A program made the position numbers and the translations under genes. DNA of 64,000 bases from Nocardioides pocheonensis. GTDB lineage: Bacteria; Actinomycetota; Actinomycetes; Propionibacteriales; Nocardioidaceae. The stretch lies in contig NZ_RJSF01000040.1 of the NCBI RefSeq assembly GCF_003725535.1, positions 328,370 through 392,369 on the forward strand. Direction: 5' to 3'. The stretch's first letter is position 1; each line of letters opens with the position of its first letter. The notes beneath the pieces are model-generated. The model saw nothing but the letters and a program-made list of their open reading frames with translations. It made no database searches and was not told the origin of the DNA. This document shows, one piece after another, positions 1-64,000 of this stretch.

Positions 1-1835
1 AGCGCACCGTCCGCTGGGCGCTGATGTACCCCGACGCGTACGAGGTGGGCCTGCCCAACCAGGGCGTCCAGATTCTCTACGAGGTGCTCAACGAGCGCGA
101 CGACGTGCTCGCGGAGCGCACCTACGCCGTCTGGCCCGACCTCGAGGAGGTCATGCGGCGCGAGGGCATCCCGCAGTTCACCGTCGACAGCCACCGCCCC
201 GTGCGCGCGTTCGACCTGCTCGGCATCTCCTTCGCCACCGAGCTCGGCTACACCAACATGCTCACCGCGCTCGACCTCGCGGGCATCGCCCTGCACGCCG
301 TCGACCGCACCGACGACGACCCGGTCGTGGTCGCGGGCGGCCACTCGGCGTTCAACCCCGAGCCGATCGCCGACTTCGTCGACGCGGCCGTGCTCGGCGA
401 CGGCGAGGAGGTCGTGCTCGCGATCAGCGAGGTCGTGCGGGAGTGGAAGGCCGACGGGCGACCCAGCGCGGACATGCCGAGCGCTCGCGACGAGCTCCTG
501 CGGCGGCTCGCGGTCTCCGGCAACGTCTACGTGCCGAAGTTCTACGACGTGGGCTACGCGGCCGACGGGTCCCTGACCGGCGTACGGCCGAACGTGCCGG
601 GCGTCCCGGCTCGCGTCCGCAAGCACACGCTGATGGACCTCGACGCGTGGCCCTACCCGCGCAGCCCGCTGGTGCCGCTCGCCGAGACCGTCCACGAGCG
701 GTTCTCGGTGGAGATCTTCCGCGGCTGCACACGCGGTTGCCGGTTCTGCCAGGCCGGCATGATCACGCGCCCGGTCCGGGAGCGCTCGATCACCACGATC
801 GGCGACATGGTCGAGAACGGCATCCGGCGCTCGGGCTTCGACGAGGTCGGCCTGCTGTCGCTGTCGAGCGCCGACCACACCGAGATCGGTGACCTGGCCA
901 CCGGCCTGGCCGACCGGTACGACGGCACCAACGTCTCCCTCTCGCTGCCGAGCACGCGCGTGGACGCGTTCAACATCACGCTGGCCAACGAGTTCTCCCG
1001 CAACGGTCGCCGTTCGGGGCTGACGTTCGCGCCCGAGGGCGGGTCGGAGCGGATGCGCAAGGTGATCAACAAGATGGTCACCGAGGAGGACCTCATCCGC
1101 ACGGTGGCCGCGGCGTACTCCCACGGGTGGCGGCAGGTGAAGCTCTACTTCATGTGCGGCCTGCCGACGGAGACCGACGAGGACGTCCTCGAGATCGCCG
1201 ACCTCGCGAAGAAGGTGATCGCGAAGGGTCGTGAGGTCTCCGGCCACAACGACATCCGCTGCACGGTGTCGATCGGCGGGTTCGTGCCCAAGCCGCACAC
1301 GCCGTTCCAGTGGGCCGCCCAGCTCGACCACGAGACGACCGACGAGCGGCTGCGCAAGCTGCGCGAGGAGGTCCGCACCGACAAGCGGTACGGCCGGGCG
1401 ATCGGCTTCCGGTACCACGACGGCAAGCCCGGGATCGTCGAGGGACTGCTCTCCCGTGGCGACCGCCGGGTCGGCCGGGTCATCGAGCAGGTCTGGCGCG
1501 ACGGCGGGCGGTTCGACGGCTGGAGCGAGCACTTCTCCTACGAGCGCTGGATGACGGCCGCGGAGTCGGCGCTGGCCGGCACGGGCGTCGACGTCGACTG
1601 GTACACCACCCGCGAGCGCACGTACGACGAGATCCTGCCCTGGGACCACCTCGACTCCGGTCTCGACAAGGACTGGCTCTGGGAGGACTGGGAGGACGCC
1701 CTCGACCCCGACTCGGTCGACGTCGAGGACTGCCGCTGGACCCCCTGCTACGACTGCGGCGTCTGCCCGGAGATGGGCACCGACATCCAGATCGGGCCGA
1801 CGGGGCAGAAGTTGCTCCCGCTCAACGTGGTCTGA
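1..1835 (+). CDS. B12-binding radical SAM protein, TIGR03960 family (5' truncated by window edge)
   Basis: The reading frame is open from base 3, before the first ATG at 24, so the N-terminus lies outside the window. The radical SAM cluster motif CTRGCRFC (CxxxCxxC) sits near residue 234 counted from the ATG and would bind a 4Fe-4S cluster and S-adenosylmethionine. A family-typical Cys-rich end (CYDCGVC) follows near residue 580. The N-terminal part is the B12-binding-like domain expected for this family. The biochemical role is unknown; proposals centre on RNA or tRNA modification. In most actinobacteria the next gene is the TIGR03936/DUF2344 partner, which here lies at 37711. Family assignment is confident, substrate is not. 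Confidence 0.9.
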   Translation, partial: RTVRWALMYPDAYEVGLPNQGVQILYEVLNERDDVLAERTYAVWPDLEEVMRREGIPQFTVDSHRPVRAFDLLGISFATELGYTNMLTALDLAGIALHAVDRTDDDPVVVAGGHSAFNPEPIADFVDAAVLGDGEEVVLAISEVVREWKADGRPSADMPSARDELLRRLAVSGNVYVPKFYDVGYAADGSLTGVRPNVPGVPARVRKHTLMDLDAWPYPRSPLVPLAETVHERFSVEIFRGCTRGCRFCQAGMITRPVRERSITTIGDMVENGIRRSGFDEVGLLSLSSADHTEIGDLATGLADRYDGTNVSLSLPSTRVDAFNITLANEFSRNGRRSGLTFAPEGGSERMRKVINKMVTEEDLIRTVAAAYSHGWRQVKLYFMCGLPTETDEDVLEIADLAKKVIAKGREVSGHNDIRCTVSIGGFVPKPHTPFQWAAQLDHETTDERLRKLREEVRTDKRYGRAIGFRYHDGKPGIVEGLLSRGDRRVGRVIEQVWRDGGRFDGWSEHFSYERWMTAAESALAGTGVDVDWYTTRERTYDEILPWDHLDSGLDKDWLWEDWEDALDPDSVDVEDCRWTPCYDCGVCPEMGTDIQIGPTGQKLLPLNVV

Positions 1836-1933
1836 CGAAGCGCTGACGGCGGGCGACACGACCCGGACGTCCTGCGGTGTGGTGGTCCGGGCGACCAGAA
1901 GGCAGGGCGTCCCACGGCGAGGCGTCGTCCCCT

Positions 1934-1939
1934 TAGGGT
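1934..1939 (+). promoter_or_regulatory. -10 box TAGGGT of a leaderless transcript
   Basis: TAGGGT is followed by seven bases and then the GTG at 1947. The same hexamer and spacing occur before the gene at 37711, so transcription probably starts at or next to the start codon. Confidence 0.45.
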
Positions 1940-1946
1940 GGCCGAC

Positions 1947-2159
1947 GTGGCCAACCGATCCCGCCTGGGCAGGTCAGCGGCGCTCTGTTGGCTGCTGCTC
2001 TCCGCGATCCTCGACGCTGCATGGACGCCCGGTTGGTTGGGACAGGTCGGGCTGTTCACGGTCGCTGCCGTCGGAGCGGGAGTCCTGTGGAACGCCGGCG
2101 CCCTTGCGGCGGCGTGGCGTGAGGACGAGGAAGCGAAGCGCGGGAGCAGCGCACCCTGA
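1947..2159 (+). CDS. small two-helix membrane protein, hypothetical
   Basis: A 70-residue product. Two hydrophobic stretches, around residues 10-22 (ALCWLLLSAILDA) and 32-52 (LFTVAAVGAGVLWNAGALAA), look like membrane helices, and the tail is charged (REDEEAKRG). The GTG at 1947 is preferred over the in-frame GTG at 1938 because a TAGGGT box lies exactly seven bases upstream, the arrangement of leaderless genes elsewhere in this window. No family is recognised. It stands alone between the radical SAM gene and the chemoreceptor gene. The alternative is that it is not translated. Confidence 0.45.
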   Translation: MANRSRLGRSAALCWLLLSAILDAAWTPGWLGQVGLFTVAAVGAGVLWNAGALAAAWREDEEAKRGSSAP

Positions 2160-2233
2160 CGGGTACCGGTCGACGCCGCTGAGGCAAGGCTCACCTGAGT
2201 CGAATGCCCTTGTATTCAAGGTCTTTCGGCCCC

Positions 2234-2258
2234 TCAACCCAATGGCGACCGTGCCGAT
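2234..2258 (+). promoter_or_regulatory. sigma-28 (FliA/WhiG-type) promoter for the chemoreceptor gene
   Basis: TCAA at 2234-2237, a 15-base spacer, and GCCGAT at 2253-2258. This resembles the TAAA-N15-GCCGATAA consensus of the flagellar/WhiG sigma factor family. It lies about 40 bases upstream of a methyl-accepting chemotaxis gene, the class of gene such promoters drive. The match is by eye only. Confidence 0.55.
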
Positions 2259-2300
2259 CTTCAGGACAGTGTCTCGGGTCCTGATGAGAGGTATGTCCCG

Positions 2301-4241
2301 ATGACCAAGCTGTTCCTCCCGGCCGTGCGGCTGATGGGCCGGTTGCGTTACGCGTACAAGATCGTGCTCGTGCCCGCGCTGCTGCTGGTGCCCCTGGCCC
2401 TGGTCACCAAGGGGTACGTCGACATCCAGAGCACGCAGGTCAGCTTCAGCGCCAAGGAGCGCGACGGGCTGGCCTACCTGGCGCCGTTGAGCGACCTCAC
2501 GGCACGCACGGTCTCCGCGCGCCGGCTCGCGGTGAGCGGCCAGGACCCGGCCACCGCCGGCGTGGGAGCGGCGGTCGACCGGGTGGAGAAGGTGCAGGCG
2601 ACGTACGGCGCGGAGCTCGAGACCGCAGCTGCCTGGACGGCCGCGAAGAGCGCGCTCACCGCCGCCGGGGCCGCCCAGGGGCCGCAGGCGGCGTTCGACG
2701 CCTACAACAAGGCGACCGCCGCCCTGCAGGGGCTGATCGTGCACGTGTCGGACAAGTCGAACCTGACCCTCGACCCCGACCTGGACACCTACTACCTGAT
2801 GGACGCGCTGGTCTTCCGGCTCCCCGTGCTGCTCGACACCGGTGCCCAGGCCTACGACCGGGTGCTGCTGGCGAAGACCGGCACCGCCGCGCAGCGGGAC
2901 GCGACCCGGATCCAGCTCGCGGTCGCCGGCGGCGTCCTCGCCAGCACCGGCGATGCCGTCGACGCCGGGCTGAAGACCATGCTGGCCCAGACCCACAGCA
3001 CGACGCTCGCGCAGGACGTCCAGGGCAAGGCGAAGGCCGCCCACGACGCGCTGGCGGCCCTCGTCGACCAGATCAACGCTGCGGTCAGCTCCAACGACCT
3101 CGCTGCGGTGCAGCAGGCGACCGCGGAGACGGCCTTCAGGACGACCGCTGCGCTCGCGCGGGCCTACGAGCCGCAGAACGACCAGCTGATCGGCGTACGG
3201 ATCGGCGGGTTCCAGGCGAACGCGCACCGCGTCGAGCTGGGCCTGCTGGTCTCCGTGCTGATCGCCGCCTACCTCGCCGTCGGTTTCTACCTCGCCACGA
3301 CGCGGGCGATGCGGAGGATGGGTACGTCGCTCGAGGCGCTGGCCGCCGGCGACCTGACCACGACCGCCGACGTCGACTCGCGCGACGAGCTCGGCACGAT
3401 GGGCGTCGCGCTGAACCGCGCGATCGAGCGGATGCGCGAGATCGTGCAGGCCCTGGTCCACACCGCCGACGGCATCGCCTCCTCGAGCACCGAGGTCTCC
3501 GCCGTCAGCAGCCAGCTGCAGACCACGGCACAGCAGACGTCCAGCCAGGCCGAGTCGGCGAGCGTCGTCGCCACCCAGGTCTCCCAGAACGTCGACACGG
3601 TCGCGGCCAGCACCGAGCAGATGTCGGCGTCGATCCGGGAGATCGCGGTGAGCGCCGCGGAGGCGGCGACCGTCGCCGCCGAGGCGGTGTCCGCGGCCGA
3701 CGCCACCGGCAGCACCGTGGGCCGGCTCACCGAGAGCTCGGCGGACATCGGGGCCGTGCTCAACGTGATCACCGCGATCGCCGAGCAGACCAACCTGCTG
3801 GCCCTCAACGCGACGATCGAGGCCGCCCGGGCCGGGGAGGCGGGCCGCGGGTTCGCCGTGGTCGCCAACGAGGTCAAGGACCTGGCGCAGGAGACCGCCC
3901 GGGCGACCGGCGACATCGCGCAGAAGATCGAGACGATCCAGCAGGACACGGGGGCCGCCCAGGAGGCCATCGTCCGGATCAGCGAGGTGATCAACCGGAT
4001 CGACGAGCTGCAGACCACGATCGCCTCCGCGGTCGAGGAGCAGAGCTCGGTCACCCTCGAGATGGGCCGCAGCATCACCGAGATCGCCAACGGCTCCCGC
4101 TTGATGGCCGACACCATCGAGGGCGTCGCCAGCTCGACCCAGCAGACCACGAGCGGACTGGCCAGTGCCGACCAGGCGACGTTCCGGCTGACCGAGACGG
4201 CGACCGAGCTGCGGGAGCTGGTGACCCAGTTCCAGACCTGA
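2301..4241 (+). CDS. methyl-accepting chemotaxis protein
   Basis: A 646-residue transmembrane chemoreceptor that signals to CheA/CheW. A first membrane helix is at about residues 18-36 ([19 protein letters not shown]). An extracytoplasmic sensing region follows to about residue 312, then a second helix ([18 protein letters not shown]) and a HAMP linker. The conserved signalling hairpin lies near residues 490-525 and contains [19 protein letters not shown] and [15 protein letters not shown]. The C-terminus lacks a CheR-docking pentapeptide. GAGAGG lies nine bases before the ATG. No che or flagellar genes are nearby, so the receptor is an orphan here. The upstream promoter looks sigma-28 dependent, which fits expression with motility genes. 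The ligand is unknown. Confidence 0.93.
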
Positions 4242-4248
4242 GACCGCG

Positions 4249-5481
4249 TCAGGCGGTCTTCTCGGTCGCTGGTCTCGCCGTGAGCTGGTCCTCCAGGTAG
4301 GCGGGACGCGAGGCAGCCAGTCCGACGAGGTACTGCGGCACGCACACGGCGAGCAGCGCCCACAGCGGCACGGTCCACCCGCGGGTCGCGTCGTGGAGCA
4401 CCCCGACGCCGAAGGGTCCGATCACGGAGATCAGGTACCCGACCGACTGGGTGAACCCGGACAGGGCCGCCGTGCCGGCCGGCGTACGGGCACGCAGGCC
4501 GATCAGGGTGAGGATGAACGGGAACGTCGTCGTTCCGATGCCGAGGGCCACGGCCCACACCCACGCGCCGCCGACCGGGGCGATCAGCAGCCCGAGGTAG
4601 CCCACGGGGTAGCACCCCATGATGGCGGTGAGCAGCACACGGGGGTCGGCGAGCCGGGCCGTCAGGGACGGGATCACGAACGACAGCGGGATGCTGATGC
4701 CGGTGGCGACGCCGAGCAGCAGGCCCGCGGTCGAGGCGCTGAACCCCGCGTCGCGGTAGACCTTGGCCACCCAGCCGAAGATCACGTACGCCTGCAGGGA
4801 CTGCAGCCCGAAGAACACCGCCATCACCCAGCCGATGCGGGTCCGGGCCACGTCGGCCAGTCCGTGGCGCTGCGGCTGCACCTCCTGACGCTGGTCGTGG
4901 CGGACGAGCGCGAGCCAGGGGAGCACCGCCACCACGGCCGTGCCCGCCCAGACGACCAGGCCGAGCCGCCAGTCCAGACCCGCTCCGGAGCCGTGCTCGG
5001 CGATCGGCACGGTCAGGATCGACGCCGAGGTCAGGCCCAGGGCCAGGAACGTCGAGTACACCGACGTCAGCAGGCCCACCCGGTCGGGGAAGTGCAGCTT
5101 CACCAGCGAGGGGAGAAGCACGTTCGCGACCGCCATGCCCGACAGCGAGACGAACGAGAGCAGCAGGAACGGCACGCCGGCGTCCATCCGGGAGCGCAGC
5201 CAGAGGCCGGCGACGAGGGCGAGCAGCGCGACCAGGGTCGCCCGGTGCATCCCGATCCGCCGCGCGAACCGCGGTGCCAGCGCCCCGAAGACCGCGAAAG
5301 ACAGCACCGGGAGGCTGGTCAGCAGGCCGGTCTCGGTGCCGTTGAGGCCCAGACCGCCCCGCACCTCGTCGAGGACCGGGCCGACGCTGACCGCGGCGGG
5401 CCGCAGGTTGAAGGCGAGCGTGGCGATGCCGACGACGACGAGCACACGCTGGAACCGGGTCTCCTGGTCACCTGCGTGCAC
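4249..5481 (-). CDS. MFS transporter, CynX/NimT-like
   Basis: A 410-residue, twelve-helix carrier. The first helix contains FNLRPAAVSVGPVLDEV, the signature of the CynX/NimT branch (cyanate or 2-nitroimidazole carriers and relatives). The RIGMHRATL and RTRIGWV loops follow the usual MFS pattern. An open frame reaches back to 5628, but its first 49 codons are not hydrophobic and match no family. The GTG at 5481 places the first helix normally and is preferred. A weak TTGGAT box six bases upstream could give a leaderless mRNA. The gene converges on the chemoreceptor gene with a seven-base gap and diverges from the kinase gene. Substrate unknown. Confidence 0.85.
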   Translation of the reverse strand: MHAGDQETRFQRVLVVVGIATLAFNLRPAAVSVGPVLDEVRGGLGLNGTETGLLTSLPVLSFAVFGALAPRFARRIGMHRATLVALLALVAGLWLRSRMDAGVPFLLLSFVSLSGMAVANVLLPSLVKLHFPDRVGLLTSVYSTFLALGLTSASILTVPIAEHGSGAGLDWRLGLVVWAGTAVVAVLPWLALVRHDQRQEVQPQRHGLADVARTRIGWVMAVFFGLQSLQAYVIFGWVAKVYRDAGFSASTAGLLLGVATGISIPLSFVIPSLTARLADPRVLLTAIMGCYPVGYLGLLIAPVGGAWVWAVALGIGTTTFPFILTLIGLRARTPAGTAALSGFTQSVGYLISVIGPFGVGVLHDATRGWTVPLWALLAVCVPQYLVGLAASRPAYLEDQLTARPATEKTA

Positions 5482-5646
5482 CGGACGATCCAACCACCGA
5501 CCGCAAACCGACCTGACATCGCGCTGCGACAGCCGGTCGCGACCGGGACCTTGGACCCGGGTGATGTGACCTTGGCCACTGACTCCTGGACCGTCCCGGC
5601 GGCCACGCTCGGGAGCAGGAGAGTGCACAGCTGACAGTGGGGGCCA

Positions 5647-8166
5647 GTGATGATGCGCGAGAACGTCGGCGTTCCAGAAGGTCTCGGCATCTACACCGCG
5701 GGAGGGCGGTGGTCCCGGCGTACCCGGGCGGGAGCGGCGGCGTCCGTCGTCGGCGCCCGGCTGTCCCTGGTCTACCTGCTCTGCGGTGGGCTCGCGCTCG
5801 TCTGCTATCTCCGGTCCCCGGTCGCCGGGAGCAACTGGCTGTTCGAGTTGACCGGGCTCTCGGCGACGGTGGCGATCGCTGTCGGCGTCGTCCGCTACCG
5901 ACCCCGCCCCGTCGTTCCCTGGGTGCTGTTCATCGTCGCCCAGCTGTTGTTCGTCTCGGGCGACTTCTTCTACTACACCTACGACCTGTCGTTCCCGTCA
6001 GCGGCAGATGCGCTGTACATCGGGTACTACCCGCTGCAGGCGGCCGGCCTCGTCCTCCTGATCCGGACCCGTACGCCGGGCAGGGATTCGGCGAGCCTCC
6101 TCGACGCCCTGATCATCACGGTGGGCCTGGGCCTGCTGTCCTGGATCTACCTCATCGAGCCGTACACCCGGCACCTCGGTGACAGCGTGCTGTCGCGGCT
6201 GGTCTCGATGGCCTACCCGGCGATGGACGTGCTGCTCCTCGCGGTCGCCGCGCGGCTGGTCATGGGCAGCGGCTCCCGTCCGCGGTCGTTCCAGCTGCTC
6301 ACGGCGAGCATCCTGCTGCTCGTCGTCACCGACGTCGTCTACGGCGCCATCGAGCTGAACGGCAGCTACACGATGGGCAGCTGGCTCGACCTCGGCTGGA
6401 TGGGCGCGTACGTGCTGTGGGGCGCGGCGGCGCTCCACCCCTCCATGACCCAGCTGTCGGCGCGGGCGCCCGCGACCGGCGCCTCCCTGAGCGGGAGACG
6501 GATCCTGCTGCTGGCGGCCGCGACGTTGATCGCGCCTGCCACGCTGGTCGCGGACCAGCTCTGGCCGATCGACGGGTTCGACGTAGCCGTGGCGGCGGGG
6601 GCCTCCGCGGTGCTGTTCGCCCTGGTCCTGGTGCGCATGCTCGGGCTCGTGGCCAGCCTGCGCGAGGCGGTGGGACGCCACCAGCGCGCCGAACGACGTG
6701 AGACCGCGCTCCGGCGCGCGGCGATGGCGCTCGCAGCCGCACCCGACCGCGAGCACATCCGGCGGGCCGCGGTGGCCGGCGCACGGGACCTGTTCCAGGG
6801 ACCGGCGGGCGTCGAGATCACCGTCGAGATCAGCGCCGATCGCGTGCCCGCGGACGACGTCACCGTGCCGTCTGCGGGCACGGTCGTCATCCCGCTTCAC
6901 ACGCAGGCGTCTCTCTACGGCCGCCTGGTCGTGACCAGTCGGACGCCGGTCCCGACGGACGTGATGGACGGCCTGAGGACCCTCGGGGCGCAGGTCGCCC
7001 TCGCCCTGGAGAGCGCCGCGCTCAGTGACGGGCTGAGCCGGCAGCGCAGCGAGGCCCGGGTGGGCGCGCTCGTCCAGAACTCATCGGACGTGATCATGGT
7101 GCTCGACGGCGAGCTGGTGATCCGGTACGTGACGCCGTCGGTGGCGCGCGTGCTCGGGCACCGCCCGGACGACGTGGTGGGAACCCCGTTGACCGCGCTC
7201 GTGGAGCCGTCGGACCACGCGGCGGTGACGCGGCTCTTCTCGCGGTTGTCGAACCGTCCGGGGAAGGGCGCTCGCGCGGAGTGGCGGATGCGTCGGGGTG
7301 ACGGCCGGGTCACGGACGTGGAGGCCGTCAGCACCGATCTGCTCGCGAACCCGAGCGTGCACGGCATCATCGTGACCGCGCGTGACGTCACCGAGCGCAA
7401 GGCGCTCGAGGTCGGCCTCAAGCGCCAGGTCAACGAGCTCGAGAAGCTCGATCGGATCAGGACCGAGTTCGTGGCGACGGTGTCCCACGAGCTGCGCACC
7501 CCCCTCACCAGCATCATCGGCGAGGTCGAGCTGCTCAGCGACGGCGACCTCGGCGACCTCACCGACGCACAGGCAGCCGGCGTGGAGGTCATCGGGCGCA
7601 ACAGCGCGCGGCTGCTCTCCCTGATCGACGACCTCCTGACGCTGAGCCACATGGAGACCAACGCGCTGAGCCTGCATCGCGCGCCCACCTCGGTGTCGGC
7701 CCTCGTGGACGGCGTGCGCGGACAGGTGGCCCCGGTCGCCTCCGCCAAGTCGGTGGCGTTGGTGCTCGACTCCCGTCCCGGCACCGGCTCCGTCGTCGTG
7801 GACGCCGAGCAGCTCGACCGGGCCCTCCTCAACCTGCTCACCAACGCGGTCAAGTTCACGCCGCCCGGCGGAACAGTGACCCTGGCGGCCCGACGGGAGG
7901 GCGAGGATGTGCTGTTCGCCGTCTCCGACACAGGGGTGGGCATCCCCGAGGACGAGCAGGACCGGCTCTTCACCCGGTTCTTCAGGTCCTCGGTGGCGAC
8001 CCGCCTGGCGATACAGGGCACCGGGCTCGGCCTGGTGATCGTCAAGCAGATCGTCGAGGAGCACGGCGGCACGATCTCGGTCGTCTCCACGCCCGGCGCC
8101 GGCACCACGGTCACGATCCGGTTGCCCGCCGGTGACGTCGTCGACGGGTGCGCAGGCGCTGCCTGA
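5647..8166 (+). CDS. membrane histidine kinase (10 TM, GAF-like, PAS, HisKA, HATPase)
   Basis: An 839-residue sensor kinase. About ten hydrophobic helices occupy residues 35-345. They are followed by a GAF-like segment (about 355-465), a PAS domain (about 470-590) and the phosphoacceptor domain with VSHELRTPLTS, His at residue 614. The ATPase domain shows LLNLLTNAVKFTPPGG (N box), DTGVGIP (G1), FTRFFRS (F box) and GTGLGLVIVKQI (G2). All catalytic motifs are intact. The start is the GTG before two ATG codons, preceded by the purine run GTGGGGGCC. No response regulator gene adjoins it, so the output partner is elsewhere. The stimulus is unknown, and the helical N-terminus resembles integral membrane sensor modules. 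Confidence 0.92.
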   Translation: MMMRENVGVPEGLGIYTAGGRWSRRTRAGAAASVVGARLSLVYLLCGGLALVCYLRSPVAGSNWLFELTGLSATVAIAVGVVRYRPRPVVPWVLFIVAQLLFVSGDFFYYTYDLSFPSAADALYIGYYPLQAAGLVLLIRTRTPGRDSASLLDALIITVGLGLLSWIYLIEPYTRHLGDSVLSRLVSMAYPAMDVLLLAVAARLVMGSGSRPRSFQLLTASILLLVVTDVVYGAIELNGSYTMGSWLDLGWMGAYVLWGAAALHPSMTQLSARAPATGASLSGRRILLLAAATLIAPATLVADQLWPIDGFDVAVAAGASAVLFALVLVRMLGLVASLREAVGRHQRAERRETALRRAAMALAAAPDREHIRRAAVAGARDLFQGPAGVEITVEISADRVPADDVTVPSAGTVVIPLHTQASLYGRLVVTSRTPVPTDVMDGLRTLGAQVALALESAALSDGLSRQRSEARVGALVQNSSDVIMVLDGELVIRYVTPSVARVLGHRPDDVVGTPLTALVEPSDHAAVTRLFSRLSNRPGKGARAEWRMRRGDGRVTDVEAVSTDLLANPSVHGIIVTARDVTERKALEVGLKRQVNELEKLDRIRTEFVATVSHELRTPLTSIIGEVELLSDGDLGDLTDAQAAGVEVIGRNSARLLSLIDDLLTLSHMETNALSLHRAPTSVSALVDGVRGQVAPVASAKSVALVLDSRPGTGSVVVDAEQLDRALLNLLTNAVKFTPPGGTVTLAARREGEDVLFAVSDTGVGIPEDEQDRLFTRFFRSSVATRLAIQGTGLGLVIVKQIVEEHGGTISVVSTPGAGTTVTIRLPAGDVVDGCAGAA

Positions 8167-8222
8167 CCCGGGCTCCGGGAACCGCGCGCCGCGATCGACG
8201 ACGAGAGCGGAAGGTCGGAGCC

Positions 8223-9401
8223 GTGCGCTTGGATGGGCGCATGCTGCTGATCCCGGACGACCAGCGACGCACCCGGCTCGCACGGCGCCACCGGCTCGCC
8301 GCCCCGGCCGGATCGGTGGTCGAGGCCACTCGGGCGATGACGTGCCTGCACGCCACGGAGCCGGCGTCGGTCCACCTGGCGGCCTTCGCGCGGTGCCGGG
8401 CGAGCGTCGCCGAGATCGACCAGGCGCTCTACGAGGACCGCAGCGTGGTCAAGCAGCTCGCGATGCGACGTACGGTCTTCGCGTTCCCGAGGGAGCTCCT
8501 CCCCGCGGTCTGGGGGAGCGCGGCGGCGCGGGTGGCCGTGCAGCAGCGCAAGCGGCTCGCGGGCGACGTCGAGAAGGCCGGCATCACGCGTGACGGGCCC
8601 CGCTGGGTGGAGGAGACGACGGCGGCCGTCCTGGCTGCTCTCCACGAGCAGGGGCCGATGACCACGACCGAGCTGCGGGCGGCCCTGCCGGCGCTCGAGG
8701 CGCGCATCGTCGTCTCGCCCGGCAAGACCTACGGCGGCGAGTTCCCGATCGCTCCTCGCGTGCTCACCACGCTGGCGGCCTCCGGGTCGATCGTGCGGGG
8801 AGACAACGACGGCGGCTGGAAGACCTCACGACCACGCTGGACGGTCGCGACCGACTGGGTCGACGTCGGTCCGCCGCTCACCGAGGCGGCGGGCTACGCC
8901 GCCCTCGTCACGTCCTGGCTGCGAACGTTCGGACCCGGTACCGAGACCGACCTCACCTGGTGGCTCGGTGCCACGAAGAGCGCCGTCCGGCGGGCGCTCG
9001 CCGAGGTCGAGGCGGTCGAGGTCCGGCTCGCCCAAGGCACCGGCTGGGTCCTTCCCGACGACCTGGACGACGAGGAACCCGTCGACCCGTGGGCCGCCCT
9101 CCTCCCGGCCCTCGACCCGACCACGATGGGGTGGAAGGAGCGTGCCTTCTACCTCGGCGACCACGCGGAGCGGCTCTTCGACGCGAACGGCAACGGTGGC
9201 CCCACCGCGTGGTGGGACGGCCGGATCGTGGGCGGCTGGACCCAGCGCGAGGACGGTTCCGTGGTCGTCGTACCCGCCGAGCCGCTGGACGCCACGGCGA
9301 TGCGCGCCCTCGACGCGGAGGCCGAATCGCTCACGGAATGGCTCGGCGGCGACGTGGTCAAGTCGATCTACCAGTCGCCGCTTGCGCGAGCAGCCGGATG
9401 A
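8223..9401 (+). CDS. winged-helix DNA-binding protein, AlkZ/YcaQ-like (HTH_42)
   Basis: A 392-residue protein of the winged-helix family that includes the DNA glycosylases AlkZ and YcaQ. The GTG at 8223 has GGAAGG eight bases upstream and is chosen over the longer frame that overlaps the kinase gene. Family features are AMRRTVFAFPRELL in the N-terminal third, TELRAALP in a winged helix, TDLTWWLG in the middle, and the C-terminal barrel with DGRIVGGWTQREDG. Where AlkZ carries its catalytic Q-x-Q, this protein reads LHATEPASV, so glycosylase activity cannot be assumed. No neighbour indicates a DNA-repair operon. Confidence 0.8.
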   Translation: MRLDGRMLLIPDDQRRTRLARRHRLAAPAGSVVEATRAMTCLHATEPASVHLAAFARCRASVAEIDQALYEDRSVVKQLAMRRTVFAFPRELLPAVWGSAAARVAVQQRKRLAGDVEKAGITRDGPRWVEETTAAVLAALHEQGPMTTTELRAALPALEARIVVSPGKTYGGEFPIAPRVLTTLAASGSIVRGDNDGGWKTSRPRWTVATDWVDVGPPLTEAAGYAALVTSWLRTFGPGTETDLTWWLGATKSAVRRALAEVEAVEVRLAQGTGWVLPDDLDDEEPVDPWAALLPALDPTTMGWKERAFYLGDHAERLFDANGNGGPTAWWDGRIVGGWTQREDGSVVVVPAEPLDATAMRALDAEAESLTEWLGGDVVKSIYQSPLARAAG

Positions 9402-9450
9402 GCCCCGAGCACCCGTCGGTGGCGGTCTGCGTGGATGGCAGACTGCCCGG

Positions 9451-10266
9451 ATGCAGTCGCCCAACGAACGCGCTTTCGCCGGCAACAACGAGTCCGCCGC
9501 CCGGTGGTTCGCCACGCAGCCGAACTGGTGGGACGAGCACTTCCACGGTGCAGTGAAGGACGCGTTCGACACGCTCCACGGCAGCGGCGTGAGCACCTCC
9601 GGCAAGGACCTCCTCGACGTCGGCTGCGGTGACGGCATCATCAGCCTCGGGCTGCTGCGCAACGGTGACCTGCGCAGTGTGATGGGCATCGACATCGTCG
9701 ACGTCGACCGTGACTTCCTCGACACCGAGGCCGAGCGGCACGGGGTCGAGCCGGTCGGCCCGGAGGAGGCTCTCCGGTTCGTCCGGTCGGAGCCCGACAC
9801 GGTCCCGGCCCCCGACGAGTCCTTCGACCTCGCGACCGCGTGGTCGGTGTTCGAGCACGTCACGCACCCGCGGCCACTCCTCGCCGAGGTGCTGCGCGTG
9901 CTGCGTCCCGGTGGCGTCTTCTTCCTCCAGGTCTGGCCGCTCTGGTTCTCCGAGCACGGCTCGCACCTGTGGCCGTTCTTCGACGAGACCTTCGTCCACC
10001 TGACCAAGTCGCCTGAGGAGATCCGGGCCCACCTCGACGAGCGGCTCGGATCCGGTCCGCTGGCCTCGGGGATGTTCGACCTGTACCAGTCGTGCAACCG
10101 GCTGACCGTGGACGACATCCAGGCCGCGCTCCGCGCTGTCGGCTTCCACCTCGGGATGGTCCGCCTGAGCGGATCGGCGATCCACGTGCCGCCGCAGCTC
10201 CAGGACGTCCCGGTGTCGAAGCTGGCGATCGAGGGATTCTCGATCATCGCCGTGAAGCCCGGCTGA
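9451..10266 (+). CDS. class I SAM-dependent methyltransferase
   Basis: A 271-residue Rossmann methyltransferase. Motif I is DLLDVGCGDGIISLGLL, followed by an acidic strand end (GIDIVDVD), a motif IV region (FDLATAWSVFEHV) and a post-motif LRVLRPGGVFFLQVWP typical of family 11/25 enzymes. The frame is open upstream through the previous gene, but the ATG at 9451 is the natural start. A CAGACT box six bases before it suggests a leaderless mRNA. A FFDETFVHLTKS segment and a Trp-rich N-terminus (NWWDEHFHG) may bind the acceptor. It stands at the left edge of the glycan island, so it may methylate a sugar; the acceptor is not deducible. Confidence 0.85.
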   Translation: MQSPNERAFAGNNESAARWFATQPNWWDEHFHGAVKDAFDTLHGSGVSTSGKDLLDVGCGDGIISLGLLRNGDLRSVMGIDIVDVDRDFLDTEAERHGVEPVGPEEALRFVRSEPDTVPAPDESFDLATAWSVFEHVTHPRPLLAEVLRVLRPGGVFFLQVWPLWFSEHGSHLWPFFDETFVHLTKSPEEIRAHLDERLGSGPLASGMFDLYQSCNRLTVDDIQAALRAVGFHLGMVRLSGSAIHVPPQLQDVPVSKLAIEGFSIIAVKPG

Positions 10267-10302
10267 CCCGACGCAACGTCCCTCGGGGTGTTCGGGGCCT
10301 CC

Positions 10303-12270
10303 TCAGCGGAGCCAGGGCGTGGAGCAGTCCGCCGGTACGCCGGTCTCCTTCGCCGTCCGGTCGAGGACCCGGCAGCCGTGACCGTCGTCGGCGGCGACGT
10401 TGCCGACCCAGACGGTGTCGATGCAGAGGTCGCGGGCGCGCGACGACAACGTGAGCGCGACGGTCGAGACCTCGTGCCCGTCCAGGCGATCGACCACGGC
10501 GACGTGCGTTCCTGCCGGCAGCGTCGTCAGGGCGTTGTTGAACGAGGTACCGGCAGCGCTGACCGCGGAGGCCCGCATGCGCACGGGAGTGGAGGTCGAG
10601 TACCGGACCAGCAGGAACAGGGCGTCGGACGTGAGCGTCCGGGGCAGCTTGGCGGTCACGATCGAGGCCCGGCGTCCGTTGACGCACGAGGCGCCACCCA
10701 CGGAGCGCAGCGTGGCGCGACTGCCGGCACCGAGCGCGATCGCCTTCGAGCCGCCAGCGACCTGGGCGAGGCCGACCGGGTGCGCGGTCCGCACGTGTCC
10801 GGAGTCGAGGACCACGATCTTCGTCGGGGACGTGGGAGAGAGGTGCTGCCGGACAGAGGGAACGAGCGAGAAGATCCCTGGCTGGTCCGTGTAGGGGTCC
10901 AGGAAGTCGGGGGCGACGTCTCGGGGGACCATGAACCGCAGCAGGTCGTAGTCATCGGTGCGCTGCGCCAGCTCGCTGCGCGCACGACCGATGTACCCGT
11001 GGGCGGGAGTCTCCTGGTTGTTCGTGATCACGGAGTGCCACTGGACCGCGGTCGTCAGCAGGACCGCGACGACCGCAACACCGAGCACCTGGTCCATCAG
11101 CCGGCGCCGGTCGCCGGCGGGAGTCTCGCGCGGCGGCAGCGCCCCCAGTCCGAGCAGGATCGCGAGGACCGTGGCGAGGTGGACGTCCACGAAGTACTGC
11201 AGGTCGCGCGACTGCCAGATCGCGTCCGCGACGCCGAGTCGGCCCGCCGCGAGCAGACCAAGGTTGACGACGTACGTCGCGGCGAGGAAGAAGGCGCACT
11301 TCCAGACCCCGTGCCGACGTGCTGCGATGAACGCGCCCACGGCCAGCAGCAGCAGGGCACCCAGGACCGTCGGCACCTCCACCCAGCCGGCATCGGGCGC
11401 GGAGCGGACCCCGACGAGCGACGGCAGGTAGCTCCGCAGCGTGCCGCTCGCCATGAAGAGGACCGCCTGGTGCAACGACCCCGGCTGTGGTGCGGAGTCG
11501 AAGACGAACAACCGGTAGACGAGGTAGGCCAGGGTGACGAGGGCGAACGGCGCCCACAGCACGGCCTCCCGCCGGAACCATGCCCGCGACCACCGTTCCT
11601 CGGGCAGGTCGCCGACGCCGAACAGGTAGCGGATCAGCACGAGGTAGCCCACGGTGATCAGCGGGCGTTCCTGGACCAGCAGGCCGGTCGTCAGTCCGGC
11701 CAACGACACGAGCAGGGCCAGCCGACCTCCGCTGCGGCAGTGGGCGACGAAGCCGGCGATGCAGATCGTCATGCAGGCGGCGGCGCCGAGGACGTGGACC
11801 GAAGCGCCCCACCACAGCACGACCCGGAGCAGTGGCACCGACGTGGCTCCCACGACGGCGAGCACCAGCACCGTCCGGCTACGTCCCAGGAGCGACTGAC
11901 CGGTCCAGGCGAGCGCCAGGAACACCAGCGTCCCCAGCGTGGCCGGGACGACGGCCGCGAGCCGGTAGTCCAGGTCTCCGTACCTCTCCAGCAGGAGGTA
12001 GGCGAGCCTGGTCACCGGCGCGAAGTGTCCGTAGTTGTTGACCGCGAACCAGCCCAGGTCGATGTGCCCCTGGCGAGCGAGCTGCAGGTAGAGGAAGTCG
12101 TCGGCGAAGAACTGTGACCCCAGCACCTGGGCGAGGTAGAGGCCGATCCACACGGCGACGCCGCCGGCGATCCACAGCGACCGCCATGCTCGGCGCGGCA
12201 CCTCGCCGGACGGCTCGCCTTCCGCGACCGCGGCCTGATCGGCCTGATCGGCCAGGTCGGGCTGGGTCAT
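10303..12270 (-). CDS. polytopic membrane protein, GT-C-like glycosyltransferase candidate (paralogue A)
   Basis: A 655-residue protein with about eleven hydrophobic helices over the first two thirds and a soluble C-terminal domain. A double Asp (FADDFLYLQ, residues 57-58) follows the first helix, the position of the catalytic acid in GT-C transferases. The ATG at 12270 has GGGAGG upstream; a TAGGGT box at 12332-12327 could be its promoter. It is clearly homologous to the protein at 31730-33646: both share NxYGHFAPVxRL, RDLQYFVDxxLAT and an end of the form DGCRVxD...ADCS. No named family is recognised. It probably transfers polyprenyl-linked sugars outside the cell, but this is inference from topology and context. 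Confidence 0.7.
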   Translation of the reverse strand: MTQPDLADQADQAAVAEGEPSGEVPRRAWRSLWIAGGVAVWIGLYLAQVLGSQFFADDFLYLQLARQGHIDLGWFAVNNYGHFAPVTRLAYLLLERYGDLDYRLAAVVPATLGTLVFLALAWTGQSLLGRSRTVLVLAVVGATSVPLLRVVLWWGASVHVLGAAACMTICIAGFVAHCRSGGRLALLVSLAGLTTGLLVQERPLITVGYLVLIRYLFGVGDLPEERWSRAWFRREAVLWAPFALVTLAYLVYRLFVFDSAPQPGSLHQAVLFMASGTLRSYLPSLVGVRSAPDAGWVEVPTVLGALLLLAVGAFIAARRHGVWKCAFFLAATYVVNLGLLAAGRLGVADAIWQSRDLQYFVDVHLATVLAILLGLGALPPRETPAGDRRRLMDQVLGVAVVAVLLTTAVQWHSVITNNQETPAHGYIGRARSELAQRTDDYDLLRFMVPRDVAPDFLDPYTDQPGIFSLVPSVRQHLSPTSPTKIVVLDSGHVRTAHPVGLAQVAGGSKAIALGAGSRATLRSVGGASCVNGRRASIVTAKLPRTLTSDALFLLVRYSTSTPVRMRASAVSAAGTSFNNALTTLPAGTHVAVVDRLDGHEVSTVALTLSSRARDLCIDTVWVGNVAADDGHGCRVLDRTAKETGVPADCSTPWLR

Positions 12271-12362
12271 CGAGCCTCCCGTGCGGCCAGCTGCTTTCCA
12301 CCAGTCCCGGATTACCGGAGGTCGCGACCCTAGCAGGGGCGGACCGCCGGGTCCTGGATTGG

Positions 12363-12368
12363 TAGCGT
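12363..12368 (+). promoter_or_regulatory. -10 box TAGCGT before a leaderless micro-ORF
   Basis: TAGCGT is followed by exactly seven bases and the ATG at 12376, which opens a ten-codon frame. This is the same leaderless geometry seen at proA and several other genes here. Confidence 0.45.
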
Positions 12369-12375
12369 GGCCGAC

Positions 12376-12408
12376 ATGCTTCCTCGAACCACCCCCGCCA
12401 CCTCGTGA
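12376..12408 (+). other. leaderless ten-codon micro-ORF overlapping the GT2 start
   Basis: ATG at 12376 reads MLPRTTPATS and stops with TGA at 12406-12408. The stop overlaps the GTG start of the next gene at 12405 as GTGA. That GTG has no Shine-Dalgarno sequence. Coupling by terminating ribosomes would explain how it is translated. It may instead be chance. Confidence 0.4.
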
Positions 12409-13694
12409 CGGCCGTCCAGAACCTGCCGGCGGAGCTTGCGGGGGCCGCGGCCCTCGAGGGCGTCTCCGTCCGTCGCTCCGAGGGCGATCCGGAGGTGTTC
12501 CTCCTCGTGCCACCCGACGACGTGCCGGAGCCCGAGGTGACCATCCTCGTGCCCGCGGTCAACGAGGCGATCACGATCGCCGAGTTCGTCTCCTGGTGCC
12601 ACGAAGGGCTTCGGGACGCTGGGACGACGGGGGAGATCCTCATCGTCGACAGCTCCGAGGACGACACCCCCACGATCGCGGTGTCAGGGGGCGCTCGCGT
12701 GCTCCACACGCCGCGTCGCGGGCTCGGCCGGGCCTACATCGACGCGATCCCGTTCGTGCGCGGAAAGTACGTCGTGATGGGGGACGCCGACTGCACCTAC
12801 GACTTCCGCCGGCTCGCGCCCTTCGTCGAGACCATGCGGTCCGGCACGGAGTACGCCATGGGCTCCCGCTGGAAGGGCTCGATCGAGCCAGGAGCGATGC
12901 CCTGGCTCCACCAGTACTTCGGCACCCCCGTGACGACCTGGATCCTGAACCGCGTCTACGGCAGCAAGTTCAGCGACATCCACTGCGGCATGCGCGGCAT
13001 CACCCGCGACGCACTGGTGCGGATGGGCATCACGTCGCAGTCCTGGGAGTACGCCTCCGAGATGGTGCTCAAGTCCGTCCGCATGGGGCTGGTGACCAGG
13101 GAGGTCCCGGTCACCTTCCTCAAGGACCGGGAGGGCCGGCTGTCGCACCACAAGCGCTCGGGATGGTTCTCCCCGTTCGCGGCCGCCTGGATCAACCTGC
13201 GCGCGATGTTCGTGAACGGCGCGGAGTTCTTCCTCTTCAAACCGGGGATCCTCGCGTTCGTCCTCGGGCTCCTGATGGTGCTGCCGCTGTCGTTCGGCGA
13301 CATCACGGTCGGGTCCATCACCTTCAGCCTCCTCACGATGCTCGTCGGCGTGGTCCTGGGCACGATCGGGCTGCACAGCTTCTACCTGGGCTGCCTGGCG
13401 CACGTCTTCCTGGACTACGGCGGCAACCACCGCGAACGATGGCGGCGCCTGTTCTCCTACACGCGGGCCGTGCTCACGGCGATGGCGATCTTCACCCTCG
13501 GGCTCGGCCTGTTCGCGGCCCTCGTCGTCCGGTTCTTCACCGACGGCCGGACGCTCCCGGCCGCGTCGGCGACGATCAACCATCTCGGGGTGCTCGGGCT
13601 CTTCCTCATGATCGTCGGCTTCTCGACCTTCTCGTTCACCCTGCTCCTCCACGCCACGGGGGTCCGGTACGGTCCGGCGGCCAGCGATGAGTGA
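12405..13694 (+). CDS. GT2 polyprenyl-phosphate glycosyltransferase with C-terminal membrane helices
   Basis: A 429-residue protein. The catalytic GT-A domain starts near residue 42 with VTILVPAVNEA; DSSEDDT, MGDADCTYDF (DxD) and SDIHCGMRGITRDAL follow. From about residue 285, four hydrophobic helices anchor it. This resembles the GtrB/ArnC/DPM1 branch, which loads a sugar from a nucleotide donor onto undecaprenyl or decaprenyl phosphate on the cytosolic face. The related enzyme at 35516 shares the MGDAD, GAMPxLH and HCGxR motifs. The gene heads a plus-strand run to 19731 and overlaps the next gene by eight bases. Translation may be coupled to the micro-ORF before it. The sugar is not evident. 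Confidence 0.85.
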   Translation: MTAVQNLPAELAGAAALEGVSVRRSEGDPEVFLLVPPDDVPEPEVTILVPAVNEAITIAEFVSWCHEGLRDAGTTGEILIVDSSEDDTPTIAVSGGARVLHTPRRGLGRAYIDAIPFVRGKYVVMGDADCTYDFRRLAPFVETMRSGTEYAMGSRWKGSIEPGAMPWLHQYFGTPVTTWILNRVYGSKFSDIHCGMRGITRDALVRMGITSQSWEYASEMVLKSVRMGLVTREVPVTFLKDREGRLSHHKRSGWFSPFAAAWINLRAMFVNGAEFFLFKPGILAFVLGLLMVLPLSFGDITVGSITFSLLTMLVGVVLGTIGLHSFYLGCLAHVFLDYGGNHRERWRRLFSYTRAVLTAMAIFTLGLGLFAALVVRFFTDGRTLPAASATINHLGVLGLFLMIVGFSTFSFTLLLHATGVRYGPAASDE

Positions 13695-14322
13695 CTCCGC
13701 GAACCGGACCAGCGCGTTCGGTGAGTCCGGCAAGGTGACCGTGGTCGACCGGTTCGGCGTCTGGCTGTCCAAGCGCCAGATCGAGAAGGTCGTGGGATCG
13801 GTCAAGGGCAAGGACGTCGCCGACGTCGGCTGCGGGTACGACGCGACGTTCATGCGCCGGGTGATGTCCGAGGTCGGCTCGGCAACGCTGATCGACGTCT
13901 CGCTCGCGCCCGACCTGCGTCAGTACGAGGGGACGCGAGTCATCGAGGGTCTGCTTCCCGACGCGATGGACGAGATCGCCGACTCCTCGCTCGACGTCGT
14001 GCTGTGCATGTCGGTGGTCGAGCACCTGTGGGAGCCGGACCGGACCATCGCCCAGATGCACCGTGTCCTGCGACCCGGTGGCGTGTGCGCGATCAACGTG
14101 CCGTCCTGGCGGGGCAAGCGCGCTCTGGAGTTCTCCGCCTTCCGCCTGGGGCTCTCCCCGGCCGAGGAGATGGACGACCACAAGATGTACTACGATCCCC
14201 GGGATCTGTGGCCGCTCATGGTTCGGGCCGGATTCCAGCCACATGCGATCCGTTGCTTTCGGCACAAGTTCGGGTTGAACACCTTCGCGGTCGCCACCAA
14301 GGACGAAGCGGGGAGAGCATGA
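13687..14322 (+). CDS. class I SAM-dependent methyltransferase
   Basis: A 211-residue methyltransferase. Motif I is DVADVGCGYDATFMRR, then LDVVLCMSVVEHLWEPD and HRVLRPGGVCAINVPS. The segment EEMDDHKMYYDPRDLWPLM is typical of small sugar or lipid methyltransferases in glycan loci. The ATG lies inside the last codons of the GT2 gene and the stop overlaps the next ATG (ATGA), so it belongs to a tightly coupled operon with the heptose-type genes. Acceptor unknown. Confidence 0.85.
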   Translation: MSDSANRTSAFGESGKVTVVDRFGVWLSKRQIEKVVGSVKGKDVADVGCGYDATFMRRVMSEVGSATLIDVSLAPDLRQYEGTRVIEGLLPDAMDEIADSSLDVVLCMSVVEHLWEPDRTIAQMHRVLRPGGVCAINVPSWRGKRALEFSAFRLGLSPAEEMDDHKMYYDPRDLWPLMVRAGFQPHAIRCFRHKFGLNTFAVATKDEAGRA

Positions 14323-14915
14323 GCTTCAGCAAGGACTTCCTCAGGGAGAGCGTCGCCGTCATCGACGCGCTCGACACGGACACGATCGAGGCGGTCGCCC
14401 TCGGATTGGCCGACGTGCGGGAGCGGGAGGGCCGACTCTTCATCCTGGGAGTCGGTGGGTCCGCCGGGCACGCCAGCCACGCGGTGAACGACTTCCGCAA
14501 GATCTGCGCCCTCGAGTCCTACACGCCCACGGACAACGTCTCCGAGCTCACGGCGCGCGCGAACGACGAGGGTTGGGACACCACGTTCTCCGCGTGGCTC
14601 AAGGGCTCGCGGATCGGCTCCAAGGACGCGGTCCTCGTGTTCTCCGTCGGCGGCGGCAACGCCGAGGCGAAGGTCTCGACGAACATCGTGGCGGCGCTCG
14701 AGCTCGCGAAGGAGCGGGGTGCGTCGATCTACGGGATCGTCGGTCGTGACGGGGGCACCACTGCTCAGCTGGCCGACGCCGCCGTGGTCGTGCCGCCGCT
14801 GTTCCCGAACCACGTGACGCCCCACACCGAGGGCCTCGCCGCGGTGATCTGGCACCTCCTCGTCACGCACCCGGCGCTGTCACGAGCGGCTACCCGCTGG
14901 GAGTCGCTCACGTGA
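14319..14915 (+). CDS. gmhA: SIS-domain phosphosugar isomerase, GmhA-like
   Basis: A 198-residue SIS protein, close to the length of GmhA (about 192), which converts sedoheptulose 7-phosphate to D-glycero-D-manno-heptose 7-phosphate. The phosphate loop is LGVGGSAGHASHAVNDFR. VFSVGGGNAEAKV forms the second sugar-phosphate loop. The C-terminal helix TEGLAAVIWHLL carries a His in the place of the GmhA catalytic His. The start overlaps the previous stop (ATGA), with GGGAGA just upstream. GmhB-, HddA- and HddC-like genes follow in the same operon, which supports a heptose route. A different ketose-phosphate substrate remains possible. Confidence 0.75.
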   Translation: MSFSKDFLRESVAVIDALDTDTIEAVALGLADVREREGRLFILGVGGSAGHASHAVNDFRKICALESYTPTDNVSELTARANDEGWDTTFSAWLKGSRIGSKDAVLVFSVGGGNAEAKVSTNIVAALELAKERGASIYGIVGRDGGTTAQLADAAVVVPPLFPNHVTPHTEGLAAVIWHLLVTHPALSRAATRWESLT

Positions 14916-15898
14916 CGGCTGCGCCGATCGAGCGCGTCTGCGTCGTCGGGGGAGCCGGTTTCATCGGCAGCCACTTCGTCGCGCGGCTGCTCGGGGACGA
15001 GTCGACCCGTCGCGTCACCGTTTTCGACAACTTCTCGTCCGGCCGCGAGTGGCACCTCGCCGAGGTGAAGGACGACCCCCGGCTCGGCGTCGTGCGGGAC
15101 GACGTCGGCAACCTCGACGCGCTCACCCGGGCTGTCGACGGACACGACACCGTCATCCACCTCGCCTCGAACCCGGACATCGCCGCGGCGGTGACGAATC
15201 CGGCGATCGACTTCGACCAGGGCACCCGGCTGACCCACCACGTCGCCGAGGCGGTGCGGAAGGCCGGGGTCGGCCGGGTCCTCTACGCCTCGGGGAGCGG
15301 CGTGTACGGCGATCTCGGCGAGATCGAGGCGCGTGAGGACCACGGGCCGATGGTGCCCACGTCGACCTACGGTGCGAGCAAGCTCGCCGGTGAGGCGCTG
15401 CTCGCGTCGTACGCCGCGATGTTCGACCTGACGGTCCGTGCGTTCCGCTTCGGCAACGTGGTCGGCTCCCACCAGACCCATGGCGTCGGCTACGACTTCG
15501 TGCGGCGTCTCATCGCCGACCCCACGCGACTGCGGATCCTCGGCGACGGCCGGCAGAGCAAGTCCTACATCCACGTCGAGGACATCGTCGACGCGGTGCT
15601 CCTGGCCGGCTCGCTGGCCGAAACCCCGTTCGACGCGTTCAACGTGGCGACGGGCGACTACGTGACGGTCACCGAGATCGCCGAGCTGGCGACGCAGGTG
15701 GTCGGGATCGCGGCCGGGGAGACGGTCTTCGAGTACACCGGAGGTGCTCGAGGCTGGAAGGGCGACGTGCCGATCGTGCGGATCAACACCGACAAGATCC
15801 GCGGTCTCGGGTGGGTGAACCGGCGGTCGGGAGTCGAGGCGCTGCGTGACTCGATGACGTCGATGGCCGACGACGAGCGGGCGGGGCGGTTCGGCTGA
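14912..15898 (+). CDS. NAD-dependent sugar epimerase/dehydratase (extended SDR)
   Basis: A 328-residue nucleotide-sugar SDR. The NAD loop is VVGGAGFIGSHFV at residues 10-22. The catalytic pair is YGASK, Tyr at residue 153 and Lys at 157, preceded by YASGSGVYGD with the conserved Ser/Thr. RFGNVVG and SYIHVEDIVDAV are typical of UDP-glucose 4-epimerase and RmlB-type relatives. Start and stop overlap both neighbours by one to four bases. Within a GDP-heptose-type operon it may epimerise or oxidise the activated heptose (compare WcaG and DmhA-type enzymes), but its substrate cannot be read from the sequence. Confidence 0.85.
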   Translation: MTAAPIERVCVVGGAGFIGSHFVARLLGDESTRRVTVFDNFSSGREWHLAEVKDDPRLGVVRDDVGNLDALTRAVDGHDTVIHLASNPDIAAAVTNPAIDFDQGTRLTHHVAEAVRKAGVGRVLYASGSGVYGDLGEIEAREDHGPMVPTSTYGASKLAGEALLASYAAMFDLTVRAFRFGNVVGSHQTHGVGYDFVRRLIADPTRLRILGDGRQSKSYIHVEDIVDAVLLAGSLAETPFDAFNVATGDYVTVTEIAELATQVVGIAAGETVFEYTGGARGWKGDVPIVRINTDKIRGLGWVNRRSGVEALRDSMTSMADDERAGRFG

Positions 15899-16485
15899 TG
15901 GCCGGTCGGCCCGCGGTGTTCCTCGACCGGGACGGAGTACTGGTCGAGTCGACCGTGACCGACGGTGTGCCCCTGCCGGCGCGCCGGGCCTCGGACCTCC
16001 GCCTGATCGAGGGTGCGGCAGCGGCGTGCGCCTCGCTCCACGGCGCCGGGCTGGCGCTCGTCGTCGTCACGAACCAGCCCGACGTCGCCCGCGGCTCGCT
16101 CGCCCGAGAGGACCTCGACGCGATGCACGTCCTGCTCCGCGACTGGCTGCCGGTCGACGAGATCGTGGTGTGCGCGCACGACGACGCCGACGACTGCACG
16201 TGCCGGAAGCCGCGCCCGGGCATGATTCTGGACGCGGCGGAGCGGATGGGGATCGACCTGCGGCGTAGTGTGCTGGTCGGGGACCGCTGGAGGGACATCG
16301 AGGCGGCCCGCCGCGCCGGGATCTCCTCGGTGCACATCGACTGGGGACATGGTGAGCCGCTCACATCGCCGGCAGACGCGACCTTTGGCAGTCTGGAGCA
16401 AGCAGTGCACCACATCCTCCGGGTCACGGGGACCGACGACCTCGCTGACGAGCCAGAGCAGCAGGCGCACCTGAACAGGAGCTGA
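15898..16485 (+). CDS. gmhB: HAD phosphatase, heptose 1,7-bisphosphate phosphatase-like
   Basis: A 195-residue HAD-IIIA enzyme of GmhB length. The nucleophile motif is FLDRDGVLV with Asp10 and Asp12. VVTNQPDVARG is motif II. CRKPRPGM carries the motif III Lys, and VGDRWRDIEAARRAG is motif IV. The zinc loop of GmhB is intact: Cys and His in VCAHDD, followed by CTC before RKPRPG. This loop separates GmhB from histidinol-phosphate phosphatases less well than context does, but a kinase and a nucleotidyltransferase of the HddA/HddC type follow. The start overlaps the previous stop (TGATG). Confidence 0.78.
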   Translation: MAGRPAVFLDRDGVLVESTVTDGVPLPARRASDLRLIEGAAAACASLHGAGLALVVVTNQPDVARGSLAREDLDAMHVLLRDWLPVDEIVVCAHDDADDCTCRKPRPGMILDAAERMGIDLRRSVLVGDRWRDIEAARRAGISSVHIDWGHGEPLTSPADATFGSLEQAVHHILRVTGTDDLADEPEQQAHLNRS

Positions 16486-16489
16486 GACA

Positions 16490-17182
16490 GTGAAGATTTT
16501 CGCCGACGGCGCGGACCTCGAGAGCCTGATCGCTCTTGTTGACGACCCTCGGATCTCGGGCTTCACGACGAATCCGACCTTGATGCGCAAGGCCGGCATC
16601 ACGGACTACGAGGCGTTCGCCCACAAGGTCCTCGACACGATCACCGAGCACCCGATCTCGTTCGAGGTCTTCGCCGACGAGCCGGACGAGATGGTCCGGC
16701 AGGCCCGGCTGATCGCCGGGTGGGGTCCGAACGTCTACGTCAAGATCCCGGTGACCGACACCAAGGGCACCTCGTCGGCGCCCGTGATCCGCGAGCTCTC
16801 GGCTGACGGGGTGCACCTGAACGTCACGGCGCTGATGACCGTCGCCCAGGTCGAGGAGGTCGCCGCCGCGTCGTCCGGCGGACCGGGTCACATCGTGTCG
16901 GTGTTCGCCGGCAGGATCGCCGACACCGGTCGGGACCCGATTCCGATCATGAAGGAGTCGCTCGAGGCGCTCGCCCACGATCCGGGGCTCGAGCTGCTCT
17001 GGGCCAGCCCGCGAGAGGTCCTCAACGTGGTCCAGGCGCAGGAGACCGGCGTGCACATCATCACGGTCACCCACGACCTGCTGGCGAAGCTCGACGGGCT
17101 CGGCAAGGACCTCGACCAGTTCTCGCTCGAGACCGTGCAGATGTTCCACGACGACGCGCGTGCGGCGGGATTCGTCCTGTGA
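16490..17182 (+). CDS. transaldolase / fructose-6-phosphate aldolase-like protein (TalC type)
   Basis: A 230-residue TIM-barrel aldolase of the short transaldolase class. MKIFADGADLES opens the barrel, GFTTNPTLMRKAG is the phosphate-side loop, and NVYVKIPVT carries the Schiff-base Lys, which falls at residue 85 as in E. coli FSA. VSVFAGRIADTG and WASPREVLNV complete the barrel. The GTG start has AGGAG upstream. It sits between the GmhB-like and HddA-like genes, so it may make or divert sedoheptulose 7-phosphate for the heptose pathway, or build another carbon skeleton. A pentose-phosphate-pathway housekeeping role is less likely given the company. Confidence 0.82.
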   Translation: MKIFADGADLESLIALVDDPRISGFTTNPTLMRKAGITDYEAFAHKVLDTITEHPISFEVFADEPDEMVRQARLIAGWGPNVYVKIPVTDTKGTSSAPVIRELSADGVHLNVTALMTVAQVEEVAAASSGGPGHIVSVFAGRIADTGRDPIPIMKESLEALAHDPGLELLWASPREVLNVVQAQETGVHIITVTHDLLAKLDGLGKDLDQFSLETVQMFHDDARAAGFVL

Positions 17183-17979
17183 GCGAGGCGCGCCTCAATC
17201 CCGACGGCACCGACCAGGACGACTGGGACGACCACTGGGACAGGTACGGCGAGGCTGCCAAGGGCAACCCCGCCAACGACTACCGCCACGCGATGATCCT
17301 CAAGCTGCTGGGACCCCTCCCGAAGGGATCCGTCCTGCTGGACATCGGCAGTGGCCAGGGCCAGTTCGCCGTGGACTACCAGGCGGAGAATCCCGACGTC
17401 ACCGTGTTCGGCGTGGAGTACAGCGGTGAGGGCGTCCGTCGAGCGCAGCAGTCGGCCGAGCGAGCCGGGGTGGGGGCCAGGTTCTTCGAGCGCAACCTGC
17501 TCGAGCCGGTGACGCTGGCCGCTGACCAGCTCCCAGCCACCCATGCGGTGTGCTCGGAGGTGCTCGAGCACGTCGAGGACCCGACCACCCTCATGCGCAA
17601 CGCCCTCTCGCTGCTCGCGCCAGGAGCGAAGGTGGTCGTCACGGTCCCGGGCGGTCCGCGGTCCGCGTTCGACCGGCACATCGGCCACTTCCGTCACTTC
17701 ACCGCCGCAGCGCTCCACGAGGTGCTCACCGACGCCGGTCTCGACGTCGACCGCGTGCTGCGGACCGGCTTCCCGTTCTTCAACCTCTACAAGCTGGCGG
17801 TGGTCGCACGCGGCGAGAAGCTGGTCGAGGACATGGCTCGTCGCGGCCCGGCCGACGAGAGCTCGGGGCTGGAGAAGGCGGTCACCGCGTTCTTCCGGCG
17901 TACGTTCCCCCACAACCGCGACGACAGCCGGTTCGGCTGGCAGCTCGCCGCGGTCGCCCACGTCCCCCTGGTCCGCTGA
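17179..17979 (+). CDS. class I SAM-dependent methyltransferase
   Basis: A 266-residue methyltransferase. SVLLDIGSGQGQFAVDY is motif I, FGVEYSGEGVRRA follows, then ATHAVCSEVLEHVEDPTTLM and LLAPGAKVVVTVPGG. The IGHFRHFT segment is common in family 11/12 methyltransferases of glycan loci. GTGA overlap with the transaldolase gene and TGATG overlap with the kinase gene show one operon. It may methylate the heptose-derived sugar; the acceptor is not deducible. Confidence 0.85.
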   Translation: MSEARLNPDGTDQDDWDDHWDRYGEAAKGNPANDYRHAMILKLLGPLPKGSVLLDIGSGQGQFAVDYQAENPDVTVFGVEYSGEGVRRAQQSAERAGVGARFFERNLLEPVTLAADQLPATHAVCSEVLEHVEDPTTLMRNALSLLAPGAKVVVTVPGGPRSAFDRHIGHFRHFTAAALHEVLTDAGLDVDRVLRTGFPFFNLYKLAVVARGEKLVEDMARRGPADESSGLEKAVTAFFRRTFPHNRDDSRFGWQLAAVAHVPLVR

Positions 17980-18959
17980 TGCTGATCACGAGGACCCCGC
18001 TGAGGATCACCCTGGGTGGTGGTGGCACCGACCTGCCGTCGTACTACCAGGAGCACGGCGGCATGGTCGTGTCGGCCGCGATCAACAAGCACATCTACAT
18101 CTCGGTCAACCGCACGTTCACCGACGACTACTTCCTCAAGTACTCCCAGCTCGAGCGCGTGGACAAGGTGGCGCAGATCGAGCACCCCATCGTGCGCGAG
18201 GTCCTGTCGATCCACGACATCGGACCGTCGGTGGAGATCGTCAGCACCGCGGACATCCCGGCCGGCACCGGCCTGGGCTCGTCGGGGTCGTTCACGGTCG
18301 GTCTCCTCAAGGCCGTCCACGCCGTCCAGCGCAACCACGTCAGCGCGGCCGACCTGGCGAGCGAGGCGTGCGAGATCGAGATCGACCGGCTCGGCCGTCG
18401 GGTCGGCAAGCAGGACCAGTACGTCGCCTCCTTCGGCGGGATCACGCGGTTCGACTTCAACCCCGACGGGACCGTCGGGGTCGAGCCGGCTCGGCTCTCG
18501 GCCGACACGGTCGCCGACCTCGAGCAGCACCTCCTGATGTTCTTCACCGGCTACTCGCGCGCTGCCGACGAGGTGCTCGCCGAGCAGGACCGCAAGTCGA
18601 AGGACGGGGACGCCGAGATGATCGACAACCTGCACTTCGTCAAGGACCTCGGCCTGCGTCAGCTCGCCGCCCTGGAGGCTGACCGGACCGACGTCTTCGC
18701 GGACCTCATGCACGAGCACTGGCTGAACAAGAAGAAGCGCTCGACGTCGATGTCGAACGACCGGATCGACCACCTCTACCGCGTCGGTCGCGACCACGGC
18801 GCCCTCGGCGGCAAGCTGGTCGGCGCGGGTGCCGGTGGCTTCCTCATGTTCTACGCCGCGGACACCCGGAGGCTCCGGGCGGCGATGCGCGAGGAGGGCA
18901 TGGCGGAGCTCCGCTTCGGGGTGGACCAGGGCGGCAGCACCGTGCTCGTCCGGGAGTAG
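17979..18959 (+). CDS. hddA: GHMP kinase, heptose 7-phosphate kinase-like (HddA)
   Basis: A 326-residue GHMP kinase. Motif 1 is RTPLRITLGGGGTDLPSYY and motif 2 is PAGTGLGSSGSFTVGLL near residue 95, which binds ATP. The C-terminal GGKLVGAGAGGFLMF near residue 282 is motif 3. HddA phosphorylates D-glycero-D-manno-heptose 7-phosphate at C1, and this length and order of motifs fit. The true start is the ATG overlapping the previous stop (TGATG). The gene next to it encodes the matching nucleotidyltransferase. Fucokinase- or galactokinase-like activity is the main alternative. Confidence 0.8.
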   Translation: MLITRTPLRITLGGGGTDLPSYYQEHGGMVVSAAINKHIYISVNRTFTDDYFLKYSQLERVDKVAQIEHPIVREVLSIHDIGPSVEIVSTADIPAGTGLGSSGSFTVGLLKAVHAVQRNHVSAADLASEACEIEIDRLGRRVGKQDQYVASFGGITRFDFNPDGTVGVEPARLSADTVADLEQHLLMFFTGYSRAADEVLAEQDRKSKDGDAEMIDNLHFVKDLGLRQLAALEADRTDVFADLMHEHWLNKKKRSTSMSNDRIDHLYRVGRDHGALGGKLVGAGAGGFLMFYAADTRRLRAAMREEGMAELRFGVDQGGSTVLVRE

Positions 18960-18966
18960 GAGAGCC

Positions 18967-19731
18967 ATGCAGTGCGTCATCCTCGCCGGGGGCCTCGGCA
19001 CCAGGATGTGGCCGGTCGCGGAGTCCGTCCCGAAGACCCTGCTCCCGGTGGCGGGCCGGCCGTTCGCGGACTGGCAGCTCAGGTGGCTGGTTCGCTCGGG
19101 CATCGACTCGGTCGTCTACTGCATCGGCTACCTCGGCGAGCAGATCCGTGACTTCGTGGGTGACGGTGGCGCGTGGGGCCTCTCGGTCCGGTACGTCGAC
19201 GAGGGCGACCAGCTCAGGGGCACCGCGGGAGCGCTGCGCCTCGCCGCCGACGAGGGCGTGCTGGACGACAGCTTCCTCGTCCTCTACGGCGACTCGTGGC
19301 TGCAGGTCGACCCCGGTGACGTGTTCCGCGCGAGCGAGGCGTCCGGGCTCCCAGCACTGATGACCGTCTTCGAGAACGAGGGCCGGTGGGACGGCAGCAA
19401 CGTCGTCTACCGCGACGGACGGGTGCTGCGCTACGAGAAGGGGCTCGACCCGGTGCCCGCGGACATGCGCTGGATCGACTACGGCCTGTCGGTCTACACC
19501 CGAGCGGTGATCGAGGCCCACGTCGGACCCGACGAGGTCGCCGACCTCGCGCCGATCTGCACGGCCCTCGCGGCCGGCGGCCGGCTGGCCGGCTACCCGG
19601 TGACCGAGCGGTTCTACGAGATCGGGTCGCCGTCGGGCCACAGCGAGCTCTCCGACCTGCTGCGCGCCCAGGACGCCGAGCCCCGGAACCCGTCAGGAGA
19701 CCCCCGAGAGCACGATCCGGTCGACCGGTGA
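18967..19731 (+). CDS. hddC: sugar-phosphate nucleotidyltransferase, HddC-like
   Basis: A 254-residue nucleotidyltransferase. The signature CVILAGGLGTRMWPVAESV with PKTLLPVAGRP lies at residues 3-31, VLYGDSWLQVD gives the metal Asp, and GRWDGSNVVYRDG and FYEIGSPSGH fit the mannose-1-phosphate guanylyltransferase/HddC group. HddC would make GDP-heptose from heptose 1-phosphate. GGAGA lies upstream of the ATG. It closes the operon that starts at 12405. Its last 39 bases overlap the end of the convergent membrane-protein gene. Confidence 0.8.
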   Translation: MQCVILAGGLGTRMWPVAESVPKTLLPVAGRPFADWQLRWLVRSGIDSVVYCIGYLGEQIRDFVGDGGAWGLSVRYVDEGDQLRGTAGALRLAADEGVLDDSFLVLYGDSWLQVDPGDVFRASEASGLPALMTVFENEGRWDGSNVVYRDGRVLRYEKGLDPVPADMRWIDYGLSVYTRAVIEAHVGPDEVADLAPICTALAAGGRLAGYPVTERFYEIGSPSGHSELSDLLRAQDAEPRNPSGDPREHDPVDR

Positions 19732-22700
19732 GCCACCCTCCTGGAGCAGGTTGAGCCGATCGGCCTCGACCCCGCGCCACGCGAGACAGCTCCCGACGCG
19801 CACCCGGAGTGCCCGGAGATCCGGAAGGGTGCGGGCCCTGATCACGTGACCGGCTGAGCCGGCGGGCCCGCCGTCCACCAGGGTGAGCGTGCTGGCTCCC
19901 ATCGCGTGCCCACCCGAGGACAGCGTGGCGAGGTGGTAGTCGGAGAGCCGCAGCCCCGCAGGGACCTCGACCGGCGACAGCGTGCCCGTCGACGTCTGCA
20001 GCGAGTCCAGCCGGCCCAGGGGCGCCGACCCCGGCCGACGGGTCGCGGGAGCGTCGTCCTCGCCGTCGGCCACGGCGAGCGGGGTCGAGCCGCTGGCGCC
20101 GATCGCGACGACCTGGACGTCTCCGGCCGCCGGGATCACCACGTCCGCGTCGAAGCCGGCCTGCGCAGCGCCGGCGATCCCGATCGTGGCCGCGAGCCGC
20201 GGTCGGGGCTCGTGCGCGGCCAGGGTCGCGACCGTGGTCCCGCCGACGCGGACGACGATCGTCCGGACACCGGCGTCGGTCGTGGGGTCGTACGCCCAGC
20301 CGGAGACCACGAGCCGGCGTACGGAGCTGGGCCGACCGACGCCCAGCGTGACCGGCGTGCCCGAACCCGCGGACGGCAGGTAGGCCGCGGCGAGGCCCCA
20401 GTCGCAGGTCGAGCGGTCCAGGTCGGTCGTCTCCGGGGGCTCGGCGAGGGCCGGCAGGGCGGGGCGGGAGCGCACCAGGTCGTTGCGCAGCAGGAAGAGC
20501 ATGCCGTGGCTCCGGACCACCGGCGTCCAGCCGGAGAGCACGAAGTCCGAGACGAGGTAGTGGCGCACCTGGTTGCTGACGCCGTCCCAGGTCGCCAGCC
20601 CGAAGAGGTCGCTGTCGAAGACCACGACGCGGGGACGGGCCACCTCGAGCCGGCGGACCAGGTCGCGCTGCGCGTCCGGGGCGATCGCCATGCTCACGTG
20701 GAAGTACCGCGTCGCCGGGGCCGTGTGGAGCAGGAAATGGACGATGCCGGGGCTGTTGCTGAAGTCGAAGACCGGACCGTCCCCGCCCAGGCTCCGTACG
20801 ACGGCCCCGAGGTCCGAGAGGGTGTCCGGCGCCATCGCCTGGGCGGCGTGGTAGCCGATGCCGGGCGTGCGCAGGCCCGATGCGGTCGCGACCGCTCTGC
20901 CGGGGGCGTCCCAGGCCGCGGAGGCGGTCACGGGGACGGCCACCAGGAGGAAGGCGGTGGCGAGCGTGGGGAGCGGCAGACTGCTCGTGAGCCTGGGCCC
21001 GGCCAGCGTGCCGGAGCGCCACCGGCTCTCGAGGCGGCCGAAGCCCACGGCGAGCCAGACGAACACGAGGGGGAGTGCGGCGGTGACCGACTGCTGCACG
21101 TGCGGGTCGTCGAAGCGTCCGACCGCCTTCTCGCCGTACAGGCCGGCGAACAGTGCGGTCGCCAGCAGCAGCCAGGTGATCTCGTCGGTGGGCCGGCGCT
21201 CGAGGAGGGCGCGTCCGAGGACGGCGAAGGTGACCACGACGAGCGCCGTCGTGGCGCAGAAGGTCAGGTACCACGCGGTCGAGACGTACGGGCCGACGGG
21301 CAGGGTGCCCGACTCCGCGTGCCCGGGGCCGAAGAGCCGGTAGTAGCCGACGAAGTCGGACGCCGCGTGCTGGGTCGCCAGGTAGAGCAGCCACACCGCC
21401 GACAAGGCCGCGCCCGTCACGCCGAACGTCACCGTCCGGCGCAGCCCGGAGACGACTGAGTCGCCAGGCGTCCGCTGGACGACGTCGGCGGCCAGGAGAG
21501 CCACGGCGCAGGCGACCACCTGGTACACCGCCTCGGGGACGAGGACCGCCTCGACGAACAGGCCAAAGGTCAGTGCCACCGTCCAGGCGGGGGAGCGCGT
21601 GCGGATCGCCTGTCCGAGGATCACGAACACGTACGCCGCGCCGAGCCACCGGTCCGGGAACGCGAGGTGCTGTGCGGCCGTGACCGCCAGCACAAGGGCG
21701 GGCACCGCCGCGAACGCCCGTCCGCGTGCGGACCACGCGCCGAGGGCGTAGAGACCGATCCAGCCGAGCGGGATCCAGACGACGCCGGACGCAGCCTGCG
21801 AGCCCCAGAGGCTGTGCTCGAAGAGGTGGAACCCGACGACACTCCTCAGCGCGTCCTCGAAGACGCCGTGGATGAAGATGAAGTCGCGCCACGGGAAGAA
21901 GCCGTGGCCCAGGAGGTCGGCCCCGGTCACGCCCTGCATGTCGTCGAAGCCCTCGATGCGCACGACCTGGCCGGGCATCCTCGCGACCAGCAGGAACAGG
22001 ACGGCGGGCACGACCAGCGTTGTCGCCGCCCGGCTCCCGAGCCGTGCGAGCGAACCGCCCCGCCGGTGTGTCCGGGCGAGGTGGAGGCAGAGCAGGCCGA
22101 CCACGACGAGTGGGCACCACCAGGGGAGCCAGCGCCAGTGGTCGCGACCGGCCCGGTCGACCTCGACCGCGCTCCCGTGCGCGAACAGCCAGACCGCGAC
22201 CGGAGCGAGGAGTCCTGACACGAGCCCGTTCACCGTGGCCACGGCCGCGGGCAGGTCCTGGGCCGCACGGCGAGCCACGAGCGCGCCCAGGGCGACCACC
22301 GAGCCGGCGTACGCGACGGCGGCGAGGGAGCCCCCCAGGTCGACGTGGCCGCCCGGTGAGGCGGAGACGGTGCTCACTGCGAGAGCGACGAGTGCGCTGC
22401 TCAGGACGACCTGCGCAGCTGTGGTCACACGCCCCTCCCGAGCGCCCACGGGGGCCGCAGACCCGACGGGGCCCGTGGGCCAGGGGTCGAGGTGGTCGCC
22501 CGAAGTGTCCGACGGCGAGCTGAAGCGGCGGCGGAGCAGCGCGACGACCAGGACGAGGCAGAGCGGGAGGACCCAGACGACCAGGCGGTAGACGAGGAAC
22601 TGGCGGTGGAAGTCGAAGCCGGCGAAGGAGGGATAGCCGACGATCTCGACCGGGGGCGCCAGGCCTTCGGCCACGGCACGCCAGCCGACGACCCCAGCCA

Positions 22701-22794
22701 CGCAGACCAGCAGGACGACCAGCACGCGAACCGCGGCACCTGGGCGACCCTTGACCGGCTCGTGACCCTTCACGTCAGGGTCGGGGGTGCTCAT
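19693..22794 (-). CDS. large polytopic membrane protein with C-terminal beta domain, GT-C-like candidate
   Basis: A 1033-residue protein. A first helix near residues 22-42 (VRVLVVLLVCVAGVVGW) is followed by more than ten further helices to about residue 640. An extracytoplasmic region follows. One segment at about residues 822-900 contains LVVSGWAYDPTTDAGV and PRPRLAATIG, a pattern typical of the small beta domain found at the end of many actinobacterial secreted proteins. The ATG at 22794 has GGGAG six bases upstream; the frame upstream only mirrors the divergent epimerase gene. A TAGGGT box at 22853-22848 may be its promoter. Length and topology suggest a transferase acting on lipid-linked sugars; no known family is recognised. 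Confidence 0.65.
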   Translation of the reverse strand: MSTPDPDVKGHEPVKGRPGAAVRVLVVLLVCVAGVVGWRAVAEGLAPPVEIVGYPSFAGFDFHRQFLVYRLVVWVLPLCLVLVVALLRRRFSSPSDTSGDHLDPWPTGPVGSAAPVGAREGRVTTAAQVVLSSALVALAVSTVSASPGGHVDLGGSLAAVAYAGSVVALGALVARRAAQDLPAAVATVNGLVSGLLAPVAVWLFAHGSAVEVDRAGRDHWRWLPWWCPLVVVGLLCLHLARTHRRGGSLARLGSRAATTLVVPAVLFLLVARMPGQVVRIEGFDDMQGVTGADLLGHGFFPWRDFIFIHGVFEDALRSVVGFHLFEHSLWGSQAASGVVWIPLGWIGLYALGAWSARGRAFAAVPALVLAVTAAQHLAFPDRWLGAAYVFVILGQAIRTRSPAWTVALTFGLFVEAVLVPEAVYQVVACAVALLAADVVQRTPGDSVVSGLRRTVTFGVTGAALSAVWLLYLATQHAASDFVGYYRLFGPGHAESGTLPVGPYVSTAWYLTFCATTALVVVTFAVLGRALLERRPTDEITWLLLATALFAGLYGEKAVGRFDDPHVQQSVTAALPLVFVWLAVGFGRLESRWRSGTLAGPRLTSSLPLPTLATAFLLVAVPVTASAAWDAPGRAVATASGLRTPGIGYHAAQAMAPDTLSDLGAVVRSLGGDGPVFDFSNSPGIVHFLLHTAPATRYFHVSMAIAPDAQRDLVRRLEVARPRVVVFDSDLFGLATWDGVSNQVRHYLVSDFVLSGWTPVVRSHGMLFLLRNDLVRSRPALPALAEPPETTDLDRSTCDWGLAAAYLPSAGSGTPVTLGVGRPSSVRRLVVSGWAYDPTTDAGVRTIVVRVGGTTVATLAAHEPRPRLAATIGIAGAAQAGFDADVVIPAAGDVQVVAIGASGSTPLAVADGEDDAPATRRPGSAPLGRLDSLQTSTGTLSPVEVPAGLRLSDYHLATLSSGGHAMGASTLTLVDGGPAGSAGHVIRARTLPDLRALRVRVGSCLAWRGVEADRLNLLQEGGSPVDRIVLSGVS

Positions 22795-23017
22795 GCCGCG
22801 CTCCCGTCGGTCTCCTGGTCGGTCACGGGTCGGGTGCAACCGCGGCGACCCTACAACGCCGCGCGGGCCGGGCGCGGGCGACGCGCGCGACGCCGGGCGC
22901 GGATCGACCACCGCCTCCGCACAGGTAGAGTGCTGCGGAGAAATCGACCCACGAGGTGCCTGCCGGTCGTGCGCTGCGCGCGGCCGCTCCGGAGCGGGCT
23001 GACTAGTTTGGATGGGG

Positions 23018-24118
23018 ATGGCGAACACTTCTGCACGCGAACCTGTCGTGCTCGTGACCGGAGGCGCGGGCTTCATCGGCACCGCGTTGAGCGGGGAGCT
23101 GCTCCAGCAGGGGCTCCGCACGATCGCTGTCGACGACCTGATCGAGCAGGTCCACCCGGGACGCGCCCGCCCCGAGGCCCTTCCCGAGGCGATCGAGCTC
23201 GTGCAGGCCGACGTCGCGAGCGCCGACACGTGGGACCGCCTGCTCGAGGAGGTCGAGCCGCGGATCGTCGTGGTCCTCGCCGCTGAGACGGGCACGGCCC
23301 AGTCGCTGACCGAGTCCACCCGGCACACCATGACCAACGTCGTGGGCACCTCGAGGATGCTCGACGCCTTCGTCCGGCACGAGGCGATGCCCGAGCACGT
23401 GGTCGTCACGTCCAGCCGAGCCGTCTACGGGGAAGGATCCTGGCGCACCCCCGACGGCCAGGTGTTCAACCCGCCGCCCCGGTCGCACACGCAGCTGGAG
23501 CGCGCCGAGTGGGACCACCGCGACGCGTCGGGCGTGCCCGCCACGCCGATCCCGATGGACGCCGCCCACACGCAGCCGTCGCCGTCGAGCGTCTACGGCT
23601 CCACGAAGCTCGCCCAGGAGCTGATCCTGCGCAACTGGGCGAGCGCCTTCTCGATCCCGCTCTCGGTGCTCCGGCTGCAGAACGTCTACGGCCCGGGCCA
23701 GTCCCCGCACAACCCGTACACCGGCATCGTGACCCTCTTCCACCGGCTGGCGTCGCGTGGACAGACCCTCGACGTCTACGAGGACGGCGACATCGGGCGC
23801 GACTTCGTCTACATCGACGACGTCGTGAGCGCCCTGGCCGCCTGCATCGCCCGGCCGCCGAGCGCCGAGGACCTGCGCGTCCTCGACGTGGGCACCGGCG
23901 TCGTCACGACGATCCTCGACGCGGCGCGCACCATCGCCGGCATGTACGGCGCTCCCGACCCGGTCGTCTCGGGCAAGTTCCGCGACGGTGACGTCCGGTA
24001 CGCGGTCGCCGACATCACCCGGACACGCGACGAGCTCAAGTGGGAGCCGCAGTGGACGTTCGCCGCCGGCAGCTCCACGCTGTCGGAGTGGCTCGAGCGG
24101 GGTGGGTTCCTTGGCTGA
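23018..24118 (+). CDS. NAD-dependent epimerase/dehydratase (extended SDR)
   Basis: A 366-residue SDR. VLVTGGAGFIGTALSGELL binds NAD, VVTSSRAVYGEG carries the conserved Ser region, and SSVYGSTKLAQE gives the catalytic Tyr (about residue 193) and Lys. LRLQNVYGPGQSPHNPYTG and DFVYIDDVVSAL match GDP-mannose or UDP-sugar epimerases. The ATG at 23018 is preferred to the one at 23012 because TAGTTT lies eight bases before it, implying a leaderless mRNA. The insertion PPPRSHTQLERAEWDH before the Tyr is longer than in most relatives. It begins the second plus-strand run of the island. Confidence 0.83.
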   Translation: MANTSAREPVVLVTGGAGFIGTALSGELLQQGLRTIAVDDLIEQVHPGRARPEALPEAIELVQADVASADTWDRLLEEVEPRIVVVLAAETGTAQSLTESTRHTMTNVVGTSRMLDAFVRHEAMPEHVVVTSSRAVYGEGSWRTPDGQVFNPPPRSHTQLERAEWDHRDASGVPATPIPMDAAHTQPSPSSVYGSTKLAQELILRNWASAFSIPLSVLRLQNVYGPGQSPHNPYTGIVTLFHRLASRGQTLDVYEDGDIGRDFVYIDDVVSALAACIARPPSAEDLRVLDVGTGVVTTILDAARTIAGMYGAPDPVVSGKFRDGDVRYAVADITRTRDELKWEPQWTFAAGSSTLSEWLERGGFLG

Positions 24119-26120
24119 CGAGACCGGAGTGGTCGACTCCGTCATCGCGCTCGTCTGGGCCCGGGGGCGGCTGACCAGGTGGCTGCCCACCATCACCCGG
24201 CTGCTGGCGCTCCCGGACGTCTCCGAGGTGGTGGTCGCGACCGACAGCAGCCGTCCGGACGACGAGCTGCCCGCCCATGCGGCCGTCCGGGTCGTCCACC
24301 CGCGGACGTTCCGGGAGTCGCTCCGCGACGTTGCTGCCGGGGCTGACCGGCCGATCCTGGTCGTCACCGCGCCGACGATCGCTCCGCTCGACGGGTTCGG
24401 CACGTCCCGCGCGATCATGTCGGCGGACCTGCGCGTCGCCTCGGTGTCGTTCCTGTGCAACTCGGCCGGGCACCTGAGCTTCCCGAACCGCAACCGGCCC
24501 AACAAGTTCGCGGTGGAGGGTCACGACGAGACCAGCCTCACGCGACGGCTGCGCACGACGGACCCCGACCTGCGGCCGGTGCCGATCCACGCCGTCGCCG
24601 GCCCGGCCACCTTGATCTCGCGCGACTGCGTGGTCGTCACCGGTGGGCCGGACGAGGAGTTCGCCGGCGACCCCGAGGTCGCCGTCGTCGAGATGCTGCT
24701 GCGCGCCGCGAGGCGCGGGATGCGCTCGATGCTGGACCCTGCGACGTACGTGAACCGCCCGTGGGAGGACGAGCACTGGGGCCCCGCGCCGCTCACGCTG
24801 CAGCCGGTGCGGCGGCGGCTTCGTGAGCTCCACGGCTTCTTCCCCCGGCTCCACCTCGAGCAGGCGCAGGACCCGAACTCCCCCCTCGGTCTCGCCCTCG
24901 CCACGGCGCGGGCCAAGGCGCAGGGGCTCCGGGTGATGATCGACGCCTCGTGCCTCGGGCCGGTCGAGAACGGCACCCAGGTGCAGACCCTGGCGTTGAT
25001 CGACGCTCTCGCCCAGCGCGACGACGTGCGCTGGGTGGGCGTGGCGCTCGCCGGCCCCATTCCCCGGTACGCCGAGAAGGTGCTGGTCCGGCCGAAGGTC
25101 GAGGTGCTGCGTGTCGAGGCGCTGAGGTTCCCGCCCGGCTCGCCGAAGGCCGACGTCCTGCACCGGCCGTTCCAGCCCAGCCGGCTGCCGTGGCGCAACT
25201 GGCGCGGGGTGGCCGACCGGATCGTGCTGACCATCCAGGACCTGATCGCCTACGACATCGGCGCCTACTACGTGCCCGCCGAGTGGCTGGCCTACCGCGA
25301 CAACATCCTGGCCGGTGTGTCGATGTCCGACGGTGTCGTCGTGATCTCGCACGACGTCGCCGAGAGCCTGCACCAGGAGCGGCTCCCGGTCGTCGAGGAG
25401 CGGCTGTTCGTCATCGAGAACGGCACCGACCACCTGACCGGTCTCGAGGAGGACGAGTTCCCCGCCGAGCTGCACGAACGCGGCTGGGCCGCCCGTCCCT
25501 TCCTGGTCGTCCTCGGAGCGAACTACTCGCACAAGAACCGCGACCTGGCGATCCGCACGCTGCGGATCCTGCGTGAGCAGCGGCCCGACCTGGGTCTCGT
25601 GCTCGCCGGCGTGGCCGTGCCGGAGGGCTCGAGCAGGGTGATCGAGGCCGTCGAGTCGTTCGGTGCCGAGGAGGTCATCACGATCCCCGACGTCACCTCG
25701 GAGGAGCGCAACTGGCTGCTCCGGCACGCGGAGATCTGCCTCTACCCGACGGCCGCGGAGGGCTTCGGCCTGGTTCCGTTCGAGGCGGCCCGCTTCGGCA
25801 CGCCCACCGTCTTCGCCCGGTTCGGCCCCCTCGCCGAGGTGCTCCCCGACGTGCCCTACGCTGCGGAGTCCTGGGACCCTGCGGCGCTCGCGGCGGTCTG
25901 CGAGGAGCTGCTGGGCGACCCGCAGAGGAGCCGCGACCAGGTCGAGGCCACCCTCAAGGCAGGCACCCGGTACACCTGGGAGGCGACGGCGGAGGGCCTG
26001 GTGGCGGCGTACCGTCGGCTGATCGCCGAGCCGCCCCGAGTTCTGCCGGCGAAGCCCGCCAAGTCCGACAAGCAGGCCCCCCGCAAGGCGGCCGACCGAA
26101 CTGCGCGCACCAAGGAGTGA
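24111..26120 (+). CDS. GT4-type glycosyltransferase with a long unique N-terminal domain
   Basis: A 669-residue protein. The C-terminal half (from about residue 280) is GT-B: VMIDASCLGPVENGTQVQ, IVLTIQDLIAY, VVISHDVAESL, FVIENGTDHL, FLVVLGANYSHKNRDLA and the E-x7-E motif in AAEGFGLVPFEAARFG, which binds the nucleotide-sugar phosphates. The first 270 residues (VALVWARGRLTRWLPTI and onward) resemble a GT2-like fold only loosely. The frame has no ATG near the natural start. TTG at 24111 with GGGGTGGG four bases upstream is chosen; GTG at 24102 is the alternative. A Lys/Ala-rich tail ends the protein. It would add a sugar to the cytosolic glycan intermediate. Confidence 0.82.
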   Translation: MADETGVVDSVIALVWARGRLTRWLPTITRLLALPDVSEVVVATDSSRPDDELPAHAAVRVVHPRTFRESLRDVAAGADRPILVVTAPTIAPLDGFGTSRAIMSADLRVASVSFLCNSAGHLSFPNRNRPNKFAVEGHDETSLTRRLRTTDPDLRPVPIHAVAGPATLISRDCVVVTGGPDEEFAGDPEVAVVEMLLRAARRGMRSMLDPATYVNRPWEDEHWGPAPLTLQPVRRRLRELHGFFPRLHLEQAQDPNSPLGLALATARAKAQGLRVMIDASCLGPVENGTQVQTLALIDALAQRDDVRWVGVALAGPIPRYAEKVLVRPKVEVLRVEALRFPPGSPKADVLHRPFQPSRLPWRNWRGVADRIVLTIQDLIAYDIGAYYVPAEWLAYRDNILAGVSMSDGVVVISHDVAESLHQERLPVVEERLFVIENGTDHLTGLEEDEFPAELHERGWAARPFLVVLGANYSHKNRDLAIRTLRILREQRPDLGLVLAGVAVPEGSSRVIEAVESFGAEEVITIPDVTSEERNWLLRHAEICLYPTAAEGFGLVPFEAARFGTPTVFARFGPLAEVLPDVPYAAESWDPAALAAVCEELLGDPQRSRDQVEATLKAGTRYTWEATAEGLVAAYRRLIAEPPRVLPAKPAKSDKQAPRKAADRTARTKE

Positions 26121-26121
26121 C

Positions 26122-26424
26122 ATGCCCAAGTCCGAAGCCTCCGAGCCGGCCGAGGTGACCAACACCGTCGACCTCGACCAGCTCTCGCTGAGCCAGAGCC
26201 TCCTGGACTTCGAGGTGGCGAACGCGCGCGTCATCGACCTGACCAGGCGCCTGACCGCGATGAACAAGGAGCTCGTCAAGACGACGACGGCCCTGCAGAA
26301 GGCTCAGCTGCGCAATCGTCAGCTGACCACCGAGCTCAAGGCGATCAAGGGCTCCCGTGCCTTCCGGTCCGCTGAGGTCGCGTCGCGCATCGCTCGCAGC
26401 GCCCGGGCCCGGCTGGGCGGGTGA
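26122..26424 (+). CDS. small coiled-coil protein of the glycan island
   Basis: A 100-residue protein with AAGGAG before its ATG and one base between it and the preceding stop. Residues 20-75 (DFEVANARVIDLTRRL, MNKELVKTTTALQKAQ) have heptad-like spacing and look like a coiled coil. The end SRAFRSAEVASRIARSARAR is basic. Similar coils ending in a basic AIKGSRAFR-like stretch occur at the ends of actinobacterial glycosyltransferases, so this may be a detached partner or scaffold for the flanking transferases. That is inference. Confidence 0.6.
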   Translation: MPKSEASEPAEVTNTVDLDQLSLSQSLLDFEVANARVIDLTRRLTAMNKELVKTTTALQKAQLRNRQLTTELKAIKGSRAFRSAEVASRIARSARARLGG

Positions 26425-26426
26425 CG

Positions 26427-27581
26427 ATGGCGAAGCCGCGCGTCCTCCTCGCGATCACCGCCTACAACGGTGAGGCGTTCATCGAGCGCACCCTGGACTC
26501 TGCGAAGCGCATCGACGAGACCGAGGCCGGCGTCGACGTCCTCGTGCTCGACGACGCCAGCCCGGCGCCCGGGTTCAGCGGTCGGCTCGCCGCGATGTGC
26601 GCCAAGCGCGGGATCGGCTACTACCGCACTCCTCGCAACCTGGGCATCCCTCGCAACGTGTCGCTGGGGATGCTGGCCGCGGTCGAGCAGGGCTACGACC
26701 ACGTGATCATCTCCAACAGTGACGTCCTCTACCCGCGCAACGTGGTCAACCAGCTCGTCCGGGCTGCGCGCGCGGACGGCGTGGGGTCCGTGACGGCATG
26801 GTCCAACAACGTCTCGCTCTACTCCCTGCCCAACGACGACCCCGACACCCTGCTCGCCGACCAGGACGTCGTGGACTTCGTCAGCGACTCGCTCCAGGGC
26901 CACTACGGGGACGCGGTCATGGACATCCCCGCCGGCATCTCCTTCTGCGTGCTGATCCCCACCGCGGTCGTCCGCGACGTCGGTGTCATGGACCCCGTCT
27001 TCGGGCGCGGGTACTGCGAGGAGACCGACTGGAGCCTGCGGAGCCTGGCTGCGGGCTACCGGATCGCGCTCGCGCCCGGCACGTTCGTCTACCACTCCGG
27101 CCGGGGCTCCAACCTCGAGGCCGGGCTGGTCAGCCACGAGCACACGTCGGTTCCGGAGAACGAGCGGATCATCGACCTGCGCTACCCGATGTTCCGCTCC
27201 CAGGTGCGCGCCTTCGCGTCCTCCGGGATCCTCGACGAGGCCCACCTCTACGGCATCGACGCGATCATCCGGCGAGCCGGTGAGCAGTTCGGGTACTCCA
27301 TCGACGTGGGCTGGCGACCGCCGAGCACCGTCGGTGACGACGTCGTCCGCTGCGTCGTCGGGGCCGAGGGCCTGGACGAGACCGTCCTCCTCCGGTACCG
27401 CGGGTTCACCCACCTCAAGGACGTCGACCCGTTCCGGGTCGCGGAGGGTCTCAAGGAGTACTTCGGTGGCCAGGATGCCGTCGCCGTGAACATCTTCGAC
27501 CGGGGCCGCCTCGCCAGCGCGCTCTCCGACGCGTTCCCGGACCGGGCCGAGCGTCACGGCAACTACCCCGCCCGTGTCTGA
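26427..27581 (+). CDS. GT2 family glycosyltransferase
   Basis: A 384-residue cytosolic transferase. RVLLAITAYNGEAFIERTL opens the GT-A fold, VLVLDDAS holds the UDP-binding Asp, and HVIISNSDVLYPRN supplies the metal-binding Asp in place of a strict DxD. FGRGYCEETDWSLRSLAAG is the ED/W acceptor-base motif of rhamnosyl- and galactofuranosyltransferase-like GT2 enzymes. GTG at 26421 overlaps the previous stop, but GGGCGG is spaced correctly only for the ATG at 26427. The 120-residue C-terminal extension has no recognised domain. It overlaps the acyltransferase gene by eight bases. Confidence 0.85.
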   Translation: MAKPRVLLAITAYNGEAFIERTLDSAKRIDETEAGVDVLVLDDASPAPGFSGRLAAMCAKRGIGYYRTPRNLGIPRNVSLGMLAAVEQGYDHVIISNSDVLYPRNVVNQLVRAARADGVGSVTAWSNNVSLYSLPNDDPDTLLADQDVVDFVSDSLQGHYGDAVMDIPAGISFCVLIPTAVVRDVGVMDPVFGRGYCEETDWSLRSLAAGYRIALAPGTFVYHSGRGSNLEAGLVSHEHTSVPENERIIDLRYPMFRSQVRAFASSGILDEAHLYGIDAIIRRAGEQFGYSIDVGWRPPSTVGDDVVRCVVGAEGLDETVLLRYRGFTHLKDVDPFRVAEGLKEYFGGQDAVAVNIFDRGRLASALSDAFPDRAERHGNYPARV

Positions 27582-28773
27582 GCACCGTCACCCGGGCACC
27601 CAGAAGGCGTGGCTGCCCGGCATCGAGGCGCTGCGCGGCATCGCTGCCCTCACGGTTGTTTCCCACCACATGTGGACCCTGTCCCGCGAACCGCGGTTCC
27701 CGGGCTCGTTCCTGATGGAGGGCTTCGGCAACTGGGGCGTGAACCTCTTCTTCATGCTCAGTGGCTTCCTCCTGGCCGAGACCTTCTGGAACGAGCGACC
27801 CGCCGACCTGCGGGTGTACTGGATCAGGCGCATCTTCCGGATCGCCCCGGCGTACTACGTCAACGTCGCGATCCTCTTCCTCTTCTTCGCGGGGCCGCAC
27901 CTGGTGTTCAGCCAGACGGGTGCCAAGCAGGTGGCCGCGTCGTTCACCTTCACGCACGCGCTCTTCCCGAGCACCGCGAGCTCGCTCAACGTCAACGGGG
28001 CGCTCTGGACCCTGACGATCGAGATGATGCTCTACGCGTTCCTGCCGCTGCTGGCCCTCGCGGTGAAGCGCGCGCCGTGGCTGAGCCTGGCGTTGATCGC
28101 CCTCACCGGTCTGGCCTGGCGCGGCCTGGTGGCGTTCGCCGGTGACGGCCTGCGGGAGTTCTACTTCCACGGTGCCGCCGTGGACACCGGGGTGGAGAGC
28201 CTGTTCATCGCCCGCCAGTTCATCGGCGCCCTGGCGATCTTCGCCCTGGGCATCGGTGCCCGCTGGCTGGTCGTGCGTGGGCACTGCGCGCGGGTCTACC
28301 GCTGGTTCCCGCGGATGAGCACCTCGCTGTTCATCCTCATGGCGATCCCGAGCGCCCTGCTGCTGCACTGGGTCGAGCGGGGCTCGAACTTCCGCAACGG
28401 CCTGTTCTTCGTCGGCTACGACTTCGTCGTGATGCTCCTCATGGTGCCGGCCCTCATCATGGCGGCCTATCCAGGGGAGTTCTCCCCGTCACCGCTGCGC
28501 TCGGTCTCGACATGGCTCGGGGAGCGCAGCTACAGCATCTACCTGTGGCACTTCCCCCTGATCCTCGCCGTCTACGAGCGCGGTCCGCTGCGCCACCTGC
28601 CCGCCACGGGTGGGTACGCCTGGCGTCTTCCCCTCGTGCTCGTGCTCACGCTCGTCTTCGCGAGCGTCAGCTACGCGACCGTCGAGCGACCCGGCATGGA
28701 GTGGGGGAGACGGATCACCCAGCGGCTCCGACAGCCGCAGCCGCAACCCACGAAGGAGCGAGCCCTCGCATGA
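27574..28773 (+). CDS. acyltransferase 3 (OafA/YrhL-like membrane O-acyltransferase)
   Basis: A 399-residue integral membrane acyltransferase with about ten helices. GIEALRGIAALTVVSHHMW holds the conserved Arg and the catalytic-region His of the family; NLFFMLSGFLLAETFW and VYWIRRIFRIAPAYYV are further signatures. SYSIYLWHFPLIL is the late conserved helix. It lacks the C-terminal SGNH domain found in the protein at 29590. It probably acetylates or otherwise acylates a sugar of the island glycan. GTG start within the last codons of the GT2 gene. Confidence 0.88.
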   Translation: MSEHRHPGTQKAWLPGIEALRGIAALTVVSHHMWTLSREPRFPGSFLMEGFGNWGVNLFFMLSGFLLAETFWNERPADLRVYWIRRIFRIAPAYYVNVAILFLFFAGPHLVFSQTGAKQVAASFTFTHALFPSTASSLNVNGALWTLTIEMMLYAFLPLLALAVKRAPWLSLALIALTGLAWRGLVAFAGDGLREFYFHGAAVDTGVESLFIARQFIGALAIFALGIGARWLVVRGHCARVYRWFPRMSTSLFILMAIPSALLLHWVERGSNFRNGLFFVGYDFVVMLLMVPALIMAAYPGEFSPSPLRSVSTWLGERSYSIYLWHFPLILAVYERGPLRHLPATGGYAWRLPLVLVLTLVFASVSYATVERPGMEWGRRITQRLRQPQPQPTKERALA

Positions 28774-29585
28774 AGGCCCTGCCACGCATCCCCGTCCGAT
28801 TCACCTCCGGCCTCAAGCACGAGCCCCCGACGCCCTACCTGGGCGAGGAGCTGGTGTCCATCCCCACCGACGCGGGTGTGCTCTGGATGCCGAAGTCCGA
28901 CGACGTCATGCGGCCCTACCTGGAGAAGCACGGAACCTGGGAGCCCGAGGAGGCCGAGCTCCTCGGGCAGTTCTTCCGTCCGGGCCTGCGGTTCCTCGAC
29001 GTCGGAGCGAACGTCGGCTACTTCTCCCTGCTGGTCGGCGCGCGGTGCCCGGGGGCCGAGATCCACGCCTTCGAGCCGCATCCGCTGACCAGCAGAGTGC
29101 TCGCCCTCAACGCCTGGAACTCCCGCGCGGACATCACCCCCCACGCCCTCGCACTCTCCGACGGGGAGCGCATCTTGGCCCTCACCACCGCCGAGCACAA
29201 CCTGGGGGACACCAGGACGTCCGCCGGGAGCTCCGGCTCGATGCTCTCGCCCGCCGCTCCGCTCGACGACGTCCTCCCGCATGCCCGGTTCGACCTGGTC
29301 AAGATCGACGTCCAGGGGTTCGAGGCCGAGGTGATCGCGGGGATGGCCGGGATGATCGCGCGGACGCCGCAGGTCGTGATCGTCGCGGAGTTCTGGCCGT
29401 CCGCCCTGCGCGAGCGTGGTCTGGACCCGGTCGAGGTGCTCCGCAGCCACCAGGCAGCCGGCCTGGAGGTGCGGGTGCAGGTCGAGCGCGACCTCGCCAC
29501 GAAGACGCCCCGCGAGATCGTGTCGATCTGCGACTCGGCCGGGCCCGCGGGTCAGGTCAACCTGGTCCTGACCCGGAAGTCCTGA
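28770..29585 (+). CDS. FkbM family methyltransferase
   Basis: A 271-residue methyltransferase. LRFLDVGANVGYFSLLVG is the FkbM-type motif I, IHAFEPHPLTSRVLALN follows, and FDLVKIDVQGFEAEVIAGM is the diagnostic FkbM KIDVQG(F/H)E motif. VVIVAEFWP completes the core. AAGGAG lies ten bases upstream of the ATG, which overlaps the previous stop (ATGA). FkbM enzymes O-methylate hydroxyls of sugars and polyketides, so it likely modifies the glycan acylated by the neighbour. It ends four bases before a convergent gene. Confidence 0.88.
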   Translation: MKALPRIPVRFTSGLKHEPPTPYLGEELVSIPTDAGVLWMPKSDDVMRPYLEKHGTWEPEEAELLGQFFRPGLRFLDVGANVGYFSLLVGARCPGAEIHAFEPHPLTSRVLALNAWNSRADITPHALALSDGERILALTTAEHNLGDTRTSAGSSGSMLSPAAPLDDVLPHARFDLVKIDVQGFEAEVIAGMAGMIARTPQVVIVAEFWPSALRERGLDPVEVLRSHQAAGLEVRVQVERDLATKTPREIVSICDSAGPAGQVNLVLTRKS

Positions 29586-29589
29586 AGGC

Positions 29590-31653
29590 TCAGGACCCCT
29601 TCCGCATCCCCTTGATGACCGCGGGCTCCAGGTAGGGCGCGAGCGTCGTCGAGAAGGTCTTCGACAGGTGGTTGAAGTCGGAGAACACGATCACGCCGCC
29701 GATGACCGACGGGCACCGGCCGTCCACGCACAGGAAGCGGTTCAGGTCCACGGTCGTCACGCGCCGGTCGGTGCGCGCGAGCGTGCTCGCCGCCAGGTGC
29801 AGCGGGTCGGGCCGGATCCAGACCGACGCCTTGCCGTCGCACGCCGCCACGCGGTGCAGGTGCCGGCTCACGCAGTCGGCGGGCGGGTTGTTCTCGTCCC
29901 AGGGCGCGGGGGTGTCGCGGATGACGAGGACGTGCGCCCCGGCGGCGGTGAACGCGTCGATGGTGCTGCGGTAGAGGTCCGGGCCGGAGTTGTGCCCGTC
30001 GAACGTGGCGAACACGACCAGGCGGTAGCCGCCGTTGCGGATCCTGTCGATCACCTCGCTCGTGATCTTGGTGCAGTCAGCGCTCTGCGGCTTGATCGAG
30101 GAGAAGCACGCGCCGACGATGTAGGTGTCCAGGCGCCACTGGTGTGCCTCCGCGATGCGGCTGATCGCCTCGGTCCACTGACCCGCGTGGGAGTTCCCGA
30201 AGAGGGCGATCTTCCCGGAGGGACGGGTCGTGTCCCCGCGGGCGCAGGAGATCGCCGGGTACTTGTACGGCGGCCAGTTCAGGCACTTGTCGATGCCTTC
30301 GGTGAAGTCGGCCTTGGCGAACGCGGGGGAGGTGAAGAGCTGGTCCCCGTGAGGGTCGGGGCAGTGGTGCTTCGGGTCCATCGCACCCGCTCCGAAGCAG
30401 GGCCGATCCGACGTCAGGGCGGTGCGGACCCTCGCCGCGTCCGCCCGGACCTGGCCGCTCACGTACAGCGACAGCGCCGTGGCGGCCAGCACGACGGTGG
30501 TGCTGATCGCCAGGCCGGCGAGCAGTGCCCTCCGGGACCGGCCACGGAGGAACGAGGACGAGCGGACCGGTGCCTCGACGAACCGGGTGCTGGCCCACGC
30601 GGCGGTGAGGGCGCAGGCCAGGACGACCAGCGTGTCCAGGAACCCCAGGTCCCGTCCGAGCGCGTACGGCGCGATCACGATCAGCGGCCAGTGCCATAGG
30701 TAGAGCGCGTAGGAGATGTCGCCCACGAGCTGCACGGGCGCCGCGTGGGTGAACCGTCGTACCGCGCCGAGCCCGCGGGGGTCGCCGGCGAGGATCACCA
30801 GGGCCGTGGACACCGTCGGCAGGGCGGCGGCGTATCCCGGGAAGGGGGTCGAGGACGTGATCACGACGCAGGAGAGGGCGATCCCGAGGGCACCGCACCA
30901 CCAGAGGATCTGCCGGAACCGCGCCGTGAGCGACTGGCTGAGCCCGGGGTACACCGCAGCGAGGAGGCTCCCGATCGCCAGCTCCCACATGCGGGTCCAG
31001 GTCGAGAAGTAGGCATGGGCCGGCGACGAGCTGGTCTGCGTCACGGACAGGCCGAAGGACACCGCGAGCACGAGGAGGAACCCGGCCGCCACGAGGCGCT
31101 TCCGCCCGAGCCGGCGGACGGCCCAGGTCAGCCCGGCGACGACGAACGGCCAGGCGATGTAGTACTGCTCCTCCACCGACAGGGACCAGAAGTGCTGGAA
31201 CGGTGACGGCGCGTGGTGGGCGTCGAGGTAGTCGGTGGCCTGCGTGATCAGCTGCCAGTTCTGCACGTAGAGCATCGAGGTCGCCGCCTCGCGGGCGAGC
31301 TCGTGCCACTGGGCGGTGGGTACGTACAGGACGACCAGCAGGAGGGTGGGGAGCAGCACGACCCCGACCGCGGGGATCAGCCGCAGCACCCGCCTCGCCC
31401 AGAACGCCGCGAAGTCACCTGCCCGGGCCGGAGGGTGCTTGAGCATGTGCGAGGTGATCAGGAATCCCGAGATCACGAAGAACACGTCCACGCCGACGAA
31501 CCCGCCGCGGAGGAGATGGGGCCAGAAGTGGAAGACCAGCACGGCCCCGACCGCCACGGCCCTGAGTGCCTGGATGTCGAACCGGAGCCCGTCCGACCGC
31601 TGCTCGGCCGGCGGAGGCAGCCGTCGGCGTACGCCGGGCGTCGTCAGGGTCAT
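29590..31653 (-). CDS. acyltransferase 3 with C-terminal SGNH domain (OafA-like)
   Basis: A 687-residue protein. An N-terminal acyltransferase-3 membrane domain shows FDIQALRAVAVGAVLVFHFW and GVDVFFVISGFLITSHML, with helices to about residue 385. An extracytoplasmic SGNH-like domain follows: IALFGNSHAGQW near residue 482 (block I Ser) and VFSDFNHLSKTF near residue 656 (Asp and His of the catalytic triad). Such two-domain proteins move acetyl groups across the membrane onto cell-surface sugars. It is last in a minus-strand group that starts at 34701. A TAGACT box at 31699-31694 may give it a separate promoter. Confidence 0.9.
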   Translation of the reverse strand: MTLTTPGVRRRLPPPAEQRSDGLRFDIQALRAVAVGAVLVFHFWPHLLRGGFVGVDVFFVISGFLITSHMLKHPPARAGDFAAFWARRVLRLIPAVGVVLLPTLLLVVLYVPTAQWHELAREAATSMLYVQNWQLITQATDYLDAHHAPSPFQHFWSLSVEEQYYIAWPFVVAGLTWAVRRLGRKRLVAAGFLLVLAVSFGLSVTQTSSSPAHAYFSTWTRMWELAIGSLLAAVYPGLSQSLTARFRQILWWCGALGIALSCVVITSSTPFPGYAAALPTVSTALVILAGDPRGLGAVRRFTHAAPVQLVGDISYALYLWHWPLIVIAPYALGRDLGFLDTLVVLACALTAAWASTRFVEAPVRSSSFLRGRSRRALLAGLAISTTVVLAATALSLYVSGQVRADAARVRTALTSDRPCFGAGAMDPKHHCPDPHGDQLFTSPAFAKADFTEGIDKCLNWPPYKYPAISCARGDTTRPSGKIALFGNSHAGQWTEAISRIAEAHQWRLDTYIVGACFSSIKPQSADCTKITSEVIDRIRNGGYRLVVFATFDGHNSGPDLYRSTIDAFTAAGAHVLVIRDTPAPWDENNPPADCVSRHLHRVAACDGKASVWIRPDPLHLAASTLARTDRRVTTVDLNRFLCVDGRCPSVIGGVIVFSDFNHLSKTFSTTLAPYLEPAVIKGMRKGS

Positions 31654-31729
31654 TCGGCCTCATGGGGTCGGCAGCTGATCGGGCAACCTCGCGAGTCTAA
31701 GCAATGGAGCGGGCGTCGTTCGGCACCGC

Positions 31730-33646
31730 CTACTGTGCGGGCCAGCCCTTCGAGCAGTCCGCCGGCTCGGCGGTGTAGGCGCCGACGTGGTCGACCACCC
31801 GACAGCCGTCCGGCGTGTCGACCGCGAGCATGCCCACCCACGCGCTGCGGATGCAGAGGTCCTGGACGGGCTTGACCGCGACGATCAGCAGACCCTGCCC
31901 GGGTTCACCGTCGAGCCGGCCGAGGAAGGTCCGGTCGGTGCCTCCCGGCAGCGTGGACCACCACTGGTTCATGCTCCGCCCGGAGTCGGTGTAGGTGCCG
32001 ACACGGATCTCCGCGCCGTGGGGGCTGCTGTAGGCGAGCTGGAAGGCTCCGACGCCGGGCAAGGGCGCCGTGGCCGGCAGCGGGACCTTGATCGCCGAGG
32101 ATGCGCCGCCGCTCATGCAGAGCCCACTGGCCGTCCGCGTGAGCGTCGCCTTCCGGCCCGGCACCGGGCGCGCGGCACCCAGGTCGGTGCTGCGAGCGAG
32201 CGTGGCCGGGTGCACGGGCATGACGCTCCCGTCCGCCGCCAGGACCACCTTTCGCGGTGAGGTCGGGTCGATCTTCTGCGCGAGGTCCTTGTCGATGGTC
32301 AGGAACTGGACCTGGTCGGTGAAGGGGTCCACGAAGGAGAACGCGACGCTGGCCGGCACCTTCAGGCTGACCAGGTCGACCGGCCCGGTCGCGTCGAGCT
32401 CGGAGATCGCCCGGTTGAGGTAGCTGTGCGCTCCCGTCTGGGCGTTGTTCCGGACCACGACGGTCCACGACACCGTGGTCACGACCGCGAGGACCGCGGC
32501 GGTCAGGACGGCCACTCCCGGGACCAGCCGGCCGAGCGCGCCCGGCTCGCGTCGCGGGAGCACGGCGCCCAGGCACAGGGCGAAGATGGTCGCGAGGTAC
32601 GGGTCGACGAAGTACTGCAGGTCCCGCGAGTAGCCGATCGGATCGGCCCCGTGCGCTCCGAGCCGCCCGGCAGCCTGCACGGCGACGTTGGCGACGTACG
32701 TCGCCAGCAGGAAGACCACGCAACGCCAGACGCCACGGCGGGTGAGGGCCAGTGCGGCGAAGGCGCCGAGGAGGACGAGCGCGCCGAGGATGGATGCGGG
32801 TTCGAACCAGCCGGAGTTCTGGTCCAGGCGGATCCCGACCAGGCTCGGGAGGTAGCTGCGGACGAAGCCGCTCGTGAGCAGGGACCAGGCCGACCGCAGG
32901 GTCCCCGGCGCAGGCGACGCGTCGAAGACGAAGAGCCGGTAGGCGAGGTACCCGGCGATCACGACGAGGTACGGCGCCCACATCAGGGCGTCTCTCACGA
33001 TGGTGCGCCGACGGCCCAGGGCCCAGTCGGGAGGGAAGAAGAGGTACCGGATCAGCACCAGGTAGCCGATCGTGAGGATCGGGCGCTCCTGCCAGACCAG
33101 GCCCACGACGAGGCTGAGCACCGAGATCGCCAGGGCAGCGACGCGCTGCGACCGGACGTAGGCGACGAACCCGGCGATGCAGAACGTCATGCAGAGTGCG
33201 CCGCCGATGACCTGGACGCCGGACGCCATCCAGAGCGTCGTCCTGAGGGCGGGGATGCAGGTCACGCCCGCGACGGCGACCACGATGGCCGCGGGTCGCC
33301 GCCCGAGGAGCTGCGTGGTGAACCACGCGAGGGCGACGTAGAGCAGCAGCACGAGCGTGGCGAGGACTGCGGCTGCCAGGGCCCAGTTCACGCCGCCGAG
33401 CCGCGCGACGACGGCATAGATCAGCCGGAAGACCGGCGCGAAGTGCCCGTAGCTGTTCACCTGGAGCCAGCCGAGCGTGAGGTGGTCGCGCGCACCCTGC
33501 TGGAGGTAGAGCAGGTCGTCGGTGTAGAACTGCGAGCCCGCCAGGAGCGCGGCGAAGGTCACGAACCAGACGAGCGCCCCGACGCCCGCGACCCAGGACG
33601 ACCACACGGTCGACGACAGCGGGCGAGGCTCGCGTTCAGGATTCAC
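31730..33646 (-). CDS. polytopic membrane protein, GT-C-like glycosyltransferase candidate (paralogue B)
   Basis: A 638-residue homologue of the protein at 10303-12270, with the same helix layout. The double Asp is in FYTDDLLYLQ (residues 43-44), followed by VNSYGHFAPVFRL, RDLQYFVDPYLAT, and a soluble end with DGCRVVD and ADCSKGW. The start is a choice: GTG at 33673 overlaps the upstream stop but lacks a Shine-Dalgarno sequence, while GTG at 33646 has TAGGGT eight bases before it and is preferred here. It lies directly after a polyprenyl-phosphate GT2 gene, the usual partner of GT-C enzymes. Donor and acceptor are unknown. Confidence 0.7.
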   Translation of the reverse strand: MNPEREPRPLSSTVWSSWVAGVGALVWFVTFAALLAGSQFYTDDLLYLQQGARDHLTLGWLQVNSYGHFAPVFRLIYAVVARLGGVNWALAAAVLATLVLLLYVALAWFTTQLLGRRPAAIVVAVAGVTCIPALRTTLWMASGVQVIGGALCMTFCIAGFVAYVRSQRVAALAISVLSLVVGLVWQERPILTIGYLVLIRYLFFPPDWALGRRRTIVRDALMWAPYLVVIAGYLAYRLFVFDASPAPGTLRSAWSLLTSGFVRSYLPSLVGIRLDQNSGWFEPASILGALVLLGAFAALALTRRGVWRCVVFLLATYVANVAVQAAGRLGAHGADPIGYSRDLQYFVDPYLATIFALCLGAVLPRREPGALGRLVPGVAVLTAAVLAVVTTVSWTVVVRNNAQTGAHSYLNRAISELDATGPVDLVSLKVPASVAFSFVDPFTDQVQFLTIDKDLAQKIDPTSPRKVVLAADGSVMPVHPATLARSTDLGAARPVPGRKATLTRTASGLCMSGGASSAIKVPLPATAPLPGVGAFQLAYSSPHGAEIRVGTYTDSGRSMNQWWSTLPGGTDRTFLGRLDGEPGQGLLIVAVKPVQDLCIRSAWVGMLAVDTPDGCRVVDHVGAYTAEPADCSKGWPAQ

Positions 33647-33669
33647 GCGAGGAGACCCTAGGCGGTCGC

Positions 33670-34701
33670 TCACCGCGTGCTCTGCGCGGGTGTGCCGCCC
33701 TCCACCGGGGCCGCCACCGTGGCCGGGGGGCGCATCGAGAGGTAGACCAGGCGCATGTTCTCGTCCTTCACCCGCTTCAGCGCGCTCAGGGTGAGGCCGA
33801 GGAAGAAGGTCATGAAGGAGAGCAGCTCGATGCTGGCGGCCAGGATCGCGCTGGGGAACCGCGGCACCAGCCCCGTGCGCAGGTAGTCCAGGACGGCGGG
33901 CAGGCCGACCACGAGGCCCACGAGCATCAGCACTGCGGCCACCGCGGTGTGGAACAGCACCGGGCGCTCGACCCGGGCGAGGTGCAGGACGAGACGGAGG
34001 ATCTTGAAACCGTCGTGGTAGGTGCGCAGCTTGCTCTCCGCGCCCTCGGGACGGTCGGTGAAGTCGACCTCGACCTCGGTCTGCGGGACGCGCAGGGTCG
34101 CGGCGTGCACCGTCAGCTCGGTCTCGGTCTCGAACTCCCGCGACACCGCGGGGAACGACTTGACGAACCGGTGGCTGAAGGCGCGGTAGCCGCTGAGCAT
34201 GTCGCTGACCTCGACGCCGAAGATGCCGCTGACCAGCGCGTTGAACATCCGGTTGCCGGTCGCGTGACCCGGCCGGTACGCCGTCTCGGTCACCTCGCGA
34301 CGGACGCCCAGCACGTGGTCGTAGGGGCCCTCGAGCAGGGTGGAGATCAGGCGGGGGGCCGCCGAGGCGTCGTACGTGTCGTCACCGTCGATCATGAGGT
34401 AGACGTCGGCGTCGACGTCGGCGAAGGCGCGCCGGACGACGTTGCCCTTGCCCTTGGCGTGCTCGTACCTGACGATCGCGCCCGCATCACGGGCGACCTC
34501 GGCGGTCTTGTCGGTCGAGTTGTTGTCGTAGACGTAGACGTCGATCCCCGGCACGGCGTCGACCAGGTCGCGCACGACCTTGCCGACCGCGAGCTCCTCG
34601 TTGTGGCAGGGGACGATCGCGGCCACGCGGAGACCCGTCGTGTCGACGCTCGGACCCGGCGCCAGCGAGGTCGCGCGCGCGGGCGTGGAGGGCTCAGACA
34701 T
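33670..34701 (-). CDS. GT2 DPM1/GtrB-like polyprenyl-phosphate sugar transferase
   Basis: A 343-residue enzyme. AAIVPCHNEELAVGKVV opens the GT-A fold; VYVYDNNSTDKTAEVA, YLMIDGDDTYDASAAP (DxD) and VSDMLSGYRAFSHRFVKSFP are the catalytic and acceptor motifs. Two C-terminal helices (FHTAVAAVLMLVGLVVGLP and AASIELLSFMTFFLGLTL) anchor it. It would form a polyprenyl-phosphate sugar used by the GT-C-like protein encoded next. A TACACT box seven bases before the ATG indicates a leaderless mRNA. Confidence 0.88.
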   Translation of the reverse strand: MSEPSTPARATSLAPGPSVDTTGLRVAAIVPCHNEELAVGKVVRDLVDAVPGIDVYVYDNNSTDKTAEVARDAGAIVRYEHAKGKGNVVRRAFADVDADVYLMIDGDDTYDASAAPRLISTLLEGPYDHVLGVRREVTETAYRPGHATGNRMFNALVSGIFGVEVSDMLSGYRAFSHRFVKSFPAVSREFETETELTVHAATLRVPQTEVEVDFTDRPEGAESKLRTYHDGFKILRLVLHLARVERPVLFHTAVAAVLMLVGLVVGLPAVLDYLRTGLVPRFPSAILAASIELLSFMTFFLGLTLSALKRVKDENMRLVYLSMRPPATVAAPVEGGTPAQSTR

Positions 34702-34708
34702 GGCTCGC

Positions 34709-34714
34709 AGTGTA
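34709..34714 (-). promoter_or_regulatory. -10 box TACACT, leaderless GT2 gene
   Basis: On the minus strand TACACT is followed by seven bases and the ATG at 34701. It probably drives the group 34701-29590. Confidence 0.5.
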
Positions 34715-34806
34715 GGGAAGGCGGGACGCCCGGCCGAATCGTGCGAGCCCCAGAGGCGTCCACGAGGCGAAGGTCACACCGCGGGACGGCAGAGCGGCTC
34801 GACGGT

Positions 34807-35436
34807 TCAGGCAGAGGCGGGTTTGGACGCCACCAGGACGAACTCGTTGTACGTGAACACCTTGCCCACGGGCCGCGGGAAGGGGAAGGAGTAGGCCCGC
34901 TCGACGGTCAGCCCCAGGCGTACGACGTGGCTGCGCATCGTCTCGAGATCGACGAACCGGACGTGCGTGGGGTCGCTGCGGTACCCGACCTCCTGCGGTG
35001 TGATCAGCACCACACGGCCGCCGTCGCGGACGCAGGGCAGGTACCGATCCAGGATCTCGTCGGCGACCTCGGCCGACACGTGCTCGAGCACGTGCGCCAG
35101 CAGGATCGCGTCGAAGGCGCCGGGCCGGTCGAGGTCCGAGCCGTCGAACTCCTCGGTCGTGTACGCCGACAGCCCGGCGTCGCGGGCCATCGCCACGGCC
35201 ACCTCGTTGTGGTCCACGCCGACACTGCCCGGGGCCAGGCCGTGGAGGTTGCGGCCCACCCCGCACCCGATGTCGAGCACGCGGCCGAGCTCGAGGCGCC
35301 GCAGGTTCCACCGGTAGGGGCGCTGCACGTCGAGCAGCCGCTTCCAGCGCGCATCGCCGCGGGTCCGCAGGCGCTCGGCGTACTCGCTGCCGGCGGTGTC
35401 GCGGCCGTCCGGCCGTGGTCCGGGTGTCTCGGTCAC
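34807..35436 (-). CDS. class I SAM-dependent methyltransferase
   Basis: A 209-residue methyltransferase. GRVLDIGCGVGRNLHGL is motif I, GVDHNEVAVAMARDAG and AILLAHVLEHVS follow, and DPTHVRFVDLETM is a segment common in glycan-locus methyltransferases. The GTG at 35436 has GGGGAGG (35451-35445) eight bases upstream; the GTG at 35445 would sit on that element and is rejected. Transcribed away from the GT2 gene at 35516. Acceptor unknown. Confidence 0.85.
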   Translation of the reverse strand: MTETPGPRPDGRDTAGSEYAERLRTRGDARWKRLLDVQRPYRWNLRRLELGRVLDIGCGVGRNLHGLAPGSVGVDHNEVAVAMARDAGLSAYTTEEFDGSDLDRPGAFDAILLAHVLEHVSAEVADEILDRYLPCVRDGGRVVLITPQEVGYRSDPTHVRFVDLETMRSHVVRLGLTVERAYSFPFPRPVGKVFTYNEFVLVASKPASA

Positions 35437-35503
35437 CCCGCTCACCTCCCCGTCCGGACGCGCGGGCGTCGCCAGGAGCCGCCACGATAACCCTCGCGCG
35501 GAT

Positions 35504-35509
35504 TACGCT
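35504..35509 (+). promoter_or_regulatory. -10 box TACGCT, leaderless GT2 gene
   Basis: TACGCT is followed by six bases and the GTG at 35516, with no Shine-Dalgarno sequence before that GTG. Confidence 0.5.
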
Positions 35510-35515
35510 GGGGTC

Positions 35516-36730
35516 GTGTCCGCCCTCGTCGAAGGAGCCGATCCGGGCGCTGACGTCGAGCTGTCGATCCTGATGCCCTGCCTCAACGAGAGCGTGACGC
35601 TGGCGACCTGCATCCGCCACGCCCGCGCCTTCCTGGACCGTTCCGGTGTCTCCGGGGAGATCGTGGTCGCGGACAACGGCAGCACGGACGGCTCCCAGGA
35701 CATCGCCCGGGCCGAAGGCGCGCGCGTGGTCGTCGTGGAGGAGCGCGGGTACGGCGCCGCACTGGCCGGTGGCATCGCGGCGTCCCGGGGGACCTACGTG
35801 GCCATGGGCGACGCCGACGACAGCTACGACTTCGAGGCGCTGGGCCCGTTCCTCGACGAGCTCAGGTCCGGGGCGGACCTGGTGATGGGGAACCGGTTCC
35901 GCGGAGGGATCGACCCGGGTGCGATGCCACCGCTGCACCGGTACGTCGGCAACCCGATCCTGTCGTTCGTCGGCCGGCTGTTCTTCGAGGCGCCGGTCCG
36001 GGACTTCCACTGCGGCCTGCGGGCGTTCCGACGCGACTCGATCAGCGCCCTCGACCTGCGGACCTCGGGCATGGAGTTCGCCAGCGAGATGGTGGTGAAG
36101 GCGTGCCTGGCCGAGCTCGACGTGCGCGAGGTGCCGGCGAGGCTGCGTCGCGACGGTCGCGAGAGGCGCCCGCACCTCCGCAGCTTCCGCGACGGCTGGC
36201 GCCACCTGAGGTTCCTGCTGCTCTACAGCCCCCGCTGGCTGTTCCTCTACCCGGGCGTCTTCCTGGCGCTGCTCGGCCTCGTGATGACGTCCGCCCTGAT
36301 CAGGGGGCCGATCGTCGTGGGCGGGCACGGCCTGGACGTCGGCGCGATGCTCTACGGGGTGGCGGCGACCGTCGTCGGCTACCAGGCCGCGATCTTCGCC
36401 GTGCTCTCCAAGGTGTACGCCGCGCACGAGGGCTTTCTGCCGGCCGGGGCCAGGTTCCACCGGTTCCAGGAGCGGCTGAACCTGGAGAAGCTCATCGGGA
36501 TCGGCTTCGTCATCTTCCTGGTCGGGGTCGGGTGGACCGTGGCGTCCCTGATCGACTGGCGCGGCCAGGGCTTCGGCGCCCTCAAGGCGCGGGACAGCGT
36601 GCGAGCGGCGGCACCGGCGATGCTCGGCCTCATCCTCGGCTCGCAGACCGTCATGGCCGGGCTCTTCCTGTCACTCCTGCGGATCCGGGTGATCCACCCG
36701 GAGCCGGTCGCCGTGGTCACGAAGGTCTGA
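35516..36730 (+). CDS. GT2 polyprenyl-phosphate glycosyltransferase with C-terminal helices
   Basis: A 404-residue enzyme related to the one at 12405. LSILMPCLNESVTLATCI, VVADNGSTDGSQDIA, YVAMGDADDSYDFEAL (DxD), GNRFRGGIDPGAMPPLHR and DFHCGLRAFRRDSI are the key motifs. Four or more hydrophobic helices follow from about residue 240. It should load a sugar onto a polyprenyl phosphate. The GTG at 35516 is chosen because of the TACGCT box; the frame upstream overlaps the divergent methyltransferase gene. Its last 60 bases overlap the end of the convergent GT2 gene. Confidence 0.87.
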   Translation: MSALVEGADPGADVELSILMPCLNESVTLATCIRHARAFLDRSGVSGEIVVADNGSTDGSQDIARAEGARVVVVEERGYGAALAGGIAASRGTYVAMGDADDSYDFEALGPFLDELRSGADLVMGNRFRGGIDPGAMPPLHRYVGNPILSFVGRLFFEAPVRDFHCGLRAFRRDSISALDLRTSGMEFASEMVVKACLAELDVREVPARLRRDGRERRPHLRSFRDGWRHLRFLLLYSPRWLFLYPGVFLALLGLVMTSALIRGPIVVGGHGLDVGAMLYGVAATVVGYQAAIFAVLSKVYAAHEGFLPAGARFHRFQERLNLEKLIGIGFVIFLVGVGWTVASLIDWRGQGFGALKARDSVRAAAPAMLGLILGSQTVMAGLFLSLLRIRVIHPEPVAVVTKV

Positions 36731-37630
36731 CCAGAAAGCCCGCCACTCCTCCCGGGCCGAGACCCGCCTCCCGCGCGCCCCGTCGAGGGTCGCCCGGAGC
36801 AGCAGGTGGCCCCGGACGGTGGTCCGGCGGCGCGCCGTACGGGCCGAGCGGGCGAGACCGTGCTGGGCGCACTCGGCCGCCCGCTGCCGCATCAACCCGA
36901 TCTCCTCGGCGAACCGGGACGCGTCCGACGTCATCCGGCTCGTCTCGGTGCCGGCGTGGCGCCGGTACTCCAGCAGGGGCCGGCGCAGGGCGTAGAGGGA
37001 CCCTCCCTGCAGGAGGAGCCGGGTGGTCAGCTCCCAGTCGGGGACGAAGCGCAGGGTGGTGCTGAACGGCGCGTGCCCGACGAGCGCGCGTCGGAGGCAC
37101 ATCGTCGGGCAGATGATGTAGTTGCCGAACAAGAGGTGCGCCAGGCCCTCGTCCCCCTCCACGACGTGGTCCCCGGAGGGGCGGGGGAGCCGGCTCTTGA
37201 CGTGGTCGGTGATCGTCCGCCTGCGCACGCCGTGGGCGTCGATCGTGAAGACGTCGGTGAAGACCGCCGCGACCTCAGGGTGCGCGTCGGCGGCTGCGAG
37301 CACGGCACCGGCGTACTCCGGGAGCAGGCGGTCGTCGGCGTGCAGGATCGTCACCAGCGGGGCCCGGGTCAGCTCGAGGCAGCGGTTCCAGTTGCCGCCC
37401 AGGCCGAGGTTGCGCTCGTTGCGCACGTAGGAGATCCGGGCGTCGTTGAACGACGCGACCAGGTCCTCGGCAGGTTCCGGCCCGTGGTCGTCGACGACCA
37501 CGAGCTCCCAGTCGTCCCACTCCTGGCGCAGCACGCTCTCGATCGCCTCGCGCAGGTGACCGAGCCCGCTGAAGTACGGGATCGCGAACGAGATCCGCGG
37601 CCCGGAGCCGGACACTCGTTCACCCTCCAT
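36671..37630 (-). CDS. GT2 family glycosyltransferase
   Basis: A 319-residue soluble transferase. ISFAIPYFSGLGHLREAIE opens the GT-A domain, LVVVDDHGPEP carries the nucleotide-binding Asp, VRNERNLGLGGNWNRCL and VTILHADDRLLPEYA (Asp-Asp) follow. LRFVPDWELTTRLL fits the acceptor-base region. The ATG at 37630 has TAACTT seven bases upstream, so the mRNA is leaderless and the longer upstream frame is not used. Rightmost gene of the glycan island. It converges on the preceding GT2 gene with a 60-base overlap, and its start is only 80 bases from the divergent TIGR03936 gene. Confidence 0.87.
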   Translation of the reverse strand: MEGERVSGSGPRISFAIPYFSGLGHLREAIESVLRQEWDDWELVVVDDHGPEPAEDLVASFNDARISYVRNERNLGLGGNWNRCLELTRAPLVTILHADDRLLPEYAGAVLAAADAHPEVAAVFTDVFTIDAHGVRRRTITDHVKSRLPRPSGDHVVEGDEGLAHLLFGNYIICPTMCLRRALVGHAPFSTTLRFVPDWELTTRLLLQGGSLYALRRPLLEYRRHAGTETSRMTSDASRFAEEIGLMRQRAAECAQHGLARSARTARRRTTVRGHLLLRATLDGARGRRVSAREEWRAFWSDLRDHGDRLRVDHPDPQE

Positions 37631-37637
37631 GGCGCCC

Positions 37638-37643
37638 AAGTTA
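37638..37643 (-). promoter_or_regulatory. -10 box TAACTT, leaderless GT2 gene
   Basis: TAACTT on the minus strand, seven bases before the ATG at 37630. Confidence 0.5.
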
Positions 37644-37697
37644 GCCGTTGGCGGCCGGGACCTCTCGGCAACGAGAGAGTCCACCGTCCCGCCCGGA

Positions 37698-37703
37698 TAG
37701 GGT
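37698..37703 (+). promoter_or_regulatory. -10 box TAGGGT, leaderless TIGR03936 gene
   Basis: TAGGGT followed by seven bases and the GTG at 37711. Hexamer and spacing are identical to those at 1934-1947. Confidence 0.55.
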
Positions 37704-37710
37704 TCCGTGC

Positions 37711-38472
37711 GTGCCACCTCCCCGCAGCCAGCCCGAGCAGCAGGCTCCGCCGGTCCAGCGGCTGCGGATCCGCTACGCCAAGCGGGGGCGGCTCAGGTTC
37801 ACCAGCCACCGGGACTTCAGCCGGGCCTTCGAGCGTGCGTTGTTCCGGGCGCAGGTGCCGATGGCGTACTCCTCGGGGTTCAGCCCCCACCCGCGCATCT
37901 CGTACGCCGGGGCGAGCCCGACCGGAGCCGCCAGCGAGGCGGAGTACCTCGAGATCGGCCTGGCCGAGCGACGTGACCCGGAGATCGTGCGCCGCGAGCT
38001 GGACGACTCCCTGCCCGACGGCCTGGACCTGGTCGAGGTCGTCGAGAGCGCGGGCGGCTCCCTGGCCGACCGGCTGGAGGCATCGGTCTGGGAGATCACG
38101 CTCACCGGGGTCGACGCCGACACGCTCCGCACCGCGGTCGACACGCTGCTGGCGACCGACGAGGTGCCCGTCGAGCGGATGACCAAGAAGGGGTTGCGGA
38201 CCTTCGACGCCCGGGCCGCGATCGTGGCGCTGGAGGCGCGGGCGACCGGCGAGTCGGCGAACACCGGACAAACGTGTGCGATACTCCAAGTGGTCTTGCG
38301 ACATGGAACACCGTCCGTGAGACCCGACGACGTTCTCGCCGCGCTCCGTGAAGTTGCGGGGACCAGTACCGGCCCGGCTGCGCTCGCGCAGAGGCTGGCA
38401 CAGGGTCCTCTCGATCCACGAACCGGCACGGTGGGTGATCCGTTGTCACCGGACCGCGACGCGGCCGGCTGA
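37711..38472 (+). CDS. TIGR03936 / DUF2344 family protein
   Basis: A 253-residue protein. RLRIRYAKRGRLRFTSHRDF, FERALFRAQVPMAYSSGFSP and HPRISYAGASPTGAASEAEY are the family signature. It normally pairs with, or is fused to, the TIGR03960 radical SAM protein (here at 1-1835) and probably acts with it on the same unknown substrate, possibly RNA. In this genome about 36 kb of other genes separates the two. The GTG start is set by the TAGGGT box. RNase E/G follows, as usual in actinobacteria. Confidence 0.9.
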   Translation: MPPPRSQPEQQAPPVQRLRIRYAKRGRLRFTSHRDFSRAFERALFRAQVPMAYSSGFSPHPRISYAGASPTGAASEAEYLEIGLAERRDPEIVRRELDDSLPDGLDLVEVVESAGGSLADRLEASVWEITLTGVDADTLRTAVDTLLATDEVPVERMTKKGLRTFDARAAIVALEARATGESANTGQTCAILQVVLRHGTPSVRPDDVLAALREVAGTSTGPAALAQRLAQGPLDPRTGTVGDPLSPDRDAAG

Positions 38473-38677
38473 ATGCGTGGTGACAGCGCGCAGGGGTCGG
38501 TAGCCCGGAAGAGGCACTGCGACCGCGGTCAGTGACGAGGGACCGCTCCACCCGACGTACGCACACGGAGGGTGTCGTCGCCGACTGAAGGCTTTTGTCG
38601 CGAGGCTCACCAGATCCCCGCGGCCGACCCGCACGGTCGCCAGCGATGCGCAGGCCCCGTGCACGAGGAGAGCGATC

Positions 38678-41608
38678 GTGCTCGACGCTGACGACACCAC
38701 CGGCCCCGAAACCCCTGAGACTCCCGCCGGCGGCGACGCCGGTGCCGCTCCGCCGGCCGCCGAGGGCGCCGACGCCCCGGTGAAGAAGGCCGCCAAGAAG
38801 GCGGCGAAGAAGACCACCAAGAAGGCCCCGGCCAAGAAGACCGCGAAGAAGGCCGCCGCGCCCGAGGCAGGCACCGAGGTCCCGCAGGCCGGTGCGGAGC
38901 CGGCCAGTGAGGCCCCTGGGGCCGCCGAGGCTCCTGAGGCCGCCGAGGCCCCCCGGAAGACCGCCAAGCGGTCGCGGAAGGCCGCCGCCGCGCCGGCGGT
39001 CCTCTTCCAGGCGCCCGAGGCCACCCCGACCCGCAAGCGGGCCGCCAAGGCGACCGCCGCGAGCGCCCCCGCCGAGGATGCGGCCGAGGCCGCACCGGTC
39101 GCTGACGGGACCCCGGGCGAGACCGAGGGCCAGGAGCAGGACGGCGCCGCGAAGAAGACTGCCAAGAAGGCGGCGAAGAAGACCGCCAAGAAGGCGGCGA
39201 AGAAGACCACGAAGGCCCGGTCCGGCGACGAGGTCGCGGAGGAGCCCGACCAGGCGAGCGACGCGGCCCAGGTCGAGGGCCAGGTCGACGGCCAGGCCGA
39301 GGGCGAAGCGGACGACAGCGAGAACGGCGAGGGCGGCCCCCGTCGCCGGCGGCGGCGTGGTGGGCGTCGACGTCGTCGTGGTGCCGGGGACGACGGCGCC
39401 GAGGGTGCCGACGAGACCCCGAGCGGCTCCGTCCCGGACGAGCGGGAGGACAGCGACGACGAGGGCGGCGAGGAGGGCGGCACCCGTCGTCGGCGTACGC
39501 GGGTCCGCAAGCCGCGCAACCCCGAGGACGAGATCACCGGTGTCGCCGGCTCCACCCGGCTGGAGGCGAAGAAGCAGCGCCGCCGTGAGGGCCGCGAGGC
39601 CGGCCGTCGCCGCGCCCCGATCGTCAGCGAGGCGGAGTTCCTCGCGCGGCGGGAGTCGGTCGAGCGGGTCATGGTGATCCGCCAGCGCGGCGAGCTCACC
39701 CAGATCGGCGTGCTCGAGGACAAGGTGCTCGTGGAGCACTACGTGGCCCGGGAGTCGCAGACCTCCCTGATCGGCAACATCTACCTCGGACGCGTCCAGA
39801 ACGTCCTGCCCTCGATGGAGGCGGCGTTCGTCGACATCGGCAAGGGTCGCAACGCGGTGCTGTACGCCGGTGAGGTGAACTGGTCGGCGCTCGGTCACAA
39901 GGAGGGCCAGCCCCGCAAGATCGAGTCCGTGCTCAAGTCGGGCCAGACCATCCTGGTGCAGGTCACCAAGGACCCGGTCGGCCACAAGGGCGCCCGGCTG
40001 ACCGGCCAGATCAGCCTGCCCGGCCGGTTCCTCGTCTACGTGCCCGACGGCACCACGAGCGGGATCTCCCGCAAGCTCCCCGACACCGAGCGCAACCGGC
40101 TCAAGACGCTGCTCAAGGAGATCGTCCCCGACACCGCCGGCGTCATCGTCCGCACGGCCGCCGAGGGCGCCAGCGAGGACGAGCTGACCCACGACGTCGA
40201 GCGGCTGACCGCCCGCTGGGCCGAGATCGAGAAGCGGGTCGAGGCGGGCAAGGGCCCCGAGCTCCTGTACGGCGAGCCGGACCTCACGCTCAAGGTCGTC
40301 CGCGACCTCTTCACCGAGGACTTCAGCCGGCTGGTCGTCGAGGGCGACGACGCCTGGGACCTCGTGGAGGGCTACGTCGAGCACGTCGCTCCCGACCTCA
40401 AGGAGCGCCTCGAGCGCTACGAGTCCAAGGACGGCCGGGACATCTTCGCGGCGTACCGGATCGACGAGCAGATCGCCAAGGGGGTCGACCGCAAGGTCTG
40501 GCTGCCGTCGGGCGGGTCACTGGTCATCGACCGCACCGAGGCGATGACCGTCGTGGACGTCAACACCGGGAAGTTCACCGGCTCGGGCGGCAACCTCGAG
40601 GAGACGGTCACCAAGAACAACCTGGAGGCCGCCGAGGAGATCGTCCGGCAGCTGCGGCTCCGTGACATCGGCGGCATCATCGTCATCGACTTCATCGACA
40701 TGGTCCTGGAGTCCAACCGCGACCTGGTGCTCCGCCGCCTGGTCGAGTGCCTGGGCCGTGACCGCACCCGCCACCAGGTCGCCGAGGTGACCTCGCTCGG
40801 CCTGGTGCAGATGACCCGCAAGCGGATCGGCACCGGTCTGCTCGAGGCGTTCAGCGAGGAGTGCGAGCACTGCAAGGGCCGCGGCCTGATCGTGCACGAG
40901 CAGCCGGTCGAGCCGGCCGGTCGCGGCGGCAGTGCGCCGGCGGCCGACGAGGCTCGTGGGCGCCGAGGCCGGGGCGGACGCACGCGCGGTCGTTCCGGTG
41001 AGACCACCTCCGCGCCGGTCGAGCCGGTGAAGCCGTCGCCGATGGCCCTGGCCGGGTCGAAGCCCCCGGCGGAGGGCGCCGCCCGGTCCGCCGAGGTCGA
41101 GCAGGAGACGGTGCCGGTCGAGGTCGAGCAGGGCACGGACGAGGGCAACGAGCGCGAGCTCACCGGTGACCCGGTGGAGGCAGCCCTGGTCGGGGAGGCG
41201 CCCGACGAGGCCTCGGAGCCCCCGCTGGAGATCACCTGGGCGGGCGTGACGGCCCCCGAGCCCGGGCCGGGCGACGCCGCGGAGGCCGCTCCGGGACCGA
41301 TCGTCGTGACCAGCACGCGCCGTCGTCGCGCGGGGCGGCCCGCCGGGCCGCCTGCCGCGAGCGCGGAGGTCCAGGAGCCCGACGCGGAGGCAGCCGAGGC
41401 CCAGGCCGACGCGACCACGCCCGCCGCGGGCGACGACGACCGGGAGGCGGCGTCGGTCGACGCATCCGCGCAGAACGGCGCGGCCCCGGAGGTCCAGGAC
41501 CTGGTCGACGGCGTGGCCGCCGACGCGGCCCTCGAGCTCGACGAGGCGGACAACGGCCACCCGCTGGTGCACGTGCCCGTCAAGAAGAAGGGCTCGCGCA
41601 AGCGCTGA
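38678..41608 (+). CDS. rne: ribonuclease E/G with long Lys/Ala-rich N-terminal extension
   Basis: A 976-residue endoribonuclease. The first 300 residues are low complexity, with histone-tail-like runs (KKAAKKAAKKTTKKAPAKK, and another near residue 155) and Glu/Ala and Arg-rich stretches. The catalytic core starts near residue 320: S1 domain (LIGNIYLGRVQNVLPSMEA, FVDIGKGRNAVLY), RNase H-like and DNase I-like parts with TVVDVNTGKFTGSGG and IIVIDFIDM (catalytic Asp pair), then CEHCKGRG, the zinc link for oligomerisation. An acidic disordered tail follows and ends in KKKGSRKR. GAGGAG lies seven bases before the GTG. The 205 bases between it and the TIGR03936 gene hold no gene I can support. Function: mRNA decay and rRNA/tRNA processing. 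Confidence 0.93.
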   Translation: MLDADDTTGPETPETPAGGDAGAAPPAAEGADAPVKKAAKKAAKKTTKKAPAKKTAKKAAAPEAGTEVPQAGAEPASEAPGAAEAPEAAEAPRKTAKRSRKAAAAPAVLFQAPEATPTRKRAAKATAASAPAEDAAEAAPVADGTPGETEGQEQDGAAKKTAKKAAKKTAKKAAKKTTKARSGDEVAEEPDQASDAAQVEGQVDGQAEGEADDSENGEGGPRRRRRRGGRRRRRGAGDDGAEGADETPSGSVPDEREDSDDEGGEEGGTRRRRTRVRKPRNPEDEITGVAGSTRLEAKKQRRREGREAGRRRAPIVSEAEFLARRESVERVMVIRQRGELTQIGVLEDKVLVEHYVARESQTSLIGNIYLGRVQNVLPSMEAAFVDIGKGRNAVLYAGEVNWSALGHKEGQPRKIESVLKSGQTILVQVTKDPVGHKGARLTGQISLPGRFLVYVPDGTTSGISRKLPDTERNRLKTLLKEIVPDTAGVIVRTAAEGASEDELTHDVERLTARWAEIEKRVEAGKGPELLYGEPDLTLKVVRDLFTEDFSRLVVEGDDAWDLVEGYVEHVAPDLKERLERYESKDGRDIFAAYRIDEQIAKGVDRKVWLPSGGSLVIDRTEAMTVVDVNTGKFTGSGGNLEETVTKNNLEAAEEIVRQLRLRDIGGIIVIDFIDMVLESNRDLVLRRLVECLGRDRTRHQVAEVTSLGLVQMTRKRIGTGLLEAFSEECEHCKGRGLIVHEQPVEPAGRGGSAPAADEARGRRGRGGRTRGRSGETTSAPVEPVKPSPMALAGSKPPAEGAARSAEVEQETVPVEVEQGTDEGNERELTGDPVEAALVGEAPDEASEPPLEITWAGVTAPEPGPGDAAEAAPGPIVVTSTRRRRAGRPAGPPAASAEVQEPDAEAAEAQADATTPAAGDDDREAASVDASAQNGAAPEVQDLVDGVAADAALELDEADNGHPLVHVPVKKKGSRKR

Positions 41609-41611
41609 TCG

Positions 41612-42052
41612 TCAGGCGTCGTCGGCGAGGGCTTCGAGGGCAGGGAGCGCGGCCAGCAGCAGCTCGAGCTGGTCGTCCGGAAGCGCCGCGAGGCGGTCCT
41701 CGAGCCCGCGTAGCCGCGCGGCCCGCCCTGACCGGACCAGGTCCTCGCCGGCCTGCGTGGCCGCCAGCAGGGTCGCCCGGCCGTCGTCGGGGTCCGCGCG
41801 CCGCGCGACGTACGCCTGGTCCTCGAGGAACTTCAGCAGGCGGGTCATCGCCGGAGCGCTCACGCCCTCGGTCTCGGCGAGGGTGCCGGCCCGCTGCGGC
41901 CCGTCGGTGACCAGGGTGGCGAGTGCGCTCAGCGCTCCGTGCCCGATCGGGATCTCGCGCGCGTCGCGCCGGATCGAGCGCGTGATCCGGACCAGCGCTC
42001 GGTAGAGCCGGATGGTGTCGCCGCCGACGTCGTCCGGAGGAGGGGTCGTCAT
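41612..42052 (-). CDS. MarR family transcriptional regulator
   Basis: A 146-residue winged-helix regulator. LVRITRSIRRDAREIPIG is the dimer helix; LSALATLVTDGPQRAGTLAE, VSAPAMTRLLKFLEDQAYV (recognition helix) and DDGRATLLAATQAG (wing) are the MarR core. It follows the MFS gene by four bases in the same minus-strand operon, the normal pairing of a MarR repressor with the drug pump it controls. The palindrome at 43832-43845 is its probable operator. It converges on rne with three bases between. Confidence 0.88.
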   Translation of the reverse strand: MTTPPPDDVGGDTIRLYRALVRITRSIRRDAREIPIGHGALSALATLVTDGPQRAGTLAETEGVSAPAMTRLLKFLEDQAYVARRADPDDGRATLLAATQAGEDLVRSGRAARLRGLEDRLAALPDDQLELLLAALPALEALADDA

Positions 42053-42056
42053 CGAC

Positions 42057-43817
42057 TCACTCCCGTCCCAGGGCCTCGCCGGGCCGGTCGTCGTGGACGT
42101 ACTTCGCCCCGGCCGCCCAGGAGGCCGCGGCGGCGACCAGCATCATCGCGGCGGCGGCCAGGAAGACCACGACCAGCCCGTGGTGGAACGGGTCGGTCAT
42201 CAGGTGGGGGAAGAAGGTCTTGCCGGTCAGCGTCCGCACGTGCTCGCTCGGCAGCGAGTCGAGGGCACCGGTGGGTCCGAGCAGCGAGGCGATCGGGTTG
42301 TAGCCGAGGAACGACGCGAACAGCGATCCCACCGGCGGGAGGCCGCCGATGCGTGCGGCCACGTCGTGCGGGACCCCCTGGCTGGTCAGCCCGTCGGTGA
42401 GCGTCCGGGGCAGCACGTTCGCGAGCGCCACGACCATCAGCGAGAAGAACACCCCGATCGACAGCGACGTGCCGGAGTTGAAGATCGTGCCGCGGATGCC
42501 GGAGGCCGCTCCCCGCTCGTGCGCCGGCACGGAGTTCATCACCGCCGTGGTGTTCGGGGCGCTGAACAGGCCGGACCCGATCCCGTTCAGGAAGATCACC
42601 AGCGCGAACCAGGGGTAGGCGAAGTCGATCGGGATCACCAGCAGCAGCACGAAGGTGACGGCCACCAGCAGCGAGCCACCGGTGGCGAACAGGCGGGCGC
42701 CGAAGTGGTCGGACAGCCATCCGGAGACCGGCCCGGCCACGAGGAAGCCGACGGTCAGGGGGAGCAGGTAGATGCCGGCCCACAGCGGCGTCGACTCGTA
42801 GCTGTAGCCGTGGAGCGGTAGCCAGATGCCCTGGAGCCAGATGATCAGCATGAACTGCAGCCCACCGCGACCGATCGCCGCCATCAGGCCGGCGAGGTTG
42901 GCCATCGTGAACGGGCGGATCCGGAACAGGCCGATCGGCACCATCGGATGCTCCACGCGCGCCTCGATCAGCGCGAAGGCGACGAGCAGGACGGTTCCCC
43001 CGATCAACCCCGCGAGGACCCACGGGTTGAACCATCCGGTCGAGTGGTCGCCGTACGGCTGGATGCCGTAGGTGATCGCGACCAGCAGCGCGGTGAGCCC
43101 GACGGCGAAGGTGACGTTCCCCGGGATGTCCAGCCGGGCGTGCCGGCGCTCGCCGAGCTCGACGAGGGAGCGGTAGCCCCAGACGGTCGCGACCACGCCG
43201 ATCGGCACGCTCACCCAGAACACCGCGCGCCAGTGCCACTCGCTGAGCACGCCGCCGATGATCAGGCCCAGGAACGAGCCGGCGATCGCGGAGACCTGGT
43301 TGATGCCCAGCGCCATGCCGCGCTGCGCGGCGGGGAAGGCGTCGGTGAGGATCGCCGTGGAGTTCGCGAACAGCATCGCCCCGCCGATGCCCTGGCCGAC
43401 CCGCATCACGATCAGCCACATCGCACCCTGGCCGCCGGTGAAGGGGTCGACCGAGAGCAGGATCGAGAAGGCGGAGAAGACCGCGAAGCCGAGGTTGTAC
43501 ATCTTGACCCGGCCGTAGATGTCGCCGAGCCGGCCCAGGGTGACGACGAGGACCGCCGAGACCACCAGGAAGCCCATGATGATCCAGAGCAGGTAGCTGA
43601 CGTTCCCCGGCTCGAGCGGGTCCAGGTGGATCCCGCGGAAGATCGCCGGCAGCGAGATGATCACGATCGAGGAGTTGATCGTGGCCATGAGCATGCCGAG
43701 CGTGGTGTTCGACAGCGCGATCCAGCGGTAGTGCGGGTGGTCGCGGTCGAAGCGCGACAGCGGCGCCTCGTTGCCGGGAGGCGTCGGCGGGCCGGGGGAG
43801 ACCGAGCGGGAGGACAT
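42057..43817 (-). CDS. MFS multidrug transporter, DHA2 (EmrB/QacA) family
   Basis: A 586-residue carrier with fourteen predicted helices. LMATINSSIVIISLPAIF is the DHA2 motif D1 region, LGRLGDIYGRVKMY is motif A and RVGQGIGGAML is motif B. GINQVSAIAGSFLGLIIGG is motif C of drug:H+ antiporters. It would export toxic compounds using the proton gradient. The ATG at 43817 has a TAATCT box seven bases upstream, so the mRNA is leaderless. The MarR gene follows. The drug specificity cannot be deduced. Confidence 0.9.
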   Translation of the reverse strand: MSSRSVSPGPPTPPGNEAPLSRFDRDHPHYRWIALSNTTLGMLMATINSSIVIISLPAIFRGIHLDPLEPGNVSYLLWIIMGFLVVSAVLVVTLGRLGDIYGRVKMYNLGFAVFSAFSILLSVDPFTGGQGAMWLIVMRVGQGIGGAMLFANSTAILTDAFPAAQRGMALGINQVSAIAGSFLGLIIGGVLSEWHWRAVFWVSVPIGVVATVWGYRSLVELGERRHARLDIPGNVTFAVGLTALLVAITYGIQPYGDHSTGWFNPWVLAGLIGGTVLLVAFALIEARVEHPMVPIGLFRIRPFTMANLAGLMAAIGRGGLQFMLIIWLQGIWLPLHGYSYESTPLWAGIYLLPLTVGFLVAGPVSGWLSDHFGARLFATGGSLLVAVTFVLLLVIPIDFAYPWFALVIFLNGIGSGLFSAPNTTAVMNSVPAHERGAASGIRGTIFNSGTSLSIGVFFSLMVVALANVLPRTLTDGLTSQGVPHDVAARIGGLPPVGSLFASFLGYNPIASLLGPTGALDSLPSEHVRTLTGKTFFPHLMTDPFHHGLVVVFLAAAAMMLVAAAASWAAGAKYVHDDRPGEALGRE

Positions 43818-43824
43818 GACCGGC

Positions 43825-43830
43825 AGATTA
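43825..43830 (-). promoter_or_regulatory. -10 box TAATCT, leaderless MFS-marR operon
   Basis: TAATCT on the minus strand, seven bases before the ATG at 43817, and directly next to the palindrome at 43832-43845. Confidence 0.55.
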
Positions 43831-43831
43831 C

Positions 43832-43845
43832 TTCACATTCGTGAA
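43832..43845. promoter_or_regulatory. MarR operator candidate, palindrome TTCAC-N4-GTGAA
   Basis: A perfect inverted repeat of five bases on each side of ATTC. It occupies the region just upstream of the -10 box of the MFS-marR operon, where a bound MarR dimer would block RNA polymerase. Size and symmetry fit MarR sites. It is the only such palindrome I noticed in this intergenic region. Confidence 0.6.
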
Positions 43846-43898
43846 CTATCCTGCGGGTACGGCGGCCCCCCGCGGCGCCGGACTCCCGCGGAGCCGTT

Positions 43899-43928
43899 TT
43901 GACCGCGCACCCGGCCACCACGTAAAGT
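43899..43928 (+). promoter_or_regulatory. sigma-A promoter of rplU-rpmA
   Basis: TTGACC at 43899-43904, an 18-base spacer, and TAAAGT at 43923-43928. The leader of about 105 bases that would follow carries a perfect 7-bp hairpin (GGCGTGC / GCACGCC, 43937-43954) at its 5' end. Confidence 0.65.
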
Positions 43929-44040
43929 TGATCCTCGGCGTGCTCGTGCACGCCCTCTCTGTGTGGACCACCCCCGCCGACCGGCGGGAGACGTGTGCCG
44001 CCGGACCCTGAGTTTCATCGACGAGGAGTGTGAAGCGGAC

Positions 44041-44343
44041 GTGTACGCGATCGTGCGCAGTGGCAGCAAGCAGCAGAAGGTTGCTGTCGGCGACGTCATC
44101 GAGATCGACAGGACCGACGAGGTCGCTGGCGCGTCCCTGAGCCTGCCCGTGGTGATGGTCGTCGACGGTGAGAAGGTCACCTCGACCGGCCTGGACAAGG
44201 CGGCCGTGACCGTCGAGGTGCTCGGCGCCACCAAGGGCCCCAAGATCATCATCCAGAAGTACAAGAACAAGACCGGCTACAAGAAGCGCCAGGGTCACCG
44301 GCAGAAGTACACCCAGGTCAAGGTCACCGACATCAAGCTCTGA
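44041..44343 (+). CDS. rplU: 50S ribosomal protein L21
   Basis: A 100-residue protein, the usual L21 length. [20 protein letters not shown] is the conserved N-terminus and [19 protein letters not shown] the RNA-binding end. The GTG at 44041 matches the family start; the open frame upstream to 43963 belongs to the mRNA leader. GAGGAG lies 12 bases upstream, a rather long spacing. Its operon partner rpmA follows after 34 bases. Confidence 0.96.
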
Positions 44344-44377
44344 GTCTCGACAGGCTCGACCGAACAGGACTGAACTC

Positions 44378-44638
44378 ATGGCACACAAGAAGGGCGCGGC
44401 GTCCACCAAGAACGGCCGCGACTCGAACGCCCAGCGTCTCGGCGTGAAGCGCTACGGCGGTCAGCTGGTCAACGCCGGCGAGATCATCGTCCGGCAGCGC
44501 GGCACGCACTTCCACCCCGGCACCGGCGTCGGCCGTGGCGGCGACGACACCCTGTTCGCGCTGGTCGCGGGCAACGTGGAGTTCGGCAGCCGACGTGGTC
44601 GCCGCGTGGTGAACATCGTCCCGTCCCCGGCGGAGTGA
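44378..44638 (+). CDS. rpmA: 50S ribosomal protein L27
   Basis: An 86-residue protein. [39 protein letters not shown] and [19 protein letters not shown] are the conserved L27 blocks; the N-terminus reaches the peptidyl-transferase centre. There is no cleavable N-terminal extension of the Firmicutes type. AGGA precedes the ATG. A hairpin at 44672-44698 ends the ribosomal-protein unit. Confidence 0.97.
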
Positions 44639-44671
44639 CCGGGCGCTAGCACCACACACCGACTCGACGTT

Positions 44672-44698
44672 GGGCGTCCCTGAGTTCCAGGGGCGCCC
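44672..44698 (+). terminator. stem-loop terminator after rpmA
   Basis: A ten-base stem GGGCGTCCCT / AGGGGCGCCC with one G-T pair and a seven-base loop, followed by TT. The short T run makes it a weak intrinsic terminator or an attenuator before obg. Confidence 0.6.
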
Positions 44699-44701
44699 TT
44701 C

Positions 44702-44749
44702 GTGGTTTCGAGGCTCGACCACACAGGTGGTTGAGCCTGCCGAAACCAC
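44702..44749. repeat. REP-like palindrome between rpmA and obg
   Basis: Arms GTGGTTTCG and CGAAACCAC pair perfectly. Inside them AGGCTC pairs with GAGCCT and CCAC with GTGG, around a four-base loop, with a two-base bulge. A related left arm (CTCGACAGGCTCGACC) lies just after rplU at 44346-44361. Another palindrome of the same GCCGAAACC type lies at 47864-47920. Confidence 0.6.
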
Positions 44750-44770
44750 ACGCACAGAAAGGAGCACCCG

Positions 44771-46258
44771 ATGGCAGTACCGACCTTCGTCGACCGCGTG
44801 GTGCTCCACGTCGCCGCCGGGCGGGGCGGCAACGGCGTCGCCTCGGTCCACCGCGAGAAGTTCAAGCCGCTGGGCGGCCCCGACGGCGGCAACGGCGGCC
44901 CCGGGGGATCGGTGATCCTGCGCGTCGATCCTGACGTGACCACGCTGATCGACTACCACCACAACGCCAAGCGCAAGGCCGGCCACGGCGGCCACGGCGC
45001 CGGCGGGCACCGCAACGGCGGCCACGGCGAGGACGTCGTGCTGCCGGTGCCGGACGGCACCGTCGTCACCGACGAGTCCGGCGAGCTCATCGCCGACCTG
45101 GTCGGGGCCGGCACCGAGCTGGTCATCGCCGAGGGCGGCCGCGGAGGCCTCGGCAACGCTGCGCTGGCGTCGGCCAAGCGCAAGGCCCCGGGCTTCGCGC
45201 TGCTCGGCGAACCGGGCGAGGAACGCACGATCAGCCTCGAGCTCAAGGTGGTCGCCGACGTCGGCCTCGTGGGCTTCCCGAGCGCCGGCAAGTCCAGCCT
45301 GATCGCCGCGGTCAGCCGGGCGCGGCCGAAGATCGCCGACTACCCCTTCACCACGCTGGTGCCCAACCTCGGCGTGGTGCAGGCGGGCGACACGACGTTC
45401 ACCGTCGCCGACGTACCGGGGCTGATCGAGGGTGCCAGCGAGGGCCGCGGCCTGGGCCACGACTTCCTGCGCCACATCGAGCGGTGCGCGGCGCTCGTGC
45501 ACGTCGTCGACCTCGCGACCATGGAGCCCGGCCGCAACCCGCTCGAGGACCTCGACGTGATCGAGCGCGAGCTCGCCCGGTACGGCGGTCTCGAGGACCG
45601 GCCCCGCCTGGTCGCGCTCAACAAGGTCGACCTCCCCGACGGCCGCGAGATGGCCGAGATGGTCCGCGAGGAGGTCGCCACTCGGGGCTGGCCGGTGATC
45701 GCGGTCAGCGCGGTCACTCACGAAGGCCTGCGCGAGCTGTCCTTCGCGATGGCCCAGGTGGTGGCCGCCGCCCGCCGCGAGCGGGTCGTCGCCAAGGCCG
45801 AGCGGATCGTGCTGCGCCCGAAGTCGCGGCACTCCTCCGAGGAGTTCACCGTCCGCGAGACGGGCGAGGGCTGGCGCGTGCGGGGCGAGAAGCCCGAGCG
45901 TTGGATCCGGCAGACCGACTTCAGCAACGACGAGGCCGTCGGGTTCCTCGCCGACCGGCTCAACCGGCTCGGTGTCGAGGCCAAGCTGCTCGAGCTCGGT
46001 GCCGTCGAAGGGGATCCGGTCCTCATCGGCGATCCGGACAACGCGGTGGTCTTCGACTTCAAGCCCGGCCTGGACGCGGGCGGCGCGGAGATGCTCGGCC
46101 GGCGCGGGGAGGACCAGCGGTTCACCGAGTCGCGGCCGGCCGCGGACCGCCGGAAAGCGATCGCCGAGGCGATGCCGGAGCGTGCCGAGACCGAGACGCG
46201 GGCCGACGTGGCCCGCCGCCTGGACCGCGGGGACGAGGACGCGGAGGGCGAGCGGTGA
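44771..46258 (+). CDS. obg: Obg GTPase (CgtA)
   Basis: A 495-residue GTPase. The glycine-rich Obg fold covers residues 1-160 ([29 protein letters not shown]). G1 [10 protein letters not shown]3 [17 protein letters not shown]4 NKVD and the G5 region VSAVTHEG follow. A C-terminal OCT domain ([27 protein letters not shown]) and a charged tail complete it. It acts in late 50S ribosome assembly and stringent-type control. AAAGGAG lies upstream of the ATG. Its stop overlaps the proB start as GTGA. Confidence 0.96.
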
Positions 46259-47373
46259 CACGGTCCGCCGTCGCCGCGGCCACGCGCGTCGTCGTGAAGG
46301 TGGGGTCGTCGTCGCTGACGACCGCTGCCGGCGGCATCGACCCGGAGCGGGTCCGGGCCCTGGTCGACACCCTGGCGGCCGTGCACGGCCGCGGCACGGA
46401 GATCGTGCTCGTGTCCTCCGGCGCGATCGCCGCCGGGCTGGCGCCGCTGCAGCTGCGCCGCCGGCCGCGCGACCTGGCCCGCCAGCAGGCGGCTGCGTCC
46501 GTGGGCCAGGGGATCCTGGTCCACCGCTACACCGAGGAGTTCGCCCGGCACGGGCTGGTCACCGGCCAGGTCCTCCTCACCCTGGACGACGTCACGCGCC
46601 GCGGGCACTACCGCAACGCGCAGCGCACCTTCGTCACGTTGCTCGGCATGGGTGTGGTGCCGGTCGTGAACGAGAACGACACCGTCGCGACGACCGAGAT
46701 CCGCTTCGGTGACAACGACCGCCTCGCCGCACTCGTGGCCCACCTGGTGCACGCCGAGCTGCTCGTGCTCCTCTCCGACGTCGACGGCCTGTACGACGGC
46801 CCGCCGAGCAGCCCGGGCAGCCGGATGATCGCCGACGTGCACGGCGAGCCCGACCTCGACGGCGTGACCCTCGGCAGCGCCGGGAGCGCCGGGGTGGGCA
46901 CCGGCGGCATGCAGACCAAGCTCGAGGCCGCCCGGATCGCGACCGGTGCCGGCATCCCGGTCGTGCTCACCGCCGCCGGCCAGGTCGCGGACGCGCTCGC
47001 CGGCCGGACCGTCGGCACGCTGTTCCACCCGACGGGTCGCCGCCGCCCGACCCGGCTGCTCTGGCTCGCCCACGCGACCGAGGGCAAGGGGACGATCAGG
47101 CTCGACGCCGGTGCCGTCCGCGCCGTCACCGAGCGCCGTGCCTCGCTGCTTCCGGCGGGCATCACCGCGGTCACCGGGTCCTTCGCGGCGGGCGATCCCG
47201 TCGACCTGCTGGACCCTGACGGGCGCGCGGTCGCCCGCGGCCTGGTCAACTACGACGCCGCCGAGCTGCCCGCACTGCTCGGCCGCTCGACCCGGGAGCT
47301 GGCCCGCGAGCTGGGCGCGTCGTACGAGCGCGAGGTGGTCCACCGCGACGACCTCACCCTCCTGGACCGCTGA
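46255..47373 (+). CDS. proB: glutamate 5-kinase
   Basis: A 372-residue amino acid kinase with a C-terminal PUA domain. [16 protein letters not shown] binds phosphate, [33 protein letters not shown] (glutamate site), [10 protein letters not shown] and [12 protein letters not shown] complete the kinase. The PUA part begins near residue 280 ([23 protein letters not shown]). First step of proline synthesis. The GTG overlaps the obg stop. proA is not directly adjacent: a small gene and a palindrome lie between. Confidence 0.95.
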
Positions 47374-47466
47374 GCGGGCCGCTCGCGAGTTGGCGGATTC
47401 GACTGCACGGCGGCCCCAGGGTCAGACACACTGGTGCCGTTGGGGGTCGGCGGCTGAGGAGGGCGT

Positions 47467-47823
47467 GTGGTGGTGGACCCTGCGGGGCGCCTGTGGCACG
47501 TGACGGTCACCGTGGCGGGAGATCCGGTCGAGCCGCTGCTCGTCCGGTCGGCGCTGGCGCGCCTGAGCGAGCAGCGCCCGTTCATCGACTCGGTGTCGTT
47601 CACCGGAGCGAGCGCGGAGCTGCAGTTCTGGGACGAGGGTGACTCGATGCTCGACGTCGCCTCGCTGGCGCTGCGCGTGTGGACCGAGTACCGCGAGCCT
47701 GCCGGACTGCCCTCCTGGGAGGTCGTCGGCCTGGAGGTCGTCGAGAAGTCGCTGCGCGCCCGCCGTGGTGGCGGACGCCCGGTGGGCCACCACAAGCCGA
47801 CGTCGGTGCCGTTCCGCCTCTGA
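47467..47823 (+). CDS. small conserved-looking hypothetical protein between proB and proA
   Basis: A 118-residue soluble protein. GTG at 47467, 47470 and 47473 are all possible; GAGGAGGG just upstream best fits 47470 or 47473. LWHVTVTVAGDPVEPLLVRS, SALARLSEQRPFIDSVSF and LALRVWTEYREPAGLPSWEV suggest an alpha/beta ferredoxin-like fold. The tail is basic (RARRGGGRPVGHHKP). No family with a known function is recognised. Strand and spacing put it in the proB transcription unit. Confidence 0.7.
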   Translation: MVVDPAGRLWHVTVTVAGDPVEPLLVRSALARLSEQRPFIDSVSFTGASAELQFWDEGDSMLDVASLALRVWTEYREPAGLPSWEVVGLEVVEKSLRARRGGGRPVGHHKPTSVPFRL

Positions 47824-47863
47824 GCCGCAAGCCCGCGAGGTACGAGCAGGATTGCGACGCGAA

Positions 47864-47920
47864 GAGGTTGAGCGAGCCCGCGGGTGAGCTCGCGAACCCG
47901 CGACGGCGGGCCGAAACCTC
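47864..47920. repeat. REP-like palindrome upstream of proA
   Basis: Outer arms GAGGTTGAGCGAGCCCGC and GCGGGCCGAAACCTC pair imperfectly. An inner pair CGCGGGT / ACCCGCG is perfect. It shares the GCCGAAACC element with the palindrome at 44702-44749 and sits just after the small gene, where it may also stop transcription. Confidence 0.5.
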
Positions 47921-47970
47921 GACCCCACCGACCGACCCCATCCGGCGGTTCGACCCCGTCCTGTCCCGGA

Positions 47971-47976
47971 TAGGCT
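47971..47976 (+). promoter_or_regulatory. -10 box TAGGCT, leaderless proA
   Basis: TAGGCT is followed by seven bases and the ATG at 47984. No Shine-Dalgarno sequence is present, so proA has its own promoter and a leaderless mRNA. Confidence 0.6.
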
Positions 47977-47983
47977 CAGCACC

Positions 47984-49228
47984 ATGTCCGACCAGATCGC
48001 CGAGGCCGCCGCGCGCGCCCGCGAGGCTGCGGCCGTGCTCGCGCTCGCGACCCGGTCGACCAAGGACGCCGCCCTCGAGGCGATGGCCCAGGAGCTGCTC
48101 GACCGGACCGACGAGGTCCTCGCGGCCAACGCCGAGGACGTCGCGGCCGCCGAGGACGCCGGCACCCCGGCCCACCTGATCGACCGCCTGCGCCTGGACA
48201 GCGGCCGCGTGGCCGGCATGGCCCAGGGGCTCCGGGAGGTCGCCGGGCTGCCCGACCCGGTCGGCGAGGTGCTCCGGGGCTCGACCCTCGCCAACGGCCT
48301 GGAGCTGCGCCAGGTCCGCGTGCCGTTCGGCGTGGTCGGCGTGATCTACGAGGCGCGACCCAACGTCACCGCCGATGCCGCCGGGATCTGCCTGAAGAGC
48401 GGCAACGCGGTGCTCCTCCGGGGATCCTCCAGCGCCAGACGCTCCAACGCTGCGGTCGTGGGGCTGCTGCGTCAGGCGCTCGCCTCGGCAGGCCTCCCCG
48501 AGGACTGCATCCAGCTCGCCCCGGGCGAGGGACACGACGCCGCCAAGGCCCTCATGCGCGCCCGGGGCCTGGTCGACCTGCTCATCCCGCGCGGCGGTGC
48601 GGGTCTGATCCGCTCGGTCGTCGAGGAGTCGACCGTGCCGGTGATCGAGACCGGCGTCGGCAACTGCCACGTGTACGTCGACGCGGCGGCCGACCTCGAC
48701 ATGGCGCTCGACATCGTCCTCAACTCCAAGACCCAGCGCACCTCGGTCTGCAACGCGGCGGAGTCGCTCCTCGTGCACGAGGCGGTCGCCGAGGAGTTCC
48801 TGCCCCGGGTGGTCGCCGCGCTCCAGGACGCCGGCGTGACCATCCACGGCGACCAGGCGTTCACCGCCTTCGACGGGGTGGTCGCCGCGACGGACGAGGA
48901 CTGGGACACCGAGTACCTCGCCCTGGAGATCTCCGCGGCCGTCGTACCCGGCCTGGACGCAGCCGTCGACCACATCAGGCGGCACTCCTCGGGCCACACC
49001 GAGGCGATCGTCACCGGCTCCCAGTCCGCCGCCCGGCGGTTCGCCGCGGCCGTCGACTCGGCCGCGGTGATGATCAACGCCTCCACCCGCTTCACCGACG
49101 GCGGCGAGTTCGGCTTCGGCGCCGAGATCGGGATCTCCACCCAGAAGCTGCACGCTCGCGGACCCCTCGGGCTCCCCGAGATGACGTCCACCAAGTACGT
49201 CGTCACCGGCGAGGGGCACGTGCGTTGA
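47984..49228 (+). CDS. proA: gamma-glutamyl phosphate reductase
   Basis: A 414-residue NADPH-dependent reductase of the aldehyde dehydrogenase fold. [35 protein letters not shown] and [17 protein letters not shown] match ProA. The catalytic Cys is in [35 protein letters not shown] and [16 protein letters not shown] form the conserved end. Second step of proline synthesis. The ATG is fixed by the TAGGCT box. Confidence 0.95.
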
Positions 49229-49248
49229 AGGTGAGGGGAACGGGTCCG

Positions 49249-49932
49249 ATGGACCCGGGCGACCTGGACGTCTGGGCCGACCCCGCGAAGGAGCGGTTCG
49301 CGACGCCGGCGACGATCATCACGTTCATCCGCACCGCGGCAGCGATCACCGTCATGGGCTTCGCCATGCACGCGGACCGCACCGGAGGGTTCTGGAGCCC
49401 GGCGCTCAAGCTGCTGGTGGTGGGCCTGGTGGTCTACTGGGCCGGCGACTCGCTCGACGGCCAGGTCGCCCGCCGGCTCCACCACGAGACACGCATCGGC
49501 GCCGTCCTGGACATCATGAGCGACCGGCTGTGCTCGGCGACGTTCTACCTGGGCCTGGCGTGGCTGCACCCGGAGTTCACCGCGCCGGTGCTGATCTACC
49601 TCGCCGAGTTCATGGTGATCGACTGCTTCCTGTCGACGGCGTTCCTCGCCTGGCGGATCCGCAGCCCCAATTACTTCTTCGTCGTCGACAAGACGATCTA
49701 CCGGATGAACTGGACGCACCCGGCGAAGGCGGTGAACTCCGCGCTGTTCGCGGTGTTCCTGCTCGTGACCCACCTGGCCTGGGTCGGGGCGATCGTCGCG
49801 AGCGCGCTGCTGGTGTTCAAGATCGTCTCGCTGATCATGGTCGCCCGGATCGGCATGCCGATCCCGCAGGCCACGGGCCAGGAGCGGTCGACCGACGCGC
49901 CGACCGCACCGGTGCAGGGCACGACGGCGTGA
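49249..49932 (+). CDS. CDP-alcohol phosphatidyltransferase family protein
   Basis: A 227-residue membrane enzyme. The CAPT motif is complete: DGQVARRLHHETRIGAVLD followed by IMSD, that is DGx2ARx8Gx3Dx3D, which binds two metals and the CDP-linked lipid. About six helices flank it. TTG at 49225 (overlapping the proA stop) and GTG at 49231 are other possible starts; the ATG at 49249 has GAGGGGAA nine bases upstream. The alcohol substrate (glycerol phosphate, inositol phosphate or other) cannot be decided. Coupled by GTGA overlap to the next membrane gene. Confidence 0.82.
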   Translation: MDPGDLDVWADPAKERFATPATIITFIRTAAAITVMGFAMHADRTGGFWSPALKLLVVGLVVYWAGDSLDGQVARRLHHETRIGAVLDIMSDRLCSATFYLGLAWLHPEFTAPVLIYLAEFMVIDCFLSTAFLAWRIRSPNYFFVVDKTIYRMNWTHPAKAVNSALFAVFLLVTHLAWVGAIVASALLVFKIVSLIMVARIGMPIPQATGQERSTDAPTAPVQGTTA

Positions 49933-50390
49933 AGCTGATCCTCGGGACCTTCCTGTTCTCGGTGGCATCCGCACTGCTCCCGATCCTCAATGTCGAGGCC
50001 TACCTGGCCGCGGTCGCGATCAAGGCGCACCACCTCTCCGACTGGCAGCTGGCTGCCGTCGGGGCCGCCGGGCAGACCGCGGGCAAGGTGTTCTGGTACT
50101 TCGCCGGCACCCAGTCGCTGCGGATCCGCTGGATCCGGCAGAAGATGGAGACCGAGAAGTGGCAGCTGTCCTACGCGCGCTGGCACGAGCGGATCGTCGG
50201 GCGCCCGGTGTTCGCCGGCGCGATCTCGTTCACCTCGGCCGTGACCGGCTTCCCACCGTTGGCGGTGATCGCGGTGCTCGCGGGCACCCTGCGGATGAAC
50301 TTCGCGATCTTCCTCGGGACGGTCTTCCTCGGCCGGACCATCCGGTTCTGGCTGGTGCTGGCCGGTGTCGGGATCCTGTTCGGCCACTGA
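49929..50390 (+). CDS. small membrane protein, YqaA/VTT-like
   Basis: A 153-residue protein with four hydrophobic segments. LGTFLFSVASALLPILNVEA at the start, AAVGAAGQTAGKVFWYFAG in the middle and FTSAVTGFPPLAVIAVLAG resemble the YqaA branch of the VTT/DedA-like superfamily (re-entrant loop with conserved Gly and Pro). The GTG overlaps the stop of the CDP-alcohol transferase gene, suggesting a shared role in lipid handling. Assignment by pattern only. Confidence 0.65.
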   Translation: MKLILGTFLFSVASALLPILNVEAYLAAVAIKAHHLSDWQLAAVGAAGQTAGKVFWYFAGTQSLRIRWIRQKMETEKWQLSYARWHERIVGRPVFAGAISFTSAVTGFPPLAVIAVLAGTLRMNFAIFLGTVFLGRTIRFWLVLAGVGILFGH

Positions 50391-50420
50391 CCGGGTGCCG
50401 GGGCGCGGCGTACGGGCCGG

Positions 50421-50426
50421 TAAGGT
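50421..50426 (+). promoter_or_regulatory. -10 box TAAGGT, leaderless small gene
   Basis: TAAGGT is followed by seven bases and the ATG at 50434. Confidence 0.5.
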
Positions 50427-50433
50427 ACCGGCC

Positions 50434-50592
50434 ATGACGAACCTGCTCGTTCCGCTGGTCTCCGGAGGCGCCGACGTCGCCGAGTCCGGCACGTACTGGG
50501 CCCCGTACTACATCGGTGGCGGCATCCTGCTGGTGCTCCTGGTCCTCATGGGCGCCCTGCTTGCCTTCGGCCAGGGACGCGAGCACTCCTGA
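50434..50592 (+). CDS. 52-residue single-helix membrane protein, hypothetical
   Basis: An extracytoplasmic-looking N-terminus ([18 protein letters not shown]) is followed by one strong helix ([18 protein letters not shown]) and a short charged end. The TAAGGT box at exact leaderless distance supports translation from the ATG at 50434. It probably starts the transcript that continues into nadD, rsfS and the phosphatase gene. No family is recognised. Confidence 0.65.
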
Positions 50593-50651
50593 GCACGACG
50601 CCCGAGGTCGACGGCTCGGCCCCGGTCGAGCCGGGGCGAGGCCGTCGGCGC

Positions 50652-51260
50652 GTGGGCGTGATGGGCGGCACCTTCGACCCGATCCACCACGGCCACCTCG
50701 TGGCGGCCAGCGAGGTGCAGGCGTGGTTCGACCTCGACGAGGTGGTGTTCGTCCCCACCGGCCAGCCGTGGCAGAAGTCGGCCCGCGAGGTCACCTCGGC
50801 CGAGCACCGGTACCTCATGACCGTGATCGCGACGGCGTCGAACCCCCGGTTCACGGTCTCGCGCGTCGACGTCGACCGGCCCGGCCCGACGTACACGATC
50901 GACACGCTGCGTGACCTGGCCGCCGGCATGCCCGACGCGGACCTGTACTTCATCACCGGCGCTGACGCCCTGGCCGAGATCTTCACGTGGCGCGACGCCG
51001 CCGAGCTGTTCGCCCTGGCGCACTTCGTCGGGTGCACGCGCCCGGGATACGACATGGACCAGGCGATGCTCGACGGGATCCCGCCCGAGCGGGTCACGAT
51101 CGTGGAGATCCCCGCGCTGACCATCTCCTCCACCGACTGCCGTGCGCGCACCGGACGCGGTGAGCCGGTCTGGTACCTCGTGCCCGACGGCGTCGTGCAG
51201 TACATCGCCAAGCACCGGCTCTACCAAGAATCCCCGACCATGACCGGAAGGCGCCCATGA
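50652..51260 (+). CDS. nadD: nicotinate-nucleotide adenylyltransferase
   Basis: A 202-residue adenylyltransferase. [20 protein letters not shown] holds the ATP-binding GTFDPIHxGH motif, [11 protein letters not shown] the nicotinate-side loop, and [20 protein letters not shown] the ISST motif. It makes nicotinate adenine dinucleotide in NAD synthesis. The GTG at 50652 is the first start in the open frame; no clear Shine-Dalgarno sequence precedes it. It overlaps rsfS (ATGA). Confidence 0.95.
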
Positions 51261-51664
51261 CGGCCACGCCCCGTGCCCTCGAGCTGGTCCGGGCCGCTGC
51301 CGCAGCCGCCTCGGACAAGCTCGCCACCGACCTCCTCGCGTTCGACGTCTCCGAGCAGCTGGTGATCACCGACGCGTTCCTGCTCTGCTCGGCGGCCAAC
51401 GACCGCCAGGTGCGCGCCGTCGTGGACGAGATCGAGGACAAGCTCCGCGAGCTGGGTGCCAAGCCCGTACGCCGGGAGGGCGAGCGCGACGGTCGGTGGG
51501 TCCTGATCGACTACGCCGACATCGTCGTGCACGTGCAGCACACCGAGGAGCGCGCGTTCTACGCGCTCGAGCGGCTGTGGCGCGACTGCCCCGAGATCGA
51601 CCTCCAGCTCGTCGAGCACGGCTCAGCGGCCGCTCCCTCGGCCGAGCCCCGCGACGACCGGTGA
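51257..51664 (+). CDS. rsfS: ribosomal silencing factor RsfS
   Basis: A 135-residue Iojap-family protein. [38 protein letters not shown] and [20 protein letters not shown] are diagnostic. It binds L14 (uL14) and blocks subunit joining in starvation. The order nadD-rsfS-phosphoglycerate mutase-like is standard in actinobacteria. GTGA overlap with the next gene. Confidence 0.95.
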
Positions 51665-52317
51665 CCCGACTGGTCCTGGTCCGGCACGGCCAGACCGCCT
51701 GGAACCTCGAAGGCCGCGCCCAGGGGCACACCGACGTCGGCCTCGACGAGACCGGCCTGGCCCAGGCGGAAGCGCTGGCGCCGTACGTCGCGGCGATGGC
51801 GCCCACGGCACTGTGGAGCAGCGATCTCACCCGCGCGCAGCAGACCGCGACCGTGCTCGCGTCCGCCACCGGCCTGGACGTCCGCTCGGACCGGCGGCTG
51901 CGGGAGTTCGACGCGGGCGAGCGCGCCGGCCTGACCACCGCCGAGTTCGCCGACACGTTCCCCGAGGCCTACGCGTCGTGGCGTGAGGGCCACATCACCG
52001 GGCACGTCCCCGGTGCGGAGACCGTCGCGGACGTCGTGGCGCGGATGGTGCCGGCGTTGCAGGAGATCTGGGAGTCCACGCCCGCGGGGGAGACCACCGT
52101 GGTGGTGGCGCACGGCGCTTGCCTCAAGGTCTCGCTGCTCGCCTTCCTCGGCTGGCCCGACACCCTTCTCGGCACGCTCCGCGGGCTCGACAACTGCGGC
52201 TGGTCGGTCCTGGAGGACGATGCGCACGGGCGCGGCATCCGGCTGGCGTCGTACAACGAGACCGCGCACCCCGCCGTGCACGGGCCCGATTTCGCATCCG
52301 ACGCCCCGGTTGGCTAA
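51661..52317 (+). CDS. histidine phosphatase family protein (phosphoglycerate mutase-like)
   Basis: A 218-residue enzyme. LVLVRHGQTAWNLEGRAQGH carries the phospho-acceptor His; SSDLTRAQQTA, REFDAGERAGL and VVAHGACLKVSLL supply the other active-site residues. Relatives include glucosyl-3-phosphoglycerate phosphatase and cofactor-dependent mutases; the exact substrate is uncertain. It is the third gene of the nadD-rsfS unit. Its TAA stop lies inside the -10 box of the tRNA gene that follows. Confidence 0.88.
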   Translation: MTRLVLVRHGQTAWNLEGRAQGHTDVGLDETGLAQAEALAPYVAAMAPTALWSSDLTRAQQTATVLASATGLDVRSDRRLREFDAGERAGLTTAEFADTFPEAYASWREGHITGHVPGAETVADVVARMVPALQEIWESTPAGETTVVVAHGACLKVSLLAFLGWPDTLLGTLRGLDNCGWSVLEDDAHGRGIRLASYNETAHPAVHGPDFASDAPVG

Positions 52318-52320
52318 TAT
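52291..52320 (+). promoter_or_regulatory. promoter of tRNA-Ala
   Basis: TTCGCA at 52291-52296, an 18-base spacer and TAATAT at 52315-52320, about 36 bases before the tRNA. The -10 box overlaps the stop codon of the preceding gene. Confidence 0.55.
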
Positions 52321-52356
52321 TCGGCGAGTTGCCCGGCGGGAGACCGCAACGGCAGC

Positions 52357-52429
52357 GGGGCTGTGGCGCAGCTGGTAGCGCACTTGCATGGCATGCAAGG
52401 GGTCAGGGGTTCGAATCCCCTCAGCTCCA
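52357..52429 (+). tRNA. tRNA-Ala (anticodon GGC)
   Basis: A 73-base tRNA. The acceptor arms GGGGCTG and CAGCTCC pair. The D arm is GCGC...GCGC and the anticodon stem CTTGC/GCAAG encloses ATGGCAT with anticodon GGC at 52390-52392. The T arm AGGGG/CCCCT encloses TTCGAAT. CCA is not encoded. It reads GCC codons. Confidence 0.95.
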
Positions 52430-52438
52430 CACGTGGAG

Positions 52439-52459
52439 GCCGCCTTCGGGCGGCTTTTT
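52439..52459 (+). terminator. rho-independent terminator of tRNA-Ala
   Basis: Perfect six-base stem GCCGCC/GGCGGC with a TTCG tetraloop, followed by TTTTT. Confidence 0.9.
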
Positions 52460-52482
52460 CGTTTCCCGAACCGGCTGCGTGT

Positions 52483-52569
52483 GGGGCGCCGGGCGCAGCT
52501 GGTACCGGCGGTGCTCGTTCTGGGCATGGCATGCAAGGGGTCAGGGGTTTTCGCATCCCCTCAGCTCCA
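52483..52569 (+). pseudogene. degenerate tandem copy of tRNA-Ala
   Basis: This stretch repeats the whole upstream tRNA. It begins with GGGGC, then GGCGCAGCTGGTA as in the D arm, then GCATGGCATGCAAGG with the anticodon region, and GGGGTCAGGGG and CCCCTCAGCTCCAC at the 3' end. About ten extra bases lie between the D arm and anticodon arm, the 5' acceptor no longer pairs fully, and the T loop has changed from TTCGAAT to TTTTCGCAT. It cannot fold as a normal tRNA. Confidence 0.85.
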
Positions 52570-52578
52570 CACGTGGAG

Positions 52579-52599
52579 GCCGCCTTCGGGCGGCTTTTT
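52579..52599 (+). terminator. second copy of the tRNA terminator
   Basis: GCCGCC-TTCG-GGCGGC-TTTTT again, in the same context as the first. The duplication continues on both sides: ACGTGGA before and ACCGGCTGCGT after. The next 210 bases, to the following gene, hold nothing I can identify. Confidence 0.85.
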
Positions 52600-52809
52600 C
52601 GTTTTCCTGAACCGGCTGCGTATGGGGCGAGTGCAGAGGTGGTCGCCCTGGCAGCCGTCGGAGCACTCGACCGACCCTGCGCAGCGAACCCGCCGCGGTG
52701 GGACGCTCGGCCTGTACGCCGCAGCAGCCGGACGCCTAACGTGGAAGGTGGTCAGCACGTCCCCGACCCTGGCGGTCGGCGAGGCGTTGCAGGCGCCGGG
52801 AGGTTCGGG

Positions 52810-53217
52810 ATGGACGATCGACGGTCACACCCGCTGCCGCGCCGAGGTCTCCCGCCGGCGAGTGCCCGCTCGGCCTCCACGACGCACGCCGTCCGGCGCG
52901 TCGTGCGCCGGGTCACGCCACGCTCGGCGCAGGGGGTTCTCCTCCGCGTGATCCAGGAGGTCCTCGACCCGCGCTGGTCGCCGGCGAGGGCCGCGCGCTC
53001 GATCGTCGCCCACGTGGACGGCGAGGTCGGGCCACTGCGGGGAGCGCGGGCGCTGCTCCTGGCACCGGCGGTCGACCGCGCGACGGTGTCCCGGGCAAGG
53101 GCGCTGGTCACCCTCAACCTGGCCATCGCCCAGATCGAGGCGGCTGCGGGCGAGCGCGACCGGTCGAGCTCCGGGACCGACGACGACGAGGACCCGGAGG
53201 ACGAAGGAACTCCGTGA
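52810..53217 (+). CDS. hypothetical protein, 135 residues
   Basis: GGGAGG lies about seven bases before the ATG. The N-terminus is basic and Pro-rich; the middle (RVIQEVLDPRWSPARAARSI and LLLAPAVDRATVSRARAL) looks helical and amphipathic; the end is acidic (TDDDEDPEDEGTP). No family is recognised. The frame is open far upstream through the tRNA, which is not coding. The inverted repeat CGTGA-CGC-TCACG at 53213-53225 overlaps its stop codon. It precedes the MFS-patatin gene by 190 bases, a stretch with no other clear signal. Confidence 0.55.
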   Translation: MDDRRSHPLPRRGLPPASARSASTTHAVRRVVRRVTPRSAQGVLLRVIQEVLDPRWSPARAARSIVAHVDGEVGPLRGARALLLAPAVDRATVSRARALVTLNLAIAQIEAAAGERDRSSSGTDDDEDPEDEGTP

Positions 53218-53399
53218 CGCTCACGGTGAGCGACGCGTGTTCCGCCACCTGCTGAACGATCCGGGCACACCCCGCCGGGTCGTTTGATCCAGCTTGTCCG
53301 GATTCCCGGTTCCGGATGCGCGGGGCCGGTAGCCCGGACGGGTCATGTGCCCGCAGTCGTTCGTCACCCAGCATGAGTTCGGGGAGGGGAGCCCGCGTG

Positions 53400-53411
53400 A
53401 TGCTTCGATGA
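53400..53411 (+). other. micro-ORF with strong SD overlapping the MFS-patatin start
   Basis: GGGGAGGGGAG at 53381-53391 is followed by GTG (53397) and ATG (53400), reading CTT CGA TGA. The TGA at 53409-53411 overlaps the ATG at 53408 as ATGA. The strong ribosome site is 17 bases from 53408, too far to serve it directly. Coupling is possible; chance is not excluded. Confidence 0.3.
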
Positions 53412-56400
53412 GTGCCGCACAGGCCCTGGAGGTGCGTCTGGGCCGCACGCCACCGGGCCGCGTGCTCGCCGTGGCGGCCTTCGGGGCGTTCCTGGCGTTC
53501 CTCGACGCGACCGTGGTCAACGTCGCGTTCCCCGACATCAGGGAGTCGTTCTCCCACAGCTCGGTCAGCGACCTGTCCTGGGTGCTGAACGCCTACAACA
53601 TCGTGTTCGCCTCGTTCCTGATCGTCTGCGGCCGGCTGACCGATCTGCTCGGCCGGCGGCGGATGTTCGCGATCGGCACGGTCGTGTTCACGCTGTCGTC
53701 GGTGGCCTGCGCCGCCGCCGGGTCGCTGGACCTGCTGGTCGCCTTCCGGGTGGTCCAGGCGATCGGGGCGGCCCTGCTCGTGCCGGCCTCGCTCGCCGTC
53801 GTCGTGGAGGCCTTCCCGGAGGACCGGCGCAGCCACGCCGTCGGCCTGTGGGGCGCCTCCGCAGCCCTGGCAGCGGGCCTCGGTCCGCCGATCGGCGGCG
53901 CGCTGGTCGAGCTCGGCGGCTGGCGGCTGGCCTTCCTGGTGAACCTGCCCATCGGCATCCTGGCGATCCTCGGCATCCGGCGCACGCTCGTGGAGAGCCG
54001 CGCGCCGGGACGACGCCGGCTGCCCGACGTACGGGGCGCGGCCCTGCTCGCCGCATGCCTGACCGCCGTCACGCTGGCGATCGTCCAGGGCAACGACTGG
54101 GGCTGGACCAGCGTGCGGGTCGTGGTCGGCTTCGTCGCCGGTGCCGTGCTGCTCGCGGGGTTCCTGATGAGCTCCCGGGTGCACCCGCAGCCTCTGCTCG
54201 ACCCCGCCCTGCTGGGGATCCGGTCGTTCTCGGTCGGCAACGTGCTCACGGTCGTCGCCGGCATGGGTTTCTACGCCTACCTGCTCACGAACATCCTGTG
54301 GCTGCAGTACGTCTGGGGCTACCCGATCTTCAAGGCCGGTCTCGCTCTGGTGCCCGGTGCGCTCGTGGCCGCCGTGGTGGCCGGTGTGCTCGGGGACGTC
54401 GCGCAGAAGATCGGCTACCGATACGTCGTGATCCCGGGCGCGCTCGTCTGGGCGTGCGCCTACCTCTGGTACGCCCGCGTCGTCGATCCGAGCCCCGCGT
54501 TCCTGACCCAGTGGCTCCCCGGTCAGGTCCTCAGCGGCCTCGGTGTCGGTGCGACCCTGCCGATCCTGGGCAGCGCGGCGCTCGCGGCCGTGCCCGGCGG
54601 CCGGTTCGCCACCGCCTCCGCCGTCGTCTCCAGCGCCCGCCAGCTCGGCGGTGCCCTGGGCATCGCGATCCTCGTCGTGGTCATCGGGACGCCGACGCCT
54701 GCCAACACGGTCGACGTGCTGCGCCACGGGTGGATCTTCTGCGCCGCGTGCTTCGCGGTGACGGCGGTCGGTGCGATCCTGCTGCGCGACCGCGCCGGCG
54801 GGCAGACCTCCGAGGAGGAGCGCCCGCGGCAGATCGACGTGCACGTCCCGACCCAGCGGGCGGGGGAGGAGGCTGTCGCCGAGACCCTCCTGCCCGCGCG
54901 TCACGCGGTCGGCGAGACCTTCTTCGACCGGCTCCCTGCGCCCGTCCGTGCCGAGATCGAGGCGCACGGGACGCGCGTGCACCTGGCCGCGGGCGAGGTG
55001 CTGTTCCGGCGGGGTGACGAGGCGGACGCGATGTACCTCGTCCAGTCCGGGCGCCTCGAGGTCGTCGTCGACGAGGTCGCGGTGCGCGAGCTCGGACCCG
55101 GGGCCGAGCTCGGCGAGCTCGCCCTGCTGACCGGCGGGCGCCGGACCGCGGGAGTGCGGGCGCGGCGCGACTCCGTGCTGCTCTCGCTGTCGCGGACCCA
55201 GTTTCTGGGCACGCTCGAGGCGTCCTCGACCGCGGCCCTCGCGGTGGCCACCGCGCTCGCCCAGACGCTGGCGACGGCCCGGCCGCCGGAGCCGACCGGT
55301 GGCGGACCGGCGCGCGTGATCGGCGTGGTCGGCGTGCGGTACGGCGACCCGGTGGGTCCCGTCGGCCACGCCCTCGCCGACCGGCTGGCCCGGCACTGCG
55401 ACGTGCTCGTCTCCCACGGTCTCACCGCGCACGAGCTCGCCGCCGCGGAGCAGGTGCACGAGCGGGTCGTGCTGGTCGCGGACGGCGGCGACGACGACTG
55501 GCGGCGCTCCTGCCTGCGCCAGAGCGACCGCGTGGTGGTCGTCGCCGAGGCCGGACGACCCGCGCCGACCACCTGGGACGGGCCCGCGCAGGCCGATCTC
55601 GTCCTGGTCGGCGAGCCAGGTGCCGCCGAGCTCGCAGCCTGGGCCGAGGTCCTGCGGCCGTGGCAGATCGTGACGACCCGCGCACCGGCGTACGAGATGG
55701 GCGGGCTGGTCGCCGCCCTCGCCGGCCGCTCGCTCGGCCTCGTGCTGGCCGGGGGAGGGGCACGCGCGATGGCCCACATCGGCGTGATCCGCGAGCTCGA
55801 GGAGGCGGGCATCGAGGTGCACCGCATCGCCGGGACGAGCCTCGGATCGGTGGTCGCGGCGGTCCACGCCCTGGGCGTCGACGGTGCGACGCTCGAGCAG
55901 GTGCACCACGACGCGTTCGTCCGGGGCAACCCGATCGGCGACTACACGTTCCCGACGCGGGCGCTCACGAAGGGACGACGGACCCCGGAGTTCCTGCGCC
56001 ACTACCTCGGCTCGGACACCCTGATCGAGGCACTTCCCCGGCAGTTCCGGTGCGTCTCGGTCGACCTGTCGGCACGCGACCTCGTCGTGCACCGGAGCGG
56101 GCTGCTCTGGGAGGCGACGGCGGCGTCCGCGCGTCTGCCGATCCTCACGCCGCCGCTGCGGGTCCAGGACCGGCTGCTGATCGACGGGTGCGTCCTCGAC
56201 AACCTCCCGGTCGGCACCCTGCTCGAGCGCGACGAGGGCCCGCTGGTCGCGGTGAACATCGGCTCGGGGGACCGGGCCCCGTCGCGAGGCGGGCCGCGGA
56301 TGCCGGGCCTCGGCGAGACCCTGTTGCGCCTGATGACGATCGGCGGCCAGGGCACGGCGCAGCGGGCCCGCGAACGCGGCGCCTACGTGATCACACCACC

Positions 56401-56584
56401 GTCGTTGGGAGTGGGGATGATGGAGTTCCACCAGCTCGACCGGATGGTCGAGGCCGGCCGGATGGCCGCACGCGCACTGCTGGAGGCCACCGGCGGCGAC
56501 CTCTTCTCCGCACCCGACCTGAGCGAGGAGACGGCGGCGCGGCCCGCGTCGTCACCGGACCTCCAGGACGCCGGCCAGCCATGA
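53408..56584 (+). CDS. fusion: DHA2-type MFS transporter - cyclic-nucleotide-binding domain - patatin phospholipase
   Basis: A 1058-residue three-part protein. Residues 15-475 form an MFS carrier (FLDATVVNVAFPDI; GRLTDLLGRRRMFAIG, motif A; RVVQAIGAALLVPASLA, motif B/C). Residues about 505-597 form a cyclic-nucleotide-binding fold with the cassette ELGELALLTGGRRTAGV, including the Glu and Arg that usually hold the ribose and phosphate. After a linker, residues about 775-1045 form a patatin domain: oxyanion loop LVLAGGGARAMAH, nucleophile GTSLGS (Ser near 811) and LIDGCVLDNLPV (catalytic Asp). The last two parts resemble neuropathy target esterases. The likely role is cyclic-nucleotide-controlled lysophospholipase activity coupled to transport. 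ATG at 53345 is an alternative start. Confidence 0.85.
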   Translation: MSAAQALEVRLGRTPPGRVLAVAAFGAFLAFLDATVVNVAFPDIRESFSHSSVSDLSWVLNAYNIVFASFLIVCGRLTDLLGRRRMFAIGTVVFTLSSVACAAAGSLDLLVAFRVVQAIGAALLVPASLAVVVEAFPEDRRSHAVGLWGASAALAAGLGPPIGGALVELGGWRLAFLVNLPIGILAILGIRRTLVESRAPGRRRLPDVRGAALLAACLTAVTLAIVQGNDWGWTSVRVVVGFVAGAVLLAGFLMSSRVHPQPLLDPALLGIRSFSVGNVLTVVAGMGFYAYLLTNILWLQYVWGYPIFKAGLALVPGALVAAVVAGVLGDVAQKIGYRYVVIPGALVWACAYLWYARVVDPSPAFLTQWLPGQVLSGLGVGATLPILGSAALAAVPGGRFATASAVVSSARQLGGALGIAILVVVIGTPTPANTVDVLRHGWIFCAACFAVTAVGAILLRDRAGGQTSEEERPRQIDVHVPTQRAGEEAVAETLLPARHAVGETFFDRLPAPVRAEIEAHGTRVHLAAGEVLFRRGDEADAMYLVQSGRLEVVVDEVAVRELGPGAELGELALLTGGRRTAGVRARRDSVLLSLSRTQFLGTLEASSTAALAVATALAQTLATARPPEPTGGGPARVIGVVGVRYGDPVGPVGHALADRLARHCDVLVSHGLTAHELAAAEQVHERVVLVADGGDDDWRRSCLRQSDRVVVVAEAGRPAPTTWDGPAQADLVLVGEPGAAELAAWAEVLRPWQIVTTRAPAYEMGGLVAALAGRSLGLVLAGGGARAMAHIGVIRELEEAGIEVHRIAGTSLGSVVAAVHALGVDGATLEQVHHDAFVRGNPIGDYTFPTRALTKGRRTPEFLRHYLGSDTLIEALPRQFRCVSVDLSARDLVVHRSGLLWEATAASARLPILTPPLRVQDRLLIDGCVLDNLPVGTLLERDEGPLVAVNIGSGDRAPSRGGPRMPGLGETLLRLMTIGGQGTAQRARERGAYVITPPSLGVGMMEFHQLDRMVEAGRMAARALLEATGGDLFSAPDLSEETAARPASSPDLQDAGQP

Positions 56585-58290
56585 CCCAGACCGCCGCCCC
56601 GCAGACTGCGGGAGTGATCGACGGGGCCCGCTCCGCCATCGCCCAGTCGATCCGTCCGCTGGGCGCGGTGTTCCGCAACCCTGCGCTGCGCCGGATGCAG
56701 CTGGCCCTCCTGGGATCGCTGATCGGGGACTGGGCCTACGCCACGGCCGTCGCCGTCTTCGCGTACGGCGTGGGCGGCGCCAAGGCGGTCGGCTTCTACT
56801 TCACCGTGCGGCTGGCCCTGATGGCCGTTGCCTCGCCGTTCTTCGCGACACTCGCCGACCGGATGCCCCGGCGCCTGGTGATGATCGGCTGCGACCTGCT
56901 GCGGTTCGTCCTGGTGTCGGCTGCCGCCGCGTGCCTGTACGTCGGCACGCCCGCCTGGCCGGTCTTCGTGCTCGCGGGCATCGCCTCGGTGTCGGCCGCC
57001 GCGTTCCGCCCGGCCCAGAACGCATGGATGCCGTCGCTCGCGGACTCGACCGAGGAGCTCACTGCGGCGAACGGCGCGTCGAGCACCCTGGAGAGCCTGT
57101 CGTTCTTCATCGGTCCCGCCATCGGCGCCTTCCTGCTGACCCTCACCGACGTGCCCACCGTCTTCATGCTGAACGCCGCCACGTTCCTCTGGTCGGCCCT
57201 GCTGGTCACGGGCATCCACGCGCGGCCCGGCTCGGTCGCCGAGGAGGCGAGCCGCACCGAGGACGACGCCGAGGAGCAGAAGCCCCCGGCCGGCGTGTTG
57301 CGCGAGACCGCGGCCGGCTTCCGGGCGGTGACCTCCGACCGCGACATCCTCATGGTCGGGAGCCTGCTGTGCGCGCAGACGGTGGTCGCCGGAGCCTCCG
57401 CGGTGTTCGGGGTCGTGCTCGCGGTGGAGATCCTCCAGACGGGACCCAAGGGCGTCGGCTACATCGACTCCGCCTTCGGTGTCGGCGCGATCATCGGCGG
57501 GTTCGTGGCGATCGCCCGCGCGGCCCGTCGCAGGCTCGCGCTCGACCTCTCGGTGGGAGTGATCCTCTGGTCGATCCCGCTGCTCGCGCTCTGGGCCTGG
57601 CCGCATCCCGCGACGGTGTTCGCCGCGATCGTGCTCATGGGGTTCGGCAACCCCCTGGTCGACGTCAACTTCGCGACGATCCTCCAGCGGATCACGCCCG
57701 ACGCGGTGCTGGGCCGCGTCTTCGGCACGGTCGAGGGCGCCTGCATCGCGACGATGGCCCTCGGGTCGCTGGTGATGCCGCTGCTGATCAAGGTCTTCGG
57801 GCTGGGTCGCGGTCTCGGCGTGCTCGGTGCGGTGATCGCCGTCCTCGTGCTGCCCTGGCTGCCGCGTGCCTTGCGGCTGGACCGCGACCTCGCCGTCCCG
57901 GCCGGGGTGCCGCTGCTCAACGCGGTCCCGATGTTCGAGCCGCTGACCCCGGCCACGATCGAGAACCTGGCCCGCAAGCTGGTCCGGTTCGAGGTGCCGG
58001 CCGGGTCGGTGATCGTCCGCGAGGGACAGGAGTCGGACCGGTTCTTCGTGGTCGAGTCCGGCGGTGTGTCGGTCAGTCACGGCGACGTGCTCATCCGGCA
58101 CGAGGGCCCGGGGGACTTCTTCGGCGAGATCGGCCTGCTGCGTGACGTGCCGCGGACGGCGACGGTGACGGCGGACACCGACACGGTCCTGCAGGTGCTG
58201 GAGCGCGAGGACTTCCTCGACGCCGTGACCGGGCAGTCGGAGGCTCGCATGGCGGCCGACGCGATCGTGTCCCGGCGGATCGCGCTCTGA
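56581..58290 (+). CDS. MFS transporter with C-terminal cyclic-nucleotide-binding domain
   Basis: A 569-residue protein. Residues 30-440 are an MFS_3/EntS-like carrier (LLGSLIGDWAYATAVAVFAY, FFATLADRMPRRLVMIG, FRPAQNAWMPSLADSTEEL, RITPDAVLGRVFGTVEGA). Residues about 450-560 are a cyclic-nucleotide-binding domain. Its phosphate-binding cassette is complete: DFFGEIGLLRDVPRTATVTA, with FGE and the Arg that contacts the phosphate. The start overlaps the stop of the MFS-patatin gene (ATGA), so both are made together. Two carriers with the same sensory domain in one operon suggest joint control by cAMP or cGMP. The substrate is unknown. Confidence 0.88.
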   Translation: MTQTAAPQTAGVIDGARSAIAQSIRPLGAVFRNPALRRMQLALLGSLIGDWAYATAVAVFAYGVGGAKAVGFYFTVRLALMAVASPFFATLADRMPRRLVMIGCDLLRFVLVSAAAACLYVGTPAWPVFVLAGIASVSAAAFRPAQNAWMPSLADSTEELTAANGASSTLESLSFFIGPAIGAFLLTLTDVPTVFMLNAATFLWSALLVTGIHARPGSVAEEASRTEDDAEEQKPPAGVLRETAAGFRAVTSDRDILMVGSLLCAQTVVAGASAVFGVVLAVEILQTGPKGVGYIDSAFGVGAIIGGFVAIARAARRRLALDLSVGVILWSIPLLALWAWPHPATVFAAIVLMGFGNPLVDVNFATILQRITPDAVLGRVFGTVEGACIATMALGSLVMPLLIKVFGLGRGLGVLGAVIAVLVLPWLPRALRLDRDLAVPAGVPLLNAVPMFEPLTPATIENLARKLVRFEVPAGSVIVREGQESDRFFVVESGGVSVSHGDVLIRHEGPGDFFGEIGLLRDVPRTATVTADTDTVLQVLEREDFLDAVTGQSEARMAADAIVSRRIAL

Positions 58291-58468
58291 ACGTGCCAGA
58301 AGTCGCCGGTGTCTAGTCACATCGGCCAGGAACGGGCGGCATAGCGCCCGAAACCGCACGAGATCGGACAGTCCCTTCTGGTCATTGTTGCGGGTCCGTG
58401 GTGCGAGCAGACTCGCCAGGAGGGATGGGGCCCCTTGCGTCGCCGGCGGGCCTCCGAGGAGGAGCGCC

Positions 58469-59428
58469 ATGTCGCACCACGTCATCGCAGCCGTACGCCG
58501 TCGTCGCACCGCCCTGGGCTGGGCGGCCCTGCTGCTCGCCGTACCGGCCGTCGTCCTGGGCAACCTGTCGCTCGCCTCGGCGAGCGCGCCGGTGACCGCG
58601 ACGATCACGGTGGCGAAGGTGTACTCGCCCAGCATCCCCGGCCCCAGCGACCCGGGCGGTGCTCAGCTCGTGGTCAAGAGCGTGGCCTTCACCGTCGACT
58701 TCACCACCGACGCCCCGCTGTCGAACGGCGGCTCGACCCTCGTCACGCTCACGGTGACCAGCGGGCCCGACAAGGGACTGGTCCTGGGCTCGGCCAGCCT
58801 CCCCGGCGGTCAGCAGTCCGGCAGCGTCGTGGCGGCTGCCGGGATCCCGCACGCCGCGAACAACGTGGGGTTGAAGCTCACCGCGAAGTCGCCGGGCACC
58901 GCACCCGGCACCGCCACGGTCGACGTGCTCAAGACCTTCGTGTCGGCGCCCGGATCCTCGACCCTCACCGGCATCGGCGGCGGTGGTGGCGCGGGCGTGC
59001 CCTGCGACCCGAGCCCGACCGACCAGACCTGCGGCGACCTCCGGCTGCCGAGCTCGTCGAGCGCGACCAGCGGCCTGCTGCTCACCCAGGGCCTCTGCGC
59101 CGGGGCCACCGGGTGCAACCTCACGGCGGGCTCCGTGCTCCAGTGGCTCGCGAACCTCGACCCGAGCGTGGGCCCGACCAACCCGGTCGTGTTCGTGGCC
59201 AAGTGCGACAAGTCGCTGTGCCCCGGCAAGGGCATCAAGACCTACACGGTGAGTGTCGAGAAGAGCGGCACCCACGACGTCTTCCCGTCGCCACCGTGCG
59301 CCGCCAAGGGCGTCGTCGACGACGTGGACCTCGGGTTCTGCACCGACTACGTGCAGAGCACCCGCGACGGTGCCGGAGACGTGCTGCTCTACGTGCTCTT
59401 CGCGAAGGACGCCAAGATCATCTGGTAG
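58469..59428 (+). CDS. secreted protein of unknown function
   Basis: A 319-residue protein. A twin-Arg-free but basic signal peptide (VRRRRTALGWAALLLAVPAV) ends near ASASA at about residue 38. The mature part is Ser/Thr/Gly-rich with beta-like segments (VTATITVAKVYSPS, STLVTLTVTSGPDKGL) and a GIGGGGGAG linker. The C-terminal half has about nine Cys (PCDPSP, TCGD, LCAGATGC, KCDKSLC, PPC, GFC), which likely form disulfides. GAGGAGG precedes the ATG. It lies 178 bases after the MFS-cNBD gene; that gap shows no clear promoter. Its end overlaps the convergent cyclase gene by 11 bases. No family is recognised. Confidence 0.75.
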   Translation: MSHHVIAAVRRRRTALGWAALLLAVPAVVLGNLSLASASAPVTATITVAKVYSPSIPGPSDPGGAQLVVKSVAFTVDFTTDAPLSNGGSTLVTLTVTSGPDKGLVLGSASLPGGQQSGSVVAAAGIPHAANNVGLKLTAKSPGTAPGTATVDVLKTFVSAPGSSTLTGIGGGGGAGVPCDPSPTDQTCGDLRLPSSSSATSGLLLTQGLCAGATGCNLTAGSVLQWLANLDPSVGPTNPVVFVAKCDKSLCPGKGIKTYTVSVEKSGTHDVFPSPPCAAKGVVDDVDLGFCTDYVQSTRDGAGDVLLYVLFAKDAKIIW

Positions 59429-62400
59429 CCAGGTCGCCTTCCGCGTCGAGCAACGGCAGCGCCACCACGCCGAGCTGGCGCAGGGCGGTGGCGCCTCGGT
59501 CGTGCCACTGGGCGGCGTCCTCGACCCCGGCGCGCGCCAGGCCCAGACAGCTCAGCGCGTAGGCGTGGGTGCGGTCCGCGGACCGTCCGGCCTCCACGCC
59601 GCGCCCGAACTCCTCGATCGCATCCTCGACGTGACCGAGTCGGAGCAGCGCGAGGCCGCGGAGGGCCCGGAGGTCCGCCTCGAGGTGCTCCACCGACCCG
59701 GCGGCGAGCAGCTCGTCGGCGCAGTCCACGGCCGCCGCGACCTGACCGCCCAGCAGCATCGCCTCGGCGATCGCCAGGCCCGTGTGCGCGGCCTCGTCGG
59801 GAGCGTCGATCTTCTCGAACAGCGCACGAGCCTCGTCGAGCAGGACCAGCCCGGCCTCCGGGTCCGAGGCCCGTGACCGTGCCCTTCCCTGCTGCCGGAG
59901 CACCAGTGCGACCAGCTCGTCGTCGGACACCGAGCGGGCGGTCGCGAGCGCGTCGTCGAGCAACGGGCCGGCCTCGTCGTACCGGCCCTGGTCGACCAGC
60001 ACCTCGGCGTGGTTGCAGAGCGCGACCCCCTCGTTGTCGGTGTCGCCGAGCCGGCGGTAGAGGTCGGCGGCGCTGCGGAACATCGTCGCTGCCTCCACCC
60101 ACCGGTTGTCCTCGAGCGCCTCGACCGCGAGGTTGTTCGTGCACTGCGCCTGACCGGCGAGGTCGTCGATCTCGACGTACGCCTGCAGCGCCAGCGTGCC
60201 CAGCGTGCGGTAGCTGTCGCGTCCCGATGCCAGGTAGATCCCGTGCAGGGTCGTGTACGCCGGCGCGAGGGTGGCCGGGTCGCCCGACCGCTTCGCCTCC
60301 TCGACCGCCGCCGTGCCCCAGGCGATCGCATCCTCCACGCGGCCCTGGTTGATCTTGCTGATCGCGTAGCGCCGCTGCAGCGCCGACCGCGCGCGGTGGC
60401 TCCCGGCGCCCCGGCGCCCGTCGAACGTCCGGAGCTCGCGGCGGAGCCGTCGCATCGCCTGAGGGAACTTGCGGAGCCGCTGGTCGACCGTCGCCAGCTT
60501 CGTGACGATCCGCGCCGACTCGAACACGTCGTCGCGGAGGTACCGGTGGGCCTGCCGGTAGGCGTCGGCCGCGGCGTCCGTGTGCCCGATCACGAACCAG
60601 CAGTCGCCGAGCGCCTCGAGGACCTGGCCGACCTCGCGGTGGACGACCGCGTCGCGGGGCAGCCGCCGGGACGCCTCGACGGCGCGGGAGAACAGCTCGG
60701 TGGCCTCGGTGTTGGCGTACATCCGGCGGGCCTGGTCGCCCGCCGTGCGGGCGTAGCGGAACGCGCGGTCGTAGCGGCCGGCGTGCAGGAAGTGGAAGGA
60801 CAGCAGCTCCGGGCGGGTGGCGGCGTGGGTGCGCTCCATCGCCAGTCCGACCTGGTCGTGCATCCGCCGTCGGGCCTGGTAGGCCAGGCCCTGGTAGGCG
60901 ACCTCACGGATCAGGCCGTGCCGGAACCGCAGCTCGCTGCCTCGCTCGGCGGGCACCAGGAAGTCCGCCAGCCCGTCGCGCAGCTGCTCGTCGAGCGAGG
61001 TGGCCAGATCGGGCAGCAGCGCGGCGAGCTCGCCGGCCGCGAACTGGCTGCCGAGGACGGCCGCGTGCCGCAGCACGCTGCGCTGCATGGGGGAGAGCTG
61101 GTCGATCTGGGCGGCCACCACCTCCTCGATCGACTCGGGGAGTGCCTCGAGGGCGCCGGTCGGGCCGGTCTGGCTGACCAGCGACTCCAGGAAGAGCGGG
61201 TTGCCACCGGCCTTCTGCGCCAGCGCTGCGAGGGTCGGGCGGGGGAGCGTCTGGCCACCGGCCGCGGACAGCGCCAGCCGCATCGCGTCGTCGGCGCCGA
61301 GCGGGCTGACCCGCAGCTCGAGGGAGTCCAGGTCGTCGCGCGGGATCCAGCCCAGCGGCTGGTCACGCCGGCTCACCACGAGCAGCCAGGGCTGACGGCC
61401 GGCCTCCGCGGCGAGCCCGCTCAGCAGGTCGGCCGAGGCCGGGTCCATGTGCTGGGCGTCGTCGACGGTGACCAGCGTGGGCCCGGTCAGCAGCGCGCGG
61501 AGGAGGCCGAGCACCGTCGACTCGAGGCGGGCCTTGCGGAACTCGTCGTCGAGCTCGGCGGTCGCGGTCGTCTCGGGCACGTCGACGTCGAGGACGTCGC
61601 CGAGGAGCGGGGCCCACTCCGTGAGCTGGGGTGCGACCTCCTCCACGAGCGCAGTGAGCACGAGGGCGGCCGCCTCGGGGGAGCTGTCGTCGGTGAGGCC
61701 GAGCAGGTCGCGGAGCAGCATGCTGAACGCGGCGTACGGCGTGGCTGACTGGTACTCGTCGCAGACGATCCGCTGGACCCGGGTGTCGTCGGCGGACCCG
61801 GCGAGCTCCTGCATCAGCCGGGACTTGCCGATCCCGGGCTCGCCGAGCAGCTGGACGACGCCACCGCGGCCGCTGCTGCGGGCGTCCTCCAGGGCCCGGC
61901 GGAGCAGGGCCATCTCCTCCTCACGGCCGACCAGGACGTTCTCCTGACCTGTCCGGCGCTCGCGGCCGCCGAGGACGGCTCCCACCGAGACGGCGGCCAC
62001 CGGGCGGGCCTTGCCCTTGAGCGTGAACGGGCCGACGTCGGTGGTCTCGAACCGCGTCTCGGAGTGCTCGTACGCCGGGCGGGTGGCCAGCAGCTCGCCG
62101 GGCGATGCCTTGCCCATGATCCGCGCAGCGAGGTTGATCGCGTCGCCCTTGACCGAGTAGGTCCGCCGGAAGGGCGGGCCGAAGTCACCGGAGAAGACAT
62201 GGCCGGTGTTCACGCCGATCCGCAGCGGCAGCCGGCCGGCGTGGTCGAGGATCTGGCGCGCGGTCCGGAGCAGCCGGTCGGCATCGTGCCCGGCCGTCCG
62301 TGGCGCACCCGCGGTCAGCATGATCTTGCCGCCGTCGGCGTTGATGTCGGTCTCGAAGAAGGTCACGCCGTGCGCCGCAGCGGCCTGCGAGACGTTCCTC

Positions 62401-63236
62401 ATGCAGTCGTCCAGCGCGGTGGCCGTCGCCTCAGGCCCCTCCTCGGCGAGCAGCGCGTCGGTGCCGGCGAACTGCACGAAGCCCACCGCGATGGTGCGGT
62501 GCTCCGGCGTCCCGGGGCCGGCGAGGAGGTGCTCCCGGATCGCCACCGACAGCACCTGGGACACGTCGACGCCCGGATCGACCTCCGGGCGGTCGCGGGC
62601 CGGCTCCTCCGCGACGGCAGGCGCACGCCGGAGCAGCCACCCCTGCGGGTCCACGCGATCGCCCAAGGCCGCATCGCCGATCTGCGCGGCAGTCGTCGCG
62701 CTCACCACCACCTGTCCGGCCTGGGCGACCCCCTCGAGCCGGGCGGTCTCGCTCGCCGCCGGCCCGGTCACGAGCAGCTCCCGGTGCAGGTGGGGATCAC
62801 CGACCAGGAAGAAGTCGAACTCGCCGCTGTGGATGCCGACCGACATCCGCAGCCGGATGTTGCCGGCCGACGTCCGCAGCTGCCCGACCTCGCGCAGGCG
62901 TGCCCGCATCCCGTACGCCGCGGCGCAGGCACGTGCGGCATGGCCCTCGCCCGAGAACAGCAGCAGCACCGCGTCGCCGCCCCACTTGACCAGGTCGGCG
63001 TCGAACCGGTCGGCCACGCCGAGCAGGTGCGAGAACGTCGCGTCGAGCGCGTCGCTCATCTCCTCGGCGCCGACGTGCCCCTTCCGGGCCAGTCGCTCCG
63101 TCAGCGCGGTGAAGCCGGAGATGTCGACGAACGCCAGGCTGCCCGCGATCCGACGATGGTGGGCCTCCGGGTCGGTGCCGAGCCACTCCACGACCAGCCG
63201 GGGGACGTAGGGCGCGAGCGCGCGCGACGCGTTCAT
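59418..63236 (-). CDS. tandem class III nucleotide cyclase - AAA ATPase - TPR signalling protein
   Basis: A 1272-residue protein. Cyclase domain 1 (about 30-200) has AFVDISGFTALTERLARKG with metal Asp38 and VKWGGDAVLLLF with Asp88, but its transition-state Asn is missing (GPAASETARLEG). Cyclase domain 2 (about 245-420) has lost the first metal Asp (GFVQFAGTD) yet keeps KGDAINLAARIMGKASPGE with Asn and Arg. The two can thus form one composite site. An ATPase domain follows: Walker A LLGEPGIGKSRLM near residue 468 and Walker B LVTVDDAQHMD. The remaining 600 residues are helical TPR-like repeats. ATG at 63236 gives the family N-terminus LAPYVPRLVVEWL. It is convergent to the two cyclic-nucleotide-binding transporters. 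Confidence 0.9.
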   Translation of the reverse strand: MNASRALAPYVPRLVVEWLGTDPEAHHRRIAGSLAFVDISGFTALTERLARKGHVGAEEMSDALDATFSHLLGVADRFDADLVKWGGDAVLLLFSGEGHAARACAAAYGMRARLREVGQLRTSAGNIRLRMSVGIHSGEFDFFLVGDPHLHRELLVTGPAASETARLEGVAQAGQVVVSATTAAQIGDAALGDRVDPQGWLLRRAPAVAEEPARDRPEVDPGVDVSQVLSVAIREHLLAGPGTPEHRTIAVGFVQFAGTDALLAEEGPEATATALDDCMRNVSQAAAAHGVTFFETDINADGGKIMLTAGAPRTAGHDADRLLRTARQILDHAGRLPLRIGVNTGHVFSGDFGPPFRRTYSVKGDAINLAARIMGKASPGELLATRPAYEHSETRFETTDVGPFTLKGKARPVAAVSVGAVLGGRERRTGQENVLVGREEEMALLRRALEDARSSGRGGVVQLLGEPGIGKSRLMQELAGSADDTRVQRIVCDEYQSATPYAAFSMLLRDLLGLTDDSSPEAAALVLTALVEEVAPQLTEWAPLLGDVLDVDVPETTATAELDDEFRKARLESTVLGLLRALLTGPTLVTVDDAQHMDPASADLLSGLAAEAGRQPWLLVVSRRDQPLGWIPRDDLDSLELRVSPLGADDAMRLALSAAGGQTLPRPTLAALAQKAGGNPLFLESLVSQTGPTGALEALPESIEEVVAAQIDQLSPMQRSVLRHAAVLGSQFAAGELAALLPDLATSLDEQLRDGLADFLVPAERGSELRFRHGLIREVAYQGLAYQARRRMHDQVGLAMERTHAATRPELLSFHFLHAGRYDRAFRYARTAGDQARRMYANTEATELFSRAVEASRRLPRDAVVHREVGQVLEALGDCWFVIGHTDAAADAYRQAHRYLRDDVFESARIVTKLATVDQRLRKFPQAMRRLRRELRTFDGRRGAGSHRARSALQRRYAISKINQGRVEDAIAWGTAAVEEAKRSGDPATLAPAYTTLHGIYLASGRDSYRTLGTLALQAYVEIDDLAGQAQCTNNLAVEALEDNRWVEAATMFRSAADLYRRLGDTDNEGVALCNHAEVLVDQGRYDEAGPLLDDALATARSVSDDELVALVLRQQGRARSRASDPEAGLVLLDEARALFEKIDAPDEAAHTGLAIAEAMLLGGQVAAAVDCADELLAAGSVEHLEADLRALRGLALLRLGHVEDAIEEFGRGVEAGRSADRTHAYALSCLGLARAGVEDAAQWHDRGATALRQLGVVALPLLDAEGDLATR

Positions 63237-63253
63237 GTGCTGCGCACGGCCAT
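63233..63253 (-). other. six-codon micro-ORF overlapping the cyclase start
   Basis: GGGAGGG on the minus strand lies four bases before an ATG at 63253, which reads MAVRST and stops at TGA 63235-63233. That stop overlaps the cyclase ATG at 63236 as ATGA. The cyclase ATG lacks its own Shine-Dalgarno sequence. Confidence 0.35.
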
Positions 63254-63419
63254 GGTCCCTCCCGCCGCCCGGACAGCGCGCGCTGCCCGACCTCCGCGGC
63301 CCACTGTACGGCGGCGACGCCGCGCACGCCGGGCAGAATCCGTTCTGGTCTGCACCTGCCGCAGACTCTCCCGACCGGCCCGGGACGAGCTGCGGCGGGT
63401 TCGGAGGGAGGGGGTCTGC

Positions 63420-63425
63420 CATAGT
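63420..63425 (+). promoter_or_regulatory. -10 box CATAGT, leaderless methyltransferase gene
   Basis: CATAGT is followed by six bases and the ATG at 63432. It is a weaker match than the other boxes because the first T is C. Confidence 0.35.
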
Positions 63426-63431
63426 CGGCGC

Positions 63432-64000
63432 ATGAGCCTTCGTCAGCGCTTCCTGGCCGCAGGAGCCCGCCAGCTGGGGCACCCCAGCGGGTGGCGCGGC
63501 CGGCTGGTCGGGCGCGCGCTCAACAAGGGCAACCGCACGCTCGTCGAGGCCGCGATCGCCGCGACCGGTGTCGGCCCCGGACAGACCGCGGCGGACATCG
63601 GCTTCGGTGGCGGCGTCGGGCTGGGCCTGCTGCTGGACCGGGTCGGACCCACCGGGAGCGTCCACGGGATCGACGTCTCGACCACGATGGTCGACCAGGC
63701 CCGGCGCGCCTTTCGCGAGCAGTGCGCGGCAGGCACGCTGACCCTGGCGGTGGGCTCGATGACCGAGCTGCCGCTCGTCGAGGACGTCCTCGACGCCGCG
63801 ATCACCGTCAACACCGTGTACTTCGTGGAGGACCTCGAGGCCGCGTTCCGGGAGCTCGCTCGGGTGCTGCGCCCGGGCGGCCGGCTCGTCGTCGGTGTGT
63901 CCGACCCCGAGGAGATGGCCCGGATGCCGGTGACGGCGTACGGCTTCCGGCTGCGTCCGGTCGACGCGCTCGCCGAGGCGATGGCGGCGGCCGGACTGGC
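63432..64000 (+). CDS. class I SAM-dependent methyltransferase (3' end outside window)
   Basis: 189 complete codons are visible and the frame is open at the window edge. TAADIGFGGGVGLGLLL is motif I, VHGIDVSTTMVDQARRAF is the acidic second strand, LDAAITVNTVYFVEDLEAAF and [19 protein letters not shown] follow, as in UbiE/family 11 enzymes. GFGGG replaces the commoner GxGxG only slightly. It is divergent from the cyclase gene, with 195 bases between. Substrate unknown. Confidence 0.85.
   Translation, partial: MSLRQRFLAAGARQLGHPSGWRGRLVGRALNKGNRTLVEAAIAATGVGPGQTAADIGFGGGVGLGLLLDRVGPTGSVHGIDVSTTMVDQARRAFREQCAAGTLTLAVGSMTELPLVEDVLDAAITVNTVYFVEDLEAAFRELARVLRPGGRLVVGVSDPEEMARMPVTAYGFRLRPVDALAEAMAAAGL

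Follow-up and report, generated by a model that had tools for sequence, protein, structure and literature searches.

Gene content of the locus

The window, i.e., the stretch of 64,000 nucleotides of Nocardioides pocheonensis that was analysed, carries a group of four genes with the following features:

53345..56584 (alternative ATG at 53408), plus strand: G1, DHA2/EmrB-type MFS carrier with a cyclic-nucleotide-binding domain (CNB) and a patatin-like phospholipase domain (ORF, Pfam, TIGR00711)
56581..58290, plus strand: G2, MFS carrier (MFS_1/MFS_3) with a C-terminal CNB (ORF, Pfam)
58469..59428, plus strand: G3, secreted-looking, beta-rich protein (ORF, signal-peptide rule, C-terminal motif)
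59418..63236, minus strand: G4, tandem class III cyclase (sAC-like C1-C2) with an AAA_16 NTPase and TPR repeats (ORF, Pfam, model)
61962..63236, minus strand: residues 1-425 of G4, the C1-C2 catalytic pair (AlphaFold2, Foldseek, alignments)

The ORF list and Pfam place these genes where an earlier, sequence-only reading had put them, and the motifs that it quoted are present in the translations. As it had claimed, G1 and G2 are overlapping genes (4 bp, ATGA) for MFS carriers with a cNMP-binding domain: G1 matches MFS_1 (1.7e-51), cNMP_binding (2.5e-19) and Patatin (4.9e-23) and lies above the cut-off of TIGR00711 (efflux_EmrB), and G2 matches MFS_1 (3.7e-26) and cNMP_binding (2.1e-19). The start that it gave for G1, 53408, is plausible, since the alignments of four full-length homologues begin at residues 25-33; there is also an earlier in-frame ATG at 53345, and counted from it the ATG at 53408 is residue 22. 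G4 is convergent with G3 (11 bp overlap from the coordinates) and has the composition described before, i.e., two class III cyclase domains (two Guanylate_cyc stretches, 2.9e-21), an AAA ATPase (AAA_16, 3.4e-22) and TPRs (TPR_12, 1e-12). The protein encoded between the carriers and the cyclase had been called secreted, and by a crude rule the N-terminus of G3 is indeed signal-peptide-like; G3 matched no Pfam family at E 0.001, and its AlphaFold model is of low confidence (pLDDT 57.9), too poor for a structure search.

Predicted activities of the cyclase and the carriers

Residues 1-425 of G4 were modelled with AlphaFold2 with a pLDDT of 93.7 and a pTM of 0.92, and in the predicted model, as in the Foldseek matches, the two class III domains are packed as C1-C2 in one chain. 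The top 24 matches of this pair in the PDB were all human soluble adenylyl cyclase (sAC; query TM-score 0.80-0.85, E 5.3e-29 to 1.9e-25), and the next was AC9 (1.9e-20). Alignments place the metal residues Asp38 and Asp88 in C1, and Ser361, Asn368 and Arg372 in C2; the metal Asp pair of C1 and the Asn and Arg of C2 are kept, as judged by eye, in 28/28 aligned proteins, G4 of the window included. The sAC-type NTPase/TPR feature is also present, as AAA_16 and TPR_12 after the cyclase pair. In the alignment, the position of the sAC substrate Lys334 is occupied by Asp301 in G4, with Lys304 three residues on, and that of Thr405 by Ser361. Lys95 of the bicarbonate site is kept as Lys84, and the position of Arg176 is A165, whose neighbour R166 is not conserved among homologues; because this Arg is missing, bicarbonate sensing as in sAC is unsupported for G4. 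Given the sAC fold and the catalytic residues, G4 is therefore called sAC-like, and bicarbonate control is not claimed.

The CNBs span approx. residues 520-645 of G1 and residues 445-569 of G2; their phosphate-binding cassettes read GELALLTGGRRTAG in G1 and GEIGLLRDVPRTAT in G2, and each has the Glu and the Arg. An alignment of 23 CNBs that contains G1 (G2 is outside it) showed by eye the Glu in 23/23 and the pocket Arg in 21/23, the exceptions being L084:14902 and L100. By these cassette residues the two domains are putatively cyclic-nucleotide-responsive. Since the metal Asp residues and the C2 Asn and Arg of G4 are kept, as are the Glu and Arg of the CNBs, inactivity of the predicted cyclase and CNBs is not indicated. 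The patatin domain of G1 has GTSLG, with the Ser of GxSxG, and LIDGCVLDN, with the Asp in its DG motif; this last motif is usually DG[A/G] in patatins and is DGC in G1. By its catalytic motifs, the domain is a putative phospholipase.

Recurrence of the cyclase-CNB linkage

The sequence-only reading had made its proposal depend on co-occurrence of the four genes elsewhere. The exact set is rare: complete and in the same order it was found only in the window and in L008, which share the site, the set following nadD and tRNA-Ala in both, and it is rearranged in Actinotalea lenta (L009), whose secreted protein shows no significant similarity to G3 by BLAST. The association of the cyclase with CNBs is, on the other hand, real, and to this extent it supports in part the sequence-only proposal of a cyclase product that would gate transport and, in the first carrier, lipid hydrolysis. 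In the class sample (197 genomes), a CNB lies within 6 kb of at least 11 of 22 non-own G4-type loci, about 20 times the expected 0.56 (p 6e-13; kinship is uncorrected in this and in the other counts); this test excludes the own locus, G128 (found via G1) and the G4 genomes G167, G212, G213, G258 and G277. Other cyclase loci of the sample also had CNBs nearby, at least 19 of 102 with 3.25 expected, and the G4-type loci exceeded them (Fisher p 0.0045). The observed counts are lower bounds that draw on 150 of 169 CNB matches and 150 of 156 cyclase matches, and neighbours were counted up to 6 kb away from a G4-type gene and up to 7 kb away from the domain of another cyclase, with expectations adjusted. 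In other classes the enrichment is weaker and still significant, with a CNB near 5/20 G4-type loci (expected 0.87, p 0.0013, custom CNB profile); the Pfam matches listed, 150 of 209, give at least four of these five. The phylum search behind this count yielded 21 non-own loci, of which 20 were fetched, G506 being excluded as partial. A nearby CNB is absent at half of the class loci and at 15/20 loci of the other classes, several contigs being short. When plasmids were searched with G4, 67 records matched, mostly rhizobial, and in no record did a single place span 80% of the query; identity was 26-29% among the 15 of 67 listed.

An MFS-CNB gene was found in 7/27 class loci, and the 16 CNB neighbours scanned in the class sample comprised seven MFS carriers, six stand-alone CNBs, two CRP-like proteins and one ABC protein; CRP-like genes are neighbours at L102 and L103. 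Proteins of the G1 type matched at E 1e-60, a cut-off picked after the list was seen, in 7/25 G4 genomes versus 3/171 others (p 2e-5). At E 1e-20 the counts were 8/25 versus 7/171 (p 8e-5). Requiring the three domains together in one frame gave 5/25 versus 2/171 (p 4e-4); G167 and G277 have the patatin part only, on short contigs. In these comparisons the class samples for G4, G1-type and hydrolase counts were taken as identical genomes from their equal size and handles. Proximity of the G1-type gene to G4 is often not evident: the two are on different contigs in G172, G245, G154, G258 and G310; G136 has G1 and no G4 match in approx. 40 kb, and three f7 genomes have G1-type matches without a G4 match.

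Additional partners: a hydrolase and a tail-to-tail gene

A metallo-beta-lactamase-fold hydrolase is encoded near a CNB gene in 22/23 non-seed genomes, and it co-occurs with G4 (13/25 G4 genomes versus 17/171 others, p 3e-6). Ten of the 11 sequences in the hydrolase profile come from genomes searched later, seven of them in the class sample; these seven seed genomes are left out of the 22/23 and counted in the 13/25. At E 1e-40 the hydrolase was not found in the own genome or in G007. Its metal motif is HLHWDH or HYHWDH in 11/11, preceded by S/T in 8/11 and by G in 3/11, and excerpts of one report give [T/S]HXHXDH as the motif of atypical class-II phosphodiesterases (PMC9293780). Ten of the 11 match NF041851 (cyclic nucleotide-degrading phosphodiesterase) weakly, with E values up to 1e-5 and a best value of 1.1e-13; the L009 hydrolase, whose matched domain lies at L009:9078-9893, falls at 37 bits far below the curated cut-off of 400. 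YhfI (6kns) is also matched weakly, and RNase Z models fit equally well or better. The hydrolase is a plausible phosphodiesterase.

A gene ends tail-to-tail with the G4-type cyclase in 30/44 loci, and its product is mostly secreted-looking. The C-terminal motif of G3, C-T-D...KDAKIIW, is present in 21/30 of these genes versus 4/476 control ORFs; the motif was defined after both locus sets had been viewed, so that none of its counts is blind. On the reading favoured below, G3 truly belongs to the gene set, and the tail-to-tail gene is a new lead without assigned function. This recurrence, the hydrolase, which lies outside the window, the resemblance between G4 and human sAC, and the known mycobacterial MFS-CNB-patatin proteins go beyond the sequence-only reading.

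A proposed local cyclic-nucleotide circuit and its alternatives

The recurrence of these parts in distant relatives suggests a local second-messenger circuit. We favour the reading, with a probability of about 0.55, that the four genes constitute a local circuit in which a cyclic nucleotide acts on membrane carriers. The AAA/TPR part of G4 would sense a signal and control the cyclase, and the sAC-like enzyme would make a cyclic nucleotide, probably cAMP. This product would bind the CNBs of the coupled carriers G1 and G2 and alter transport of their putative cargo; on G1 it may also alter how active the attached patatin-type hydrolase is. Many relatives have in the cluster a metallo-beta-lactamase-fold, phosphodiesterase-like enzyme, which would end the signal, and G3 is perhaps a surface target or a sensed component.

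The most serious alternative, although a rather unlikely one, is that the clustering is generic: G1 and G2 would read, like CRP, a cAMP pool of the whole cell to which every cyclase contributes, with G4 as one input and no private circuit. The own genome has seven PF00211 hits and eight CNBs; outside the locus there are six CNB domains, one belonging to an MFS-CNB, as well as five cyclase genes, of which two are paired with a CNB gene, and a global pool may therefore be what G1 and G2 read. The CNB enrichment at other cyclase loci and the CRP-like neighbours point the same way; however, this enrichment is higher at G4-type loci, and MFS carriers among the scanned neighbours are seven, against two CRP-like proteins. 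It is improbable that the CNBs serve as scaffolds without a ligand, or have some other molecule as ligand, with clustering from shared regulation only: two aligned CNBs do lack the pocket Arg, but G1 and G2 keep both cassette residues, and the neighbours at such loci include a cyclase and often the phosphodiesterase-like enzyme. Slightly less credit still is given to an antiphage defence of the Pycsar type, in which a tandem cyclase would make a cyclic pyrimidine for CNB membrane effectors. Excerpts of one report describe two cyclase domains in clade A PycC and a CNB in PycTIR effectors (PMC11224242), and PADLOC gave weak PycC and PycTIR matches; nevertheless, G4 reached only 21-28 bits against PycC with partial coverage, in a library without a curated cut-off, the PycTIR matches are confined to the CNBs of G1 and G2, both of them MFS carriers, the best fold matches of G4 are sAC, and in L008 the set occupies the same site. 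A chance juxtaposition of four unrelated genes, for which the rarity of the exact set speaks, is rejected as extremely unlikely against both the CNB density and the other cyclases, as well as by the G1-type counts and the rearranged set of A. lenta.

Going beyond the local circuit, we tentatively propose, at rather less than even odds, a widespread actinobacterial cassette in which a sAC-like cyclase, CNB-gated carriers, of which one has a fused phospholipase, a phosphodiesterase of metallo-beta-lactamase fold dedicated to the cassette, and a secreted partner encoded tail-to-tail would form a private second-messenger loop controlling export or membrane-lipid remodelling, the MFS carriers being direct, non-transcriptional targets of cAMP. 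Bacterial cAMP has mostly been studied via CRP-type transcription factors, and we know of no experiment on the gating of an MFS carrier by a CNB; a recurrent cluster of a cyclase and CNB-transporters, in which a likely phosphodiesterase is often included, would allow direct cyclic-nucleotide control of transport to be tested. It would also supply bacterial relatives of the human enzyme as models and give context to the mycobacterial proteins. Among the titles and opening lines of abstracts listed from open-licence papers, none described a cluster of this make-up.

Comparison with known systems

Human sAC (ADCY10) has in common with G4 the tandem C1-C2 fold (profile E 1e-35) and an NTPase and TPR-like C-terminal part; identity in structural alignments is 20-21%, and, unlike ADCY10, G4 is linked to CNB carriers. 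In Pycsar (PycC with PycTM or PycTIR) a cyclase gene adjoins the gene of a CNB effector, as here; however, Pycsar uses cyclic pyrimidines and pore or TIR effectors, whereas here the partners are MFS carriers and the PADLOC scores are weak. The mycobacterial proteins Rv3239c and Rv3728 are MFS-CNB-patatin proteins with the domain order of G1. Two genomes of genus g23 of family f7, probably Mycobacterium, have G1-type proteins whose CNB-patatin part is 45-46% identical, while in a third genome a CNB-patatin match of 39% has no MFS part in that frame; in contrast to the G1 locus, the G4-positive genomes include none of these three. Finally, the linked hydrolase is set beside the atypical class-II phosphodiesterases (Rv1339, CpdA, YhfI) for its HLHWDH or HYHWDH metal motif and its weak NF041851 and YhfI matches, and it differs from these in being clustered with CNB genes.

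Gene content of the cluster

The sequence-only reading had placed four genes in this stretch and proposed that the product of the cyclase gates two MFS carriers bearing cyclic-nucleotide-binding (CNB) domains. The placement was borne out by open reading frames as follows:

53345 or 53408-56584, plus strand: G1, an EmrB-type MFS carrier, then a CNB and then a patatin domain (Pfam and NCBIfam matches)
56581-58290, plus strand: G2, another MFS carrier, with a CNB at its C-terminus
58469-59428, plus strand: G3, with a signal-peptide-like N-terminus and no Pfam match
59418-63236, minus strand: G4, a pair of class III cyclase domains with AAA_16 and TPRs

G1 and G2 overlap by ATGA, which suggests translational coupling, and the convergent genes G3 and G4 share 11 bp at their 3' ends. 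The pocket Glu and Arg are intact in the CNBs of both carriers, and the patatin/lipase part of G1 keeps its Ser and Asp.

Two further NCBIfam matches were recorded: TIGR03903 (TOMM kinase/cyclase fusion) with G4, at 166 bits under a cut-off of 706, and TIGR03896 (bacteriocin-type transport-associated protein) weakly with G2 (23 bits). The 3' part of a tRNA-Ala gene (52357-52430) and the stretch following it recur about 140 bp downstream with 85-100% identity (52386-52629 in the window), perhaps as a decayed duplicate; in locus L008 a tRNA-Ala also sits between nadD and G1.

Similarity of G4 to soluble adenylyl cyclase

The best PDB sequence matches of G4 were to soluble adenylyl cyclase (sAC, ADCY10; profile E 1e-35). 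Residues 1-425 gave a predicted structure with a pLDDT of 93.7 and a pTM of 0.92, for which the best 24 Foldseek matches were all human sAC (466-475 alignment columns, TM-score on query 0.80-0.85), followed by AC9. The C1 metal Asp pair and the C2 Asn and Arg are kept in 28/28 proteins of a G4 alignment, and because of this conservation one active site looks competent. In the sAC numbering, Ser361 of G4 takes the position of Thr405 and Asp301 that of Lys334, with Lys304 three residues further; on these residues, ATP is a likely though not certain substrate. At the bicarbonate site of sAC the Lys is retained in G4, whereas the Arg is not.

Recurrence of the gene set

All four genes are present in the same order in L008, a Propionibacteriales MAG, with identities of 77%, 78%, 54% and 78%. 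In L009 (Actinotalea lenta) the order is G2 (minus), a secreted-looking gene (plus), G4 (minus), a gene for a metallo-beta-lactamase-fold hydrolase absent from the window (plus), and G1 (plus); by BLAST the secreted-looking protein did not match G3 significantly, and the two have only a C-terminal motif in common. Genome G128 holds G4, a relative of G3, and G1 with the hydrolase; a G2 match was not found in the fetched 40 kb. In the order sample, where five candidates were scored per genome, a full-length G1 match occurred in 3/147 genomes, N. pocheonensis included.

G4-type proteins were found in 26/197 genomes of the class sample, N. pocheonensis included. G1-type matches (E<=1e-60) were present in 7 of the 25 other G4 genomes versus 3/171 of those remaining (p 2e-5); at E 1e-20 the counts were 8/25 versus 7/171 (p 8e-5), and with the three domains in one frame 5/25 versus 2/171 (p 4e-4). 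The three G4-negative genomes with a match at 1e-60 belong to family f7, genus g23, probably Mycobacterium, judging from the mycobacterial proteins Rv3239c and Rv3728. In G154, G172, G245, G258 and G310, G1 and G4 lie on separate contigs, therefore these five genomes record co-occurrence only. On contig C166 of G154 (L129), G1 is joined by the hydrolase and a pair of MFS-CNB genes; this genome has its G4 gene close to where a different contig ends.

A convergent open reading frame lies tail-to-tail with G4 at 30/44 loci, window included, counting loci in which the G4 3' end is intact and followed by 500 bp or more, and partners whose stop falls between -60 and +100 bp from that of G4. Of these partners, 21/30 have C[VITF]...D[PAVIMW] as a C-terminal motif, versus 4/476 control frames; one of the nine partners lacking it, at L115, is a CNB gene. 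By a crude rule, many partners start with a signal-peptide-like stretch, and the bodies of the compared proteins are strongly divergent. The predicted model of G3 is beta-rich and otherwise too poor for interpretation.

CNB genes near G4

PF00027 was mapped in 22 genomes, with counts taken from the best 150 of 169 domains. At least 12/23 G4-type loci outside N. pocheonensis have a CNB no more than 6 kb away (0.57 expected); setting aside G128, which was found through G1, leaves at least 11/22 (0.56 expected, p 6e-13, kinship ignored). Other cyclase loci have a CNB neighbour in at least 19/102 cases (3.25 expected), and the two groups differ (Fisher p 0.0045). A CNB-profile scan of the fetched class loci, with flanks up to about 8 kb, found a CNB neighbour at 14/27 loci outside N. 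pocheonensis, from eight families, and an MFS-CNB at 7/27. Among the 16 neighbour CNB proteins scanned, MFS-CNB proteins number seven and stand-alone CNBs six; two, at L102 and L103, are CRP-like, and the one at L106 is an ABC-CNB.

Beyond this class, 19 of 198 genomes in the phylum sample carry G4-type proteins, N. pocheonensis not counted; 20 of the 21 loci were fetched, and at 5/20 a CNB is present no more than 6 kb away (0.87 expected, p 0.0013), one being an MFS-CNB (L125). A CNB neighbour was not seen at 13/27 class loci and 15/20 other-class loci, in some cases because the contig ends.

The hydrolase partner

The hydrolase gene adjoins G4 or is at most a few kb away at L009, L084, L085, L086, L090, L098, L104, L105, L119 and L123; in G128 it is close to both G1 and G4. 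It was not found in N. pocheonensis or in G007, a genome of the same family. Its metal motif is invariant among 11 aligned proteins. Among solved structures RNase Z matches best and YhfI weakly, and NF041851, a model for cyclic nucleotide-degrading phosphodiesterases, also matches weakly. At E 1e-80 the hydrolase was detected in 30/197 class-sample genomes, as a single copy in each, and in 13/25 G4 genomes other than N. pocheonensis versus 17/171 others (p 3e-6).

When the seven genomes that seeded its profile are set aside, a CNB gene is near the hydrolase in 22/23 genomes (eight from one genus and four from another), adjacent in 21 and about 3.7 kb off in G195; G166 is the one without. A CNB gene also adjoins it in two non-seed genomes outside the class sample, G136 (beside G1) and G486. 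In the seeds G207 and G221 the hydrolase adjoins G4, and a CNB was not found in the fetched stretch around the two genes. Ten genomes of other classes hold weaker relatives (E 1e-62 to 1e-75), generally not adjoining G4. The gene company of the hydrolase suggests that it may act on the cyclic nucleotide.

At L149-L158, from ten genomes of families f23 and f21, a CNB gene and the hydrolase gene are directly adjacent, with 41-110 bp between matched domains, and a G4-type match was not found in the fetched stretches; these loci are possibly a minimal CNB-phosphodiesterase pair.

Proposed circuit and known systems

The AAA/TPR part of G4 might read a signal upon which G4 would make cAMP; this would bind the CNBs of G1 and G2 and change carrier activity and, in G1, that of the attached lipase. 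In relatives, signalling would be terminated by the hydrolase. The main rival is that G1 and G2 read a global cyclic-nucleotide pool, because the N. pocheonensis genome (4.92 Mb, 50 contigs) holds five cyclase genes besides G4 and six CNB domains besides those of G1 and G2; among these are two further cyclase-CNB gene pairs and another MFS-CNB protein. In each of these pairs (L135 on C23, L136 on C43) the cyclase gene directly adjoins the CNB-protein gene. The third MFS-CNB protein, outside the window, was identified from profile matches (L134, C23:30000-36500), and a G4-type match was not found in the fetched 6.5 kb.

A description of this cluster was not found in searches of open-licence papers. 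MFS-CNB-patatin proteins are known from mycobacteria. PMC10865251 lists Rv3728 among lipolytic enzymes, as an efflux-system membrane protein, and atypical class-II phosphodiesterases with the fold of the hydrolase are described in PMC9293780. For cyclase-CNB gene pairs, Pycsar is a known example (PMC11224242).
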